Notes under the pieces: generated by a model
The model's database searches: none
What the model was told of the DNA's origin: nothing
What the model saw: only the letters and a program-made list of their open reading frames with translations
Part shown: positions 1 through 64,000 of the stretch, piece after piece
Layout of the letters: each line of letters starts with the position of its first letter
Position numbering within the stretch: position 1 is the first letter of the stretch
From: Methanobacteriota archaeon
Lineage (GTDB): Archaea; Halobacteriota; Methanomicrobia; Methanomicrobiales; Methanoculleaceae
Direction: 5' to 3'
Length of the DNA: 64,000 nt
Assembly: GCA_016841955.1 (NCBI GenBank)
Contig: JAENYE010000001.1
Span: forward strand, 322,025 to 386,024
Translations under genes and position numbers: made by a program

Positions 1-110
1 GAAGGGCCGGAGCAGGAGCACCGTCAGGTGCGAAGGGCCGGAGCAGGAGCACCGTCAGGTGCGAAGGGCCGGAGCAGGAGCACCGTTAGGTTGCGAAGAA
101 CGCGAAAGGG
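1..110. repeat. Three tandem copies of a 31-nt hairpin-containing unit
   Basis: Two perfect copies (1-31, 32-62) and a third, diverging copy (from 63) of a 31-nt unit. Read on the minus strand each unit contains GCACC-TGAC-GGTGC, a 5-bp hairpin, followed by the linker TCCTGCTCC and GGCCCTTC. The same hairpin-plus-linker grammar recurs at 281-352, 6169-6282 and 18841-19037. The copies are head to tail without unique spacers, so this is not a CRISPR array. The repeat starts at the window edge and may extend further left. Between 111 and 280 I see GC-rich sequence with short CTTCGCG inverted repeats but no gene. Confidence 0.85.
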
Positions 111-280
111 ACCGCTAACACCCGCATCAACTAACTTCGCGGCTTCGCGTTCTTCGCGTGAGTCAAGGGTGCATAGGGACGACGATGTAGTCTCGTGTGA
201 AGCGGCGATGTATGAGCGCCGGGGAGGTCGGGAGCACCCCGACCGGGCCGCTCAGGTGAGACGGGCTGTTCTCGCAACCC

Positions 281-352
281 GCACCTAACGGTGCTCGAAC
301 TCCTGCCCTACGGACAGTCGTTCTCCGGAACATCGCACCCTGCGGCCCGTCG
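281..352. repeat. Modular hairpin array, locus 1 (3' of glnA copy 1)
   Basis: A string of tiny inverted repeats joined by fixed linkers: GCACC-TAAC-GGTGC (281-294), linker TCGAACTCC (295-303), an imperfect TGCCC/GGACA hairpin (304-316), GTCG, TTCTCCGGAA (321-330), then CCCTGCGG and CCGTCG (338-352). It lies between nothing recognisable on the left and the stop codon of the minus-strand glutamine synthetase at 367, so it would be in that gene's 3' untranslated region or terminator. The last module and the following A-rich run are also identical to the sequence 3' of the second glutamine synthetase. Confidence 0.7.
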
Positions 353-366
353 TTAAAAAAAAGAAA

Positions 367-1695
367 TTAGTAGGTCGCGAGATAGCGGTCGAGTTCCCAG
401 GGGTGGACGATTGTCCGGTAGGCGTCCCACTCGGCTTCCGTGACGTTCGTGAGTGCCTCGACGACGTGGGACCCGAGCGCCCTGCAGATGAGGTCGTCGG
501 CGAGCAGGGCCCGGTGGGCCTCGGCGAGGTCGCCGGGCAGCATCCCGATCCCGTCGCGCTCCCGCTCGCCGGCCGCCATGTGGTAGATGTTCTTATTGAC
601 GCCGGCCGGGGGCTCGACCTCCTCCCGGATGCCCTCCATCCCGGCCGCGAGCATCGCGGCGAAGGCGAGATACGGGTTGCAGGTCGGGTCCGGGCTCCGG
701 AACTCGACCCGGGTGCTGTTGCCGCGCGGTGCCGGAACCCGGACGAGGGTCGACCGGTTGCTCGCGCTCCAACTGACGTAGCAGGGCGCCTCGTACCCGG
801 GGACGAGCCGCTTGTAGGAGTTGATCGTCGGGTTCGCGAGCCGGGTGATGGCCGGCGCGTGCCGGAGCAGCCCGCCGATGAAGTGCATGCAGGTCTTCGA
901 GAGCTGCAACGGGGCGTCCGGGTCGTAGAAGGCGTTCTTGCCGTCTTTCGCGAGCGAACAGTTGGTGTGCATCCCGCTTCCGCAGATGCCGTAGATGGGC
1001 TTCGCCATGAACGACGCATGCAGGCCGCGCATCAGCGCCATCGTCTTGGCTGCGAACTTGAAGGTGATGACGTTGTCCGCGGTATGGAGGGCGTCGCTGT
1101 ACTTGAAGTCGATCTCGTGCTGGCTCTCGGCGACCTCGTGGTGCGACGCCTCGATCTCGAACCCCATCTCGGTGAGGGCGAGGATGATCTCGCGCCGGAC
1201 GTCCTCCGCGAGGTCGGTCGGCGCGAGGTCGAAGTAGCCCCCGACATCCTGGAACTGCGTCGTCGGTCGGCCATCGAGCATCCTGAAGAGGAAGAACTCC
1301 AGTTCCGGCCCGGTGTTGAAGACATACCCGTCCTTCGCCGCGTCCTCCATCGCCCGGCGGAGCACGTGCCGCGGGTCGCCCTCGAAGGCCCGGCCATCAG
1401 GTCCGGTTACGTCGCAGACGAACCGGGCGACCGCGTTCTCGTGCGGGCGCCACGGCAGGACGGCGTAGGTCGCGGGGTCAGGTTTTAAGAGCATATCGGA
1501 CTCTTCGATCCGGGCAAATCCCTCGATCGAGGAACCGTCGAATCCGATACCGTCGGTCAGCGCCTTCTCTGCTTGGTTGACGGGGATCGCGACGTTCTTG
1601 GGCAGCCCCAGGAGGTCGGTAAACTGCAGGCGAAGGAATCGGACGTCATCCTGTTCGATGCGCTTGAGCATCTCTGAGATGGTGTCGGGAGACAT
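367..1695 (-). CDS. glnA: Glutamine synthetase type I, copy 1
   Basis: Makes glutamine from glutamate, ammonium and ATP, forming the dodecameric cytosolic enzyme of the GS-GOGAT pathway. The 442 residues match the GSI-alpha length class. DGSSIEGF (residues 53-60) lies in the beta-grasp domain and GPELEFFLF (129-137) opens the catalytic domain with its metal-binding glutamate. From about residue 114 to the C-terminus the gene appears identical at DNA level to the second copy at 6297-7625, while the first 114 codons and the promoter differ. A short leader carries an NrpR-type operator (1702-1715), so nitrogen repression is likely. It is divergent from the glutamate synthase operon. The family call is secure; which copy is the main assimilatory enzyme is inferred. 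Confidence 0.97.
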   Translation of the reverse strand: MSPDTISEMLKRIEQDDVRFLRLQFTDLLGLPKNVAIPVNQAEKALTDGIGFDGSSIEGFARIEESDMLLKPDPATYAVLPWRPHENAVARFVCDVTGPDGRAFEGDPRHVLRRAMEDAAKDGYVFNTGPELEFFLFRMLDGRPTTQFQDVGGYFDLAPTDLAEDVRREIILALTEMGFEIEASHHEVAESQHEIDFKYSDALHTADNVITFKFAAKTMALMRGLHASFMAKPIYGICGSGMHTNCSLAKDGKNAFYDPDAPLQLSKTCMHFIGGLLRHAPAITRLANPTINSYKRLVPGYEAPCYVSWSASNRSTLVRVPAPRGNSTRVEFRSPDPTCNPYLAFAAMLAAGMEGIREEVEPPAGVNKNIYHMAAGERERDGIGMLPGDLAEAHRALLADDLICRALGSHVVEALTNVTEAEWDAYRTIVHPWELDRYLATY

Positions 1696-1701
1696 GTAGA
1701 A

Positions 1702-1715
1702 GGAAACTTCCTTCC
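1702..1715 (-). promoter_or_regulatory. NrpR-type operator GGAA-N6-TTCC at the glnA copy 1 promoter
   Basis: GGAA at 1702-1705, six bases, then TTCC at 1712-1715. The site also contains a tighter inverted repeat, GAAGGAA-AC-TTCCTTC (1699-1714). It sits between the minus-strand TATA box (TATAAATA, 1728 to 1721) and the start codon at 1695, so a bound repressor would cover the expected transcription start. GGAA-N6-TTCC is the published NrpR operator of Methanococcus maripaludis. Its use in this lineage is inferred. Confidence 0.65.
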
Positions 1716-1720
1716 ATTAC

Positions 1721-1730
1721 TATTTATATC
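1721..1730 (-). promoter_or_regulatory. TATA box of glnA copy 1
   Basis: On the minus strand this reads GATATAAATA, a near-consensus archaeal TATA element about 26-35 nt upstream of the start codon at 1695. It predicts a very short leader beginning near 1700-1705, inside the NrpR-type operator. Confidence 0.65.
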
Positions 1731-1822
1731 TGGCGATTATACCTGTATAGAGTGTTCTCTCCTCACCCACGGGCATCGGAAACTGCAGGGGTAGAAAGGG
1801 AACAGTCAACTTTGTGATGGCG

Positions 1823-2875
1823 ATGTGCGGTATAATTGGCGTAATGGACAGAAAACGCCGGACAATGGATGGTTCCGGCATCAGGCAGGCCCTCTCCATG
1901 ATGAACGAGCGCGGCAGCGGTGAGGGGGCGGGGTACGTTGCATACGGTGTCTACCCCGACTACCGTGACTGCTACGCACTCCATGTCTTCTTCGACAACG
2001 TCCGCGAAAACAAGGATGTTGTGGACGCAACGCTGGAGCAGTGGGGGACAATCGAACACGACGAAGCGATTCCCACCTACGACCAGCCGAACCTCCGGGC
2101 AGTCCACACTCCCTGGCGGTACTTCTTTAAGCCCGATCCCTCTCTCGCCCCGGCAAGCACGTCGCCGGAAGACGATATCGTCAGCGCCCTGGTGATGCGG
2201 GTCAACACCGCCCGGCGTGGCGCTCTCATATTCTCCTCCGGGAAGAACGTCGGCGTCTTCAAAGCCGGCGGGTGGCCCGAGGAGGTGGCTGACTTTTACC
2301 GGATCGAGGACTACGAGGGCTACACCTGGCTTGCGCACAACCGCTACCCGACGAACACCCCCGGCTGGTGGGGCGGCGCGCACCCGTTCAACCTTCTGGG
2401 CTGGAGCGTCGTGCACAACGGCGAGATCACCTCCTACGGGACCAACCGGAGGTATATCGAGAGTCTCGGCTACACCTGCACGATGTATACCGACACCGAG
2501 GTCGTCGCCTACCTCATCGATCTCCTGGTGCGACGGCACGGCCTTGATCTCGACCTTGCGGTCCGGGCGCTCGCCCCACCCTTCTGGGAGGAGATCGACC
2601 GGATGCCGGAGGCCGAACGGGAGTGGAACCGTGCCCTGCGGCTGACCTACGCGCCCGCGATGATGAACGGACCGTTCGCCATCGTGGCCGCAGATGCCGA
2701 TACGATGGTCGGGTTCACCGATCGGAGCAAACTCCGGCCGATGGTCGTCGGGGAATGCGCCGACCGCCTCTACATCTCAAGTGAAGAGGCGGCGATCCGC
2801 GCCATGGAGCCGAAGGTCGAATCGATCACCATGCCGGCTGCAGGCGAGCCGGTGATCGGGAGGGTTGCCCCGTGA
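1823..2875 (+). CDS. Glutamate synthase, glutamine amidotransferase (class II) subunit
   Basis: Stand-alone N-terminal domain of glutamate synthase; it releases ammonia from glutamine for the synthase subunit encoded next. I start at the ATG at 1823 because it gives Met-Cys-Gly-Ile, placing the catalytic cysteine at position 2, as needed for an N-terminal nucleophile hydrolase after Met removal. A GTG at 1814 and ATG at 1817 are in frame, but would need propeptide cleavage. The Ntn-type features HNRYPTNTPGWWGGAHPF and the downstream HNGEITSYGTNRR are clear. The 350 residues fit the archaeal free-standing form. The stop overlaps the next start as GTGA, so translation is probably coupled. The bacterial equivalent is the first domain of GltB. 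Confidence 0.93.
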   Translation: MCGIIGVMDRKRRTMDGSGIRQALSMMNERGSGEGAGYVAYGVYPDYRDCYALHVFFDNVRENKDVVDATLEQWGTIEHDEAIPTYDQPNLRAVHTPWRYFFKPDPSLAPASTSPEDDIVSALVMRVNTARRGALIFSSGKNVGVFKAGGWPEEVADFYRIEDYEGYTWLAHNRYPTNTPGWWGGAHPFNLLGWSVVHNGEITSYGTNRRYIESLGYTCTMYTDTEVVAYLIDLLVRRHGLDLDLAVRALAPPFWEEIDRMPEAEREWNRALRLTYAPAMMNGPFAIVAADADTMVGFTDRSKLRPMVVGECADRLYISSEEAAIRAMEPKVESITMPAAGEPVIGRVAP

Positions 2876-4383
2876 CGATCGGAAGTCTCCCTTCCCGGTA
2901 CCGGATCTCGATCGATCCCGTGCGGTGCATGGAGTGCGAGCGATGCATCGAAAACTGCCCCTACGGCGTTTTCCGGCGGGATGGAGACAGGATCCTCGTC
3001 AACTCCCGAAACTGCACCGCCTGCCACCGCTGCATAGCCTGCTGTCCTCGCGACGCCATCAGCCTCGAAGAGCACCCCTGTGACTACCGGAGCCACCCAA
3101 TCTGGACCCGGGAAGCCCGGGAGGCGATCTACAACCAGGCACGGACCGGCAGGATCATCCTCGCGGGGATGGGTAACGCGCTCGATTATCCGGTCATCTT
3201 CGACCGCCTGGTGCTGGACGCCTGCCAGGTCACGAACCCCAGCCTCGACCCGCTCCGCGAGCCGATCGAGCTCCGGACCCACATAGGGAAGAAACTGGCA
3301 AAGCTGGACCTCCGGCGGCGGGAGAACGGCGACATCGAACTCCGGACGGCGCTCACCCCGAACCTCCGGGTCGAGACCCCGATCATGATCGGGCACATGA
3401 GTTACGGTGCGATCAGCCTCAATGCCCAGATGGCCATGGCGCGGGCGGCAAAAGAGACGGGTACGTTCATGGGCACCGGGGAAGGCGGCCTGCACTCCGC
3501 CCTATACCCCTACCAGGACCGGATGATCGTCCAGGTGGCTTCCGGACGGTTCGGCGTGAACATCGATTATCTGGAGCGCGGCGCCGCCATCGAGATCAAG
3601 ATCGGCCAGGGCGCCAAGCCGGGGATCGGCGGGCACCTCCCGGGGGAGAAGGTCTGCGAAGAGGTCTCCCGAACGCGGATGATCCCCCTGGGGAGCGACG
3701 CCATCAGTCCCGCACCGCACCACGACATCTACAGCATCGAGGACCTTGCCCAGCTCGTCCGGGCCCTCAAGGAGGCTACGGAGTGGAAAAAACCGGTCTT
3801 CGTCAAGATTGCCGCCGTCCATAACGTGGCCGCCATCGCCGCGGGCATCGCCCGGTCTCCGGCCGACGCCGTCGTCATCGACGGGTTCCGGGGCGGGACA
3901 GGCGCGGCGCCGCGGGTCTTCCGGGACCACGTCGGCATCCCGATCGAAGCGGCGGTCGCGAGCGTGGACAAAAAACTCCGCGACCAGGGGATCAGAAACG
4001 AGGTCTCGGTAATCGCGAGCGGCGGGATCCGGGGAAGCGCCGATGTGGCGAAGACGATCGCCCTCGGCGCGGATGCGGTCTACATCGGCACGGCCGCGCT
4101 GGTGGCGATGGGATGCCGGGTCTGCGGGAACTGCTACCGGGGGCTCTGCCCCTGGGGAATCGCCACCCAGCGTCCCGACCTGGTACAGCGCTTAAACCCC
4201 GACGCGGCATCCGAACAGGTCGCAAACCTGATTCGTGCATGGACACTGGAACTCGCCGAGCTGCTGGGTGCAGCGGGCATCAACAGCATCGAGAGCCTGC
4301 GGGGCAACCGCGACCGGCTTCGGGGCTATATGCTGGACGAAAGCCTGATGCAGGTGCTCGATGTCAGGCAGGTAGGGGCGTGA
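2872..4383 (+). CDS. Glutamate synthase, FMN/iron-sulfur synthase subunit
   Basis: Central catalytic subunit of archaeal glutamate synthase, converting 2-oxoglutarate plus ammonia to glutamate on FMN. The first 75 residues carry two [4Fe-4S] ferredoxin motifs (CMECERCIENCP and CTACHRCIACCP), typical of the archaeal form and absent from bacterial GltB. The TIM-barrel FMN region follows. Near residue 415 the motif CRVCGNCYRGLCPWGIATQ supplies the ligands of the further Fe-S cluster next to FMN. It starts with GTG in a 4-nt GTGA overlap with the amidotransferase gene and ends next to the third domain gene. The 503 residues are full length. The electron donor is discussed under the F420-type gene at 5132. 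Confidence 0.95.
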   Translation: MTIGSLPSRYRISIDPVRCMECERCIENCPYGVFRRDGDRILVNSRNCTACHRCIACCPRDAISLEEHPCDYRSHPIWTREAREAIYNQARTGRIILAGMGNALDYPVIFDRLVLDACQVTNPSLDPLREPIELRTHIGKKLAKLDLRRRENGDIELRTALTPNLRVETPIMIGHMSYGAISLNAQMAMARAAKETGTFMGTGEGGLHSALYPYQDRMIVQVASGRFGVNIDYLERGAAIEIKIGQGAKPGIGGHLPGEKVCEEVSRTRMIPLGSDAISPAPHHDIYSIEDLAQLVRALKEATEWKKPVFVKIAAVHNVAAIAAGIARSPADAVVIDGFRGGTGAAPRVFRDHVGIPIEAAVASVDKKLRDQGIRNEVSVIASGGIRGSADVAKTIALGADAVYIGTAALVAMGCRVCGNCYRGLCPWGIATQRPDLVQRLNPDAASEQVANLIRAWTLELAELLGAAGINSIESLRGNRDRLRGYMLDESLMQVLDVRQVGA

Positions 4384-4388
4384 ACACC

Positions 4389-5126
4389 ATGGCAAAACAG
4401 GTCGCGATCGATGGAAAAGGAGTGCACTACACCCCTTTGAACCAGCAAATCCGCAAAGCCGTGGCAGACGGCGCCGACGAGATCGTCATCTCAAACATCC
4501 TCGGACAGCGGTTCATCGGCGACGGGCTCCGCGGGAACGTCACCATTCAACTCTACGGCGTTCCCGGCGGCGACCTCGCCATGTTCATGAGCGGGCCGAC
4601 CATCATCGTCCACGGGAACGCGGAGCACGCGCCCGGCAACACGATGGATGCCGGGAAAGTGGTGATCCACGGAAACGCCGGCGATGCGGTGGCGCACAGC
4701 ATGCGGGGCGGCAAGGTCTTCGTCCGCGGAGACATCGGCTACCGGGGGGGGATCCACATGAAGCAGTATGAGGACCATTACCCCATACTGGTCGTCGGCG
4801 GGACCGCACAGGCGTACCTGGGCGAATCCCTGGCAGGCGGACTCCTGCTCGTCCTTGGCCTGAACGGACCCGTACAAGCCCGGGAGATCGGCAGCGGGAT
4901 CCACGGCGGGGAGATCATCATCCGCGGCGACGTTGACGACGCCTGCCTTGCCACGGGGGCAACGAAGGTGCCGCTCACCGAGGAGGACAGGATGAGGATC
5001 GCCCCGGTGATCCGGGAATTTGCAGATGATTTCGGGCTTGATCCGGAACCGCTGACCGGTGCGAAATACACCCGGATCGTCCCCGCGAGCGCAAGGCCCT
5101 TTGTGGGGAAGTATACCTGGGAGTGA
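4389..5126 (+). CDS. Glutamate synthase, C-terminal GXGXG beta-helix subunit
   Basis: Third free-standing piece of glutamate synthase, equivalent to the C-terminal structural domain of GltB. It is a right-handed beta-helix built of repeated glycine motifs, seen here as repeated G-x-A-x-G patterns such as HGNAEHAPG, HGNAGDAVA and RGDIGYRGG. Its role is to hold the amidotransferase and synthase parts together. I start at ATG 4389 (245 residues). A GTG at 4380, overlapping the previous stop as GTGA, is an alternative that adds three residues. The order amidotransferase, synthase, GXGXG, FrhB-like makes one operon with almost no spacing. Confidence 0.93.
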   Translation: MAKQVAIDGKGVHYTPLNQQIRKAVADGADEIVISNILGQRFIGDGLRGNVTIQLYGVPGGDLAMFMSGPTIIVHGNAEHAPGNTMDAGKVVIHGNAGDAVAHSMRGGKVFVRGDIGYRGGIHMKQYEDHYPILVVGGTAQAYLGESLAGGLLLVLGLNGPVQAREIGSGIHGGEIIIRGDVDDACLATGATKVPLTEEDRMRIAPVIREFADDFGLDPEPLTGAKYTRIVPASARPFVGKYTWE

Positions 5127-5131
5127 TTGGC

Positions 5132-6151
5132 ATGGTGACAAAGACATTCAAGGATCTGGAATCCGAGGTCTGGGCTACGGATCTCTGTTCCGGGTGCGGG
5201 GCATGCGTGGCGGTATGCCCGGCGGACGCTCTCCTGTTCGCGCCGGGGGTGACCGCAATGCCGGTGAACATCGGCTACTGCAAGGCCGATAACGACGGCG
5301 TACCCTGCGGGGCATGCTACGCCGCCTGCCCGCGGGTCGACATGGCATCGCAGGGGAAGATGCTCGGGCCGTACCGTGAGATCGTTGCGGCCCGGTCGGT
5401 GTTTGCGGTGGAGCAGAGGCAGAGCGGCGGTGCGGTGACGGCGATCCTCGAGAGCGCCCTCGATGAGGGGCTGATCGACGCGGTCGTCACGGTGACCGCC
5501 GATCCCTGGACGATGAAGCCGGCGTCGGCGGTGATCACCTCCTCTGAGGTGCTCGTCCGGCACGCCGGGAGCCGCTACTCCTGGTGGGTGCCGCTCCTCG
5601 CTTCCCTCAAGGAAGCAGTAGTCACCCGGAAGTACCGGCGGATCGCCGTCGTGGGCGTCCCCTGTGTGGCACGGGCAACGCAGACGATCCGGGCAAGCGA
5701 CCACGAACTCCTCCGGCCCTACGCAAAGGCGATCAGGCTCGTTGTCGGCCTCTTCTGCACGGAGATCTTCGACTACGCGAACCTGATCGAGGGAAAACTG
5801 CAGAACGAGCGCAGGATCGACCCCTGGGAGATCCGTCGTCTGGACATCAAGGGGAGACTGGACGTCTACCTGCAGGACGAGCGGCATATCTCCATCCCGC
5901 TCACCGACCTGAAGGAGGCCATCCGACCCGGGTGCCGGGTCTGCACCGACTTTACGGCGGTGAGTGCCGATATTTCGGCCGGGGCAGTCGGGTCGCCGGA
6001 GGGGTGCACGACGCTTGTCGTCAGGAACGATACCGGTAGCGGATTCGTCGACAGGGCGATCCGGCGGGGAAAACTTGAGACCGGCGGCAGCGTCGACCTC
6101 CCCGCCATCGAGCGCCTGGCCACGAGAAAAGCACAGCGCCGGGCTGAATAA
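5132..6151 (+). CDS. FrhB/FpoF-type F420-binding iron-sulfur flavoprotein linked to glutamate synthase
   Basis: Member of the coenzyme F420 hydrogenase/dehydrogenase beta-subunit family, which uses FAD and Fe-S clusters to pass electrons to or from F420. CSGCGACVAVCP (about residues 18-29) and CGACYAACP (about 54-62) give the cysteines for two clusters. The C-terminal two thirds show the family's flavin/F420 region. I start at ATG 5132 because GGGAGTGA just upstream is a good Shine-Dalgarno site with normal spacing; GTG 5123 is in frame and overlaps the previous stop. As last gene of the glutamate synthase operon it is the obvious candidate for the reductase, suggesting F420H2 as donor rather than NADPH. 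That role is inferred from context. Confidence 0.88.
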   Translation: MVTKTFKDLESEVWATDLCSGCGACVAVCPADALLFAPGVTAMPVNIGYCKADNDGVPCGACYAACPRVDMASQGKMLGPYREIVAARSVFAVEQRQSGGAVTAILESALDEGLIDAVVTVTADPWTMKPASAVITSSEVLVRHAGSRYSWWVPLLASLKEAVVTRKYRRIAVVGVPCVARATQTIRASDHELLRPYAKAIRLVVGLFCTEIFDYANLIEGKLQNERRIDPWEIRRLDIKGRLDVYLQDERHISIPLTDLKEAIRPGCRVCTDFTAVSADISAGAVGSPEGCTTLVVRNDTGSGFVDRAIRRGKLETGGSVDLPAIERLATRKAQRRAE

Positions 6152-6155
6152 AACC

Positions 6156-6162
6156 TTTTTTT
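6156..6162 (+). terminator. Poly-T terminator of the glutamate synthase operon
   Basis: Seven T residues start five bases after the stop codon of the FrhB-like gene. Oligo-T runs are the usual intrinsic termination signal in euryarchaea. Confidence 0.6.
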
Positions 6163-6168
6163 GCCGCC

Positions 6169-6282
6169 GGTGCTCGAACTCCGGTTCTAACGAACCATCG
6201 CACCCTTCGGCCAGTCGCGTTCTGCCCGTCGTTACTCGAAAACGCTTCGCGTTTTCTCGAACTCCGGCCCTGCGGCCCGTCG
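6169..6282. repeat. Modular hairpin array, locus 2 (3' of glnA copy 2)
   Basis: Same grammar as locus 1: GGTGC, linker TCGAACTCC (6174-6182), GGTTC-TAAC-GAACC (6183-6196), ATCGCA and CCCTTCGG, then GAAAACGC-TTC-GCGTTTTC (6238-6256), linker TCGAACTCC, GGCC-CTGC-GGCC and CGTCG, followed by an A-run. It fills the gap between two convergent genes, ending 14 bases before the minus-strand stop of the second glutamine synthetase. Confidence 0.75.
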
Positions 6283-6296
6283 TTAAAAAAAAGAAA

Positions 6297-7625
6297 TTAG
6301 TAGGTCGCGAGATAGCGGTCGAGTTCCCAGGGGTGGACGATTGTCCGGTAGGCGTCCCACTCGGCTTCCGTGACGTTCGTGAGTGCCTCGACGACGTGGG
6401 ACCCGAGCGCCCTGCAGATGAGGTCGTCGGCGAGCAGGGCCCGGTGGGCCTCGGCGAGGTCGCCGGGCAGCATCCCGATCCCGTCGCGCTCCCGCTCGCC
6501 GGCCGCCATGTGGTAGATGTTCTTATTGACGCCGGCCGGGGGCTCGACCTCCTCCCGGATGCCCTCCATCCCGGCCGCGAGCATCGCGGCGAAGGCGAGA
6601 TACGGGTTGCAGGTCGGGTCCGGGCTCCGGAACTCGACCCGGGTGCTGTTGCCGCGCGGTGCCGGAACCCGGACGAGGGTCGACCGGTTGCTCGCGCTCC
6701 AACTGACGTAGCAGGGCGCCTCGTACCCGGGGACGAGCCGCTTGTAGGAGTTGATCGTCGGGTTCGCGAGCCGGGTGATGGCCGGCGCGTGCCGGAGCAG
6801 CCCGCCGATGAAGTGCATGCAGGTCTTCGAGAGCTGCAACGGGGCGTCCGGGTCGTAGAAGGCGTTCTTGCCGTCTTTCGCGAGCGAACAGTTGGTGTGC
6901 ATCCCGCTTCCGCAGATGCCGTAGATGGGCTTCGCCATGAACGACGCATGCAGGCCGCGCATCAGCGCCATCGTCTTGGCTGCGAACTTGAAGGTGATGA
7001 CGTTGTCCGCGGTATGGAGGGCGTCGCTGTACTTGAAGTCGATCTCGTGCTGGCTCTCGGCGACCTCGTGGTGCGACGCCTCGATCTCGAACCCCATCTC
7101 GGTGAGGGCGAGGATGATCTCGCGCCGGACGTCCTCCGCGAGGTCGGTCGGCGCGAGGTCGAAGTAGCCCCCGACATCCTGGAACTGCGTCGTCGGTCGG
7201 CCATCGAGCATCCTGAAGAGGAAGAACTCCAGTTCCGGCCCGGTGTTGAAGACATACCCGTCCTTCGCCGCGTCCTCCATCGCTCGCCGGAGGACATAGC
7301 GCGGGTCGCCCTCGAACGGCGTGCCGTTGGCCTTGCAGATGTCGCACACGAAGCGTGCCTCCGCACACTCCTGAGACTGCCAGGGCAGGAGGGTATAGGT
7401 GGAGAGGTCGGGCCTGAGCACCATGTCGGACTCCTCGATCCGGACGAACCCCTCGATCGACGACCCGTCAAACCCGATGCCGCCGGTCAGTGCCTTTTCG
7501 GCCTGCTTTGCCGGGATCGCGACGTTCTTGGGCAGCCCCAGCAGGTCGGTAAACTGCAGACGAAGGAATCGGACGTTATCCTGTTCGATGCGCTCGAGCA
7601 TTGCAGAAATGGCATCACGGGACAT
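6297..7625 (-). CDS. glnA: Glutamine synthetase type I, copy 2
   Basis: Second GSI-alpha enzyme, 442 residues when started at ATG 7625. A longer open frame runs to 7763, but the extra 46 residues have no counterpart in copy 1 and cross the TATA region. DGSSIEGF and GPELEFFLF are conserved. From about residue 114 onward the DNA looks identical to copy 1, including third codon positions and the first bases 3' of the stop. Upstream of that point protein and DNA differ substantially, for example CKANGTPFEGDPRY against TGPDGRAFEGDPRH. No GGAA-N6-TTCC operator is present before this copy. The divergence in the N-terminal domain and promoter suggests a distinct regulatory role, but that is inference. 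Confidence 0.96.
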   Translation of the reverse strand: MSRDAISAMLERIEQDNVRFLRLQFTDLLGLPKNVAIPAKQAEKALTGGIGFDGSSIEGFVRIEESDMVLRPDLSTYTLLPWQSQECAEARFVCDICKANGTPFEGDPRYVLRRAMEDAAKDGYVFNTGPELEFFLFRMLDGRPTTQFQDVGGYFDLAPTDLAEDVRREIILALTEMGFEIEASHHEVAESQHEIDFKYSDALHTADNVITFKFAAKTMALMRGLHASFMAKPIYGICGSGMHTNCSLAKDGKNAFYDPDAPLQLSKTCMHFIGGLLRHAPAITRLANPTINSYKRLVPGYEAPCYVSWSASNRSTLVRVPAPRGNSTRVEFRSPDPTCNPYLAFAAMLAAGMEGIREEVEPPAGVNKNIYHMAAGERERDGIGMLPGDLAEAHRALLADDLICRALGSHVVEALTNVTEAEWDAYRTIVHPWELDRYLATY

Positions 7626-7650
7626 GTGGATTTCTACTTTTATCCGATGA

Positions 7651-7660
7651 GATATATACC
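7651..7660 (-). promoter_or_regulatory. TATA box of glnA copy 2
   Basis: On the minus strand it reads GGTATATATC, 26-35 nt upstream of the start at 7625. It is as strong as the TATA box of copy 1, but I see no GGAA-N6-TTCC or GGTA-N6-TACC site beside it. The rest of 7661-7800 is GC-rich sequence without a recognisable gene. Confidence 0.55.
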
Positions 7661-7804
7661 TATTGAAGTAAATAGGGCCGGACAGGGTTGTTCCCCTGCG
7701 CAGTTCCCCAGGCCGGGGACTCATCACCGGAGAAGGGTATTTCACGGACCCTGTGACGCTCACGGCAGAACCGGAGAAAACATCCGGGCGAGAAATTCAT
7801 ATGG

Positions 7805-7818
7805 TATGATTAATCATA
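7805..7818. promoter_or_regulatory. 14-bp perfect palindrome, candidate operator
   Basis: TATGATTAATCATA is perfectly self-complementary and AT-rich in a GC-rich genome. It lies about 100 bp upstream of the methyltransferase start at 7917 and near the likely promoter of the methyltransferase-AbrB-ABC cluster. It could be an operator for a dimeric regulator, possibly one encoded nearby. Confidence 0.45.
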
Positions 7819-7916
7819 TTAGTATGAATAGTACGTATTGTCCGGCAGGTGGAAAGCAATGTACCATGATCGTCACAAAGGCGCACCGGGGCCTGCGCGG
7901 AGTGGTGAGGCAATAC

Positions 7917-8477
7917 ATGACCACACTCACGCATAATGCCGCGAAACGGATCGACCGGGTTCCGGACCTCTATTTCCGGCTGATGTCGCTCACGATCCGC
8001 ATCCGGGACCGCATCAGGCCTCCGGAAAGACTGCTTACAGGGATCGGGATCCGGGAGGGCATGACTGTCGTGGATTACGGCTGCGGCCCGGGAAGTTACA
8101 TCAGAAAAGCGTCCGGGCTTGTCGGTGCGACCGGCACCGTCTACGCGGTGGACGTCCACGAACTTGCCATAGAATCCGTCTCCCGGCGGGTCAAGGATGA
8201 GGGGCTCGTAAACGTCGTCCCCGTCCTAGCAACGGGATATGCTTCGGGTCTCCCCGACGCGGCCGCGGACCTCGTCTATGCCTTCGACATGTTCCACATG
8301 GTCGACGATCCGAAGGCGTTCCTTGCGGAACTCCGGCGGGTCACAAAACCGGACGGCACCCTGATCCTCGACGACGGGCACCAGCCGCGGGAGAAGACGC
8401 GCCGGGCCCTCCGGGCATCTGGGTTATGGACGATCGAAGAGGAAACCGGAGAATACCTGCGGTGCCGACCCCTATAG
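7917..8477 (+). CDS. Class I SAM-dependent methyltransferase
   Basis: Rossmann-fold methyltransferase of 186 residues. Motif I is VVDYGCGPGSY (about residues 51-61), followed by the acidic AdoMet-binding segment VYAVDVHELA and a late DLVYAFDMFHMV motif resembling the UbiE/COQ5-type group. Substrate unknown. I start at ATG 7917 because GGTGAGG (7904-7910) is a good Shine-Dalgarno site six bases upstream. ATGs at 7866 and further upstream are in frame and would add a basic N-terminal extension. It is followed after 39 bases by an AbrB-type regulator and an ABC exporter, probably one transcript. The substrate could relate to what the exporter moves, but nothing in the sequence shows it. Confidence 0.82.
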   Translation: MTTLTHNAAKRIDRVPDLYFRLMSLTIRIRDRIRPPERLLTGIGIREGMTVVDYGCGPGSYIRKASGLVGATGTVYAVDVHELAIESVSRRVKDEGLVNVVPVLATGYASGLPDAAADLVYAFDMFHMVDDPKAFLAELRRVTKPDGTLILDDGHQPREKTRRALRASGLWTIEEETGEYLRCRPL

Positions 8478-8516
8478 GCCGGAGACTGAGAACACACCGA
8501 TAAGGTGACCAGAACC

Positions 8517-8774
8517 ATGTTCCACGACCACCGCTGCCACGACCATGGCGGCAGAAAACACATCTTCGGGACGGTCAAGGTCGGCGAACGCGGCCAGATC
8601 GTCATCCCGAAAGAAGCGCGCGAGATCTTCGGTATCACACCCGGCGATACGCTGATGATCCTCGGCGACGAGGGGCACGGACTTGTTATTGTCAAAGCGG
8701 ATAAGTTCCGCCGGATCGCAGAGGAGATGCTCAGGGTCTTCGAGAAGGCGCCGCAAGAGCCTCCCGAGGAGTAA
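8517..8774 (+). CDS. AbrB/SpoVT-fold DNA-binding protein with His/Cys-rich N-terminus
   Basis: Small swapped-hairpin DNA-binding protein of 85 residues, probably a dimeric regulator of the neighbouring genes. The core VKVGERGQIVIPKEAREIFG is the AbrB/MazE signature, followed by ITPGDTLMILGDE. The first 15 residues (MFHDHRCHDHGGRKH) hold five histidines and one cysteine, an unusual extension that could bind a metal. I start at ATG 8517, eight bases after AGGTGA; GTG 8505 is in frame. It ends 16 bases before the ABC ATPase gene. The DNA-binding call is firm; metal sensing is a hypothesis. Confidence 0.85.
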   Translation: MFHDHRCHDHGGRKHIFGTVKVGERGQIVIPKEAREIFGITPGDTLMILGDEGHGLVIVKADKFRRIAEEMLRVFEKAPQEPPEE

Positions 8775-8790
8775 ACGAGGAGCTGCTCGA

Positions 8791-9810
8791 ATGCATACGG
8801 ATACACCACACCAGGGAACCGGATCCATGCCGGCCATACACGCCACTAACCTGACGAAATCCTTCGACGGCCTCGTCGCCGTCGACGGCATCTCGTTCAC
8901 CATCGAGAGCGGCGAGATCTTCGGTCTGCTCGGTCCTAACGGAGCGGGGAAGACGACGACCATCTCCATGCTCTCGACGATGCTCAAACCCACCTCGGGC
9001 GCGGCGACGGTCAACGGGCACGACATCGTGACACGAGAAGACGATGTCCGCAAGTCCATCGGGATCGTCTTCCAGGACCAGAGCCTGGACGAAGAACTGA
9101 CGGCATACGAGAACATGGACTTTCACGGGCGTCTCTACCGGATCGGCGGGGAGGAGCGCCGGCAGCGGATCGGCGAACTCCTGGCCCTCGTCGGGCTCGA
9201 AGACCGGAAAGACGACCTCGTCAAGACCTACTCGGGCGGCATGCGCCGCCGGCTCGAGATCGCCCGGGGACTGCTCCACGAACCGAAGGTGCTCTTCCTG
9301 GACGAGCCCACCCTCGGCCTCGACCCGCAGACGCGCAACCACCTCTGGGAGTACATCGCGCGGCTGAACGACGAGAAAGGCATCACCATCATCCTCACCA
9401 CCCACTATATGGAGGAGGCCGACCGGCTCTGCGACCGGGTGGCGATCATCGACCGCGGGACGATCGTCGCGCTCGATACCACAGAGAGCCTGAAAGCCTC
9501 GATCGGCGGCGACGTCGTCACCATAGCCTCGCCCGAGCCCGGTGCAATCGCCGGCCTCCTGACCGCTCCGTGGGTCTCCGGGATCGAGCGGCACGACGGC
9601 TCGGTGACGGTCCGCCTGCAGGACGCCGACCGGCACATCCCCGGGATCGTGACCGCTATCCACCAGAGCGGCATCGGCATCACCTCGCTCTCGGTGAGGA
9701 AGCCGACGCTCGAGGACGTCTTCCTGCACTATACGGGGAGGACAATCCGGGAGGAGGAGGCGAGCGGCAAAGAGATGATGCGCATGTTCCACAGGGCAGG
9801 GAGGCGCTGA
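8791..9810 (+). CDS. ABC-2 type exporter, ATP-binding subunit
   Basis: ATPase of a drug/polymer-type ABC exporter (DrrA/NatA-like), 339 residues. Walker A GPNGAGKTT (about 48-56), signature SGGMRRRLEIARG, Walker B VLFLDEPTLGLDP and the H-loop TTHYMEEADRL are all intact. The C-terminal 90 residues are the accessory domain of this subfamily. I start at ATG 8791, with GAGGAG upstream; ATG 8827 is an alternative that would begin at MPAIHATNLTKSF. It is followed two bases later by the permease gene. Substrate unknown; antibiotic, lipid or sodium export are all known in this family. Confidence 0.93.
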   Translation: MHTDTPHQGTGSMPAIHATNLTKSFDGLVAVDGISFTIESGEIFGLLGPNGAGKTTTISMLSTMLKPTSGAATVNGHDIVTREDDVRKSIGIVFQDQSLDEELTAYENMDFHGRLYRIGGEERRQRIGELLALVGLEDRKDDLVKTYSGGMRRRLEIARGLLHEPKVLFLDEPTLGLDPQTRNHLWEYIARLNDEKGITIILTTHYMEEADRLCDRVAIIDRGTIVALDTTESLKASIGGDVVTIASPEPGAIAGLLTAPWVSGIERHDGSVTVRLQDADRHIPGIVTAIHQSGIGITSLSVRKPTLEDVFLHYTGRTIREEEASGKEMMRMFHRAGRR

Positions 9811-9812
9811 GG

Positions 9813-10562
9813 ATGGATATCGTCTATGCCATCTGGCTGAGGAACGTCAAGCGCTACCTGCGGTCGAAGAGCAGGATCTTCGGCAGCCTCGGGATGCCCC
9901 TCTTCTTCATGCTGGTGCTCGGGTTCGGGCTGAACTCGATCGTCAGTATTCCCGGCATGGAAGAGGGGTACATGGAATTCATCATCCCCGGGATCGTGGC
10001 CATGAGCGTCCTCTTCACCTCGGTCTTCTCCGGGATCCAGATCATCTGGGACAAACAGTTCGGGTTCCTGAAAGAGACGCTCGTCTCCCCGGTCTCGCGG
10101 CTCGAGATCATGATCGGCCAGACGCTCGGGGGAGCGACGACGGCGGTCATCCAGGGGCTGATCATCATGGTGTTTGCGCTCTTCATCGGGCTCCAGCCCA
10201 CCGGCATTGCAGGGTTCCTGATCGCCGTCGGGTTCATGGCGCTGATCGGCGTGACTTTCACCGCGTTCGGCATCGCCATCGCATCGAGGATGGAGGATAT
10301 GCACGGCTTCCAGCTCATCATGAACTTCGTGATCTTCCCGATCTTCGGGCTCTCGGGAGCACTCTTCCCCATCAATAGCCTGCCCGCGTGGCTCCGGCCG
10401 CTGACGCTCGCCGACCCCCTGACCTACGGCGTCGAGGGGATACGCTACGGCCTCTCCGGGACTGCCCAGATCCACCCGCTCGTCAGCCTCGCTGTCCTCT
10501 CCGGCTGCGCCGTGCTCATGACCGTCGTCGGGGCGTACCTCTTCCGGAAGATCCGCACCTGA
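9813..10562 (+). CDS. ABC-2 type exporter, membrane permease
   Basis: Membrane partner of the preceding ATPase, 249 residues with about six hydrophobic segments. It starts MDIVYAIWLRNVKRYLRSK, a positively charged cytosolic N-terminus typical of ABC-2 permeases. The ABC-2 signature region around FPIFGLSGALFPINSLPAWL lies near residue 185. The start ATG 9813 is two bases after the ATPase stop, so translation is coupled. With one ATPase and one permease the transporter is presumably a homodimer of each. After it, 10563-10703 holds no clear gene apart from a short possible remnant. Confidence 0.92.
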   Translation: MDIVYAIWLRNVKRYLRSKSRIFGSLGMPLFFMLVLGFGLNSIVSIPGMEEGYMEFIIPGIVAMSVLFTSVFSGIQIIWDKQFGFLKETLVSPVSRLEIMIGQTLGGATTAVIQGLIIMVFALFIGLQPTGIAGFLIAVGFMALIGVTFTAFGIAIASRMEDMHGFQLIMNFVIFPIFGLSGALFPINSLPAWLRPLTLADPLTYGVEGIRYGLSGTAQIHPLVSLAVLSGCAVLMTVVGAYLFRKIRT

Positions 10563-10576
10563 GGGGGTACCGGGGG

Positions 10577-10687
10577 TTATCCGGTTCCCCGCACGGCATG
10601 CTCGATCGCCGCTCCGATCCCGACCCTCGCGGTCGGGATGGTGAGGTGGCGAAGGCCGATCTGCGCCATATAGGTGCCGGCGTCCAT
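10577..10687 (-). pseudogene. Possible remnant or small ORF of 36 codons
   Basis: An open frame from ATG 10687 to TAA 10577 reads MDAGTYMAQIGLRHLTIPTA and continues RVGIGAAIEHAVRGTG. It looks more like real protein than the antisense frames around it and remains open upstream as far as the beta-lactamase-like gene's stop. It may be the C-terminal end of a lost gene. I do not recognise the family. Confidence 0.25.
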
Positions 10688-10703
10688 CACCGAAATCCGC
10701 CCC

Positions 10704-12692
10704 TCACAGGCAGAAGACCCAGAGGTTCCAGAAGTTCACCCACCACAGGAGGGCGACGAGGGCGACCGCAACGATCGTGTAATGCACCCGGTCGAGGGTC
10801 GTCCAGTACCCCTTCTTCCAGGCAAGCGCCGCAAGCCCGACGGTTGCAAGCGTGAGTGCGGCTGCGATGACCGGCACCGTCAGCACTGCGGCGAGGAGCG
10901 GCGGGGCAACCGTGTCATACATATAGGAGTGTACGAGTGCTCCATCGCCGGCGATCCACGGCACCAGGACGAAGACGAACGAAAGAAGGGTGAGCGATGC
11001 TCCCCCGGCAATGAGGCGTGCGACGCGGGCGGGCACGGGGGCCGGGGACTCCGGGACCGCGTGGGCACGGCGGAACGCGAAGAGGAGCGGCCAGAGCAGG
11101 ACGGTCGCGAGCAGGATTCCGGCCGCGACCCTGACGCCTTCGAGGAAGCCGGCCGTCGCATACCACAAAACCCGGTCAAAGACCATGAACGGGAGGTTTG
11201 CATGGCAGAAGTAGTCAACCGTGCCGTCGGCCGCTTCGTGGAAGACGATATCCCCGGAGGCCGGGCGTGAGCCGTCGAGCGAGGAGAAGACCCCGGGCCG
11301 GACCTCGGCCATCTCGACCGGGTTTTGGCCTGCCTGCAGGAGCAGGGTACCGTTCGGCGTTGCCGCAATCTCCATCCGGGAGCCTGGTGTCAGGAACTTT
11401 TCGAACCCGGCGTAGTTGTGACGGTTGCCTTCGTAGGTCCCTGCATACTGCTGTATCCGGGAATTTATCGACGGACCGGGCTCCGGTAATGCCGAAGGCT
11501 CCTCAGGGTAGTAGTGGTCCATGAACTCCTCGAAGAGCTCGTCGCGCGCCAGAACCCCTCCGACACTGTTGTAGGAGACGAAGAACCCTGTCTGCTCGCC
11601 GGGCAGAAGCACCAGCAGGGAGTGGAACGTGAACGTATCCCCGCCGTGAGCGATCATCCGCCTGCCGTTGAGGTCCCGCTCGTAAAACCCAAGGCACATC
11701 CCCGGAACCCGGGGGTCGTTCGCGAACGCCCGGGTATGCATCAGGTCTGCGGTGGATGCCGGAAGCAGGGTCGTGTTCCCGTAGGTGCCGTTCTGCAGGT
11801 GCGCAATCATGAATGCCGCCATATCGGGTGCGGTGGAGCTGATGGACCCCGCAGGACCGGTAACGATGACTGCATCGGGAGTGGGATCGTTTTGCATGCC
11901 GGCATACGCATACCCCTGTGCAAGTCCGGATGCCAGGTCCGGGGGGAGGTCGTTTTGGATGCTGGTTCGGTTCATCCCGAGCGGCACGAGGATGCGAGAA
12001 TCCAGATACTGCTCGAACGGCATGCCTGTCACGTCCTCGACGACCACCCCCGCGAGGGTCGTGCCGTAGTTGGAGTAGGAGGAGACGATGCCCGGAGGAC
12101 GGACCCGGGCGGGCATGTTCCCGGCGCAGTAATCCCGGATGGAGATGAGGTCGCTCGAATCCTCGACCGCCATGTGCCGCTCGGCATCCTCGAACCCGGC
12201 AGAATGCGTCATCAGGTGCCGCATCGTCACCGGGTGTCCGGGGTAGGTGTCCGGGACCGTAACGTCCTTTAAGTAGGTGTTGACCTCGGCATCGAGGTCG
12301 ATCAAGCCCTCGTCCACGAGCTGCATCACCGCGGTCCAGGTGAAGAGTTTCGATATCGAGCCGATGCGGAAGAGTGTCGTGTTCGCGTCGACCGGCGTCT
12401 TTTTCTCGATATCAGAGTAGCCGTATCCCTTTGCGACGACGAGACTGCTGTCCTTCACGACGGCAACCGTTGCTCCGGGGACGTTGTATTTCGCGAGATC
12501 GGCTGGCATCACCCTGTCGAGAAATACCTCCATCTCGGCGGGGTCGGAGGGATCGGGGGTTCCGGGAAGGATAACGGAGTGGTCCGGCACGGCGACCGGG
12601 TCGGGAGCGGCGGATGCCGCAACGGTGAACATGCAGAGGAGCACGAGAATTACGATGGCCCGGATCGGGCTTGAGTGTAAATAGGACCGCAT
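10704..12692 (-). CDS. Membrane-anchored serine beta-lactamase/DD-peptidase-fold hydrolase
   Basis: Class C beta-lactamase/penicillin-binding-protein-fold serine hydrolase, 662 residues. An N-terminal signal (hydrophobic residues about 11-28, ending ASAAPDP) exports it. The catalytic SxxK is S112-I-S-K115, and the YxN motif appears as SYSNYGTTLAG. The catalytic domain runs to about residue 390. A linker domain follows, and the last 150 residues contain about four transmembrane segments. Because methanogens lack murein, the substrate is probably a peptide or ester rather than peptidoglycan. It stands 256 bp downstream of cca on the same strand; 12693-12948 contains no gene I can recognise. Confidence 0.9.
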   Translation of the reverse strand: MRSYLHSSPIRAIVILVLLCMFTVAASAAPDPVAVPDHSVILPGTPDPSDPAEMEVFLDRVMPADLAKYNVPGATVAVVKDSSLVVAKGYGYSDIEKKTPVDANTTLFRIGSISKLFTWTAVMQLVDEGLIDLDAEVNTYLKDVTVPDTYPGHPVTMRHLMTHSAGFEDAERHMAVEDSSDLISIRDYCAGNMPARVRPPGIVSSYSNYGTTLAGVVVEDVTGMPFEQYLDSRILVPLGMNRTSIQNDLPPDLASGLAQGYAYAGMQNDPTPDAVIVTGPAGSISSTAPDMAAFMIAHLQNGTYGNTTLLPASTADLMHTRAFANDPRVPGMCLGFYERDLNGRRMIAHGGDTFTFHSLLVLLPGEQTGFFVSYNSVGGVLARDELFEEFMDHYYPEEPSALPEPGPSINSRIQQYAGTYEGNRHNYAGFEKFLTPGSRMEIAATPNGTLLLQAGQNPVEMAEVRPGVFSSLDGSRPASGDIVFHEAADGTVDYFCHANLPFMVFDRVLWYATAGFLEGVRVAAGILLATVLLWPLLFAFRRAHAVPESPAPVPARVARLIAGGASLTLLSFVFVLVPWIAGDGALVHSYMYDTVAPPLLAAVLTVPVIAAALTLATVGLAALAWKKGYWTTLDRVHYTIVAVALVALLWWVNFWNLWVFCL

Positions 12693-12948
12693 AGATGTCT
12701 CGATTATTCTTCCACCGAGACTGCTATAGTCCTGCTGCTTTTTGCGGGTAGGAGGACGTTCCGGCCCGGTCGTTCTCTACCCGGGCAGGGATGGAGCTCC
12801 CGGAGCTCCTGCTGGCGGTCTACTCGCCTGGGGAGTCTCGATTGGAAGTGCACCGGGGTGGACGACACGAACCGGGCAGGCTTCACTGTCCCCGAAGAGA
12901 TCCCAGATCGTCCCCCAAAGAGCTTCGCCGTACGGACCGGCCGGGCCC

Positions 12949-14295
12949 CTACTTCCCCGTCGTCCTCTTGATCCTCGCGAGCGGCGACGAGCGATCGAGG
13001 AACCTGGAGACGAACCCGGCAAACTCCTCGTCCCAGCACTCCGCACCGGCCTTCACCGCCCAGCCCTGCTTCATCGAACGGCGGACGTGCTTCCCGAGCG
13101 CGACGTCAAGGAGGGCTTTCGACCGCAGCAGGTCGACGGCCCGGGTGAACCGGCGGGGGAGTTCCACCACGTAGCGGCCGTCCTCGACGTAAGGGCCGGC
13201 GAAGACCTCCTCCCGGACGTACTTTGCCAGGAACTTCTCGGCGTTCCCCCTTGATGAGATCGGCGGCCCGATATGCCGGCGCATCGCCGGGACGGTCTCG
13301 GCCATCAGTTCGAAGAGGAGCATGCACCGCTCCTTCTGCATGCAGACGTCGATCCGGTTGACCGGAAACCCACTTCGTTCAAGGAGTTCCCGGATCGACT
13401 CGGCGGACTTGCGGAGCTGGGGAACCACCGTGTCGGGCGTGTATTCCGGCGTCGCGAACGTCAGGGAGAAGAGGTGCGTCCCCCGCGCGGATAGGAGGCG
13501 GGAGAAGACCTCCCGGGTGAGCGGCGGGGAGGGCGGCCGGCAGAAGAACACCTCCGACGGCTCCGCGAGATAACCGCGTGCGAGCTCCACGAACTCGAAC
13601 ATCCGCGAGAGCGAGAGCGCCGCCGCCACGTTCCTCTCCGGGTCGACCGGGTCGATGACGACGAGCGGGTCCTCGAACCTCTTCGTCCCGTGCCCCTCGA
13701 TATCGACCACCTCCCCCGGCTTCCAGCAGGCTGCGGCCTTGATGAGCGGTTGGAACCCCCCGTAGTGGATAGTCAGGATCTCGCAGAGGTAGCCGGAGAA
13801 TCCCTCGGTCATGTGGTCCGACCCGTAAACCCCGCCTGCCTTCGCGAACTGCTTGAACAGGAGGACGTCATCGGCGTAGCCGTCGATGTGCGAGAGGATG
13901 TAGCGGGTGTGGAACGGGGTGCGGTCCACGGCGCTCTTGATCTCGGTGGCGCTCGATACAGCGTAGCAGGGGACGAGATCGATATCCAGCGAGTCGATCG
14001 TTGCATTGACGTAGGGGTGCTCCGCGTACTTCTCGCGCCAGGTCGCGCCGAACTCCTCTGCGATCCGGTGTGCCAGGGAGAGCCCCTGCTCCTGCAACTC
14101 CTCCCGGGAGAGGGCGGGGTCGAAGAGCATAAAGACGTCGAGATCCCGGTCGCCCCGGACGAAGGTGTCGCGGGCGACCGACCCCACCATCATCGCCTTC
14201 GCCAGCCCCGACCGCTCCACCGCCCCGATCAGGCGCTGCCCGATCGCCCGGATGTAGGTCCGCTCTTCGGGCGTGGGGCGGATCTTTTTGAGCAC
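12949..14295 (-). CDS. cca: CCA-adding tRNA nucleotidyltransferase (archaeal class I)
   Basis: Adds or repairs the 3' CCA of tRNAs; necessary here, since the tRNA genes in this window do not encode CCA. The nucleotidyltransferase motif GSVARDTFVRGDRDLDVF (about residues 38-55) contains the catalytic DLD carboxylates. The downstream archaeal body, including DIDLVPCYAV and RTPFHTRYI, matches class I enzymes. I start at GTG 14295 (448 residues, the family length). A GAGGAGGAG Shine-Dalgarno lies directly upstream. Upstream in-frame codons belong to the end of the thpR gene region. It follows thpR by 23 bases, a known archaeal pairing of RNA-end enzymes. Confidence 0.93.
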   Translation of the reverse strand: MLKKIRPTPEERTYIRAIGQRLIGAVERSGLAKAMMVGSVARDTFVRGDRDLDVFMLFDPALSREELQEQGLSLAHRIAEEFGATWREKYAEHPYVNATIDSLDIDLVPCYAVSSATEIKSAVDRTPFHTRYILSHIDGYADDVLLFKQFAKAGGVYGSDHMTEGFSGYLCEILTIHYGGFQPLIKAAACWKPGEVVDIEGHGTKRFEDPLVVIDPVDPERNVAAALSLSRMFEFVELARGYLAEPSEVFFCRPPSPPLTREVFSRLLSARGTHLFSLTFATPEYTPDTVVPQLRKSAESIRELLERSGFPVNRIDVCMQKERCMLLFELMAETVPAMRRHIGPPISSRGNAEKFLAKYVREEVFAGPYVEDGRYVVELPRRFTRAVDLLRSKALLDVALGKHVRRSMKQGWAVKAGAECWDEEFAGFVSRFLDRSSPLARIKRTTGK

Positions 14296-14318
14296 CTCCT
14301 CCTCACAGGGGCACCGGG

Positions 14319-14858
14319 TCAAAGCGGGACCTCCGCAAGGTCTTCGTAGATCGATCCGCGGGGTGTCAGCGTGCTCTTCTTGAGCCTGATGCTCTCCACC
14401 CGGCACGTCCCGAGCGGTTCGCGGTGTGTGGACGCCGCCTGCGAGCACTGCGAGGGGTGGAACGCCTTCACCCGTGCAAGGGTCACGTGGGGGCGGAAGG
14501 GGCGGCTCTCCCGGGGAAACCCGAGCGGTGCCAGAAGGTCGTCCACCTGCCGGGCGAGGGCGGCGCTCTCCCCGGCGTCCGTGACGTCGCACCAGATCAC
14601 CCGCGGCCTCCGTGGGGGATTGCAGACCGCATACCCGACCGTCATCTCGAAGGGGTCGGCCCTGACAGCCCGGAGCGCCTCGATGATCGGCTCGATCAGC
14701 GCCGGATCGACCTCCCCGAGAAACTTCACCGTGATGTGGAGGTTCGCAGGGTCGACGATAGCAAGCCGCCCGCCGGATTGTCTCAGGATCTCCTGGGACT
14801 CACGGGCCCTCTCGCGGATCTCCTCCGGCAGATCGATTGCAACGAACGTCCTGACCAT
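14319..14858 (-). CDS. thpR: RNA 2',3'-cyclic phosphodiesterase (LigT/ThpR, 2H family)
   Basis: 2H phosphoesterase of 179 residues that opens 2',3'-cyclic phosphates at RNA ends. Both H-x-T/S motifs are present: LHITVKFLG near residue 46 and RPHVTLARVK near 128. The start MVRTFVAIDLPEEIRE is the normal N-terminus of the family. It sits just before cca, so the pair is probably an RNA-end maintenance operon. The upstream interval 14859-15092 holds the divergent promoters of this gene and the glutaredoxin gene and nothing else I recognise. Confidence 0.93.
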   Translation of the reverse strand: MVRTFVAIDLPEEIRERARESQEILRQSGGRLAIVDPANLHITVKFLGEVDPALIEPIIEALRAVRADPFEMTVGYAVCNPPRRPRVIWCDVTDAGESAALARQVDDLLAPLGFPRESRPFRPHVTLARVKAFHPSQCSQAASTHREPLGTCRVESIRLKKSTLTPRGSIYEDLAEVPL

Positions 14859-15092
14859 ATTACCGTACTATCGTGCCTCACCCTACAAAATGGTGATTGT
14901 CCGGCAGAGGCGCAGCTGGCGGAACGTAGCGGAAGGCGGCGGGGGAGCGAGTCCGGCAGGAATTTTTCCATGGCCCACATCGAGTGTGCGGGACTGCGTA
15001 CCCGGATGACAAACAGCGGTCCGTATAGAATGAGATCTGTTATAACCGAACAGAACGAAAACGTAATGACCGAATAATCCGGGGGTATTACC

Positions 15093-15362
15093 ATTTCCGA
15101 TACAGCGCAATTCACCGTATATACACTGGAATTCTGCCCGAATTGCGAAGTACTCAAAGAGTTCCTGGCCTCCAGGGGCGTTCACTTCGTCGAGTGCGAC
15201 ATGGCGTCCGCCGAGGGGCTGACGGAACTCCGCATGAACGGCGTATTCGTCCAGGAAGCGCCGGTGCTGCAGAAGGGCGACGCATTCTATACGTCCGGTG
15301 ATCTCTTTAGCGGGGGCGCGTTCCAGGAAGACCTTGTCACCGACCTGATCGCGGAGGCATGA
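15093..15362 (+). CDS. Glutaredoxin/NrdH-like thiol protein (apparent ATT start)
   Basis: Reads as an 89-residue thioredoxin-fold protein with the active site CPNC (residues 15-18) after FTVYTLEF. EAPVLQKGD contains the cis-proline region and FQEDLVTDLIAEA ends it. The frame is closed upstream by TAA at 15075-15077, and no ATG, GTG or TTG lies between that stop and the CPNC motif. The best start is ATT at 15093, seven bases after GGGGGT. An in-frame ATG at 15066 is followed only by ACC GAA TAA. The stop overlaps the next start as ATGA. The partner is evidently the NrdD-like reductase, matching methanogen class III reductases that take electrons from a redoxin. Family call good; exact start uncertain. 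Confidence 0.75.
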   Translation: MSDTAQFTVYTLEFCPNCEVLKEFLASRGVHFVECDMASAEGLTELRMNGVFVQEAPVLQKGDAFYTSGDLFSGGAFQEDLVTDLIAEA

Positions 15363-17554
15363 GGTTGACGCGCAAGTCGACACAGGCGACTTTATTCGGG
15401 GAGTTCGTCCCCACCTTCCCGAAAGTCCGGACCTCGCGGGGTTACCTCCTCGACTGGAACCGGAATCGGATCGTCCGGCAGATCGTGGAGGAGAGCCGCC
15501 TCGTGGAGGTTTTCTACGGCTACGAGGGGGCCGACGAGGAGACGGCAAAGGAGATCGCCCGGCGGGTCGAGAGGAAGATCCAGATGCTCGGGTTGCAGTC
15601 GCTCTCCGGCCCCCTGATCCGCGAGATCGTCAACATGACGCTCCTTGAGCGCGGGCTTACGTCGTATCGCAACGTCTGCACCCGGGTGGGAACCCCGGTC
15701 TTCGACGCACACCTCATCGACGTGGGGAGGGGGTTCGAGGCCCACGACAACGCCAACCTCCAGGAGAACGCCGAGACCTCGCACAAGAAGAAGGCGGACA
15801 AGATCAGCAAGGAGCAGTATCTCCTGCAGCTCCCTCCGGACCTTGCAGACCACCACCTCCACGGCGATCTCCACATCCACGACCTGGAGTACTTCGGTAC
15901 CCGCCCGTTTTGCCAGGATTGGGACCTGCGCTACTTCTTTTACTACGGCCTGATGCCCGACGGCAACGGGACGAAAGCGTCGGTCGCCGGCCCCGCGAAG
16001 AGGGCCGAGGTGGCGGTCCTCCATGCGGTCAAGGCGCTCGGCTCCGCCCAGACGAACTTCGCCGGCGGCCAGGGCTACTACAACTTCCTCACGTTCATGG
16101 CACCCTTCTTCGAGGGGATGGACTACGAGGAGATCAAGCAGTTGATGCAGATGTTCGTCTACGAGATGACCCAGATGATGGTCGCCCGTGGCGGCCAGGT
16201 GGTCTTCTCGTCGGTCCAGCTCTCCCCGGGCGTCCCCACCCTCTGGAAGGATAAACCCTGCGTCTACCGCGGCAAGGTCTGGGACGGGAACCAGGCGCCG
16301 CTCCGGACCTATAGCGAGTTCGAGCGGGAGGTCCGGCTCCTCTTCAAGGCGCTGATGGAGGTGATGCTCGAGGGGGACTACTGGGGCAAGCCCTTCTCCT
16401 TCCCGAAACCCGAGATCAGCATCGAGCCGGACTTCCTTACCGAAAACGAGGAGTTCAACAGGCAGCACCCGGACATCCCGACTTACCAGGATCTCTACCT
16501 GATGACCTTTGAACTCGCGTCCAAGTACGGCACCCCCTACTACGACAACCAGATCCCCGGCTACCGGGGCGCCGGCGAGGGGATATCGTGCTATCAATGT
16601 TGCGCATACCAATTTTCGTCGCTCGCCGACGAGGACGACGAGTTCGAGGATAAGCTCTACTTCCGGGAGGGGAAGCATTTCTCGATGGGTTCCTGGCAGG
16701 TGATGTCCATCAACTGTCCGCGGGCGGCGTACAAGGCGGAAGGCGACCAGGAACGGCTCTTTGCCGAGTTGAAGTCGTTCATGGACATCGCCGTCGACCT
16801 CTACCGGATCAAACGCCGTTGGATGTCCCTGATCCGGACGAACGGGCGGATGCCGTTTGCGATGCAGCGCCCGAAGGATCCGAACACCGGCGAGCGCGGT
16901 GCGGTTGCCGTGGACCTCGAAGGGCTCGTCTACACCATCGGCGTGGTCGGCGTCAACGAGATGGTACAGCACTTCACCGGCCACCAGCTCCACGAGTCGA
17001 AGGAGGCGTTCCGTCTCGCCGTCCGGGCCATGACCGAACTCGAGATGTACGCCCGCGAACTCTCGAAGAAACACAACATGACGATCGCCCTCGCCCGCAC
17101 CCCGGCGGAGACGACCGGCCAGCGGTTTGCGGTCGCCGACCTCCTCGACGAGCGGTTCCGGGACCACGCGCTCAAGGTCATCAAGGGCGACGCCGACCAG
17201 GCGCTCGATATGCTCGGCACGACGCTCGACCTCCCCATCTACTACACCAACGGGACCCACGTCACCCCGGGAGCCCCGGTCCCGCTCACGAAACGGATCG
17301 AGATCGAACATATCTTCTTCCCCATCGTGGACGGCGGGAACATCTTCCACGTATGGCTCGGGGAAGCGCGCCCCGATCCCCGGGGGTTGATGGAGATGGC
17401 GATGAACCTCTGCCGGACGACCCAGATTGGCTACTTCGCTTTCACCCGGGACCTGACGGTCTCCCTCAAGGAGTACCGGGAGTTCAAACCGGCGCACCCG
17501 GATAAGGCGACGACGGCCGGGGCATCTCCGGCGGCGGACCGGGCAGACGCCTGA
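15359..17554 (+). CDS. nrdD: NrdD-like anaerobic ribonucleotide reductase lacking the glycyl-radical domain
   Basis: Class III ribonucleoside-triphosphate reductase large chain, 731 residues. An ATP-cone lies at about 22-105, then the ten-stranded barrel. The finger-loop cysteines appear as SCYQCCAYQF (Cys411, 414, 415). The protein follows the family up to IGYFAFTRDLTV (about residue 701), then ends in a 30-residue Ala/Pro/Lys-rich tail. The zinc-binding Cys4 motif and the glycyl-radical motif (R-x-x-G-Y) that normally follow are absent, and neither other forward frame encodes them. The redoxin gene overlaps its start. No NrdG activase gene is nearby. It could depend on a radical domain in trans, use another radical source, or be a divergent paralogue. 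Confidence 0.88.
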   Translation: MRLTRKSTQATLFGEFVPTFPKVRTSRGYLLDWNRNRIVRQIVEESRLVEVFYGYEGADEETAKEIARRVERKIQMLGLQSLSGPLIREIVNMTLLERGLTSYRNVCTRVGTPVFDAHLIDVGRGFEAHDNANLQENAETSHKKKADKISKEQYLLQLPPDLADHHLHGDLHIHDLEYFGTRPFCQDWDLRYFFYYGLMPDGNGTKASVAGPAKRAEVAVLHAVKALGSAQTNFAGGQGYYNFLTFMAPFFEGMDYEEIKQLMQMFVYEMTQMMVARGGQVVFSSVQLSPGVPTLWKDKPCVYRGKVWDGNQAPLRTYSEFEREVRLLFKALMEVMLEGDYWGKPFSFPKPEISIEPDFLTENEEFNRQHPDIPTYQDLYLMTFELASKYGTPYYDNQIPGYRGAGEGISCYQCCAYQFSSLADEDDEFEDKLYFREGKHFSMGSWQVMSINCPRAAYKAEGDQERLFAELKSFMDIAVDLYRIKRRWMSLIRTNGRMPFAMQRPKDPNTGERGAVAVDLEGLVYTIGVVGVNEMVQHFTGHQLHESKEAFRLAVRAMTELEMYARELSKKHNMTIALARTPAETTGQRFAVADLLDERFRDHALKVIKGDADQALDMLGTTLDLPIYYTNGTHVTPGAPVPLTKRIEIEHIFFPIVDGGNIFHVWLGEARPDPRGLMEMAMNLCRTTQIGYFAFTRDLTVSLKEYREFKPAHPDKATTAGASPAADRADA

Positions 17555-17567
17555 CCGCGATCATACC

Positions 17568-17573
17568 TTTTTT
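17568..17573 (+). terminator. Poly-T terminator after nrdD
   Basis: A run of six T residues 14 bases after the stop codon, followed by a further TTTT; typical euryarchaeal oligo-T termination. Confidence 0.45.
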
Positions 17574-17639
17574 GGTTTTGCGGGGAGATTCAGATAGGAA
17601 CCGCCTGCCATGGGGCAACGGCGGTGCGTGAGGCCATCC

Positions 17640-18671
17640 ATGATCGATCTGACGACGCCACTTCTTGCCATCGATGTCGGCAGGGGCACCCAGGACATCC
17701 TGGTCTACGAGCCCGGCCGGTCGATCGAGAACAGCATCAAACTGGTCCTCCCCTCCCCGACCGTGGTGGTGGCGGAGAAGGTCCGGCAGGCAACCCGGGC
17801 CGGGCTCCCGATCTTCCTGGACGGGTACCTGATGGGCGGCGGCACGAACACCGGCGCCATACGGGAGCACCTGGCCGCAGGCCTCCCCGTCTACGCCACG
17901 CCGGGAGCCGCCGGAACCCTCCACGACGATCTCGCGCGGGTGCGGGCGATGGGTGTTGAGATCCGGGCCGTCCCCCCAGAGGACGCGGTGACCATCCGTA
18001 CCACCGATTACATGGCGCCGGAACTGCAGAAAGCACTCTCCCTCTTCGGCGTGGATTACCCGAAGAATGTCGCGATTGCAGTCCAGGACCACGGCTACTC
18101 CCCGCACCGCAGCAACCGCATCCACCGGTTCGAACTGATGCGGGAGCAGCTGGACGCCGGCGACTGGGACCTCCTCTCGCTCGCTAGCGACCCCCCGCTC
18201 GCCGATATGACCCGGATGCAGGCCGTCCGGCGTCAGGTACCGGGCGCGCTCGTCACCGATACCGGGCCGGTCGCCCTCATCGGGGCGCTCTGCGATCCTC
18301 TCGTGCGGCGCATGGCTGATACAGGGGTTATCCTCGTCAACGTCGGGAACGGGCACACCCTCTGCTTCACCCTGAAAGGAAGGGAGATCTACGGCCTCTT
18401 CGAGCATCATACCGGCGCACTCGACCCCGCAAAACTGCAGCACTACATCTGGCGGCTCGCCGACGGCACGCTGACCTCGGAGGAGATCTTCGACGACGGC
18501 GGCCACGGGGCGGCGGTCAGAAAGCCCCTCGTCACCGATGCCGTGGTCGTCACGGGCCCGAACCGGCTCCGGCTGCTGCCGAAGGCATACCAGGCGGCAC
18601 CCTTCGGGGACATGATGCTCTCGGGGTGCTTCGGGCTCGCGTACCTCTGGAAGAGGTTTAGAGAAGGGTGA
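17640..18671 (+). CDS. DUF1786 family protein (ASKHA-like N-terminus)
   Basis: Conserved archaeal protein of 343 residues. The opening PLLAIDVGRGTQDILVYE looks like the phosphate-1 loop of the actin/hexokinase/Hsp70 fold. A second glycine-rich loop, VGNGHTLCF, lies at about residue 240. Databases often label this family as a putative pyruvate formate-lyase activating enzyme, but there is no radical-SAM CxxxCxxC motif and only three cysteines, so I do not accept that name. I start at ATG 17640 (GTGAGG upstream); ATG 17610 is in frame. It follows the radical-domain-less NrdD, which may be coincidence. Function unknown. Confidence 0.75.
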   Translation: MIDLTTPLLAIDVGRGTQDILVYEPGRSIENSIKLVLPSPTVVVAEKVRQATRAGLPIFLDGYLMGGGTNTGAIREHLAAGLPVYATPGAAGTLHDDLARVRAMGVEIRAVPPEDAVTIRTTDYMAPELQKALSLFGVDYPKNVAIAVQDHGYSPHRSNRIHRFELMREQLDAGDWDLLSLASDPPLADMTRMQAVRRQVPGALVTDTGPVALIGALCDPLVRRMADTGVILVNVGNGHTLCFTLKGREIYGLFEHHTGALDPAKLQHYIWRLADGTLTSEEIFDDGGHGAAVRKPLVTDAVVVTGPNRLRLLPKAYQAAPFGDMMLSGCFGLAYLWKRFREG

Positions 18672-18790
18672 GGTCTGTTCGTACTCCTGCTTCCGCACAT
18701 TACAGTCTCATGCTCTGAGTTTCTCCAGCGGACTGAACAGTCGAAACAATTAAAGAGCCCAGTGCAGTGGACCGTGGGAGTATCGCGTCT

Positions 18791-18828
18791 GGGGGAGGGG
18801 CTGACGGGGAGGGGGAAACCCCCTCCCC
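18791..18828. other. G-quadruplex-prone tract merging into a 10-bp perfect hairpin
   Basis: Four G-runs (18791-18795, 18797-18800, 18806-18809, 18811-18815) with loops of 1-5 bases fit the quadruplex pattern. The last two runs also form a perfect 10-bp stem with C-runs 18819-18828 around an AAA loop. It lies between two convergent genes at the left edge of hairpin array locus 3. Confidence 0.6.
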
Positions 18829-18840
18829 TGTCTCCAACTC

Positions 18841-19037
18841 GCACCTGTGGTGCTCGAACTCCACCTGCCCTCGCACCTAGCGGTGCTCATGCTCCGGACG
18901 TCCCGTCCGTCGCACCCTCCGGGGCACGCGTCGCAACTCGAAAACCCTCCGGGTTTTCTCAAGCTCCGGCCCTGCGGCCCGTCGCAACTCGAAAACGCTT
19001 CGCGTTTTCTCGAACTCCTTCCCCTACGGGGAAGTCG
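18841..19037. repeat. Modular hairpin array, locus 3 (largest)
   Basis: At least seven tiny hairpins with fixed linkers: GCACC-TGT-GGTGC (18841), linker TCGAACTCC; GCACC-TAGC-GGTGC (18873), linker TCATGCTCC; GGACG-TCC-CGTCC (18896); GAAAACCC-TCC-GGGTTTTC (18940), linker TCAAGCTCC; GGCC-CTGC-GGCC (18968), linker CGTCGCAACTC; GAAAACGC-TTC-GCGTTTTC (18991), linker TCGAACTCC; TTCCCC-TAC-GGGGAA (19019), then GTCG. The stop codon of the minus-strand secreted-protein gene lies in the loop region of the last hairpin. Stems vary completely while linkers stay constant. Confidence 0.8.
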
Positions 19038-20472
19038 TTTCCCCAAACAACCCCCGGAAGAACTCCATGATCTGGTCGAACGGCGACGACGAGGACGCGG
19101 ACCGGTCTCCTTCCCCGGCCCCCCCTTCCCCGGCATAGACTGCCGCTATCTCCTCCATCCCCAGATCGCTTAAGGCCTCAAGGTGCCCGATAGCCCCGGC
19201 AACGATCGTGTCGTGGCCGACGCCCCGCGCCCACGCCCCGGCCATCGTCTCCGACGGGCGGAGCGTCGAGTCCGGGATGCCTGCAAGCGTGTAGAGTTCG
19301 GGGAGGGAAGACTCCTCTGCCACGCCCGCGTCCCCGTCGGGACGGATGGCGAGCACCGGGTCAGAGACGCCCGTCGAAGGTATCTCCTGGTCGCCGGCAA
19401 AAGCGTACGCCCGGAAGGCGAAGACATCCGGGTTCGACGTCAGGTTGGTGACCAGCCGCTCCTCGGGGAGAGTGAGGTTTGCAAGCGTCAGCCTCCCGGT
19501 GCGGGTGACGACCGAGAACTCCCAGACGCCGCGTTCCCCGTCCCCGAGACCCGGGGGCTCGCTGGTCCGGGTGATCTCGTAGACTCCGGTCTCGCCCGGC
19601 GGCGGCACCAGGACGACATAGGCCGGGTTATCCCCCGTGACCGTCAGGTTCCTTGCCTCGACCGTCACGGTGACGGTGAACGTCTCCCCCTCGAACACCG
19701 CCCGCGGGTGCCGGCCGCCGAGACGCATGGCCGGGTCGAGGAGCCAGTCGAGGTTCGCGATCTCCACCCCGCTCCGGGTGAGGGCGACGTCCTCAGGGGT
19801 CCGGTCGAGGAGCACCCCGACACCCTTGACGAGCAGGCCGTCGCGCGGCGCGACGGCCCCGGACAGTACCCCGGCCTCGTTCCCCTCAGGCGTGTACGGC
19901 GATGCAGGGTTGACGAGCTGGTGGCCGCTCTGGACCAGCGGCCGGTCGTGAGAATAGTGTGCTTTTGCCATCGTCGCGCTCGGCCGTGGGGGGGCATACC
20001 GCTCCAGGGTCGGTGTCGGGCTCCCGGTCTCCTCCGTCTCCTCGTCGTCGGAGTCGTCGACGTATGCAGTCTCCGTCGCAGCAGGTTCCGGGGAGGGTGT
20101 TGCATTCGGGGACGGCGTGGCCGTCAGCGCCTCCTCCGCCTCCTCATCACCGGCATCGTCGGCGCTCGTGATCTCTGCTCCGGTAAACTCCGACAGGGTT
20201 GTTGCGGTCGGGGAAGACGTGGTCTCCCCGGTTATCAGGGAGAGGGGCTCCCTCTCCACTACGACCTTTTCGTCCGTTTCTTCAGGTGTCGGGGTCTCTG
20301 CAGACGTGCCCGGCGCCTTCGCAACGGTGGATTTCTCGTCGCCGATCCCTTCGTCCGATGAATTTCCGGTGCCGTTCTCCCCGGCGTCAGGGAGGGCGGA
20401 CGCGAGGGAGGCGACCATACCGATACAGATCACCAGAACCACGGATGTGAGAAGAAGGTACCTCAACGGCAC
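19024..20472 (-). CDS. Secreted protein with low-complexity acidic Ser/Thr/Pro stalk
   Basis: Unrecognised 482-residue protein. Residues 1-26 form a signal peptide (hydrophobic core LLLTSVVLVICIGMVASLAS). Residues about 30-165 are low complexity, rich in Thr, Ser, Pro, Glu and Asp, with repeats like PTPEETDE and ATPSPNATPSPEP, as in heavily glycosylated stalks. From about residue 170 the sequence becomes globular, with beta-rich segments such as GETFTVTVTVEARNLTVTG resembling an Ig-like extracellular domain. The end FDQIMEFFRGLFGE is amphipathic; I see no C-terminal membrane anchor or PGF sorting motif. The stop codon lies in hairpin array 3. A minus-strand TATA (TTTATATC) lies near 20590. 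Probably cell-envelope or extracellular. Confidence 0.6.
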   Translation of the reverse strand: MPLRYLLLTSVVLVICIGMVASLASALPDAGENGTGNSSDEGIGDEKSTVAKAPGTSAETPTPEETDEKVVVEREPLSLITGETTSSPTATTLSEFTGAEITSADDAGDEEAEEALTATPSPNATPSPEPAATETAYVDDSDDEETEETGSPTPTLERYAPPRPSATMAKAHYSHDRPLVQSGHQLVNPASPYTPEGNEAGVLSGAVAPRDGLLVKGVGVLLDRTPEDVALTRSGVEIANLDWLLDPAMRLGGRHPRAVFEGETFTVTVTVEARNLTVTGDNPAYVVLVPPPGETGVYEITRTSEPPGLGDGERGVWEFSVVTRTGRLTLANLTLPEERLVTNLTSNPDVFAFRAYAFAGDQEIPSTGVSDPVLAIRPDGDAGVAEESSLPELYTLAGIPDSTLRPSETMAGAWARGVGHDTIVAGAIGHLEALSDLGMEEIAAVYAGEGGAGEGDRSASSSSPFDQIMEFFRGLFGETTSP

Positions 20473-20734
20473 CGCCTCCGGTATCCGGGAACTCCATGCA
20501 CCCTGTTCGCCGGTTCTGCTGCAGATGGCGCAGGCTTCACTATCCGGGCGGATCCTCCGTTCATGGGAGTCTCATGGAGCACACACCGATATAAATAATT
20601 TCTGGATATGAGCCCGCTCGAAACCTCCCGCGCGGATCAGCCCCGGGAGAACTTTTCCAGAGATCGGTGTACCGTCCCGGAACTACCCATCATCAGGAGA
20701 GTTGCAGGATGACTATGACAAAAAAAGAGAACGT

Positions 20735-21184
20735 TCAGGCAATCTCGTTCGGCGCCAGCTGGACATCGGCGATGTCGTGCTGTCGCTGAGCAAGAACCTT
20801 TGCCTTGAAGATATTCTTCCCCGCTTTGCCGATGGCAAGGCCCCGGTCCTCGTCCCGAACCTCAATAAGGGCGACCTGCTGATCCTCCTCGTCGGTGTCG
20901 AAGTCGATACCGGTGACCTGAGCAGGGAGGAAGCAGTTCCGGAGGAACTGACTCGGGTCTGCGGAGTATTCCACGACCTCGATCCTTTTGCCCATCACAT
21001 CGGAAGCCTTCTTGATGCTCGACCCGCTCTTGCCGATGGCGAGTCCCATGTCACCCGGATTGATCACGAAGATGATCCGCTCGTTGCGGTTGTCAACGAT
21101 ACAATCGCGGCTGCCCGCGCCGGTAAGGCTCTCGAACTGGGAGATGAGGCGCATGCACTCCTCAGTCAGCGTGACCTGTGGCAT
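20735..21184 (-). CDS. nusA: NusA-like transcription factor with two KH domains
   Basis: Archaeal NusA homologue of 149 residues, shorter than bacterial NusA because it lacks the N-terminal polymerase-binding and S1 domains. Two KH-type RNA-binding motifs are visible: GLAIGKSGSSIKKA (about 47-60) and GLAIGKAGKNIFKA (about 114-127). It ends the RNA polymerase operon, three bases after rpl30e. It presumably acts on elongation or termination. The next 262 bases downstream (20473-20734) hold only the promoter of the secreted-protein gene, so the str-type ribosomal genes (rps12, rps7) that often follow nusA are not here. Confidence 0.93.
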   Translation of the reverse strand: MPQVTLTEECMRLISQFESLTGAGSRDCIVDNRNERIIFVINPGDMGLAIGKSGSSIKKASDVMGKRIEVVEYSADPSQFLRNCFLPAQVTGIDFDTDEEDQQVALIEVRDEDRGLAIGKAGKNIFKAKVLAQRQHDIADVQLAPNEIA

Positions 21185-21187
21185 TGT

Positions 21188-21475
21188 CTACACTCTCGCA
21201 GCATTCAGGATATCGGATTCACCTGGCTCGACTACGGCAAGCGCACTGACGACGTACGGCCTACCGCAGGCTTTCCCGAGCTGGACACTCGAGCCTTCGT
21301 AGACGTAGACAGGGATATCAGTCTCGTTCACGAGATTTTTGACAGATTCCGGGCTGTTCTTGGCCACCACGACAAGTTTTGCCTTGCCCTCCTCGATGCA
21401 TTCCCGGGTCTTGTTCTGACCCAGGAACACTGTACCAGTCTTCACGGCTTTACGTAGTGAAGCATTAAAGTCCAT
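21188..21475 (-). CDS. rpl30e: Ribosomal protein L30e
   Basis: 95-residue L7Ae/L30e/S12e/Gadd45-fold protein of the large ribosomal subunit. KLVVVAKNSPESVKNLV and the glycine-rich LGKACGRPYVVSALAVVEPG are typical of L30e. Its place between rpoA2 and nusA is the classical archaeal arrangement, with gaps of only 11 and 3 bases, so it is cotranscribed with the polymerase genes. Confidence 0.95.
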   Translation of the reverse strand: MDFNASLRKAVKTGTVFLGQNKTRECIEEGKAKLVVVAKNSPESVKNLVNETDIPVYVYEGSSVQLGKACGRPYVVSALAVVEPGESDILNAARV

Positions 21476-21486
21476 AGATGATTCTC

Positions 21487-25304
<3,818 letters not shown>

Positions 25305-25325
25305 AGTTTGAAACTGCCCCCTCTC

Positions 25326-27140
25326 TTATACCATATCGTCGAGTCTCAGGCGGGGAGCAATGCCCATGCTCTTCATCTCGTCGAGGAGAAGTTTGAAGGC
25401 GTAACTCATCTCGACAGGGTAGATGTCGGTCTCGCCGCCGCAGGCAAGGCACCTCGTGACCTTCCTCTTCCGGTCAAGCATCGCCACCATGCCGCACTTC
25501 GCGCAGACCCACTGGGTCACCTTATCCGACTCGTCAAGCAGCCGCTCTTTCAAGGCCATGGCCGCACCGTGACCGATCATCACATCCCGCTCCATCTCAC
25601 CGAACCGGAGACCACCCTCACGGGCACGCCCTTCGGTCGGCTGGCGGGTGAGCACCTGCACGGGACCGCGCGACCGCGCGTGCATCTTGCTCGATACCAT
25701 GTGGTAGAGCTTCTGGTAGTAGATGACGCCGATGTAGATGTCTGCCGCAAACTGCCGGCCGGTGATCCCGTCGTACATCACTTCGCGGCCGTTGTGGGCG
25801 AACCCGAGTTCCTTGAGCGAACTCCGAAGGTCCGTCTCACGTTCGCCGCGGAACGCTGTCGCGTTGATCCGGTGGCCCTCGAGAGAGCCGACCTTGCCAC
25901 CCAGCATCTCGAGCATATGCCCGATGGTCATACGGCTCGGGACGGCGTGCGGGTTGATGATCAGGTCGGGCGTCATGCCCGACTCGGTAAACGGCATGTC
26001 CGCCGAAGGCTGGATCAGCCCGATAACACCCTTCTGCCCGTGCCGGGAAGCGAACTTGTCGCCCACCTCCGGGACACGGAGATCACGGGTCCGGACTTTG
26101 ACGAGGCGCGAGGAGTTCTCGCCCTCGGTGATGATGACGGTATCGACGATACCGTGCTCGTTGCTCCGCATCGTGACCGAGGTGTCGCGCCGCTTTTCGA
26201 CGGCGATCAACTCGCTCGTAGGTTCCTCTAGGAATCTCGGGGGGGAGGTCTTGCCGATCAGCACATCCTTCTCGCGGACGATCGTCTCGGGATTGATGAC
26301 GCCGTCGACGTCCAGGTTCGCGTAGAACTCGGCGCCGTGCGCGCCGGAGACCTCTTCGTCCGGGATCTCGATCCGGTCGACCTGGCCGCCGGGGTAACGC
26401 CGTTCCTCGCCGTCGTAGGTGCGGAAGAAGTGCGAGCGCCCGAGGCCCCGGTCGATGGATGCCTTGTTGATGATCAGCGCATCCTCAATGTTGAACCCCT
26501 CGTAGGAGATGATGGCGACGACGAAGTTCTGGCCTGCGGCCCGCTCGTCGGAGCCGATCACGTCGGAGGTCTGGGTGTAGGTGAGCGGTTTCTGGACGTA
26601 GTGGAGCATGTGCCCCCGGGTGTCGGGGCGAAGTTTCATGTTCGAAGCACCGAACCCGAGCGCCTGCTTGACCATCCCGGCGCCCATGGTGACACGGGGA
26701 CTGGCGTTGTGCTCGGGGAACGGGACGTGTGCCGCACCGATACCCAGGATGAGCGAGGGATCGATCTCGAGATGCGTGTGCTCGGGGGTGAGGTCCGCTT
26801 CGTTGATGGCGATGAAGAGGTCTTCCTCCTCTTCGGCATCCACAAACTCGATCGAACCCTTTCGCACCACGTCGGCGAAGGTCATCTCGCCGTTTCTGAG
26901 GCGTTCGATGTCATCGCCGGCCACCTGGGGTGTGCCGTCCCGGACCACGATCAGGGGGCGGCGTGCTCTGCCGCGATCGGTGTGGACGATGACATCGTTG
27001 TTGAACTCCTTGTAAGAGACGTTGACCTCGGAAGGGATCTCGCCGCGCCGGCGCATATCGCGCATCCGCCCGACCAGTTCCCGGGGGTCATCCACGAGCC
27101 CGATAAGAGCTCCGTCAACGAAGACACGCGACTGTTTCAT
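25326..27140 (-). CDS. rpoB1: DNA-directed RNA polymerase subunit B'
   Basis: C-terminal piece of the split second-largest subunit, 604 residues. Conserved features include [31 protein letters not shown] (nucleotide-contacting region) and the C-terminal zinc motif CAKCG...CLACGG before the final clamp segment ending [11 protein letters not shown] 27140 overlaps the stop of rpoB2 by four bases. The B'/B'' split is characteristic of many euryarchaeal methanogens. Confidence 0.98.
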
Positions 27141-28678
27141 GCCGTCTCTCTCCGGAGGGCGATGACGCCCATATCATACAGAATGTTCTTCACTTCCTCT
27201 TCGTTGATAACGCCCTTGCTGATCTCGACCATCTGGGCGAAGTTCTTCACCAGTCCACAGTTCGGACCCTCGGGGGTCTCGCTCGGACAGATCCGGCCCC
27301 ACTGGGTGGGGTGCAGGTCACGAGCCTCGAAGTGAGGCTGCGAGCGGGAGAGCGGGGAGATGACGCGCCGGAGGTGCGAGAGCACCGCCATGTGATCCAC
27401 CCGGTCCAGGAGCTGCGAGACACCGGTGCGCCCGCCCACCCAGTTGCCGGTGGCAAGCGGATGCAGCAACCGTTCGGTCAGGACATCCGCGCGCACGGCG
27501 GTGCCTATCGAGAGGTCGCGGTGGCGCATGCTGGCCCGCTCAAGCTGGTACTTCACGTCCCTCGTTAAGCGGTTGAGCGAGATCCGGAAGAGGTCTTCCA
27601 TCAGGTCGCCGGCGAGTTTCAGCCGCTTGTTCGCGTAGTGGTCTTTATCGTCGATCCGGCGCCGATCGAGCACCAGGTCGAAACAGGCCTCGGCCATGCG
27701 GCCAAGGAAGTGGGCCTTTGCAAGGCGGACGCCCTCGACCGTATGCCGGTATGCTGGGTCTTCCTCTTTTAAGCCCACCGGCATCAGGTAGTTCAGGTGC
27801 GGAAGGAGGTAGTTGTCAAGGACGAACTCCGCCCTTTTGCGCTGGTAATCCCTGGTCTGGTTGGGAGCGAGTTTCTTCCCGACGTACATGACGCCATCGT
27901 CGACCGTGTCGCACTCGCTCTCTTCCAGGTTCTGCATCATGAAGGTGAGGATCTCTTCATCGGTAGAGACCGCCTCAACGATGTCGTGGTCGCCCTGCAA
28001 CCCCAGCGCCCGCATCAGGTCGACGAAACGGAGGTGCCCGGCGACCGAGGGGAACGAGACCTCAAGCAGGTTCTTGCGGTTCCGCTCGACGATCACGAGT
28101 GCCCGGTAGCCCCGGTACTGCGAGAAGACTTTGGCAACGTAGATCCGCTCGTTGTAGCGCTCGGTGAACTCGGTCATGATCTTGTTCGAGGCGAGGTCTT
28201 CGAGCGTCATCAGCACCCGTTCCGTGCCGTTGACGATGAAGTAGCCGCCGGGATCGAGGGGATCTTCGCCGTGTTCGGTCCGCTCGGCGTCACTCATGTT
28301 GTAGAGGTTGCAGGCGGCCGAGCCCACCATCACAGGCAGCTGCCCGATGATGGTGACGATCGGATCCTGCGGCTCTTCGCCCTGAACGAGCGTCATCTCG
28401 AGTTGAATGGGTGCCGCATACGTGAGGTTCCGGAGGCGCGCCTCACTCGGGAAGAGCTCGGACTGCGACCCGTCCGCCTCGCGGACCCGGGGTTTCTTCA
28501 CCTCGATCTTGCCCAGTTCAACCCATACGGCCTCTTTTCCCTTCCCACGGGTCTCGATATCGGTCTCGATGATACGTTGTTCGTCAACGACTTTCTGAAG
28601 GTTGTACAGGAGAAAGTTATTATAAGAGTCTAACTGGTGGCGCGCTACATGCTCCCGTGAAAAATACGCTCTCGACAA
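27137..28678 (-). CDS. rpoB2: DNA-directed RNA polymerase subunit B'' (non-ATG start)
   Basis: N-terminal piece of the second-largest polymerase subunit, 513 residues from TTG 28678. [12 protein letters not shown] is the usual start region, and [14 protein letters not shown] and [18 protein letters not shown] are well conserved. The only conventional start is TTG 28678 and it has no Shine-Dalgarno. Six codons upstream, CTG 28696 would add M-L-D-R-S-V to the reading [10 protein letters not shown], and it has GGGGAG nine bases in front. The frame is closed by TGA about 20 codons further upstream, with no ATG or GTG between. The start is therefore uncertain by six codons; the gene identity is not. 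Confidence 0.95.
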
Positions 28679-28721
28679 AACACTTCTGTCTAACAGATGG
28701 ATCAGCTCCCCGGCCTCTGAA

Positions 28722-28973
28722 TTATTTCTTTGGTCTCTTCACGACGAGCCTGTAAGCTTCGGCCCTGCCCGCGGTGCGACTGTCACGAGTAATCCGGATG
28801 ACGTTCCCGACATCGCCCCCGATAGCCTTTACCGCAGGATCGTCATGATACATTTTTGGCAGTTGCTCTAAAGAGATATGGTACGTCGCAAGGAGGTCCG
28901 CGACCTCCTCTTCGCCCATAATCTGATGGTCCGGAACCATCTCATGGTTAAGTACGTCAAGTGAAGTGCCCAT
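28722..28973 (-). CDS. rpoH: DNA-directed RNA polymerase subunit H
   Basis: 83-residue homologue of eukaryotic RPB5 C-terminal domain. [18 protein letters not shown], the [14 protein letters not shown] segment and [25 protein letters not shown] are all typical. It is the first gene of the polymerase operon, with GGTGGGGTG just upstream as translation signal, and follows tRNA-Lys on the same strand. Confidence 0.97.
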
Positions 28974-28976
28974 CGC

Positions 28977-29033
28977 TTACACCCCACCGACGAAAAAGTT
29001 GTGTATCAGCTGCATCACCTTGTTAAAATCCAT
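28977..29033 (-). other. Possible 18-codon leader ORF before rpoH
   Basis: ATG 29033 opens a frame reading MDFNKVMQLIHNFFVGGV and stopping three bases before the rpoH start. It lies only 18 bases after tRNA-Lys. It may be chance, because its last codons are also the rpoH ribosome-binding site, but the hydrophobic peptide looks protein-like. I cannot show translation. Confidence 0.2.
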
Positions 29034-29051
29034 AGACATCGCCCATGGCAA

Positions 29052-29125
29052 CGGGCCCAAGGGGATTTGAACCCCCGACCACCTGGTTAAAAGCCAGGCG
29101 CTCTACCTAACTGAGCTATAGACCC
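29052..29125 (-). tRNA. tRNA-Lys (anticodon TTT)
   Basis: Read on the minus strand, the acceptor stem is GGGTCTA paired with TGGGCCC. TAGCTCAGTTAGGTAGAGC forms the D-arm, CTTTTAA is the anticodon loop with TTT, and GGGGG-TTCAAAT-CCCCT is the T-arm. Discriminator is G and CCA is not encoded. No intron. It lies just upstream of rpoH. Confidence 0.95.
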
Positions 29126-29316
29126 CGCACGTACTGCCATCCAGCATTATTACAATGCGAGAATAGTATAAATAATTTACTTGCTGGCGTATCATATAAT
29201 TCGCAGTCTAACAATATAAACTTTTCAATTCCCCTCCCCCTGCAGACCTACCGGAATGTTTAATGCTCCCCGAATAGCCTGTCCATGTATATATTCTCCC
29301 GGAACAGGGTGCCCGC

Positions 29317-29748
29317 ATGATTCCTTCCAAAGACTATGCCCGTACAGCCATATCCGCCATATCCGGGGTAACATTGGGCATATACCTGCTCATCGCCGCC
29401 TCGCTCTCCCTGCTCGCGATATTCTCATTCTATGATGTTATCCTGCAGGTGGCGGCGCTCATCCGTGCCGAAGACATGACGCAGGGCGTGCTCAGGGTGC
29501 TGCACGCGCTCCTCTTGACCCTCATCATCGTGGAGGTCCTGGAAACCGTGACGGCGTACTTCAGGACCAACAGGGTGCAGGTGACGCCGATCCTGATCGC
29601 GGGCATCACCGCAATGGTGCGACGTGTCCTGACCTTCGGGATTGAGCCCGTCGCGCCCCTCGATATCGGGATGACACTCGCAGCAATTCTCGTGCTGACG
29701 ATCGCGATCGTCTTTATCGGAAAGCAGGAACGCGCGGACAGTTATTAG
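29317..29748 (+). CDS. PsiE-like (phosphate-starvation-inducible E) membrane protein
   Basis: 143-residue integral membrane protein with about four hydrophobic segments. The core VLRVLHALLLTLIIVEVLETV and the following YFRTNRVQVTPILIAGITAMVRRVL match the PsiE family, whose function is unknown. It stands alone between tRNA-Lys and the convergent response-regulator operon, with an AT-rich promoter region around 29160-29230. No Pho-box-like element was recognised. Confidence 0.8.
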   Translation: MIPSKDYARTAISAISGVTLGIYLLIAASLSLLAIFSFYDVILQVAALIRAEDMTQGVLRVLHALLLTLIIVEVLETVTAYFRTNRVQVTPILIAGITAMVRRVLTFGIEPVAPLDIGMTLAAILVLTIAIVFIGKQERADSY

Positions 29749-29781
29749 AGGCAGGAACGCGCAGAAGAGAGAGCCCGGAAG

Positions 29782-29803
29782 GGGCTGCCCGTGCCGGCAG
29801 CCC
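29782..29803. terminator. GC-rich hairpin between convergent genes
   Basis: GGGCTGCC and GGCAGCCC form a perfect 8-bp stem around a six-base loop. It lies between the ends of the PsiE-like gene and the response regulator, so it may terminate both. No T-run follows on the plus strand. Confidence 0.45.
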
Positions 29804-29847
29804 GCCGGTTTAAGGGGGGGGCCTGCAAAGCGGGGGAACGAGGTCGC

Positions 29848-30486
29848 TCAACGTGCCTCGAAGAGATCTGCAAACTGGGCCCGGACCTGATCCAGGCGCT
29901 CTTCCTGGAGTTTGATGCTCGCCGCCATGCTCTTTATGGCCCTCGTGATATCCTCACCCATTCCCGCCCGGGCGTCCTTGATGCTGTAGGTGGTCTCCAG
30001 GATCTTCAGAAGACGTCTGTTGATATCGACGCTTTTCGAGAGGCGTTCATACTCGTCGACGATCCGGGGGTCCACGCCGGCCTCGCGCGCCCGCTCGATG
30101 TCGGCAGCGATGGAGTGCCGGCGTGCCAGCACATGCTCGATGGCCTCGTAGAGCTGGTGGTGGGTGGTGGGTTTGAGAATGTAGTCCTCGATGTAGGTGC
30201 CGTATTCGTTGGCCTCCTCCGGGGTGAGGGGCTTCGCGGTCAGCATGAGAACGGGGATGTCCCGCGTCGCAGGGTTCTCCTTGATCCTCCCGAGCGTCTC
30301 CCAACCGTCCATCGGCTCCATCATGATGTCCAGAAGGACCAGATCCGGGGGGGTCTCATTCAGAACTTCCAGACATTCCTCACCGCTAAAGGCGGTGATC
30401 GGCCTGTATCCACCACGCTCCAGCATGGTGACGAAAACGTCGACGATCATGGGGCTATCATCGACAACCAGTATTGTGTACATCAT
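29848..30486 (-). CDS. CheY-like response regulator with C-terminal helical extension
   Basis: Receiver domain (residues 1-122) followed by about 90 residues of predicted helix without a DNA-binding domain. Acidic pocket VVDDS, phospho-acceptor Asp53 in VLLDIMM, and Lys in YILKPTTHH are present. The tail includes a heptad-like segment ending LQEERLDQVRAQFADLF. It probably works through protein contacts. The start ATG overlaps the stop of the roadblock gene by four bases, so the two are co-expressed. No histidine kinase is adjacent. Confidence 0.92.
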   Translation of the reverse strand: MMYTILVVDDSPMIVDVFVTMLERGGYRPITAFSGEECLEVLNETPPDLVLLDIMMEPMDGWETLGRIKENPATRDIPVLMLTAKPLTPEEANEYGTYIEDYILKPTTHHQLYEAIEHVLARRHSIAADIERAREAGVDPRIVDEYERLSKSVDINRRLLKILETTYSIKDARAGMGEDITRAIKSMAASIKLQEERLDQVRAQFADLFEAR

Positions 30487-30860
30487 GCCTCCTCTCCGAT
30501 CCTGACTGCTATGTCCAATAACTGTGTCTGTACTGTTGAGAGATCTGCAGACTTATCTATTACCGCTGTGATCAGGGCAGCCTCCCCAACACTCATAATG
30601 AGAATTGTAGCGTCGGCTGCGGTGATGGCGACCATAGACGGCCGCTCTATATTGGCACTGCCGCAAGCTGCCTCCGCCGATGCAAGGACCGTGGCGCACA
30701 TCACCGCAAAAAGAGACGGCGAAAGGCCCCCTTCCCGGAAGTACTTACCCATAATTGTGCCCTCACTGGATACGAGAGCGCATGCGGCGACACCGGCGAC
30801 AGACCGGATCTCATCGATGTGTCTCTGGGCATTCTCTTCCATGAAGGGATGACGACTCAT
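30483..30860 (-). CDS. Roadblock/LC7-domain protein
   Basis: 125-residue roadblock/LC7-fold protein, a family that regulates small GTPases or acts as signalling scaffold in prokaryotes. The segment EEIRSVAGVAACALVSSEG is not literal, but HIDEIRSVAGVAACALVS, then FREGGLSPSLFAVMCATVLASA and the late ILIMSVGEAALITAVID are typical. It is translationally coupled to the response regulator (ATGATG overlap), so the pair forms a two-gene signalling operon. The promoter carries a strong inverted repeat at 30877-30893. Confidence 0.88.
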   Translation of the reverse strand: MSRHPFMEENAQRHIDEIRSVAGVAACALVSSEGTIMGKYFREGGLSPSLFAVMCATVLASAEAACGSANIERPSMVAITAADATILIMSVGEAALITAVIDKSADLSTVQTQLLDIAVRIGEEA

Positions 30861-30876
30861 CTGATTAACCCCCGAT

Positions 30877-30893
30877 ATATCTCAATGAGATAT
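30877..30893. promoter_or_regulatory. 17-bp palindrome in the roadblock/response-regulator promoter
   Basis: ATATCTCA-A-TGAGATAT: perfect 8-bp arms around one base. It lies 17 bases upstream of the start at 30860. A minus-strand TATA-like CATATATGAT (about 30903-30912) would place transcription start inside it. Good candidate for a repressor operator. The rest of the 340-bp interval 30861-31200 holds the promoters of this operon and of minD; no gene was seen. Confidence 0.5.
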
Positions 30894-31200
30894 CTGCGTC
30901 GCATCATATATGAATATCGAATCGGTATTGCTTCAGACCTGCCTTTACCTCGATTTTTGCCAAGCGTGGCAGACGATTGCCGCCCCTGACGCCGGGTGAC
31001 GCCGCCTCTGCAGTTCAGAATGTTTTTGCAGCACCCTCACGAAACCGAGTCCGGGTGACATCTTCAGACGCTTATGAGCCGAGTTTGCCCGAGATAAAGT
31101 ACCTCGAGGCGTTAAAAACGTATTTAGGTCTCGCTGGCAAGAGAGTCAAACAAATAATTTTAAATCTGACAACTACGATCTATCCTTGAGACGGTTTTAG

Positions 31201-31986
31201 ATGATCAGGGCCTACACCATCGCCTCCGGAAAAGGCGGGACCGGGAAGACGACCGTCACCGCAAACCTGGGAACAGCGCTGGCTCAGCACGGCAGGGAGA
31301 CCTGCATCGTTGATATGGACATGGGTATGGCCAACCTCGCGCTGGTACTGGGGCTCGCAGAGACACCTGTCACGCTCCATGAGGTCCTGGCAGGGGAGGC
31401 GCCGATCCGGGAAGCGATATACGAGGGGCCCTACGGCCTCAAAGTCGTGCCGAGCGGCCTCTCGCTCCGGGGTTTTCAGAGCGCGGACCCAGAGCGGCTC
31501 AAAGATGTGATGCGGGATCTCACCGATCGTTGCGACTTCCTGCTCCTCGATGCGCCTGCCGGTATCAGCACCGATGCCGTCGTACCCCTCACCGTGGCGG
31601 ACGAGGTCCTGCTGGTTGTGAACCCCGAGATCTCCTCGCTCGTGGATGCCCTGAAGATCAAGATCCTGACGGAGACGATCGGCGGCACCATCGGCGGGGC
31701 TATCATCAACCGGGCGATCCTGGAGGACGCCGATATGAACCGGAGAAAGATCGAGAAGACTCTCGGTGTATCGGTCATCGATACTGTCCCCGAAGACGCA
31801 AACGTGCGAAGGGCAGCAGCGGCAAGGACACCGGTCATCGTGAGGTCGCCAGGATCCGAATCATCGAAAGCGTTCCGAAGAATCGCAGCCTCTTTAGCGG
31901 GCTTCCCCGTTGAGGAAGAGCCCCGGGAGGTACAGGAAGGGTTTGTCGAGCGGCTTGCCCGCGCACTATTCAGGAGAGAACCATGA
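31201..31986 (+). CDS. minD: MinD/ParA-type ATPase
   Basis: Deviant-Walker ATPase of 261 residues that dimerises on membranes to position other proteins. The motif GKGGTGKTT (residues 10-18) includes the signature lysine. Switch regions are VDMDMGMANLALVLG and LLLDAPAG. The C-terminal EGFVERLARALFRRE is amphipathic, as in MinD membrane-targeting sequences. No MinC or MinE exists in archaea; the tiny coiled-coil membrane protein encoded next, overlapping by four bases, could be its partner. Role in division, motility or chemosensory placement is open. Confidence 0.92.
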   Translation: MIRAYTIASGKGGTGKTTVTANLGTALAQHGRETCIVDMDMGMANLALVLGLAETPVTLHEVLAGEAPIREAIYEGPYGLKVVPSGLSLRGFQSADPERLKDVMRDLTDRCDFLLLDAPAGISTDAVVPLTVADEVLLVVNPEISSLVDALKIKILTETIGGTIGGAIINRAILEDADMNRRKIEKTLGVSVIDTVPEDANVRRAAAARTPVIVRSPGSESSKAFRRIAASLAGFPVEEEPREVQEGFVERLARALFRREP

Positions 31987-32186
31987 TGACCGATATGAAT
32001 GCAATCATGATAGTCTTACTCTCGGTAACCATCATCTGCCTGCTGTTTATTATGTACGTCATGTACGTGCGTATCCAGCAGCTCCTCAAGGAGGTCGATG
32101 CATTGACGGGCAGAATGGAGATCACCGGCAGCGAACTGGAGCAGTTGACACGAAGCGTCGAGGAGTATAAGAGTATGCGGGGATAG
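31983..32186 (+). CDS. Small single-pass membrane protein with coiled coil
   Basis: 67 residues: hydrophobic segment at about 8-28 (IMIVLLSVTIICLLFIMYV), then a charged helix (RIQQLLKEVDALTGRMEI) with leucines at heptad spacing. Start ATG 31983 overlaps the minD stop (ATGA), so production is coupled to MinD. It is shaped like a septum or polar adaptor, but no family is recognised. Function inferred only from the coupling. Confidence 0.7.
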   Translation: MMTDMNAIMIVLLSVTIICLLFIMYVMYVRIQQLLKEVDALTGRMEITGSELEQLTRSVEEYKSMRG

Positions 32187-32249
32187 GGGTTCTATCCAGC
32201 CCCAACAAAGCGAAGATATATGTGTAATTCGAGCACATACTATGAGGGA

Positions 32250-32323
32250 GGGGCCATAGGGTAGCCTGGCCATCCTAGGAGACTGGGGGTCTTCTGACCT
32301 GCGTTCAAATCGCAGTGGCCCCA
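32250..32323 (+). tRNA. tRNA-Pro (anticodon GGG)
   Basis: Acceptor GGGGCCA pairs with TGGCCCC. D-arm GGGTAGCCTGGCCATCC; anticodon stem GGAGA/TCTTC with loop CTGGGGG, anticodon GGG; T-arm CTGCG-TTCAAAT-CGCAG; discriminator A. No CCA encoded and no intron. It lies between the minD operon and a DUF89 gene. Confidence 0.95.
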
Positions 32324-32365
32324 TTGCACTATTTTTTCGTTCAACGTATCCAACACATCTGCAGC

Positions 32366-33223
32366 ATGAGGTTTTATTCGGGTTGCACGGACTGCCTGAT
32401 CTCTCGCGTCGAGTATGAGGGCAGGCTCTGCACCGACGATCCGGAACGCATTCAGGAGATCGTGGATGCGTGCCGGGACCAACTCCGGCGCATCTCCGCA
32501 GACCCGGTGCCCGCACCCGTCATCGCGAGCCGGGTGCATCGCCTTGCCTACCGGATGATCGGCGACGCCGACCCCTACCGGCTCCTGAAGAGGGCCAACA
32601 ACGAGGATGCGGCGGCGGTCTGCCGGAAGGTGCGCGGCGACCTCTCGACGTTCCGCGACCTCGTGCTGGCATCGGTCATCGGCAACACGCTGGACTACGG
32701 TTCCAGGGCCCATACCGTCACCGACAACTTCGTTGAGTTCTTCCGCCGCGAGTTTGCGGCGGGACTGACCGTCGACGATACCGAAGCGATGGAGCCTCTC
32801 ACCTCCCGGGTGGTCTACCTTGCGGACAACTGCGGGGAGATCGTCTTTGACGCTCTTCTCGCCGACCATCTCAAGAAGCGCGGATCGCACGTCACGTTTG
32901 CCGTCCGGGGCGCGCCGGTATTAAACGACGCGACAATCGAGGATGCGGTGGCGCTCGGGCTCGACCGCCGGGTCGACCTGCTCGCCACCACCACGGACGG
33001 TATCGCCGAACTCGGCCTCAACCGGGAGCTCGTCCCGCCCCCCCTTGCCGATGCCCTTGACCGTGCAACGCTCGTCATCGCCAAGGGCATGGCCAACTAC
33101 GAGTCGCTCTCCGATGAACGCGACCTCCCGCCCGTGGCTTACCTGATGTCGATCAAATGTGGCCCGATTGGCGCGGATATCGGCATTCCGGTCGGCTCCC
33201 GGGTCGCCCTCCTCCACGAGTGA
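32366..33223 (+). CDS. DUF89 / ARMT1-like family protein (putative damage-control phosphatase)
   Basis: 285-residue member of the DUF89 family, metal-dependent phosphatases proposed to hydrolyse damaged sugar phosphates. The N-terminal cysteines FYSGCTDCLISR are typical of the archaeal subgroup. YLADNCGEIVFD (about residue 150) carries the metal-binding Asp/Asn, and KGMANYESLSDE lies near the C-terminus. I start at ATG 32366, since upstream codons run into tRNA-Pro. A 160-bp piece of this gene (32501-32660) occurs again, slightly decayed, at 58688-58848. Confidence 0.88.
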   Translation: MRFYSGCTDCLISRVEYEGRLCTDDPERIQEIVDACRDQLRRISADPVPAPVIASRVHRLAYRMIGDADPYRLLKRANNEDAAAVCRKVRGDLSTFRDLVLASVIGNTLDYGSRAHTVTDNFVEFFRREFAAGLTVDDTEAMEPLTSRVVYLADNCGEIVFDALLADHLKKRGSHVTFAVRGAPVLNDATIEDAVALGLDRRVDLLATTTDGIAELGLNRELVPPPLADALDRATLVIAKGMANYESLSDERDLPPVAYLMSIKCGPIGADIGIPVGSRVALLHE

Positions 33224-33430
33224 CCCCGGCAGGCAGGTGCGGGCGGCGACCCGGGGCAGCGCGGGTACCGGGGTTCTCCCGGATACACCGCCTGACAACC
33301 AGCATTACATATAAATACAGTGGTCGGAATTTCCCGGGATTTAATCCGCCCTTCGGGTTAAAAGGAATTTATCAAGACCTCGTTTAGTATTTTGGCCAAT
33401 ATATACGCCGAAATATTTATTAGAAATTAT

Positions 33431-33438
33431 TATATAAC
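33431..33438 (+). promoter_or_regulatory. TATA box of the candidate ncRNA
   Basis: TATATAAC in a strongly AT-rich stretch (33300-33450). It predicts transcription from about 33456-33462, where a structured GC-rich region begins. No convincing reading frame follows on the plus strand. Confidence 0.5.
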
Positions 33439-33455
33439 GAGCACCATAAATACTG

Positions 33456-33691
33456 GATCGGGGAAAGACCACACCCAGCAATCACCAGTTACTCAATTCC
33501 AGTCAGCAATCACCACACCCCACACCAACACACCTACCAAAGACACAAGGGTTCGGTCAGGGGCAAGCCGGGGCATACGGCGCCCCTGCACCAGTGTTCA
33601 GCGACCACAGCGAGATTACACCGGGCCATGAAATCTTCGGGTGTGGCCCCCCACCTCATTCCGTGAGGCCAAACTCCACCTCATTTTTTTT
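33456..33691 (+). ncRNA. Candidate structured small RNA, about 235 nt
   Basis: The 648-bp gap between two convergent genes contains a TATA box, then a compact unit. GGGG plus CCACACCC (33460-33476) can pair with GGGTGTGG plus CCCC (33639-33650), closing the whole RNA. Inside are a G-poor single-stranded tract (about 33471-33545) and a strong two-part hairpin, CAGGGGC-AA-GCCG / CGGC-GCCCCTG (33558-33588). A bulged stem CGAGATT/AATCTTCG follows. Then come CCTCA-TTCCG-TGAGG (33654-33668) and a T8 tract at 33684-33691. I do not see SRP RNA or RNase P RNA hallmarks. The pairings were found by eye; family unknown. Confidence 0.5.
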
Positions 33692-33871
33692 GGACCGACC
33701 CGCCAGCCCTGCGGGAACTGCGTTCATGCACAGGACAATTTTAACGAAGAGGACGGCAAGCAGCCGGCCACGGAAAGGTTTTGCGGCGGTCGTTTCCGGC
33801 ACGATACAGCAGCGTCGGGCGATGCCGGAGAAGAGAACTCTCAAGAGAAGAGACGAGGAGCCTGATGCCCC

Positions 33872-35086
33872 TCAACCGAAGATCTTCCGGGACATCTCCA
33901 GCGCCTCGATGGCAGGCATCTTCTTCCCGGTCAGGAACTCGATCGCCGCCCCTCCGCCGGTGGAGATGTGGGTGAACCTGTCTTCGATACCGAGCCGCTC
34001 GATGGCCGCACCGGAGTGCCCGCCGCCCACCACCGAGAACTCCACGGTAGAGGCCGCCTTTAGGAGCTCGAAGGTGCCGACGGCGAACTGTTCCTCCTCA
34101 AAGAGCCCGGCCGGCCCGTTCACCACGACCGTTCCGGACCTCGAGATCTCCTGCGAGAGGTGGTTAATCGACTCGCTTCCGATATCCAGCACCTGGGCAT
34201 CATCCGGGACGGCATCCACCGGGTACTCGACCCGCTCGCCGTCCTCACGGACGGCGACCGAGTGCGGTATATGGATTCGGTCCCGGTAGGTTTCGAGGAG
34301 GTCTTTTGCCTTATCGACCTCGCCCCGGTAGCCCAGCTGGTCGATCAGCTGGGCCGACGGCCGCCCGATCTCGTAGCCTGCCGCGAACAGGAAGATGTTT
34401 CCGACCACGCCGACCACGATCACCCCATCGGCCGTTCCCCGCTCGAGGACGTTCTCTGCGACCGCGATCGAGTCGTCCACCTTCGTCCCGCCGAGCACGA
34501 AGGTGACGGGACGCGGGGCGCCGGAAAAGACCCGGGAGAGGTTCACGACCTCCTTCTCCATCAGGAGGCCGCCCACCGACGGGAGCGCGAGCGGCAGCCC
34601 CACGATCGACGGCTGCGACCGGTGCGCCGTACCGAAGGCGTCGTTGACGTAGAAGTCGGCCATCGACGCCAGTCTCCGGACGAGGAGGGTCTTCTTTGCC
34701 TCCTCGGGTTTTAAGGTCAGGTTCTCCTCGGCGGCAAACCGGAGGTTCTCGAGCATCAGGACGTCACCCCGTTTTGCATCCCGGATCGCCTCCCGGGCGC
34801 ACCGCCCGAAGATATCCTCGACGTACGTCACCGGGCGGCCGAGCAGCCGCTCCAGTTTCGCCGCGTGCGCCTCAAGCGTCGTGAAGTCCTTCTTGCCGGG
34901 CCTGCTCTGGTGCGTGAGGACGACAAGCCGCGCATCCTCGAGTGCCTGCACCGTCGGCAGGTGCTCCCTGAACCGTTTGTCATCCAGAATCTGGTTTGAC
35001 GAGGGGTTGATGGGGGAGTTGAAATCCACCCGCAACATCACCGTTCCCGTCAGTTTCCCAGCATCAGCGAGCGTACCGATCTCCAC
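33872..35086 (-). CDS. pgk: Phosphoglycerate kinase
   Basis: Interconverts 1,3-bisphosphoglycerate and 3-phosphoglycerate; in an autotrophic methanogen mainly gluconeogenic. 404 residues. LRVDFNSPINPSSNQILDDKR is the substrate-binding N-terminus (key part: RVDFNSPI). TFVLGGTKVDDSI and the C-terminal VVGGGHSGAAIERLG and STGGGAAIEFLTGKKMPAI are nucleotide-binding loops. The start is GTG 35086, five bases after GGTGAT. It follows the ATP synthase D gene by only about 20 bases on the same strand and so appears to be the last gene of the ATP synthase operon. Confidence 0.96.
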   Translation of the reverse strand: MEIGTLADAGKLTGTVMLRVDFNSPINPSSNQILDDKRFREHLPTVQALEDARLVVLTHQSRPGKKDFTTLEAHAAKLERLLGRPVTYVEDIFGRCAREAIRDAKRGDVLMLENLRFAAEENLTLKPEEAKKTLLVRRLASMADFYVNDAFGTAHRSQPSIVGLPLALPSVGGLLMEKEVVNLSRVFSGAPRPVTFVLGGTKVDDSIAVAENVLERGTADGVIVVGVVGNIFLFAAGYEIGRPSAQLIDQLGYRGEVDKAKDLLETYRDRIHIPHSVAVREDGERVEYPVDAVPDDAQVLDIGSESINHLSQEISRSGTVVVNGPAGLFEEEQFAVGTFELLKAASTVEFSVVGGGHSGAAIERLGIEDRFTHISTGGGAAIEFLTGKKMPAIEALEMSRKIFG

Positions 35087-35108
35087 CGGGTATCACCTGT
35101 GCCGTTGA

Positions 35109-35735
35109 TCAGGTGCTCCGTGCCTTAATCTTTTTCAGGCGGAAGAGCTCCTCACGTTCCATCTCATCGAGCCGCATCTTGATAAAGTCTCTGGCCTCGG
35201 TGAGCTCCGGGATCACCTTGAACTCGAGCGCGTTCACGCGCCGCTTGGTGCTCTCGATCTCATCGAGGAGACGCTTCATGGTCGTCTCGATCTCGGCGGC
35301 CTCGATGACGGCCTCGAGCAGGTCCTCAAATGCCTCCGCGGTCTCGTCGATGACGGCGGATGTGCCGAGCATCCCGTAGCCGCGGTCGAGCACGCCCTTC
35401 CGTACCGAAGACGCCTCGATCTCCGGGACGACGACGCCCATGATGTTCTTGCTTTTGAGGGAGATCGCGGGGACGTCCGCCGTCGAGAAGGCGGCGGCCT
35501 TCACCCCGATCGCACCCTCGACCGTCTCGGCGAGGGCGATCATCTCCATCGCACGCGTATACCGCTCCACCAGTGCGCCGCGGCTGTCTTTAGCCTGCTG
35601 CAGCACCTTGAAGAACTCCAGGATCAGCCCATCGCGCTTCATCTTGAGGATGTTGTAGCCGCGCTCCGAGAGCTTGATCCGCCGCTTGACGTTGATCAGT
35701 TCGGAGCGAGTCGGCTTGATATCTCGTAGCGCCAT
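35109..35735 (-). CDS. atpD: A-type ATP synthase subunit D
   Basis: Central-stalk rotor subunit of the archaeal A1Ao ATP synthase, 208 residues, almost entirely helical. The N-terminus IKPTRSELINVKRRIKLSERG and the C-terminal coiled coil ending REELFRLKKIKARST are typical. I start at ATG 35735; GTG 35741, directly after the B stop, is an alternative. The D subunit turns inside A3B3 and joins subunit F. It lies between atpB and pgk. Confidence 0.95.
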   Translation of the reverse strand: MALRDIKPTRSELINVKRRIKLSERGYNILKMKRDGLILEFFKVLQQAKDSRGALVERYTRAMEMIALAETVEGAIGVKAAAFSTADVPAISLKSKNIMGVVVPEIEASSVRKGVLDRGYGMLGTSAVIDETAEAFEDLLEAVIEAAEIETTMKRLLDEIESTKRRVNALEFKVIPELTEARDFIKMRLDEMEREELFRLKKIKARST

Positions 35736-35741
35736 GGACAC

Positions 35742-37127
35742 TTACCCCTGTGCCTTCTTCCGGTACTTCGGGTGATACTTGTGGATCAGTTCGCGGTCGA
35801 TACGCACGAGCTGCTCCTCCGGCAGCGTCGCAAGAAGATCCCAGCCGAGCTCGAGCGTCTCCTCGATCGACCGGTCTTCGTAGAGGCCCTGCCTGACGAA
35901 CCGGTCCTCGAAGAGGTCTGCGAACTCGAGGAACATCCGGTCGCGCTCCGAGAGCGCATCCTTGCCGACGATGGCCACAAGGCCCCGGAGATCGTTACCC
36001 TCGGCATACGCCGCGTAGAGCTGGTCCGAGACCTTCTTGTGGTCCTCGCGGGTGTGCCCCTCTCCGATACCGAGATTCATCAGACGGGAGAGCGAGGGCA
36101 GCACGTTGATCGGCGGGTAGATGCCCTTCCGGTGCAGCTCACGGTTGACCACGATCTGTCCTTCGGTGATGTAGCCGGTCAGGTCCGGGATCGGGTGGGT
36201 GATATCGTCACCCGGCATCGTCAGGATCGGGATCTGGGTCACCGAGCCCTTGACGCCCTTGATGATACCGGCACGCTCGTAGATGCTTGCAAGGTCCGTG
36301 TACATGTATCCCGGGTAGCCGCGCCGCCCGGGCACTTCCTCACGAGCCGCGCCGATCTGACGGAGCGCCTCGCAGTAGTTGGTCATATCAGTCAGGATGA
36401 CCAGCACGTGGTAGCCGAGGTCGAACGCCAGGTACTCGGCGGTGGTGAGCGCGAGACGCGGCGTGATGGTCCGCTCGACGGCCGGGTCGTCGGCGAGGTT
36501 TAAGAAAACGACCGAACGCTCGAGAGCGCCCGTCTTCTCGAAGTCGGCCATGAAGTAGTTGGCCTCTTCCCGGGTGATACCCATGGCCGCAAAGACCACG
36601 GCGAACTCTTCCGTCGAGCCGGGCACCTTTGCCTGCCGGGCGATCTGGAGCGCCACGTCGTTGTGGGGCAGACCGGAACCCGAGAAGATCGGGAGTTTCT
36701 GACCACGGACAAGGGTGTTGGTCCCGTCGATGGTCGAGATACCCGTCTGGATGAAGTCCTCGGGGGGCGCCCGGGCGTAGGGGTTGATGGCCGCACCGGT
36801 GATCTCGAGCCTTTTCTCGGGCACGATATCCGGGCCGCCGTCGATCGGCTTGCCGCCGCCGGAGAGGATACGTCCGAGCATATCCTTGCCCACCGGCATC
36901 TTGATCGTCTCGCCGGTGAAGCGGATGCCCGAGTCCCTGCCGATGCCTGCGGTGGTCTCGAAGACCTGGACGACCACGATCTCGTCGCTCGTATCCAGCA
37001 CCTGGCCGCGCTTGACCGTGCCGTCGGCGGTCACGATGTTGACGAGCTCGCTGTAGCCCACCGGCTCCGTCTTCTCGACGAAGACCAGGGGGCCTGCAAT
37101 CTGTGCAACCGTTCTGTACTCCTTCAT
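35742..37127 (-). CDS. atpB: A-type ATP synthase subunit B
   Basis: Non-catalytic regulatory subunit of the A3B3 head, 461 residues from ATG 37127. [20 protein letters not shown] is the N-terminal barrel. The P-loop position is replaced by [19 protein letters not shown], as expected for the B subunit, which lacks a proper Walker [17 protein letters not shown] and the C-terminal helical domain follow. GTG 37133 overlapping the A stop is an alternative start. Confidence 0.97.
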
Positions 37128-37129
37128 GG

Positions 37130-38884
37130 TCACACCGCCCTCATCGCGTCAAATTCAGCTTCCATGTCTTTCATAATCTTCTCGAGCGCGGGCTCGTAGT
37201 CCTTGATGAACTTGATCTGCGGAAGCTCGTTCTTGCTCGTTATGCCGATGACCTGCTGTGGGGTCGCTCCGCCTGTCTGGGCGGTACGCGCGAGGTCGGC
37301 GTAGTGCTTGATCGCATTCATCATGTCGTACTGCTTGGACATCGGGCAGAACGTATCCACCGCGTCGTAGGCGTTCTGCTGCAGGAAGATCTCGCGGATC
37401 ATCCTCGCCACCTCGATGGTGATCTGCTCCTCGTCGGGCAGTGCGTCGGAACCGACCAGCTGGACGATCTCCTGGAGTTCGGCCTCCTTCTGGAGGACGC
37501 CCATCGCCCAGGCCCGGAGAGGGTTCCACTCGGGAGAGACCTCTTTGTCGTACCACTCGTTGAGCGAGTCCAGGTAGAGCGAGTAGGAGTTCAGCCAGTT
37601 GATGGCCGGGAAGTGCCGGCGCTGGGAGAGCTTCGCGTCCAGTGCCCAGAAGACCTTGACGATACGCAGGGTGTTCTGGGTGACCGGCTCGGAGAAGTCG
37701 CCGCCCGGCGGCGAAACCGCGCCGATGACCGATACGGAACCGCCCATCCCGTTTAAGGCGATGACACGGCCTGCACGCTCGTAGAACTCCGAGAGGCGTG
37801 CCGCCAGGTATGCGGGGTACCCCTCTTCGCCGGGCATCTCTTCAAGCCGGCTCGAGATCTCACGCATTGCCTCGGCCCACCGGGAGGTGGAGTCGGCCAT
37901 CAGGGAGACGTCGTAGCCCATGTCCCGGAAGTACTCGGCGATCGTGATCCCCGTGTAAACGGACGCTTCACGGGCTGCGACAGGCATGTTCGAGGTATTC
38001 GCGATCAGCACCGTCCGCTCCATCAGCGGTTTGCCGGTCTTGGGGTCCTCCAGTTCCGGGAACTCGGTCAGCACCTCGGTCATCTCGTTGCCGCGCTCGC
38101 CGCAGCCGATGTAGACGACGATCTCGGCATCGGACCACTTCGCAAGCTGCTGCTGGGTGACCGTCTTGCCGCTCCCGAACGGTCCGGGGATGGCCGCCGT
38201 TCCGCCCTTCGCGATCGGAAAGAGACCATCCAGGATCCGCTGACCGGTGATCAGCGGGATGTCCGGGTTCAGTTTCGCCTTCACCGGGCGGGGCACACGG
38301 ACCGGCCAGCGCTGGAGCATCACGATCTCGGTGCCGTCCTCGAGGACACAGATGGTCTCGTCCACCGTGAAACTGCCGCCCGAGATCTCCTTGATCTTGC
38401 CGCCCTTCGACCGGGGCGGGACCATGACCTTATGGACGATGTTCGTCTCCTGGACCGTGCCGAGGATATCGCCGGCCTTGACGTCGTCGCCCACCTTCAT
38501 GGCGGGTACAAACTCCCACTTCTTCTCGTGGGAAAGGCCGGGGGCCGAGACGCCGCGCTCGATGAAGTTGCCCATCCTGTCAACGAGCACCTCGAGCGGC
38601 CGCTGGATCCCGTCGTAGATACTGGTCAGCAGACCGGGCCCGAGCTCCACTGCAAGCGAGAGACCGGTATTCTCCACCGGCTCACCGGGCCTGATGCCGG
38701 CGGTATCTTCGTAGACCTGGATGATGATGTCTTCACCCTGGATCTTGATGACCTCCCCCATCAGTTCTTCATTGCCGACCTTCACCACGTCGTACATGTG
38801 TGCGTCGAGACCGACAGCAGTGACGACCGGCCCTGAAATCCGTTTCAGGGCCCCATGAGCCCTTTTTTCTTTTGCTTTGTCCAT
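37130..38884 (-). CDS. atpA: A-type ATP synthase subunit A (catalytic)
   Basis: Catalytic subunit of the A3B3 head, 584 residues from ATG 38884. Walker A is [12 protein letters not shown] at about residue 235. The long non-homologous insert typical of A subunits (about 115-190) includes [32 protein letters not shown] is the catalytic-site segment. The ATG shares one base with the subunit F stop (TAATG); GTG 38893 in frame is less likely. No intein is present, although this gene is an intein site in some archaea. Confidence 0.98.
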
Positions 38885-39186
38885 TACTTCCACAGATCAA
38901 CACCCACCGATCTCTTGATTCTCTCTCTCATCGACAGGCCGCCCTCCTCTCCGCCGACGGCGATGACCGTCGGCTTAACGGAGTTCTCGAGGGTGGTGCG
39001 AAGCCGCGGGGGGATCCGCTCCATGTCACTTCCCTTCAGGACGAGAATGCCGACATCCTTGTCTTGGAGCACCTGGTTGATGTGCTCGACCAGCCGCTCG
39101 TCGGTCTCGGCCGCGTAGGTCTTCCTGACGCCCGCGAGCCTGAAACCGAGGATGAATTCACCGGTACCGACAATTGCGATCTCCAT
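38884..39186 (-). CDS. atpF: A-type ATP synthase subunit F
   Basis: 100-residue rotor subunit that binds D at the base of the head. [19 protein letters not shown] is the Rossmann-like N-terminus and [19 protein letters not shown] the middle. It lies between C and A with almost no spacing. Confidence 0.95.
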
Positions 39187-39187
39187 T

Positions 39188-40246
39188 CTACATCACCAGG
39201 TAGCCCTGTAATCGCTCACCCGGAAGACCGGCCTCCTTGCCCCGGGCGAGGGCGCGAAGGTTCGCGACCTCGTACTTCTTCTCCTCCAGGTAGACCATAA
39301 TGGGAAGGCTCGAGAACGGATACCGCTTCGACATCCGCTCCATCTGGTCCAGCTGGACCCGGGTCAGCGCAACCTCAATCTCGTGGATGGCACCCTTGCC
39401 CCGGATTGCCTCGAGCGCGTTCAAGAGCGGGACAGCCCTCACCTGCCTCTTTATGGCGTCGATGAACTCGTCCCGGTCCTCAAGCCCCGAGAGCCGCTGC
39501 AGTTCCTCCACCGAGAACGAGCCGCCGGGGATCATCAGTTCCCGCACGTCCTCACGGATGTGCCCGGCCCGGAGGCGGAAGAGGTTCTGGATGTTCCGGG
39601 TATCGATCTCGAGTTTGATGGACTTCAGGAATATCTTCCCGCCCTTGATGCCTTCCGTGGCGTCGGCGATGAGCCGTGCGTAGTAGCCCTTGTAGAGTTC
39701 GTTCTCCATGTGGGCGAACGACCCGGTCTCCATCGCGCGGGGGAGTTCCTTCTCGAGGACGGGGTAGAACCGCTCGCCCTTGAGTGCCTCGACAACCCGT
39801 TCCGGCGACTCTTCAGTGAGAAGACGGTCGAGAGCGACCTTGTCCAGCCTGCCGGCCGGGATCAGAACCTCCTTGAGCTTGCCGGGCTGTACCCCCTGCA
39901 TCTTACCGCGCAGGATGGTGATGACATTCTGAATGTCCCATCGGCGCAGATAACTGGCGGTGAAGTACTTCAGTTCCCCGGGCACAAGTTCCAGGATGTT
40001 CTGGTACTCCTTGGCGAGGTTCCAGCTCAGGGCCTCCTCGACGAGGTTGATGCCGGAGAAGGAGGTGCCGAGTTCATCGATCTCGGACCGGTAGTTGGTC
40101 TCGCCGATGAACCGGGTGATCTCAGGCAGGCTCATATTCAGCATCCGGAGATAATCTTCGCGCGGTATCAGCAGCGAACGCCGTACCCGCATGCGGGTGC
40201 AGGCGTAGATGTAGTTGGTTGCCAATCCGCTACTTATCTCTGCCAT
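39188..40246 (-). CDS. atpC: A-type ATP synthase subunit C
   Basis: Socket subunit linking the rotor stalk to the membrane K ring, 352 residues, homologous to eukaryotic V-ATPase subunit d. Three similar helical repeats are expected; [18 protein letters not shown] and [19 protein letters not shown] fit the family. The start is ATG 40246, 12 bases after subunit E. Confidence 0.95.
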
Positions 40247-40258
40247 GTATGAACCTCC

Positions 40259-40837
40259 TCATGCAAACAGGATATCTGACGCATCCTTCAGGGCAGATTC
40301 CCAGACTTCGCCCAGGAACGTGCCGTAGCTGTAGTCGATCTGCAGCTCGCCGTCGTTGCTCTCGACGATGACGCCGCCGGGAATGTCGACCGGGTCGCCC
40401 ACGGTGTAGCCCGAGAGAGTCTTTAACCGGGAGATGATCTCTTCGACAACAGGGCTATCCCGTTTGTTTGCGTGCACGACACCCTTCTTGATCTCCTTTG
40501 CCGCTCTCTTCAACAGGTCTGTGAGCGCCTTCTCGTGGAACTCTGCAGGCAGATCACCGACAGCAGCGAGCGAGGCCGAATAGACCTGATCGAGGAGCGT
40601 CTTCTGGGCGTTTAAGACCTGCCGCTTGACGACGAGGTTCGCTGCGGAGACTTCCTGGTTGGTGATGTGGGTGGCCGCCCGATCCGCCTCCTCTTCAGCC
40701 GAGAGTTTAATCCCGGCGGCGCGGGCCTGTGCATCCCTCAGGATCTCTTCGACTTCGGCCCGGGTCTCTGCCCGGACCGCCTCGACCTCCTTTCGCCCTT
40801 TCTCCCGGATCTCGTTGACGACTGCTTCGAGTCCCAT
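40259..40837 (-). CDS. atpE: A-type ATP synthase subunit E
   Basis: Peripheral-stalk subunit, 192 residues. The first 100 residues are a long coiled coil (EIREKGRKEVEAVRAETRAE), which pairs with subunit H. The globular C-terminal domain includes GGVIVESNDGELQIDYSYGT, a conserved E-subunit signature. Confidence 0.95.
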   Translation of the reverse strand: MGLEAVVNEIREKGRKEVEAVRAETRAEVEEILRDAQARAAGIKLSAEEEADRAATHITNQEVSAANLVVKRQVLNAQKTLLDQVYSASLAAVGDLPAEFHEKALTDLLKRAAKEIKKGVVHANKRDSPVVEEIISRLKTLSGYTVGDPVDIPGGVIVESNDGELQIDYSYGTFLGEVWESALKDASDILFA

Positions 40838-40848
40838 GGTTCACTCCA

Positions 40849-43040
<2,192 letters not shown>

Positions 43041-43054
<14 letters not shown>

Positions 43055-43370
43055 GCAGCTGCTCCTTAAACCGTGTAACAATAAAGTCTACAGCTTCTGC
43101 AAGGTTCTTGTTCCCCGCTGCTTTCAGCGCCTCTGCGCGCGCTTCACCCTCCCTGACAATCTCTGCATATCTGTTCTGCGCCTGGGCCCGTGCCTCTGCA
43201 AGGCGCTGATTCCTGTGCTCCCCGGCATCCTTCTGTGCCTTAAGGACCAGGTTTTCAGCCTCCAGTTCGGCATCCGAGAGGCTCTTCTTCCTCTCAGCCT
43301 GCGCATCACGGATCATCGCCTGATACTCTTCTTCAGTTTCCCTGATGCTTTTCAGGACATCGGTCTTCAT
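43041..43370 (-). CDS. atpH: A-type ATP synthase subunit H
   Basis: 109-residue peripheral-stalk coiled-coil protein, partner of subunit E, equivalent to AhaH. It is rich in Glu, Ala, Lys and Gln with regular heptads (RETEEEYQAMIRDAQAERKK). I start at ATG 43370 with GGAGG five bases upstream. It is the first gene of the ATP synthase operon H-I-K-E-C-F-A-B-D; no subunit G gene is seen. Confidence 0.92.
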
Positions 43371-43421
43371 CAAACCCTCCTTCTCACGGCGTATGAATAT
43401 TTGATGAAATTGGGCATATAT

Positions 43422-43958
43422 TTATTGTTGTTTGTCTGCTGAGGATTTTTCAACATCCAGACATTTCACCTTCACGCCAAGAGGTAAATTTTCTATCGTA
43501 ACACCCCCGGGAGCCCCTGCAAGCGAGAGCCCGGAGAACTCCGCAGATGAACAGAGCAGGTGCTGCTCGGGATGGGTTCCCCGGCGGATATCGCAGGCGA
43601 GGAGGATCTCCGGGGCGACCGAGACGACCATCGATAACCGCTTCGACCCGGGGTGGTCTTTAGGAAGGACAACAAGCGGGATGTGGTAGCGCCGGACCAG
43701 CTCGAGCATCATGCGTGCCTGCTCGAGAGGGCCGCCTTCCGGCATGGAGACGGCTACCAGGTCGTCGGGGTCGACCGCGAGGCAGTACTCGTCGTCCGGG
43801 GTCTCGATGCAGAGCGTAAACCGTGAACCGGCTTTCGCGACAAGCAGAAAAGAACGTTCTCCCTGGATAAGGAGGGGTTCACCGCCGAGGGGTACGGTCG
43901 TCACGCCCGGCCCGGCAGGAGAACCCCCGGAAGCGCCGCCTTCAGACTTCTTCGACAT
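43422..43958 (-). CDS. Conserved protein of unknown function
   Basis: 178 residues from ATG 43958. A Gly/Pro-rich N-terminus is followed by two similar-looking beta-rich halves: LLIQGERSFLLVAKAGSRF, DLVAVSMPEGGPLEQARMM and a central helix with YHIPLVVLPKDHPGSKR, then a second beta-rich half. The histidine/proline segment could be an active-site or binding loop. It overlaps the preceding zinc-ribbon gene by 17 bases, so the two are translated together. It ends about 50 bases before the ATP synthase operon on the same strand. I do not recognise the family. Confidence 0.65.
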   Translation of the reverse strand: MSKKSEGGASGGSPAGPGVTTVPLGGEPLLIQGERSFLLVAKAGSRFTLCIETPDDEYCLAVDPDDLVAVSMPEGGPLEQARMMLELVRRYHIPLVVLPKDHPGSKRLSMVVSVAPEILLACDIRRGTHPEQHLLCSSAEFSGLSLAGAPGGVTIENLPLGVKVKCLDVEKSSADKQQ

Positions 43959-44094
43959 CTTCCGACTGGCAGCTCGGGCACATGGGCCGCTTTCCAACGC
44001 CCTTGAACCGCTCGCCGCACTCTTTGCAGCGGTAATTCGTGCCCTTCACCCGCTCATTGAACTCGATATCGACAGGTCCACCGACTGTACACAT
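43942..44094 (-). CDS. Small zinc-ribbon protein, 50 residues
   Basis: ATG 44094 to TGA 43942 encodes a 50-residue protein starting MCTVGGPVDIEFNERVKG, then YRCKECGERFKGVGKRP and MCPSCQSEDVEEV. Two CxxC pairs 18 residues apart form a zinc ribbon. The CKECG...CPSCQ pattern, high charge and good codon use support a real gene. The 3' end overlaps the start of the unknown gene at 43958 by 17 bases in another frame. It may be an RNA- or protein-binding accessory factor. Confidence 0.75.
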   Translation of the reverse strand: MCTVGGPVDIEFNERVKGTNYRCKECGERFKGVGKRPMCPSCQSEDVEEV

Positions 44095-44203
44095 ATGGCA
44101 TCACCAGGAGAGAGATGGAAGGCAGAGGATAAAACCCTATCGCGGCACTCCCGGGAGAGACAATCATCCCGAAAAGTCCATCCCCCTGTCCGGAAACCGC
44201 TCC

Positions 44204-44467
44204 TCAGATCGCAATCCCGACGAGGTGGAGCAGGACCAGGACCAGGGCGCCCGGCAGTCCTCCGAGGGCGCAGATGAGGATCGTCACCAGGTTGATCTGG
44301 ATGTCGGGAGCGCCGAACCACGCGAGGACGTTGAAATAATTCAGGAGCCAGAGCGTGATGAGCCCGGCGACGGCGTTGATGACGAGCGTCAGGGCCTTCT
44401 TCATGAGATAGTAGAGCGCCGCGGCTATCGCAACCGCGAGAAGGATGGCAAGGATCTCTTCCATCAT
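44204..44467 (-). CDS. BofA-like small membrane protein
   Basis: 87-residue hydrophobic protein with two to three membrane segments. INAVAGLITLWLLNYF and INLVTILICALGGLPGALVLVLLHLVGI match the BofA (pro-sigma-K processing inhibitor) family. In Bacillus BofA inhibits a membrane protease; archaeal homologues are uncharacterised. It lies directly after tldE (no spacing) at the end of a proteolysis operon with membrane-anchored LonB, which fits a protease-modulating role by inference. Confidence 0.8.
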   Translation of the reverse strand: MMEEILAILLAVAIAAALYYLMKKALTLVINAVAGLITLWLLNYFNVLAWFGAPDIQINLVTILICALGGLPGALVLVLLHLVGIAI

Positions 44468-45760
44468 CTATTTACCAATGATCTGCTGGTTATTTAACCG
44501 TATTGATGGAATCGTCAGCCGTCCGACGCGTCTTGTGTCTTTTCCGAGCCCCCCGATCTCCCGGAGCATCTCAAAGACGTTCCCGGAGAACATCGCCGTC
44601 CGGATGGGGTCGACGAGGTCCCCCTCCTCCACCCAGAAGGGGTTTGAGATCTCCACCGAGAAATCGCCGGAGAACGGGTTCGCGGTATGGGCGCCCACGA
44701 CATCGTGGATCCAGACCGCCCGTTCATCGCCGGGGTCCTTCATCCGGGGCCCGTCGACGAAGAGGTTGTGCATCCCGATCCCGGGGCCTTCGCCCCCGGA
44801 GCGGACGGCGCTCCCCGTGCTCCCCTCGCCGTAGCGGTAGCCGGTCTTGAGGTCGTAGGCGAACCGCTGGAGCACTCCCTGCTGCACGAAGACCAGGCGC
44901 CGGGTGGGGACGCCCTCCGCATCCCAGGCGGTGCTCCCGAGGCCGGGAGCGAACGGGTCGTCGTAGACGGAGAGACGTTCATCAAAGATCTGCTCGCCGA
45001 TCTTGTCCGCAAGGAACGACCGGCCGGCTTTCACGTTCCGCCCGGAGATGGCCGGGACGAGGACCTGGCCGAGGATGCTTGCCGCCGCTATCGGGGAGAG
45101 GACGACGTCGTAGCGCCCGGTCTCGATATCACGCCCCCCGAGGGAGCGTGCGGCAAGCGAGGCCGCCTGTTCCCCGACCGACCGGGCGTCGATATCGGCA
45201 CGGAACGGGGAGGCGTCGAACTCGTAGCCCGTGGACTGCTCCCGGATCGCTTCGAGGGATACCGCCGCTACCGTCCGGTCCATGCCGTAGAGGACGCCGC
45301 TCGTGTTCGCGACCATGAGGTACGACCGGGCGAGGTTCGCGCCACCGCCCACGACCTCCACCGGGTGCTCCGCCGCACCCGAAAGAAGGTCGCCGACCAT
45401 CCCCGCCGCATCCTCCACAGCGACGATCAGGTCACCGTCCGATGAGGATGCGGTGCTCGTCAGGTTGGCCGGTTTCGGGAACCCTCCCCACTGCTGCGGG
45501 GTGGCGATCCGCCCGCTCGCGAGCGCCGCGTCCAGGCACTCCTTCCACCGGTCGGGATCGCCGGTGCTCGAGAACCCTATCCGTCCGTCTTTGACGGTCC
45601 GGATAGCCATGCTCCAGGCCTCCGCCTCCTCCGCGGTGCCGATGATGCCCTTCTTGATCTCGGTGCTGACGCTCTCTCCCCGGGCGTAGAAGACCTCGAC
45701 CTCGTCGGCCCGGCGCTCACCCTCCCGGAGGACTCTCTCGATAAGGTCTTCGCCCTTCAT
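44468..45760 (-). CDS. tldE: TldE/PmbA-type metallopeptidase partner
   Basis: 430 residues from ATG 45760, which overlaps the tldD stop as ATGA; longer upstream frames run antiparallel through tldD and are not coding. It forms a heterodimer with TldD that degrades unfolded peptides and processes modified peptides in bacteria. TldE lacks the HExxxH motif, as here. EVFYARGESVSTEIKKG is the shared N-terminal segment. GEGPGIGMHNLFVDGP and VGAHTANPFSGDFSVEISNPFWVE (key part: NPFSGDFSVE) are family hallmarks. Confidence 0.94.
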   Translation of the reverse strand: MKGEDLIERVLREGERRADEVEVFYARGESVSTEIKKGIIGTAEEAEAWSMAIRTVKDGRIGFSSTGDPDRWKECLDAALASGRIATPQQWGGFPKPANLTSTASSSDGDLIVAVEDAAGMVGDLLSGAAEHPVEVVGGGANLARSYLMVANTSGVLYGMDRTVAAVSLEAIREQSTGYEFDASPFRADIDARSVGEQAASLAARSLGGRDIETGRYDVVLSPIAAASILGQVLVPAISGRNVKAGRSFLADKIGEQIFDERLSVYDDPFAPGLGSTAWDAEGVPTRRLVFVQQGVLQRFAYDLKTGYRYGEGSTGSAVRSGGEGPGIGMHNLFVDGPRMKDPGDERAVWIHDVVGAHTANPFSGDFSVEISNPFWVEEGDLVDPIRTAMFSGNVFEMLREIGGLGKDTRRVGRLTIPSIRLNNQQIIGK

Positions 45761-47085
45761 TCGCCCCGCCCCCCGATGGTCGCGTTCTCGAGCAGGAGAT
45801 GGGGCGCGCCGTCGCTGACCGGCACGCTCTGCCCGCCTTTGCCGCAGTATCCCGGGCTCATCTTCCGGTCGTCCCCGAGCAGGGTGATGTTGTGGAGCGT
45901 CGAGAGGATCTCGCCCGAGAGCGAGACATCCCTGACCATATCGGTCGTCTCGCCGCCCTCGATGAGGTAGCCGTACTCCGCGTTGAACTGGAAGACGCCC
46001 CGGCCGGGGTCGACCTGGCCGCCCCGGGAACCGATCAGCAGGATACCATCCCTGCACTCGGAAAGGATCTCGGCGTAGGCCGCGTCGCCGTTCTCGATGA
46101 AGGTGTTGCTCATCCGGACGATCGGCGGCGCCCCGTGCTCCGCCCGGGCGTGTCCGGGGACTCCGTTCCCGACCGCCGCGAGGGTCTCCCGATTGTGGAG
46201 ATAGGACGAGAGGATGCCGTCGCGAATTATCTCGGTCCGCTGCACCGCCACCCCCTCGGCGTCCACGGGGATGAACCCGAACTCATGAAGCGTCGGGTCG
46301 TCCACGATGACCAGCCCCTCGCACCCGATCCGCTCGCCGATCTTCCCTCCGAGGACCGATGCACCTTCGCGGACGAGGTCGCCCTCGCTCGCGTGGCCGA
46401 CCGCCTCGTGGGTGAAGACGCCCGCCAGTTCCGGGTCGAGCACGGCCCGTCTCGTCCCGCCCTTCGCGAGTTTGGCATCGAGCAGGGAGACCGCGACCTC
46501 GCCCGCCTTCCGTCCGAGGTCCTGCTTGCCCCGGAGGTTGAACCCGGTGATGATGTGGTCGCGTTCGCTCCCCATCTGCATCACCCCGTTTCGGGACGCG
46601 ATCGCGAGGACCGAGAACCCGGACCGGACCGCCTCGTAGGAGTACTCGTTCCCGTTTGAATCCAGGAACCGGACCGCGTCGATCCCCTCGGTGTAGCGGG
46701 CCCGGGTGTTCGCCACCCCTAAAACCCGTGCCGCTCCTTCGATCCCGGCAAGCAGCCGGGTCTTCTCCTCAAGGTCGACATCCCGGGGGTCCTCCTCGAG
46801 GGGGGGGACGGGGAGCTCGCCGCGCGGCGCGTCGGCAAGGTCGAGGCGGTCCTCCGTGACGGCCGCGAGGCGTGCTGCCGCCTCGACGAGGCTGTTTGTC
46901 TCGCGCTTCGAATCGATATCGACATGGTCGCGGGTGAGAATGCCCCAGCCTTTCGATCCGAGCACCCGGATCACGGCTTTGTCGAAGAATGAGGTGCCTG
47001 CGGACTCGACCACCCCGTTGTCGATATCGACCAGGGTGACCTCGCCCCGTACGCACCTGATGTCGTAGTACCTCACTTCAGCCAT
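45757..47085 (-). CDS. tldD: TldD metallopeptidase
   Basis: Catalytic zinc peptidase subunit, 442 residues. The HExxxH motif is HEAVGHASEGD (about residue 227), followed by the third-ligand region. DIDNGVVESAGTSFFDKAVI near the N-terminus and RGGQVDPGRGVFQFNAEYGYLIEGG toward the C-terminus are conserved (key part: GGQVDPGRGVFQF). It starts six bases after lonB, so lonB-tldD-tldE-bofA-like is one operon. Confidence 0.95.
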   Translation of the reverse strand: MAEVRYYDIRCVRGEVTLVDIDNGVVESAGTSFFDKAVIRVLGSKGWGILTRDHVDIDSKRETNSLVEAAARLAAVTEDRLDLADAPRGELPVPPLEEDPRDVDLEEKTRLLAGIEGAARVLGVANTRARYTEGIDAVRFLDSNGNEYSYEAVRSGFSVLAIASRNGVMQMGSERDHIITGFNLRGKQDLGRKAGEVAVSLLDAKLAKGGTRRAVLDPELAGVFTHEAVGHASEGDLVREGASVLGGKIGERIGCEGLVIVDDPTLHEFGFIPVDAEGVAVQRTEIIRDGILSSYLHNRETLAAVGNGVPGHARAEHGAPPIVRMSNTFIENGDAAYAEILSECRDGILLIGSRGGQVDPGRGVFQFNAEYGYLIEGGETTDMVRDVSLSGEILSTLHNITLLGDDRKMSPGYCGKGGQSVPVSDGAPHLLLENATIGGRGE

Positions 47086-47091
47086 AAGGCA

Positions 47092-49029
47092 TCAGACCGC
47101 AGAGCGCCCGGCGTTCGGGTCGAAGATGCCGGTCGGGTTGACCGCCATCTTCCGGAGCTTCGAGAGGAACCCTTCGCGGTTCTCGGGCACGAGCGCGTTC
47201 TGGAGAACCTCCTCGATGTGGTCGACCGGCACCACCTCGACCATCGTGCGGTAGCGGTCCTCGATGAGAACGTCGTCTAAGTTCGACCGCGGGATGATCA
47301 CCTTCTTGATCCCGGCCTTTGCGGCCGCCTCGATCTTGTAGGTGACCCCGCCGATCGGGAGGACGTCGCCCCGGACCGAGAGCGACCCGGTCATCGCGAC
47401 GTCCTGGCGCACCGGAATGTTCTCGATGGCGCTGATCACCGCCGTCGCAACGGTCACGGATGCCGAGTCGCCCTCGACGCCGCCGTAGGTGCCGATGAAC
47501 TGAACGTGGATGTCCATGTTCTTGACATCCTTGCCCGTGAACTTCTTTATGAGAGCGCTGACGTTCGTGATCGACTCCTTGGCGATCTCTTTGAGCATAC
47601 CGGTCGCGATGACCGTGCCGGTCGCCCCCTGGCTCGGGGTCACCTCGGCCATCACCGGGAGCACCGAGCCGGAGTCGCTCCCCATCACGGCAAGCCCGTT
47701 CACCCGTCCGATCTTGGTGCCCTCAACGACGGTGATGTCGTAGTCGCGGCTCCGCCGGATGTACTCGTCGGAGATCTGGTCCTCGATCGAGCGGGACGCC
47801 GACTTTGCGGCGAGGACGTGCTTTACCGAGGTGAACTCCGCACTCTCCTGCCGGGCGAGGTCGCCCGCCACCCGGATGAGCCCGCCCATGTCGCGGAGTT
47901 TCAGGGTCAGGTGGCCCTTCCGGTTCGAGCGGCGCCGGGCTTCGCGGAGCACCTCGAGCATGGCGTCACGGTCGAAGTGGGGGATCTTTCCGTCGTTTTT
48001 GACCTCCTGGGCGATGAACCGGAGAAACTTCTTCCGGTTCTCCGCGGTGTCCTCCATCGTCTCCCGCATGTAGACCTCGTAGCCGTAGCCCCGGATACGC
48101 GACCGGAGCGCCGGGTGCATCCCCTGGATGGCGTCGATGTTGCCTGCCGCGATCATCACGAACTGGCAGGGAACCGGCTCGGTCCTGACCATCGCACCGC
48201 TCGAACGCTCGCTCTGGCCGGTGATCGGGAAGGTGCCCTCCTGGAGCGCGGTCAGCAGGTTCTGCTGGGAGTGCGGGGTGAGGGTGTTGATCTCGTCGAT
48301 GAAGAGCACGCCCCCGTGCGCCCGGTGAATGGCCCCGCCCTCGACACGGTCGTGAGAAGGCGTCTCGAGGCCGCCGCTCTGGAAGGGGTCGTGTCTGACG
48401 TCGCCGAGCAGGGCGCCCGCGTGCGAGCCCGTGGCGTCGACGAAGGGTGCGGGGGTGTTCGGGTCGTGGGAGATCAGGAGTTTCGGGACCATCGTCTCCT
48501 CGCGGGGTGTCGAGTACTTCAGCGCCATGAAGATGAACGCGGCGGCGATGATGCCCATGAGCCACTGGTAGGTGATGATCGCGTAACCGATGATCCCGAT
48601 GATGAGGAGCATGATGAGGGTGCTCCGCATCTGGATCTTTTTTCTCGCCTCCACCTTGTGGGCATTGACGATCTGTTTGCCGCGGCTCGCCGGCACGGTC
48701 CTGATGATGGGGTTGTTGTTATCCTCAGGATTCGGATAGACCAGGATGTCCTGCAGTTCTTCCTTCGGGAGGAGCTCGGCCATAGCCTTCGCCAGCATCG
48801 ATTTGCCGGTTCCGGGGGTGCCGATCATCATCACATGCCTGCGCTGGACCGCAGCCTTCCGGATCACCTCGACAGCGTGTTCCTGGCCGATGACCTGATC
48901 GATGAGACTCGGGGGTACGTCGATATCTGACGATGCGCTCAGCTCAAGACCTGAAAGGACGTCCAGATCCTCCAGTTCGTCATTCGTGAGCTCGATATTG
49001 GGGATTTCTTCAGGAGTCGTTGAATCCAT
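47092..49029 (-). CDS. lonB: Archaeal Lon protease (LonB), membrane-anchored
   Basis: ATP-dependent protease, 645 residues from ATG 49029. Walker [14 protein letters not shown] at about residue 60 and Walker [11 protein letters not shown]. Two membrane helices are inserted in the AAA domain ([20 protein letters not shown] and [11 protein letters not shown]), the hallmark of archaeal LonB. The C-terminal protease domain has catalytic Ser in [12 protein letters not shown] and Lys in the [17 protein letters not shown] segment. GAGGT lies upstream of 49029; ATG 49077 is in frame but would place coding sequence over the promoter. Confidence 0.97.
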
Positions 49030-49110
49030 CGTCGAGTTTACCTCTTTGCTGCACTGGTACTTATATAATTTATTCATCCTCGTTCAAATACTTTCTAGCA
49101 AAGGTGTTCT

Positions 49111-49968
49111 ATGAGAATAATCAGCACGGAACGGTCCCAGGTCCTGGCAGCCCGCATCGCCGAAAAGTTGGGAATACCGGTGGTCGAGACGAAATTCACC
49201 AGGTTTCCCGACGGAGAGATGTATCTCCGGTGCGGAGAACTTGACGATGATACTCTGATCGTCAGCAGCGTCGTGGATAACGATATGTTCGTGCAGACCC
49301 TCCTCACGATCGACGCCGCCGACGAATCAAGGAACACGCTGGTGGTCCCATATCTCGGCTACTCGCGGCAGGATAAGCGCTTCTTCCCGGGCGAGCCGAT
49401 CAGCGCCCGGGCGGTCGCACGAGCCCTCTCGTCCGGCATCGACCGGGTCTTCGTCGTCAACATTCACGACCGCGGCGTGCTGGATCACTTCGGCGCTCCG
49501 GCAGAAGACGTCACCATCGCCCCGGCCGTCGGGGGATACATCGGCGACCTGCACCTGAAGAACCCCCTGGTCCTCGCTCCGGACGAGGGGGCGATCAATT
49601 TTGCGGCCGACGTTGCGGCGGTCGGCGGGTGGGACTGCGACCACCTCGAAAAGACCCGGCTCTCGGGTGAAGAGGTCAGGATCGCCCCGAAAACCATCGA
49701 TGCCGCCGGGCAGGACGTCGTGATCGTGGACGACATCATATCCACCGGCGGGACCCTCGCGACCGCCGCCTGCATGCTCAGGGAGCAGGGGGCCGCATCC
49801 ATCCACGCGGCCTGCGTTCACGGGGTGCTCACGAGCGGCGCCTATACGCGCCTGCGGGCAGCGGGGGTCTCCTCGGTCGTCTCCAGCGATACCTACGAGA
49901 ACGCCTCAAGCTTCATATCGGCCGCGAACACAATCGCTACCGCGATCAGGGAAGATGCTCACCGTTGA
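49111..49968 (+). CDS. prs: Ribose-phosphate pyrophosphokinase
   Basis: Makes PRPP from ribose 5-phosphate and ATP for nucleotide, histidine and cofactor synthesis. 285 residues, the shorter archaeal length. YLGYSRQDKRFFPGEPISAR is the ATP/flexible-loop region and VIVDDIISTGGTLATAA (about 207-223) the PRPP loop. Divergent from lonB. Its 3' end overlaps rtcA by 14 bases. Confidence 0.97.
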   Translation: MRIISTERSQVLAARIAEKLGIPVVETKFTRFPDGEMYLRCGELDDDTLIVSSVVDNDMFVQTLLTIDAADESRNTLVVPYLGYSRQDKRFFPGEPISARAVARALSSGIDRVFVVNIHDRGVLDHFGAPAEDVTIAPAVGGYIGDLHLKNPLVLAPDEGAINFAADVAAVGGWDCDHLEKTRLSGEEVRIAPKTIDAAGQDVVIVDDIISTGGTLATAACMLREQGAASIHAACVHGVLTSGAYTRLRAAGVSSVVSSDTYENASSFISAANTIATAIREDAHR

Positions 49969-50941
49969 CGGAACCCATCTGGAGGGAGGGGGGCAGGTCC
50001 TCCGCCTGGCGGTCGCTCTATCGGCGATCTCCACAACTCCGGTCGCCGTCACCCGGATCCGGCAGAACCGGCCGAACCCCGGGCTCGCGCCCCAGCACAT
50101 CGCTGCGGTCCGGGCGGTCGCCGGGGCCTGCGATGCCCAATGCACGGGCATCCAGCCGGGGAGCAGCGAGATCACCTTTACCCCGGGACGGCTCCGGCGG
50201 GCCGATCTCCAGATCGACCCCGGAACCGCCGGGAGCATCCCCCTCATCCTCCAGGCGTGGCTCCCGGTCGCCCTCCGTGCCGGCGGGAGCATCACCGTCA
50301 CGGGCGGGACCGAGGTGGCGTGGAGCCCGACCATCGACTACCTGGACCGCGTCCTCGCGCCGGTGCTCCGCCGCGCCGGGGCTTCGATCGGGATCACGGT
50401 ACTCGAACGGGGTTACTACCCCCGGGGAGGCGGACGGGTGCATGTCCGGGTGGAACCGGCCCGGCCCGGCCCGATCGTGATCCCGGAGGGGGAGGAGCGC
50501 AGATGCGGGCTTGTCTCCTGCTCGGCGGGCCTTCCGGGGCACGTCGTGGAGCGCCAGGCCGCCGCTGCCCGGAACCTCCTCGAGAGCGACCTCGGTCTCT
50601 CCTGCACCGCGGCCTTCGACCTCCGGGAGGACGGGCCGGGTGCCGGGAGCTCCGTCACGGTGTGGAGCGGGGCAAAAGGCGCCGTCGCTCTCGGGAAGAG
50701 GGGGCTTCCCGCCGAAGAGGTGGGCCGGGCGGCCGCCCGGGCCCTGATCGGGGAGTGCCGCAGCCCCGGCACGGTCGACGTCCACCTCGCCGACCAGCTT
50801 CTCGTCTACCTTGCCTGCTACGGCGGGGAGTACAGCACCCACATCCTCTCGATGCACGCGAAGACCGCCTGCCGGCTGCTTGAAGCGTTCGGGTACGAGA
50901 TCCGGTGCCGGGAGAACGGTATCGTGGAGTTCTCGGCATGA
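49955..50941 (+). CDS. rtcA: RNA 3'-terminal phosphate cyclase
   Basis: Converts RNA 3'-phosphates to 2',3'-cyclic phosphates using ATP through an enzyme-AMP intermediate. 328 residues. LEGGGQVLRLAVALSAI opens the protein and RQNRPNPGLAPQH follows. The nucleophilic histidine is in VDVHLADQLLVYLA near residue 272. GYYPRGGGRV is another signature. It overlaps prs at its start and nob1 at its end (ATGA), so the three genes are coupled. Confidence 0.96.
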   Translation: MLTVDGTHLEGGGQVLRLAVALSAISTTPVAVTRIRQNRPNPGLAPQHIAAVRAVAGACDAQCTGIQPGSSEITFTPGRLRRADLQIDPGTAGSIPLILQAWLPVALRAGGSITVTGGTEVAWSPTIDYLDRVLAPVLRRAGASIGITVLERGYYPRGGGRVHVRVEPARPGPIVIPEGEERRCGLVSCSAGLPGHVVERQAAAARNLLESDLGLSCTAAFDLREDGPGAGSSVTVWSGAKGAVALGKRGLPAEEVGRAAARALIGECRSPGTVDVHLADQLLVYLACYGGEYSTHILSMHAKTACRLLEAFGYEIRCRENGIVEFSA

Positions 50942-51393
50942 CGCTGGTTCTCGACGCCTCGGTCTTCTTCTCGGAGATGCCGGTGGAAGGGCCGGCCTGG
51001 ACCACTCCCTCGGTGGTGGAGGAACTCGGCGACCTCCATGCGAAGTGCCGCTTTACGGCGCTCGCGGCCACGGGGCTTTCGGTCCGGGAGCCACGCGAGG
51101 AAGAACGGGCACGGGTTGACGCGGCCGCACTCCAGACCGGGGACGCCGGGGTGCTCTCCGGGACCGACCGGGATATCCTCGCGCTCGCGCTGGAACTTGA
51201 GGCCGTCCTCGTCACCGACGACTTCGCGGTCCAGAACGTCGCGCACCGCCTCGGCGTCCGGAGCCGGAGCATCCGGCAGCGGCCCGCCCGGGCAATTAAG
51301 TGGCGCTACCGGTGCAGCGGGTGCGGCCGGTACTGGCGTGAGCCCGGGGAATGTCCGGTCTGCGGCGCAGCAATCAAAAGAAAACTTAAATAG
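50938..51393 (+). CDS. nob1: Nob1-type rRNA endonuclease (PIN domain plus zinc ribbon)
   Basis: Endonuclease for maturation of the 16S rRNA 3' end, 151 residues. The PIN domain starts VLDASVFF with the first catalytic Asp; further acidic residues lie in GDAGVLSGTDRDILALA and VLVTDDFAVQNVA. The C-terminal zinc ribbon is CSGCGRYW...CPVCG. ATG 50938 overlaps the rtcA stop by four bases; upstream in-frame codons belong to rtcA. Confidence 0.95.
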   Translation: MTLVLDASVFFSEMPVEGPAWTTPSVVEELGDLHAKCRFTALAATGLSVREPREEERARVDAAALQTGDAGVLSGTDRDILALALELEAVLVTDDFAVQNVAHRLGVRSRSIRQRPARAIKWRYRCSGCGRYWREPGECPVCGAAIKRKLK

Positions 51394-51415
51394 ATTACTT
51401 GGAGATCTCTTCTCC

Positions 51416-52030
51416 ATGTCCGCCCTTGAAGAGTTGATCACGAAGGCAAAAGCGCTCCAGGCAGAAGGGCACACTCCCGGCCAGATCTCCGACGAGCTGG
51501 GCCTCTCGATGGAGACAGTCACCTGGCTGCTCACCCAGCCGAAGGGCATGGAGGCCCCAAAAGACGTCCACATCGACTGGACGGCGATAGGGAGCCATGG
51601 GACCCTCCTGAACGACATGGCGATGATGATGCTCAAGCGCTTCCTCTACCTGGCGGAGACGGGGGGCGTGTATCCCGCCGGAGAGATCCCCGATACGGTC
51701 GTCGGCATCGCGCTGTCGGGAGTCCCGCTCGCCACCCTCATCGCCGCGGAGGAGGGGCTGAAACTCGCGGTTTACCTCCCGGCGAAACACAGCCGGAGCG
51801 AGACCCCCACCGGATCCCTCTCGGGCACCTTCTCCACGATCACCGGGCAGCGCTGCATCATCATCGACGACGTCGTCACGACCGGGACGACGCTCTCGGA
51901 GACGATAGCGTTCCTCCGGCGGCACGGAGCCACGCCGATGGCGGTCTGGTCGCTCTTCGACAAGCAGGGTGTCCGGGAGATCGACGGCGTCCCGGTCCAC
52001 TCGCTCTTCGCGATATCGAGGCTCGGGTGA
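51416..52030 (+). CDS. gfcR: GfcR-like regulator (HTH plus phosphoribosyltransferase domain)
   Basis: 204 residues. An N-terminal HTH (residues about 15-40, GHTPGQISDELGLSMETVTWLL) precedes an orotate-phosphoribosyltransferase-like domain with the PRPP motif CIIIDDVVTTGTTLSETI. This architecture matches GfcR, a regulator of sugar metabolism known in haloarchaea, and related archaeal proteins annotated as PyrE-like. Its TATA-like element (ACTTAAATAG, about 51384-51393) sits at the end of nob1. Physical closeness to prs fits sensing of PRPP or related metabolites, which is inferred. Confidence 0.85.
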   Translation: MSALEELITKAKALQAEGHTPGQISDELGLSMETVTWLLTQPKGMEAPKDVHIDWTAIGSHGTLLNDMAMMMLKRFLYLAETGGVYPAGEIPDTVVGIALSGVPLATLIAAEEGLKLAVYLPAKHSRSETPTGSLSGTFSTITGQRCIIIDDVVTTGTTLSETIAFLRRHGATPMAVWSLFDKQGVREIDGVPVHSLFAISRLG

Positions 52031-52181
52031 GGGCTTCTATCTCACGTCTTTTTCGAATACTCCCGGAGCAGGGCGATGCGACCGGTGCGCCCGACAGGGG
52101 TAAGAGGCGCGGAACGTCAACCGGAAGGCGATCCGCCCCCGCCGAACGGCGGGGGCGCCCGGGGAAGGTCGGCCCCTATCG

Positions 52182-52195
52182 ATTAATATATATAG
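52182..52195 (+). promoter_or_regulatory. TATA element of the thermosome gene
   Basis: ATTAATATATATAG about 45 bases upstream of the ATG at 52236. A strong Shine-Dalgarno, AAGGAGGAT (52221-52229), precedes the start. The preceding 150 bases (52031-52181) contain short GC-rich inverted repeats and no gene. Confidence 0.6.
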
Positions 52196-52235
52196 AACCT
52201 CTGAACAAACCTAACGGACAAAGGAGGATTATACA

Positions 52236-53825
52236 ATGCTTGCTGGACAGCCCATCATTATTTTACGAGAAAATGTTGAGCGCACGCGCGGATTCGAGGC
52301 GCAGCGCTCGAATATCATGGCTGCAAAGGCAATTGCGGCCGCCGTTCGGACGACGCTCGGCCCCCGGGGCATGGACAAGATGCTGGTCAGCTCCAGCGGT
52401 GATGTGGTGATCACGAACGATGGGGCAACCATCCTGCACGAGATGTCCGTACAGCACCCCGGCGGCAAGCTGGTCGTCGAGGTTGCGGAGGCCCAGGACG
52501 GCGAAGTCGGCGACGGCACCACGACCGCGACCGTACTCGTCGGGTCGCTGATGGAAGAGGCGGAGAGACTGCTCGCCCAGGAGGTTCACCCCACAATCAT
52601 CGCGAACGGCTACCAGCTCGGCATGGAGAAGGCCCTCGCAATCCTCGACGAACTGGCCATCACGGTCGGGTTCGACGACCGCGACGACCTCTTGAAGATC
52701 GCCGACACCGCCATGACCGGCAAGTCCATCGAAGCGGTTAAGGGCAAGATCTCCAGCATCGTGGTGGACGCGGTGCGGCAGGTCACCACCGAGACGAGCC
52801 CCGGCACCTACGCCGTGGACGAGGACGACGTCAAGATCAAGACGCAGGTCGGCGACTCGATGAATGATGCCGAACTGATCCGGGGCATCGTCATCGACAA
52901 GAAGCGTGTCTTCGAGCAGATGCCCTCAAAGGTCAGGGACGCAAAGGTTGCCCTGCTCGCCCTGCCGCTCGAGGTCACGAAGACCCAGGTGAAGTCGAAG
53001 ATCAAGATCACCTCCTCCGACCAGATGAAGGCGTTCTCCGAGCAGGAGCGCGAGTCCCTCCGGAAACTTGCCGACCAGATCGTTGCCTCCGGCGCAAACG
53101 TCGTCCTCTGCCAGAAGGGGATCGCCGACGCGGTGCAGTATTACCTCGCGAAACACGGCATCTACGCCGTCGAAGACGTGAAGGACGAGGACATGAAGTT
53201 CGCCGCGAAAGCACTCTGCGGCACCATCGTCAACAAGCCCGAGGAGCTCACCGCGGCGACGCTCGGCCACGCCGAAGCGGCCGGGGAGATGCCCGATGTC
53301 GACCTGACGGTCATCTCCGGCTGCGAAAACCCGAAAGCCGTCACGATCCTCCTGCGGGGCACATCCCAGCTGCTGCTGGACGAACTCGAGCGTGCGGTCT
53401 ACGACGCGGCCCGGGTCGTTCAGGACGCCATCGAGGACGGTAAGTTCGTCGTCGGCGGCGGATCGGTGGAGACCGAACTCCAGATGCACATCCGCGACTA
53501 CGCCGCAACCGTCGGCGGGCGGGTCCAGCTCGCCATCGAGGCGTTTGCGAACGCTTTCGAGGTCATCCCGAGGACACTCGCGGAGAACTCCGGGTTCGAC
53601 ACGATCGACAAGGTCGTCGCCCTGAGGAAGGCCCACGCCGACGGCGCGAAGTACTCCGGGCTCAACGTCTACAACGGCGAGGTCGTGGACATGCGGGAGG
53701 CCGGCGTCATCGAACCCGAGCGGGTGAAGACTCAGGCGATCAAGAGCGCGACCGAGACAGCCATGCTCCTCGTCCGCGTCGACGACATGATGATCACCCA
53801 GACCGGAAGGCCGGGCGCACAGTAA
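52236..53825 (+). CDS. Thermosome (group II chaperonin) subunit
   Basis: Subunit of the double-ring ATP-dependent chaperonin, 529 residues. [13 protein letters not shown] (about 47-59) and [12 protein letters not shown] (about 89-100) are nucleotide-binding motifs. [17 protein letters not shown] and the late RVDDMMIT are typical. The C-terminus ends in QTGRPGAQ without the Gly/Met-rich tail of many thermosomes. It has its own strong promoter. Whether other subunit genes exist cannot be seen here. Confidence 0.97.
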
Positions 53826-53826
53826 G

Positions 53827-54030
53827 TCACCCACGCGAGGAGGTCAGGAAGATACCGACCTCATCTTCCTCGATTTTTTTATCCTGCGGCAGACTCCTGC
53901 CGTGATGAAAGACCAGCGTCGCATCCGGATTGAGCCCGAAGGTGAGGAGAGCCCGTTCGTAGGTATCGCCCGGCCGCCCCTGGTAGATCAGCACGCTGCC
54001 GTCCGGGATGAGGGTAAATCTGCAGAGCAT
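53827..54030 (-). CDS. Ubiquitin-like (beta-grasp) small protein, MoaD/ThiS/SAMP-like
   Basis: 67-residue beta-grasp protein. The pattern DTYERALLTFGLNPDATLVFHHGRSLPQD and then EDEVGIFLTSSRG follows ThiS/MoaD/SAMP proteins (key parts: LGLNP-like FGLNP, HHGRSLPQD, EDEVGIF). These are activated at a C-terminal Gly-Gly for sulfur transfer or protein tagging. Here the end is Ser-Ser-Arg-Gly with only one glycine, so activation may differ or be absent. It converges on the thermosome gene with one base between the two stops. Confidence 0.7.
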   Translation of the reverse strand: MLCRFTLIPDGSVLIYQGRPGDTYERALLTFGLNPDATLVFHHGRSLPQDKKIEEDEVGIFLTSSRG

Positions 54031-54082
54031 TATCTCGATACTATTATAGTCGAAGAACCTAAATACTCTAGGCTGATTCTGT

Positions 54083-54167
54083 GCCGAGGTAGTCTAGTCC
54101 GGGAAGGCGGTGGCCTCGAAAGCCACTGGTGTTCGGCACCTCGGGAGTTCAAATCTCCCCCTCGGCG
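54083..54167 (+). tRNA. tRNA-Ser (anticodon CGA)
   Basis: Acceptor GCCGAGG pairs with CCTCGGC. Anticodon loop CTCGAAA gives CGA. The long variable arm (TGGTGTTCGGCACC) marks a class II tRNA. T-arm GGGAG-TTCAAAT-CTCCC; discriminator G; CCA not encoded. A TATA-like element (CCTAAATACT) lies about 25 bases upstream. Confidence 0.95.
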
Positions 54168-54270
54168 TTTACCATTTACGTTCAACTTTTGAGCGTCTAT
54201 AGACCAGAGGCGTTCTCTACCATCTCCGACACCCCGCCTGTCGGGGAAGGTTCCCTTATCACCTTCGACG

Positions 54271-56319
54271 TCAGTGCAGGGAGAGCGTCCTCGCGTTGAT
54301 GGCGACGATGACCGTGCTGGCACTCATGAAGATGGCGCCGACCGCCGGGGTGAGCACCAGACCGAACCCATACGCAATCCCTGCCGCCAGGGGTATGGCA
54401 AAAGAGTTGTAACCTGTCGCCCAGAGCAGGTTCTGCACCATCTTCGAGTAGGTCTTCCTCGAGAGGAGGAGGATATCCGCCACGTCGCGAGGGTCGTTCT
54501 GGACCAGCACGATATCCGCACTCTCCACGGCCACGTCGGTCCCCGCCCCGATCGCGATCCCGACATCCGCCTGCACAAGCGCCGGGGCGTCGTTGACCCC
54601 GTCACCCACCATGGCAACCCGGTACTGAGCCTGCACCTCCTTGATCTTCTCCGCTTTCTCGTGCGGCAGCACTTCGGCGAAGTAGGCATCGAGCCCAAGG
54701 TCTTCAGCCACCCACTTGGCGACGTACCGGTTGTCCCCGGTCAGCATCATCGGCCGTATCCCCATCTCTTTCAACCGTGCAATTGCATCCCGGGACTCGC
54801 TCCGGATGATATCCGCGAGCGCGACCACCCCGAGGGGCGTATCGTCCCGTAGCAGGAAGACCACAGTCTTTCCCTGCTGCTTCAGCCCCTCGACCCGCTC
54901 ATCTGCAGGCTCGGTTCCCGCTTCTTTCAGGTAGCCCGGACTGACCACCTTCAGGAACTTATCGTCGGCATGCCCTTCGATCCCTTTCCCCGGAATGGCA
55001 CGGAATCCCGATACCGGAACCAGTTGGAGACCCTTCTCCTCTGCACTCCGCACGATCCCGCGGGCGATCGGGTGCTCGGAGTTGGCCTCCAGGGACGCGG
55101 TAAGCCGCAGCACTTCGAGCGGATCGGAGATCGGCCCCAGTGGTAGCAGATCGGTCACCCCGAACCGCCCCTCCGTGAGGGTGCCCGTCTTATCGAAGAC
55201 CACCGCCTGCACGTCCTTCGCCCGCTCAAACGCCTGCCGCTCCCGGATCAGGAGGCCGGACTGTGCCGCGAGGGCAGTGGAGACCGCGACCACCAGGGGC
55301 ACGGCGAGGCCGAGGGCGTGCGGGCAGGTGATCACCATCACCGTCGCCGCCCTCTCGATTGCGAACCCGAGCCCCTGCCCGATGAACAGCCATGCGATCA
55401 AGGTAATGAATCCGACGGAGAGGGCGATCACGACCAGGTAGAAGGCGGCACGGTTAGCCAGGTCCTGGGCGCGGGATCTGCTCTCCTGCGCTTTACGTAC
55501 GAGCCCGACCACCTGGTTGAGGTAGGTCTCCTTTCCCGTCTTCTGCACCTTGGCCACCAGCGATCCCTCGCCGTTGATCGAACCGCCGGTAACATTGTCT
55601 CCCGGTCCTTTGGAGACCGGTGTCGACTCGCCGGTCAGCATCGCCTCGTTCACGGTGGACGCCCCGTCCACCACCACCCCATCGACCGGCACCTTCTCCC
55701 CCGGACGGATCAGGACACGATCCCCCACGCTCAGCGCCTCCACCGCCACATCTTCTGTCGAGCCGTTCTGCAGGCGGTGGGCCTCCGAGGGCATCACCCG
55801 GACCAGCTCTTCGAGCGCGCGGGAGGCCCCGAGCACCGACCGCATCTCGATCCAGTGTCCCAGCAGCATGATGTCGATCAGGGTGGCGAGTTCCCAGAAG
55901 AAGCCCTCGCCGCCGACCAGCCCGAAGACCGCAGCCGAACTGTAGACGTAAGCAACGGTGATGGCGACCGCGATCAGGGTCATCATGCCGGGCAACCGGA
56001 CCCGCAGCTCTTCGAAGATGCCGGTCAGAAACGGGTATCCGCCGTAAAAGTAGACAGCGGTAGCCAGGAGGAAGAGGAGAAGGTCGGAGCCGGGAAAGAC
56101 AAGTGTGAAACCGAAGACCGACTGGATGGTGGAAGAGAGGATGAGGATCGGGACGGTGAGAATCGTCGAGACGATGAACCGTTGCCGGAAGTCTGCCATC
56201 GCATGGATATGGACACCCGGGCGGTGCTGTTGTTCCTTGTACTTCTGTCCTTTTTCAGGCGCTTCTTCCTCCATCTCTGCGCCGTGTGCGTGACTGGCGC
56301 TTTCGTGTTCCCGATCCAT
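54271..56319 (-). CDS. copB: Heavy-metal P1B-type ATPase, CopB-like (CPH motif)
   Basis: Copper/silver-type efflux ATPase, 682 residues. A His-rich N-terminus (HESASHAHG, HRPGVHIHAM) replaces the usual CxxC metal-binding domain. The membrane metal site is CPHALG rather than CPC, the mark of CopB-type pumps. TGES in the actuator domain, phosphorylation site DKTGTLTEG, SEHPIARGIV (His-Pro motif) and GDGVNDAPALVQADVG are all intact. About eight membrane helices. The upstream neighbour on the same strand is a small Met-rich membrane protein. Metal specificity inferred from the CPH motif and the histidines. Confidence 0.93.
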   Translation of the reverse strand: MDREHESASHAHGAEMEEEAPEKGQKYKEQQHRPGVHIHAMADFRQRFIVSTILTVPILILSSTIQSVFGFTLVFPGSDLLLFLLATAVYFYGGYPFLTGIFEELRVRLPGMMTLIAVAITVAYVYSSAAVFGLVGGEGFFWELATLIDIMLLGHWIEMRSVLGASRALEELVRVMPSEAHRLQNGSTEDVAVEALSVGDRVLIRPGEKVPVDGVVVDGASTVNEAMLTGESTPVSKGPGDNVTGGSINGEGSLVAKVQKTGKETYLNQVVGLVRKAQESRSRAQDLANRAAFYLVVIALSVGFITLIAWLFIGQGLGFAIERAATVMVITCPHALGLAVPLVVAVSTALAAQSGLLIRERQAFERAKDVQAVVFDKTGTLTEGRFGVTDLLPLGPISDPLEVLRLTASLEANSEHPIARGIVRSAEEKGLQLVPVSGFRAIPGKGIEGHADDKFLKVVSPGYLKEAGTEPADERVEGLKQQGKTVVFLLRDDTPLGVVALADIIRSESRDAIARLKEMGIRPMMLTGDNRYVAKWVAEDLGLDAYFAEVLPHEKAEKIKEVQAQYRVAMVGDGVNDAPALVQADVGIAIGAGTDVAVESADIVLVQNDPRDVADILLLSRKTYSKMVQNLLWATGYNSFAIPLAAGIAYGFGLVLTPAVGAIFMSASTVIVAINARTLSLH

Positions 56320-56408
56320 GTTCTTTGCCTCGTGAAGAGGGGATCACCGCAGAACACTTAAACCAGATCCCCGGTCCGCTTTGAGCGCCCGGCGGTGGAA
56401 ACTGGTCG

Positions 56409-56606
56409 TTATGATCTTCGGTTCTGCCGCAGGAGCCAGATGATTGCCAGGATTCCGACCACCAGCCAGATCAGGCCAAATACGATGCCGCCGAGCATGG
56501 TGACGACCATCATAGCGACCATCCACCAGTGCATTCCTGCCCAGAACTCGCCTTCCATCATGTGAGGATAGACATCAGAATCCGTGTACATCAGGCGGTT
56601 CATCAT
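56409..56606 (-). CDS. Small methionine-rich membrane protein
   Basis: 65 residues from ATG 56606: a Met/Trp-rich outer part (EGEFWAGMHWWMVAMMVVTM) and one or two membrane helices ending IIWLLRQNRRS. GGAGG lies ten bases upstream of 56606. The frame continues upstream to 56729, so a longer start is possible. Thirteen methionines in 65 residues and the place upstream of a CopB-like pump suggest a copper-related role, but no family is recognised. Confidence 0.55.
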   Translation of the reverse strand: MMNRLMYTDSDVYPHMMEGEFWAGMHWWMVAMMVVTMLGGIVFGLIWLVVGILAIIWLLRQNRRS

Positions 56607-56820
56607 TGTGCTGTAGCCTCCGGTGTTCTGACCGTATCCCACCACAGATCGGACCATTACCGGCAGAGTCCAATTCTCGAGAGTTTTTACCCGCGCTCCT
56701 TCCATCGCCGCGGATGTAGGGGGGCTCAAAAAGAACTATGTTCATGAATCATACAGTAACTATCATCAAGTGGCACCCACACTCCAGGGTTCTGGCACAC
56801 GCCGGCCACGGAGGTCCACA

Positions 56821-58689
56821 GTGTATCGTTGCTTTGATGAACTGGACGATGCTGTCGTCATTCTTGACCGGGACAACACCGTTGCGCGGCTGAACCGATC
56901 GTTTCAGGAGACATTCGGGATCGGCGATGACGCAGCCCACGGCACCGAGATAGGCAGCTTCGTCGCCCACCACCTTGCGCCGCTCATCGAGGAAGAAGAT
57001 ACTGCCGGCCGGGTGCTCGAGGCGCTCCGGTGCCGGCGGGAGGCGGCGCACGCCACCTGCCGGATGCGGACCTCCACCGGTGAGGTGCGCCGGTTCTCCT
57101 TCTCGTGCCGGGTGATGTCCGGCGAACCCTACACCGGGATGGTGCTTGCCCGGTTCCGTGACGTCACGCCCGAACGTGACGAGGCGGCGGCGATCAGGCC
57201 CGGATCGGTCTATACCAGCATCGGAGAGCTGATTCCCTACGGCACCTGGACCTGCGAGCCGGACGGTGCTGCAATCTACATCTCGCCCTCGTTCCTCGAC
57301 CTGGTGGGGAGGACGATCGAGGACTGCCGGCGCCAGGGATGGATGGAGTGCATACCGCTCAAGGACGCGGCAGCGGCACGCGCCGACTGGAGACGGTGCC
57401 TCGATACCGGGTGCCGGTGGGACCGCGAACTTGAGATTCTTGACCCAGGAGGAGGATTTCACACCATCCTCTCCCGGGGTGCCCCCGTCCGTGACGAGCA
57501 CGGGAGGATCGTCCTCTGGGCCGGGATCAACCTCGACATCACCGCGAGAAGACAGGCCGAGAGCCTCACCGCCACCCGGGTTGCGCAGCAGAGGGCCGTC
57601 GCGGACCTCGGCCGGTTCGCTCTTGGTGGGGCTGAGCCTCCCGAACTGATGAATGCCGTGGTCAGGGCAGTGGCAGAGCACCTCGGGGTCGAGTACGCCA
57701 AAGTGCTGCGGTACCTCCCCGGCGAAGACGCATTCCTGCTCGAGGCGGCGGTAGGGTTCGACGGAGCCCCGGTCGGCACGAGAAGGGTGGAGGGGGGAAC
57801 CGATTCCCAGGCGGGCTACACGCTTCTTTCCCGCGAACCGGTGATCGTCGAAGATCTCAGGACGGAGACGCGGTTCCGCGGCCCGCCCCTCCTCCGGGAC
57901 GAGGGGATCGTGAGCGGCATCAGCGTCATCATCCGTGGCGACCGTGGGCCGTACGGGGTGCTCGGGGCCCACACACGGACGTGCCGCAGATTCACCCGGG
58001 ACGACATCAACTTCGTCCGGGCGGCCGCAAACGTTCTGGCACAAGGGATCGAGCGAAAAGCGGCCGAAGAGGCGCTCACGAAGAGCGAGGAGAAGTTCCG
58101 CAGTATCGCCCAGCGGAGCTTCGATATGATCTACACCTGCTACGAGGACAGCGGAATCACCTACATGTCCCCGGCCGTGACCCGCATCCTCGGCTATACT
58201 CCCGCCGAACTCATCGGCAGGGGGTGCCGCGACTGCATCAGCCGCCTCTCCCTCGCCGCGTGGGAGGAAGGACAGAAGAAGTTAGCCAGGGGCGAGTCGG
58301 TCGAGGGGCTCGAGGTCGAGTTCCACCGCAAAGACGGGACGGCGGCGTTCATCGAGCTGAACGAATCCCCGATCGTGGAACGGGGAAAGGTGGTCGGCGT
58401 CCAGGCGACCGGCAGGGACATCACCGAGCGGAAACAGGACGAACGCCTCCGGCAGCAGGCGTTCGAGCAGATCGAGCGAAACATCGAACAGTTTGCCGTC
58501 CTCGGCGATCACATCCGCCAGCCCCTGCAGGTGACCCTGGGGAGAGCGGACCTGCTGGACGATGCGGAGACGGCGGCGATCATCCGCGAACAGGTCGAGC
58601 GGATCAACGGGTACGTCAGGCAGCTTGACCGGGGATGGGTGGAGTCCCGGATGGTCCGCGAGTTCCTCCGGCGGCATGACCTGGACTGA
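56821..58689 (+). CDS. PAS-PAS-GAF-PAS sensor protein without kinase ATPase domain
   Basis: 622 residues from GTG 56821, with GGAGGT five bases upstream. An N-terminal PAS (about 1-110), a second PAS (about 155-255), a GAF domain (about 265-420) and a third PAS (about 425-545) are followed by a 60-residue helical segment containing LGDHIRQPLQVTLGRADLL. This resembles a HisKA dimerisation helix with its histidine. No HATPase domain follows; the protein stops where it would start. The last codon and stop merge with a duplicated DUF89 fragment, so the C-terminus may be truncated. Ligands unknown. GTG 56770 is an alternative start. Confidence 0.85.
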   Translation: MYRCFDELDDAVVILDRDNTVARLNRSFQETFGIGDDAAHGTEIGSFVAHHLAPLIEEEDTAGRVLEALRCRREAAHATCRMRTSTGEVRRFSFSCRVMSGEPYTGMVLARFRDVTPERDEAAAIRPGSVYTSIGELIPYGTWTCEPDGAAIYISPSFLDLVGRTIEDCRRQGWMECIPLKDAAAARADWRRCLDTGCRWDRELEILDPGGGFHTILSRGAPVRDEHGRIVLWAGINLDITARRQAESLTATRVAQQRAVADLGRFALGGAEPPELMNAVVRAVAEHLGVEYAKVLRYLPGEDAFLLEAAVGFDGAPVGTRRVEGGTDSQAGYTLLSREPVIVEDLRTETRFRGPPLLRDEGIVSGISVIIRGDRGPYGVLGAHTRTCRRFTRDDINFVRAAANVLAQGIERKAAEEALTKSEEKFRSIAQRSFDMIYTCYEDSGITYMSPAVTRILGYTPAELIGRGCRDCISRLSLAAWEEGQKKLARGESVEGLEVEFHRKDGTAAFIELNESPIVERGKVVGVQATGRDITERKQDERLRQQAFEQIERNIEQFAVLGDHIRQPLQVTLGRADLLDDAETAAIIREQVERINGYVRQLDRGWVESRMVREFLRRHDLD

Positions 58690-58848
58690 CCCGGTGCCCG
58701 CACCCGTCATCGCGAGCCGGGTGCATCGCCTTGCCTGCCGGATGATCGGCGACACCGACCCCTACCGGCTCCTGAAGAGCGCCAACAACGAGGATGCGGC
58801 CGGCGGTCTGCCGGAAGGTGCGCGGCGACCTCTCGACGTTCCACGACC
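58688..58848 (+). pseudogene. Decayed duplicate fragment of the DUF89 gene
   Basis: About 160 bp nearly identical to 32501-32660, with roughly four substitutions and one inserted C by eye. It carries part of the DUF89 reading frame (PVPAPVIASRVHRLACRMIG), then shifts frame at the insertion. It begins exactly at the stop codon of the PAS/GAF gene and has no start of its own. The level of identity implies a recent duplication. Confidence 0.9.
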
Positions 58849-58934
58849 CTGTGCGGGGATCTATGAATAGGTGAGACTCGCGGATGCCCGACGACCGGCT
58901 TTATGCAACTACCGCAGAAACAGATAGGGTACCT

Positions 58935-59783
58935 ATGCCGGGCAACACGACAGAAGGCTCATCGACACGCTTCATGGACGGTGCGATCTCCGCCGGCCTC
59001 CTCGCCGCCGTGCGGTCGGAGCGGCCGCTGGTGCACCACATCACGAACAGCGTCACGATCAACGACTGCGCGAACATCACCATCTGCGCCGGGGCCGCCC
59101 CGGTGATGGCCGAGGCCCCCGAGGAGGTCGCCGAGATGGTTGCCGCCGCCGGCGCCCTCGTCCTCAACATCGGGACGCTCTCGGCGGCGCAGGTGGATGC
59201 CATGCTCATCGCCGGGCGCCGGGCGAACGATCTCGGCATCCCGGTCGTCCTCGACCCGGTCGGTGCGGGAGCGACCCGTTTCCGGACAGAGACCACCCGA
59301 AGGCTCCTCGACGCCCTCGACGTTGCTGTCCTGAAAGGGAACGCCGGGGAGATCGGCGTCCTTGCCGGGACCGGCGGGAGCGTCCGGGGAGTGGACTCCG
59401 GCGGGGTCGCGGGCGATCCCGTCGAGACGGCGCGGGAGTGCGCCCGGGCGGCCGGGACCGTCGTGGCGATGACCGGGGCGGTCGACGTCGTCACCGACGG
59501 GGAGCGGGTATACCGGGTCAGAAACGGCAACCCGGCGATGGACCGGCTCTCCGGGACCGGGTGCATGGCCGCTTCGGTCACCGGGGCGTTCGTCGCGGTC
59601 GCGGACGACTACGCGATTGCGTCGGCCGCAGCGCTCGCGGCCTTCGGTCGGGCCGGGGAGCGGGCGGCTGCCGGGACACGCGGCCCCTACTCGTTCCGGA
59701 CGGCGCTCTTCGACGAACTTGCCGGGCTCGCGCCCGACGACCTTGCCGGGCATGCACGGATCGAGGAGCTGTATGGCGTATGA
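58935..59783 (+). CDS. thiM: Hydroxyethylthiazole kinase
   Basis: Phosphorylates 4-methyl-5-(2-hydroxyethyl)thiazole for thiamine salvage. 282 residues from ATG 58935. [45 protein letters not shown] and the catalytic [21 protein letters not shown] are all present. A TATA-like element (CTTTATGC) near 58899 supports this start; GTG/ATG codons further up run into the pseudogene. Overlaps thiE by 11 bases. No THI-box riboswitch was recognised upstream. Confidence 0.95.
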
Positions 59784-60408
59784 CCTCTACGTGATCACCG
59801 ACGAGGGGCAGGGCCGCGGCCTCTCCCACGCGGAGCTCGCCCGCCGGGCCGTCGCCGGCGGTGCGGACGTGATCCAGCTCCGCGACAAGAGGCTCTCCGG
59901 CCGGGACCTCCTCGCGGCAGCCGTTGCCGTCCGCGATATCACCCTTGATGCCGGAGCGCTCTTCATCGTGAACGACCGCCTGGACGTGGCCCTCGCGGCC
60001 GGTGCCGACGGCGTCCACCTCGGCGAGAGCGACCTCCCCGTGGGAGAGGCCCGGCGACTTGCCCCGCCGGGATTCATCATCGGGGCCTCGGTGGGGTCTG
60101 TCGCCGCGGCGGTCCGGGCCGGGGCAAAGGGGGCCGACTACGTGGCGCTCAGCCCGACATTCTCGACCACGTCCAAGGACGACGCCGGGGCGGGGCACGG
60201 GCTTGCCGTGCTCTCGGCGGTCCGGGCCGCGGTCTCCCTCCCCCTCGTCGCGATCGGCGGGATCACCCCGGGGAATGTCTCCGACGTCATCGCCGCGGGG
60301 GCGGACGGGGTTGCGGTGATCTCGGCAGTCGTCGGACAGGACGACATCACCGCCGCCGCACGGGACCTCCGGAGCCGGATCGCCGCCGCGAAGGCAGGCG
60401 GGCGCTAG
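59773..60408 (+). CDS. thiE: Thiamine-phosphate synthase
   Basis: Joins HMP pyrophosphate and thiazole phosphate to thiamine phosphate. 211 residues. [47 protein letters not shown] and [13 protein letters not shown] match the TIM-barrel family; [10 protein letters not shown] and [10 protein letters not shown] end it. ATG 59773 lies within the end of thiM, so the pair is coupled. The stop overlaps that of the convergent NTF2-like gene by four bases. Confidence 0.96.
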
Positions 60409-60773
60409 TCCACCGGTCCGGTCACCGGAGAAGCGGGCGTCCGCTGGTGGAAGGCCGCCCGCCACCGGCCGTCGTTCCGGGCATATACGGTCGATACAAA
60501 GAGTGTCTGCCCGCCGAGGGAGACGATATACGCGAGGACGGCACTCTCCTCCCCGAGGGGCACGACCTTCGGGTCCGTGATGGTGTACGCTGCCAGTTCG
60601 TGGGGGTTCTCCACGATATCCCGGACGATCCCTTCCTTATCCAGAACGCCCAGAGGGCTGATGACGAGGGCTTCCGGCGAGAGGTAATCCCGATAGAACT
60701 CCACGTCCCGGGCATCAGCGGCCTCCCAGGCCCGCTTCTCGATATCCAGCAGAACAGTCAAGAGGTCTTTCAT
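60405..60773 (-). CDS. NTF2-like / SnoaL-fold small protein
   Basis: 122 residues with the NTF2-like pattern: helix LLTVLLDIEKRAWEAADARD, FYRDYLSPEALVISPLG, then beta strands ending VSTVYARNDGRWRAAFHQRT. Such DUF4440-type proteins are small-molecule binders or enzymes of unknown substrate. It is convergent with thiE. The 160 bp to the next gene contain divergent promoters only. Confidence 0.8.
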   Translation of the reverse strand: MKDLLTVLLDIEKRAWEAADARDVEFYRDYLSPEALVISPLGVLDKEGIVRDIVENPHELAAYTITDPKVVPLGEESAVLAYIVSLGGQTLFVSTVYARNDGRWRAAFHQRTPASPVTGPVD

Positions 60774-60936
60774 AGGGAGCAGGTAGACGCGGGAGTCGAT
60801 AATAACCGTTTCCCACGGTCTGTCCGGGTGGCTGGCCGCGGCCCCGGAGGACCCCTATACCACTCGCTCGGACGGTCGGTTCTGCTGACCCGGGCGGGCA
60901 CAGCATTTATCCGTGTCCCGCCCGCAGGGACGACCG

Positions 60937-61458
60937 ATGGAGACCGACGATATCCGGGAAGAACTCGCCTTTGCCGCCGCGGAGACCGCCCTCGCCGACC
61001 GGTTCGGCATACCCGCCGATGCGCTTGTCCCTATCCTCTTCTCGCTCCGCTACGGGGGCGACTGGAGCTACGCCTCGGAGGAGATCCGGGCGATATCGGC
61101 AGTGAAGAAGACCACGGTCTACGACGAAAAGAGCCGGACCGGCTACTCGCTCGAGGAGATCTACCTCTTCGTCGACCCGGTCCTCCTGCACCGGGAGGGG
61201 ACGGTCCACCGGCTCGAGAAGTGCGGCAGAGCTCCCGCCCGGCTGCTCGTCAAGCGGCCCTACCGGGTGCGCCTTGCTGCCCGTCGCGTGATCAAAATGA
61301 CCGTCCACCCGCTCGAGAGGACAATCCTGACCGAAGACCCCGGTGCTGTGGAGATGGAATTCTCGGGCTCCACCGCCTACGGGATCGACCACGAGATGGA
61401 GCACCTGGCCGGCGGAGAGATCCGCGGGGAGGAACTCCGGGCCTTCCGGTGGGGGTGA
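60937..61458 (+). CDS. Peptide-deformylase-like protein
   Basis: 173 residues. The C-terminal part matches the deformylase layout: strand YLFVDPVLL, a Cys-containing loop EKCGRAPARL where deformylases have EGCLS, strand PYRVRLAARRV, and IDHEMEHLAGGEI, a HExxH helix resembling QHExDHLxG. The N-terminal GxGxA loop is not recognisable; the equivalent region reads RAISAVKKTTVYDE. Archaea do not formylate initiator Met, so the substrate must differ. I start at ATG 60937; GTG 60913 is in frame. TATA near 60903. A decayed copy of the 3' end lies at 61961-62054. Confidence 0.65.
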   Translation: METDDIREELAFAAAETALADRFGIPADALVPILFSLRYGGDWSYASEEIRAISAVKKTTVYDEKSRTGYSLEEIYLFVDPVLLHREGTVHRLEKCGRAPARLLVKRPYRVRLAARRVIKMTVHPLERTILTEDPGAVEMEFSGSTAYGIDHEMEHLAGGEIRGEELRAFRWG

Positions 61459-61565
61459 GGGGGCCTGTGCAGCCGGGAGAATAGGACACTATACAACGCT
61501 CTCGTGAGACCACACACCCCTAAAAGAGAAGGTGTGTTGTGGGGGTCAAGCCCCGAACCCGCCCC

Positions 61566-61724
61566 TTACACTTTCCGAAACAGGTTCTTCTCCGCACCGC
61601 ACCGGGAGCATGCCCAGGTGTCGGGCAGGTCTTCAAACTCTGTGCGGGGCTCGATACCTTGGCCGGGCTCACCAGCCCTGGGGTTGTAGACGTAGCCGCA
61701 GAGTCCGCACCGGTATGAATTCAT
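61566..61724 (-). CDS. Rubredoxin, copy 1
   Basis: 52-residue rubredoxin: [10 protein letters not shown] near the N-terminus and [11 protein letters not shown] near the C-terminus supply the four iron ligands; [14 protein letters not shown] is the family signature. It carries single electrons, typically to oxygen- or peroxide-detoxifying enzymes. ATG 61724 matches the start of copy 2; ATG 61727 is one codon upstream. Translation signal GGAAGGAG precedes. Confidence 0.95.
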
Positions 61725-61840
61725 CATCTCCTTCCACCTCACCGCCCCGACCGGCCGCCAGGTCGACAGGGGCACGGCACCCATGTACCCCGGGGGCGAT
61801 AAGTACTCCGGTCAGGAGCTCGGGGGATGAAGTTTTCTGC

Positions 61841-62054
61841 CGGCAATCCCGTCGGGGACGAAGGGGGCCATATTCGTCGCCTTTCGGGAAAAAACACAGG
61901 TGTAGCGGACGTCCGTCCGGTGAAACGACCGGTAGATCCGTTCTCCCGGGACGCCCTTCACGGGCTCCGCCGCCTGCGGGATCGACCACGAACCGGAGCA
62001 CCCCGTCTGGCGGAAGAATCAATGGGGAAGAACTCAGGGTCTTCGGGTGCGGGC
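61841..62054. pseudogene. Chimeric gene debris: HerA-like fragment joined to deformylase-like fragment
   Basis: 61841-61953 resembles 62871-62983 inside the HerA-type gene (shared blocks TGTAGCGGAC and CCGGTAGA/CCGGTAGAC with CTCCCGGGACG). 61961-62054 resembles 61364-61458, the 3' end of the deformylase-like gene, including CGGGATCGACCACGA, but with indels that destroy the frame. The two pieces meet near 61955. The interval between the rubredoxins (61725-62115) therefore holds no intact gene. Confidence 0.75.
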
Positions 62055-62115
62055 GGGATGCCCTCGCCTTCACGTTAGAAAGAAGATGATAGAGATCCGA
62101 AAGTGTCCACCACTC

Positions 62116-62274
62116 TCAGACCTTCACAAACCGGCTCTTCGCCGCACCACACCGGGGGCACTTCCAGGTGTCGGGCAGGTCTTCAAAAGCCGTGCCAGGC
62201 TTGACGCCGTGGTCGGTGTCGCCAATTGCCGGGTAGTAGACGTAGCCGCACTGGGTACACCGGTATGAATCCAT
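62116..62274 (-). CDS. Rubredoxin, copy 2
   Basis: 52-residue rubredoxin from ATG 62274: [15 protein letters not shown], then [20 protein letters not shown]. All four cysteine ligands are present. It differs from copy 1 in the middle ([13 protein letters not shown] against [12 protein letters not shown]) and has Lys before the second Cys pair, so the two have diverged for some time. Its own promoter region lies in 62275-62358. Confidence 0.93.
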
Positions 62275-62358
62275 AACTTGTTCACCTCTCCGCCCACCGG
62301 CCGCGAGGGCGGCAGGGCATCAGTCTCCTATACTCCCGCGTGAGGATAAGCACTCCGG

Positions 62359-63972
62359 TCACGACGCCGGGAAGAGAAGTTCCTTCCCCGTGCAGCCGTC
62401 GAGGATGATCGAGCGTTCTCCGCGCTCCGATGCGAACCGGATCACGTAGACCGGATAGTAGATCGTGTCGAACCCGACGATCTCCGCCGTCGGCTCAAGC
62501 CCCTTCATGATAATCCGGAGAGAGGATTCCGTGACCTTCGCCTCGAGGGGCTCCTCCCGGAGCGGCTCCATCGGGAGTTCGGCCCCCGGCCGGAGGGCAG
62601 AGAGCGCCGGGAGCTCCTCTGCAAGCAGGGGCACGTAGACCCTCGTATCACCCACCGTCTTCATCTCCGTGACGAGTTTCGCCTCCGCAAGGCTCTTTAT
62701 CGCCTTCTTCACCACGGCGGGCGGGAGGTGGGTGTCGGCTTCGATCTCGATAGGTGTCGAGCCGCCGTTCGCGAGCCCTGCAACGATCTTCACCGCGGCC
62801 TCATCGAGCCCGAGGAGCTCCGAGAACCCCGGCCTGACCTTCAACCCCCGGTCCACCTCTACGATGCAGCCGGTAAGCGCGTCAATGACGAACGACGCCG
62901 TCTTCGTCGCCTTCCGGAGAAGTCCGCCGATGTAGCGGACCTCCACCCGGTGCAGCGGCCGGTAGACCCGCTCTCCCGAGACGATCCGCTCTTCCGGTTC
63001 CAGGATCCGGAACCGCCGTTTTCGCTTGGCTTTCGCGATATCGAGCGCCTCCTCGCGGAGCAGCACCGGGACCACCGCATTCGTAGCGGCGGGCGGCACC
63101 ACCGGCTCTTCCCGGTGGAACTCCTCGCCGCACGGCTCGACCCGGGTTGGTTCAGCCCGGGTTGGTTCGGTCCGGGGCGGCTCGGCCGGCTCGACCGGCT
63201 GTGCGGGCACGAGCCGGGGCGTCAGTCCCCGGTGCTCGCACAACCGGGCCCCAAAGCGCATCTTCGTCATCTCCCCCGAGAGTTTGCCCATCACGAAGAA
63301 CTCCCCGGGCTCGAGATCCGCGAGCTCTCCGGCCTCTTTTCGGGACGAGAAGAAGAGGCTGACCGCTTTCAAGTCGTTCTCGATCGAGAGCTTCCCGAGG
63401 ATCTGGCTGTTGCACTGCGAGAGGACGTTCTTCGTCACGAGCGACGGCCGCTGGGTCGCGACCAGCAGCCCGAGCCCGCGCTTGCGCCCCCGGCGGGAGA
63501 TCTCCTCGATCTTTTTGATGGATTCCCCCGACTGGGGAATGAATTTGTCCGCCTCCTCCACAATCAGCAGGAACGGCTGCTTTAACTCGCTCTCAAGGTC
63601 GTAGAGGACTTCCGCGAGGTAGGACACCCGTTCCTGCATATTGACCTCCGATACGTCGAAGATCACCGCCGTCCGGGAGCAGATCGCGTTCTGCATCAGT
63701 TCCCGGAGGTTTACCTGCCCGATATCCAGGTCGCAGTCCTCGCTGGAGCCGATCCAGAGGAGGGGGAACCGGTCCCTGAGCGAGGAGTACTCCCCCTCCG
63801 TATCGATGAGGCAGAACCCCACCCGCGCCTGCAGGAGCTGCTCGCAGAGAACCGCGATGCCCCAGCTCTTCCCGGCACCCGACTGCGCGATGACGCAGGT
63901 CCTTCCCGTGACCAGCTCCTGGGCATCGACGGCGACATCGCGGTCGCCGTCCTTTCCGATCACCAGTTCCAT
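62359..63972 (-). CDS. HerA/DUF87-type ATPase with C-terminal winged-helix region
   Basis: 537 residues. Walker A AQSGAGKSWG (about 29-38), Walker B FLLIVEEADKFIP and the arginine-rich RRGRKRGLGLLVATQRPS sensor match HerA/VirD4-like DNA translocases. Residues about 265-300 form a Pro/Glu/Thr linker with PTRAEPTRVEP repeats. The rest includes a winged-helix-like segment (LPPAVVKKAIKSLAEAKLV) and a beta-rich end. HerA normally pairs with NurA nuclease; no nurA lies in this window. It may be a sporadic HerA paralogue rather than the repair helicase. A decayed piece of it lies at 61841-61953. Confidence 0.88.
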   Translation of the reverse strand: MELVIGKDGDRDVAVDAQELVTGRTCVIAQSGAGKSWGIAVLCEQLLQARVGFCLIDTEGEYSSLRDRFPLLWIGSSEDCDLDIGQVNLRELMQNAICSRTAVIFDVSEVNMQERVSYLAEVLYDLESELKQPFLLIVEEADKFIPQSGESIKKIEEISRRGRKRGLGLLVATQRPSLVTKNVLSQCNSQILGKLSIENDLKAVSLFFSSRKEAGELADLEPGEFFVMGKLSGEMTKMRFGARLCEHRGLTPRLVPAQPVEPAEPPRTEPTRAEPTRVEPCGEEFHREEPVVPPAATNAVVPVLLREEALDIAKAKRKRRFRILEPEERIVSGERVYRPLHRVEVRYIGGLLRKATKTASFVIDALTGCIVEVDRGLKVRPGFSELLGLDEAAVKIVAGLANGGSTPIEIEADTHLPPAVVKKAIKSLAEAKLVTEMKTVGDTRVYVPLLAEELPALSALRPGAELPMEPLREEPLEAKVTESSLRIIMKGLEPTAEIVGFDTIYYPVYVIRFASERGERSIILDGCTGKELLFPAS

Positions 63973-64000
63973 CCGTTCAAAGAGATCACAGGACGGCCGG

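What the first reader, a model, noticed from the sequence alone, without database searches (positions are those of the whole stretch)
15359..17554. NrdD-like ribonucleotide reductase without zinc and glycyl-radical domain
The protein follows class III reductases through the ATP-cone, the barrel and the finger-loop cysteines, up to the family segment ending DLTV. It then ends in a short tail lacking CxxC-CxxC and the R-x-x-G-Y radical motif. No frameshift copy of the missing domain lies downstream. It is overlapped by a redoxin gene and is not obviously decaying. Either the radical is supplied in trans, as YfiD-type proteins do for pyruvate formate-lyase, or another radical source such as adenosylcobalamin is used, or it is a regulatory paralogue.
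Basis: partly seen in the sequence, partly recalled or inferred. Interest (0 to 1): 0.7.

Follow-up and report, generated by a model that had tools for sequence, protein, structure and literature searches.

The report
DNA-building enzyme split in two genes
A methanogen's oxygen-sensitive enzyme for making DNA building blocks lacks its radical-carrying end because that end is a separate small protein encoded 340 kb away, an arrangement kept across nearly the whole order Methanomicrobiales and not described in any paper I could read.

Summary
The 731-aa protein is a class III ribonucleotide reductase (NrdD, 'QCCA' NrdD3-type finger loop) that stops at the end of the barrel. The genome holds no complete NrdD. 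The missing part is not lost: a free-standing 120-aa protein on the same contig, 340 kb away, carries a four-cysteine zinc site and the RVTGY glycyl-radical motif. Of 150 genomes of the order, about 118 have both pieces and 24 (one genus) have neither; the 24 also lack the activase NrdG. The few mismatches are mostly incomplete assemblies. Both genes are under strong purifying selection. Truncated cores form one clade nested among fused enzymes, so fused is ancestral. Free-standing domains share a compact zinc motif absent from all fused domains (38/38 against 0/26), and the cores have mostly lost the matching barrel-end cysteine (6/41 against 26/26). In Methanococcoides and Alkanophagales a related free-standing domain coexists with a complete NrdD, as YfiD does with pyruvate formate-lyase; the split may have arisen when such a spare part became obligatory. 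Best explanation: a two-subunit class III reductase; NrdG activates the small protein, which supplies the radical to the core in trans. Interaction and activity are inferred, not shown.

The parts
15359..17554 (+). nrdD core: class III ribonucleotide reductase catalytic chain without the zinc/glycyl-radical domain, 731 aa
   Evidence: Pfam NRDD 1-510/562, TIGR02487 above cut-off; 76-82% identical across the order; dN/dS 0.08-0.10
15422..15664 (+). ATP-cone-like N-terminal region (residues 22-102), weak
   Evidence: PF03477 20.2 bits, below the curated cut-off of 25.8
15746..17461 (+). catalytic barrel region (residues 130-701)
   Evidence: Pfam NRDD and TIGR02487 match limits
16586..16615 (+). 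finger loop SCYQCCAYQF (residues 410-419), QCCA motif as described for NrdD3
   Evidence: invariant in 25 truncated cores, same in fused relatives; motif class from PMC9669993
17444..17464 (+). last barrel segment TRDLTVS; the S stands where fused enzymes have an invariant Cys, a likely zinc ligand
   Evidence: C in 26/26 fused, 6/41 truncated
17465..17551 (+). 29-aa C-terminal tail replacing the radical domain; possible docking segment
   Evidence: tail of 19-38 aa, mostly 26-29, in all truncated cores examined; docking is inference
15087..15362 (+). NrdH/glutaredoxin-like redoxin (CPNC), overlapping the core by 4 bases; likely non-standard ATT start
   Evidence: PF00462 weak; homologue next to the core in 26/26 sampled loci; homologue also upstream of fused nrdD

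Best explanation
It is the catalytic subunit of a two-subunit (split) class III ribonucleotide reductase. The glycyl radical is made by the radical-SAM activase NrdG (encoded at G000:C2:51322-52011) on Gly95 of a separate 120-aa zinc protein (GRD, encoded at G000:C3:678517-678876). That protein docks into the barrel of the core, takes the place of the usual C-terminal domain and passes the radical to the finger-loop cysteine, which starts ribonucleotide reduction; the overlapping redoxin is the likely reductant. Shown: both halves, NrdG and the redoxin are present and conserved; the core, GRD and NrdG are co-distributed; their key residues are intact. Inferred: physical complex, radical transfer in trans, reductant.
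For: Only two NRDD matches in the genome, and they are complementary: 1-510 and 504-562. The GRD protein has S-R-[VI]-T-G-Y, two zinc modules and the WN..K.QELKDR end, constant length 120 aa, 63-87% identity to ours across the order. Distribution in 150 genomes: about 118 both, 24 neither (all one genus, which also lacks NrdG), 3 core only, 4-5 GRD only, nearly all of these in incomplete assemblies. NrdG is 37% identical to the NrdG encoded directly after fused nrdD in Methanosarcinaceae. dN/dS 0.08-0.10 (core) and 0.04-0.13 (GRD). Finger loop and barrel residues unchanged. The barrel-end Cys, invariant in fused enzymes, is mostly lost in cores, while the GRD carries its own C-x2-C-x4-C-x2-C site. 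The GRD gene sits in a conserved cluster dys-pyrF-GRD-cbiZ-RPA, next to pyrimidine-nucleotide and DNA-replication genes (gene names by sequence recognition). In ordinary NrdD the domain must flip out to meet NrdG (PMC12662201), so a detachable domain fits the known cycle.
Against: No experiment shows binding or activity. Core and GRD are not neighbours: 340 kb apart here, about 17 kb in the nearest case I noticed (G069). The co-loss is a single phylogenetic event, so its formal p-value overstates the evidence. A class II NrdJ is present, so the class III enzyme need not be essential. AlphaFold models were too poor to judge docking, and the GRD model had no significant PDB fold match.
Confidence: 0.88

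Rival explanations
1. The free-standing GRD is a YfiD-like repair part, and the core is an inactive or remnant reductase that it no longer serves.
For: Free-standing GRDs coexist with complete NrdD in Methanococcoides, one genome of another Methanosarcinaceae genus (g45), Alkanophagales and family f32.
Against: No complete NrdD to repair in this genome or in nearly all of the order; catalytic residues invariant, dN/dS about 0.1 and no long branch for the truncated clade.
Confidence: 0.04
2. The core uses another radical source, such as adenosylcobalamin, without the GRD.
For: A cbiZ gene (cobamide salvage) lies beside the GRD gene; the core lacks its own glycine.
Against: Finger loop and barrel are class III; nothing resembling a cobalamin-binding adaptation was seen; NrdG and GRD are conserved with the core; a separate NrdJ covers B12-dependent reduction.
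Confidence: 0.03
3. The two halves are joined after translation by protein trans-splicing (split intein), so the mature enzyme is a single ordinary chain.
For: Many relatives carry in-frame insertions, apparently inteins, inside the core.
Against: The core ends in only 19-38 aa after the barrel and the GRD begins with about 26 aa, too short for the two intein halves, and no intein C-terminal motif (HN followed by C/S/T) is seen.
Confidence: 0.01
4. The core is a regulatory paralogue that binds nucleotides but does not reduce them.
For: NrdJ is present as an alternative reductase.
Against: It is the only NRDD core, with invariant catalytic cysteines, next to a redoxin gene, and NrdG and GRD are retained with it.
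Confidence: 0.03

Closest known systems
Fused class III NrdD of Methanosarcinia (the lineage of the characterised M. barkeri enzyme, as I recall the literature)
   Same: Same barrel, finger loop, N-terminal region, upstream redoxin and NrdG family; the truncated clade is nested within this group
   Different: There the zinc/glycyl-radical domain is the C-terminus of the same chain, with one ligand-like Cys at the barrel end, and in the two Methanosarcinaceae loci read nrdG lies directly downstream
YfiD/GrcA and Y06I spare-part proteins of pyruvate formate-lyase (PMC8683613)
   Same: A small free-standing glycyl-radical domain that serves a radical enzyme in trans
   Different: YfiD repairs an oxygen-cleaved but otherwise complete enzyme; here no complete enzyme exists. 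The GRD is an NrdD-type zinc domain and has no Gly_radical (PF01228) match
Split class II reductase NrdJa/NrdJb (PMC9669993)
   Same: A ribonucleotide reductase divided into two chains, the small one carrying a zinc finger
   Different: Class II, adenosylcobalamin radical; NrdJb is not a glycyl-radical protein

Membership tests
Class III ribonucleotide reductase (NrdD) | NRDD barrel and class III finger loop | tested here: met
   PF13597 E 9.9e-135, TIGR02487 above cut-off, QCCA loop
Class III ribonucleotide reductase (NrdD) | C-terminal zinc/glycyl-radical domain on the same chain | tested here: not met
   Profile match stops at 510/562; the domain is a separate gene
Class III ribonucleotide reductase (NrdD) | Glycyl-radical motif and Cys4 zinc site present in the system | tested here: met
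   SRVTGY and C-x2-C-x4-C-x2-C in the 120-aa protein, conserved across the order
Class III ribonucleotide reductase (NrdD) | Radical-SAM activase NrdG in the genome | tested here: met
   TIGR02495 above cut-off; 37% identical to the NrdG beside fused nrdD in Methanosarcinaceae
Class III ribonucleotide reductase (NrdD) | NTP reduction with a glycyl radical | not testable with these tools
   needs EPR and enzyme assay
YfiD/GrcA spare-part proteins | Gly_radical domain of the PFL type (PF01228) | tested here: not met
   no PF01228 match in the genome; the GRD matches NRDD instead
YfiD/GrcA spare-part proteins | Coexists with a complete parent enzyme that it can repair | tested here: not met
   no complete NrdD in this genome; coexistence is met for the related GRD of Methanococcoides and Alkanophagales
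Adenosylcobalamin (class II) reductase | NrdJ-type sequence | tested here: not met
   the window protein is NRDD; NrdJ is a separate gene on contig C8

The most novel reading that the evidence does not exclude
An obligate two-subunit class III ribonucleotide reductase that arose when a free-standing spare-part glycyl-radical protein, still found beside complete NrdD in Methanococcoides and Alkanophagales, replaced the built-in domain in the ancestor of Methanomicrobiales; and those free-standing proteins are the first spare parts for a ribonucleotide reductase.
Probability: 0.55. Interest if true: 0.88.

Novelty: new variant of a known kind. Interest (0 to 1): 0.8.

Why it matters
In every class III reductase described in the papers I could read, the radical glycine is on the catalytic chain. 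Here a whole order of methanogens appears to keep it on a detachable subunit, in effect a class III counterpart of the class I radical subunit. It makes radical hand-over between glycine and thiyl directly testable with separable parts. It also bears on an explicit open question: PMC8683613 notes that only pyruvate formate-lyase spare parts are validated and speculates that others exist. Finally it bears on annotation, since the core looks truncated and the small protein can be mistaken for a fragment.

Tried and rejected
AlphaFold of the GRD (mean pLDDT 72, radical loop below 50) and of the core (pLDDT 56): alignments too shallow and too similar, so no structural claim is made. Foldseek of the GRD model against the PDB: no match below E 0.001, mostly zinc ribbons. 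The core model was not searched because it was too poor. PF01228 in the genome: none. Phage records: the annotated hits listed are NrdD genes; no clear split pair was seen, and unannotated ones were not examined. Trans-splicing, local frameshift remnant, adenosylcobalamin and regulatory-paralogue readings were considered and rejected as above. Literature searches for a split class III enzyme found none, but the two Wei et al. papers on NrdD2/NrdD3 and M. barkeri NrdD are not held, so an earlier remark cannot be excluded. One dN/dS script failed and was rerun.

Full report
Observation. The ORF at 15359-17554 is a class III ribonucleotide reductase core. Its profile match ends at position 510 of 562, just after the last barrel segment (TRDLTV); a short tail follows, without zinc cysteines or radical glycine. 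In an alignment with fused relatives it is collinear from the N-terminal ATP-cone-like region through the finger loop to TRDLTV. The finger loop reads SCYQCCAYQF; QCCA without the methionine is the motif PMC9669993 assigns to NrdD3.

Where the missing domain is. A six-frame search of the 2.43-Mb genome (99.5% complete) finds exactly two NRDD matches: the core, and positions 504-562 in a free-standing ORF on the same contig, G000:C3:678517-678876, minus strand, outside the window. The protein is 120 aa and includes YKCHTCHFVVDETPCPHCGE, CPLDHCDCHH and YCPLCGHAVCPECGSHDVVQISRVTGYLQDVAGWNAGKQQELKDRVRYSVA. Residues 63-117 match the end of NrdD in Pfam and NCBIfam; residues 27-62 form an additional zinc-ribbon-like module. 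There is no PFL-type Gly_radical protein.

Conservation. In 150 genomes of the order nearly every NRDD core ends at about position 510. One genome (G001) has in addition a divergent, nearly complete NrdD (positions 1-560, 569-aa frame). The GRD protein is found as a free-standing frame in the same genomes. The same 24 lack a close NrdG homologue (its list names most of them), while six of six tested keep a class II NrdJ. Fisher's p is 8e-20, but the loss is one event in the tree, so this shows a coordinated loss and not many independent ones. Eighteen GRDs from six families align without gaps; they are 63-87% identical to ours. Twenty-five cores are 76-82% identical to ours. Pairwise dN/dS is 0.08-0.10 for the core and 0.04-0.13 for the GRD. 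Neither gene is decaying.

Other parts. An NrdH/glutaredoxin-like redoxin with CPNC overlaps the core start by four bases; a homologue lies next to the core in 26 of 26 sampled loci and also upstream of fused nrdD. NrdG (TIGR02495 above cut-off) is at C2:51322-52011 with a CxxxCxxC motif and is 37% identical to the activase encoded directly after fused nrdD in a Methanosarcinaceae genome. The GRD gene lies in a cluster conserved through the order: deoxyhypusine synthase, pyrF, GRD, cbiZ, RPA-like, OB-fold protein (names by sequence recognition, not searched).

Origin. On a tree of cores the truncated ones are one clade (SH-aLRT 100) nested among fused enzymes, on a branch no longer than comparable ones: the fused state is ancestral and the domain was lost once. 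Outside the order the domain mostly sits in intact ORFs of about 760-840 aa. Four groups carry a free-standing GRD as well as complete NrdD: Methanococcoides (g59), one g45 genome, Alkanophagales (f23) and family f32. All 38 free-standing GRDs examined have C-x2-C-x4-C-x2-C-x2-H before SR[VI]TGY; none of 26 fused domains has it. On a 43-column tree the free-standing ones fall on one side of a branch with moderate support, 84/77. Fused enzymes have an invariant Cys right after the barrel (26/26), probably a zinc ligand; only 6 of 41 truncated cores keep it. The simplest reading is that a pre-existing free-standing GRD took over and freed the core from holding part of the zinc site. This is inference; with so few columns, a simple fission followed by motif change and spread cannot be excluded.

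Mechanism. In known NrdD the domain flips out to be activated by NrdG and returns to the barrel (PMC12662201). The split form would replace flipping by association. I infer: NrdG makes the radical on Gly95 of the small protein; the protein docks at the open end of the barrel, perhaps helped by the core's tail; the radical moves to the finger-loop cysteine; the redoxin re-reduces the active site. Docking and transfer are not shown, and structure prediction did not help.

Known or new. I found no description of a split class III reductase in the readable literature. The split class II NrdJa/NrdJb and the YfiD spare part are the nearest parallels. Key papers on methanogen NrdD were not available.

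Noticed in passing
window 15087-15362: The redoxin before the core has no ATG, GTG or TTG start in frame upstream of its CPNC motif; ATT at 15087 or 15093 is the likeliest start, so standard ORF callers miss or shift it.
   Followed up: partly
L254, L255, L257-L261 and many genomes: Cores of many close relatives are interrupted in frame by large insertions (frames of 1200-2000 aa), apparently inteins; the window's copy has none.
   Followed up: no
L166:3819-4163: A Methanosarcinaceae genome (G196) carries a free-standing GRD whose end diverges right after the glycine motif, as if frameshifted, beside a complete NrdD.
   Followed up: no
L171 and L173: Methanococcoides seepicolus has two different free-standing GRD genes.
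   Followed up: no
L025 and L262 (G034:C1): One relative has two core copies about 15 kb apart, one with a replaced or missing N-terminus (673-aa frame), so possibly without the ATP-cone-like region.
   Followed up: no
L094:2677-4386: G001 holds an additional, divergent, near-complete NrdD (569-aa frame) besides the split pair.
   Followed up: no
window 17640-18671: DUF1786 gene (Pfam name: putative pyruvate formate-lyase activating enzyme) directly after the core; hits in 9 of 26 sampled neighbourhoods, flanks limited.
   Followed up: no
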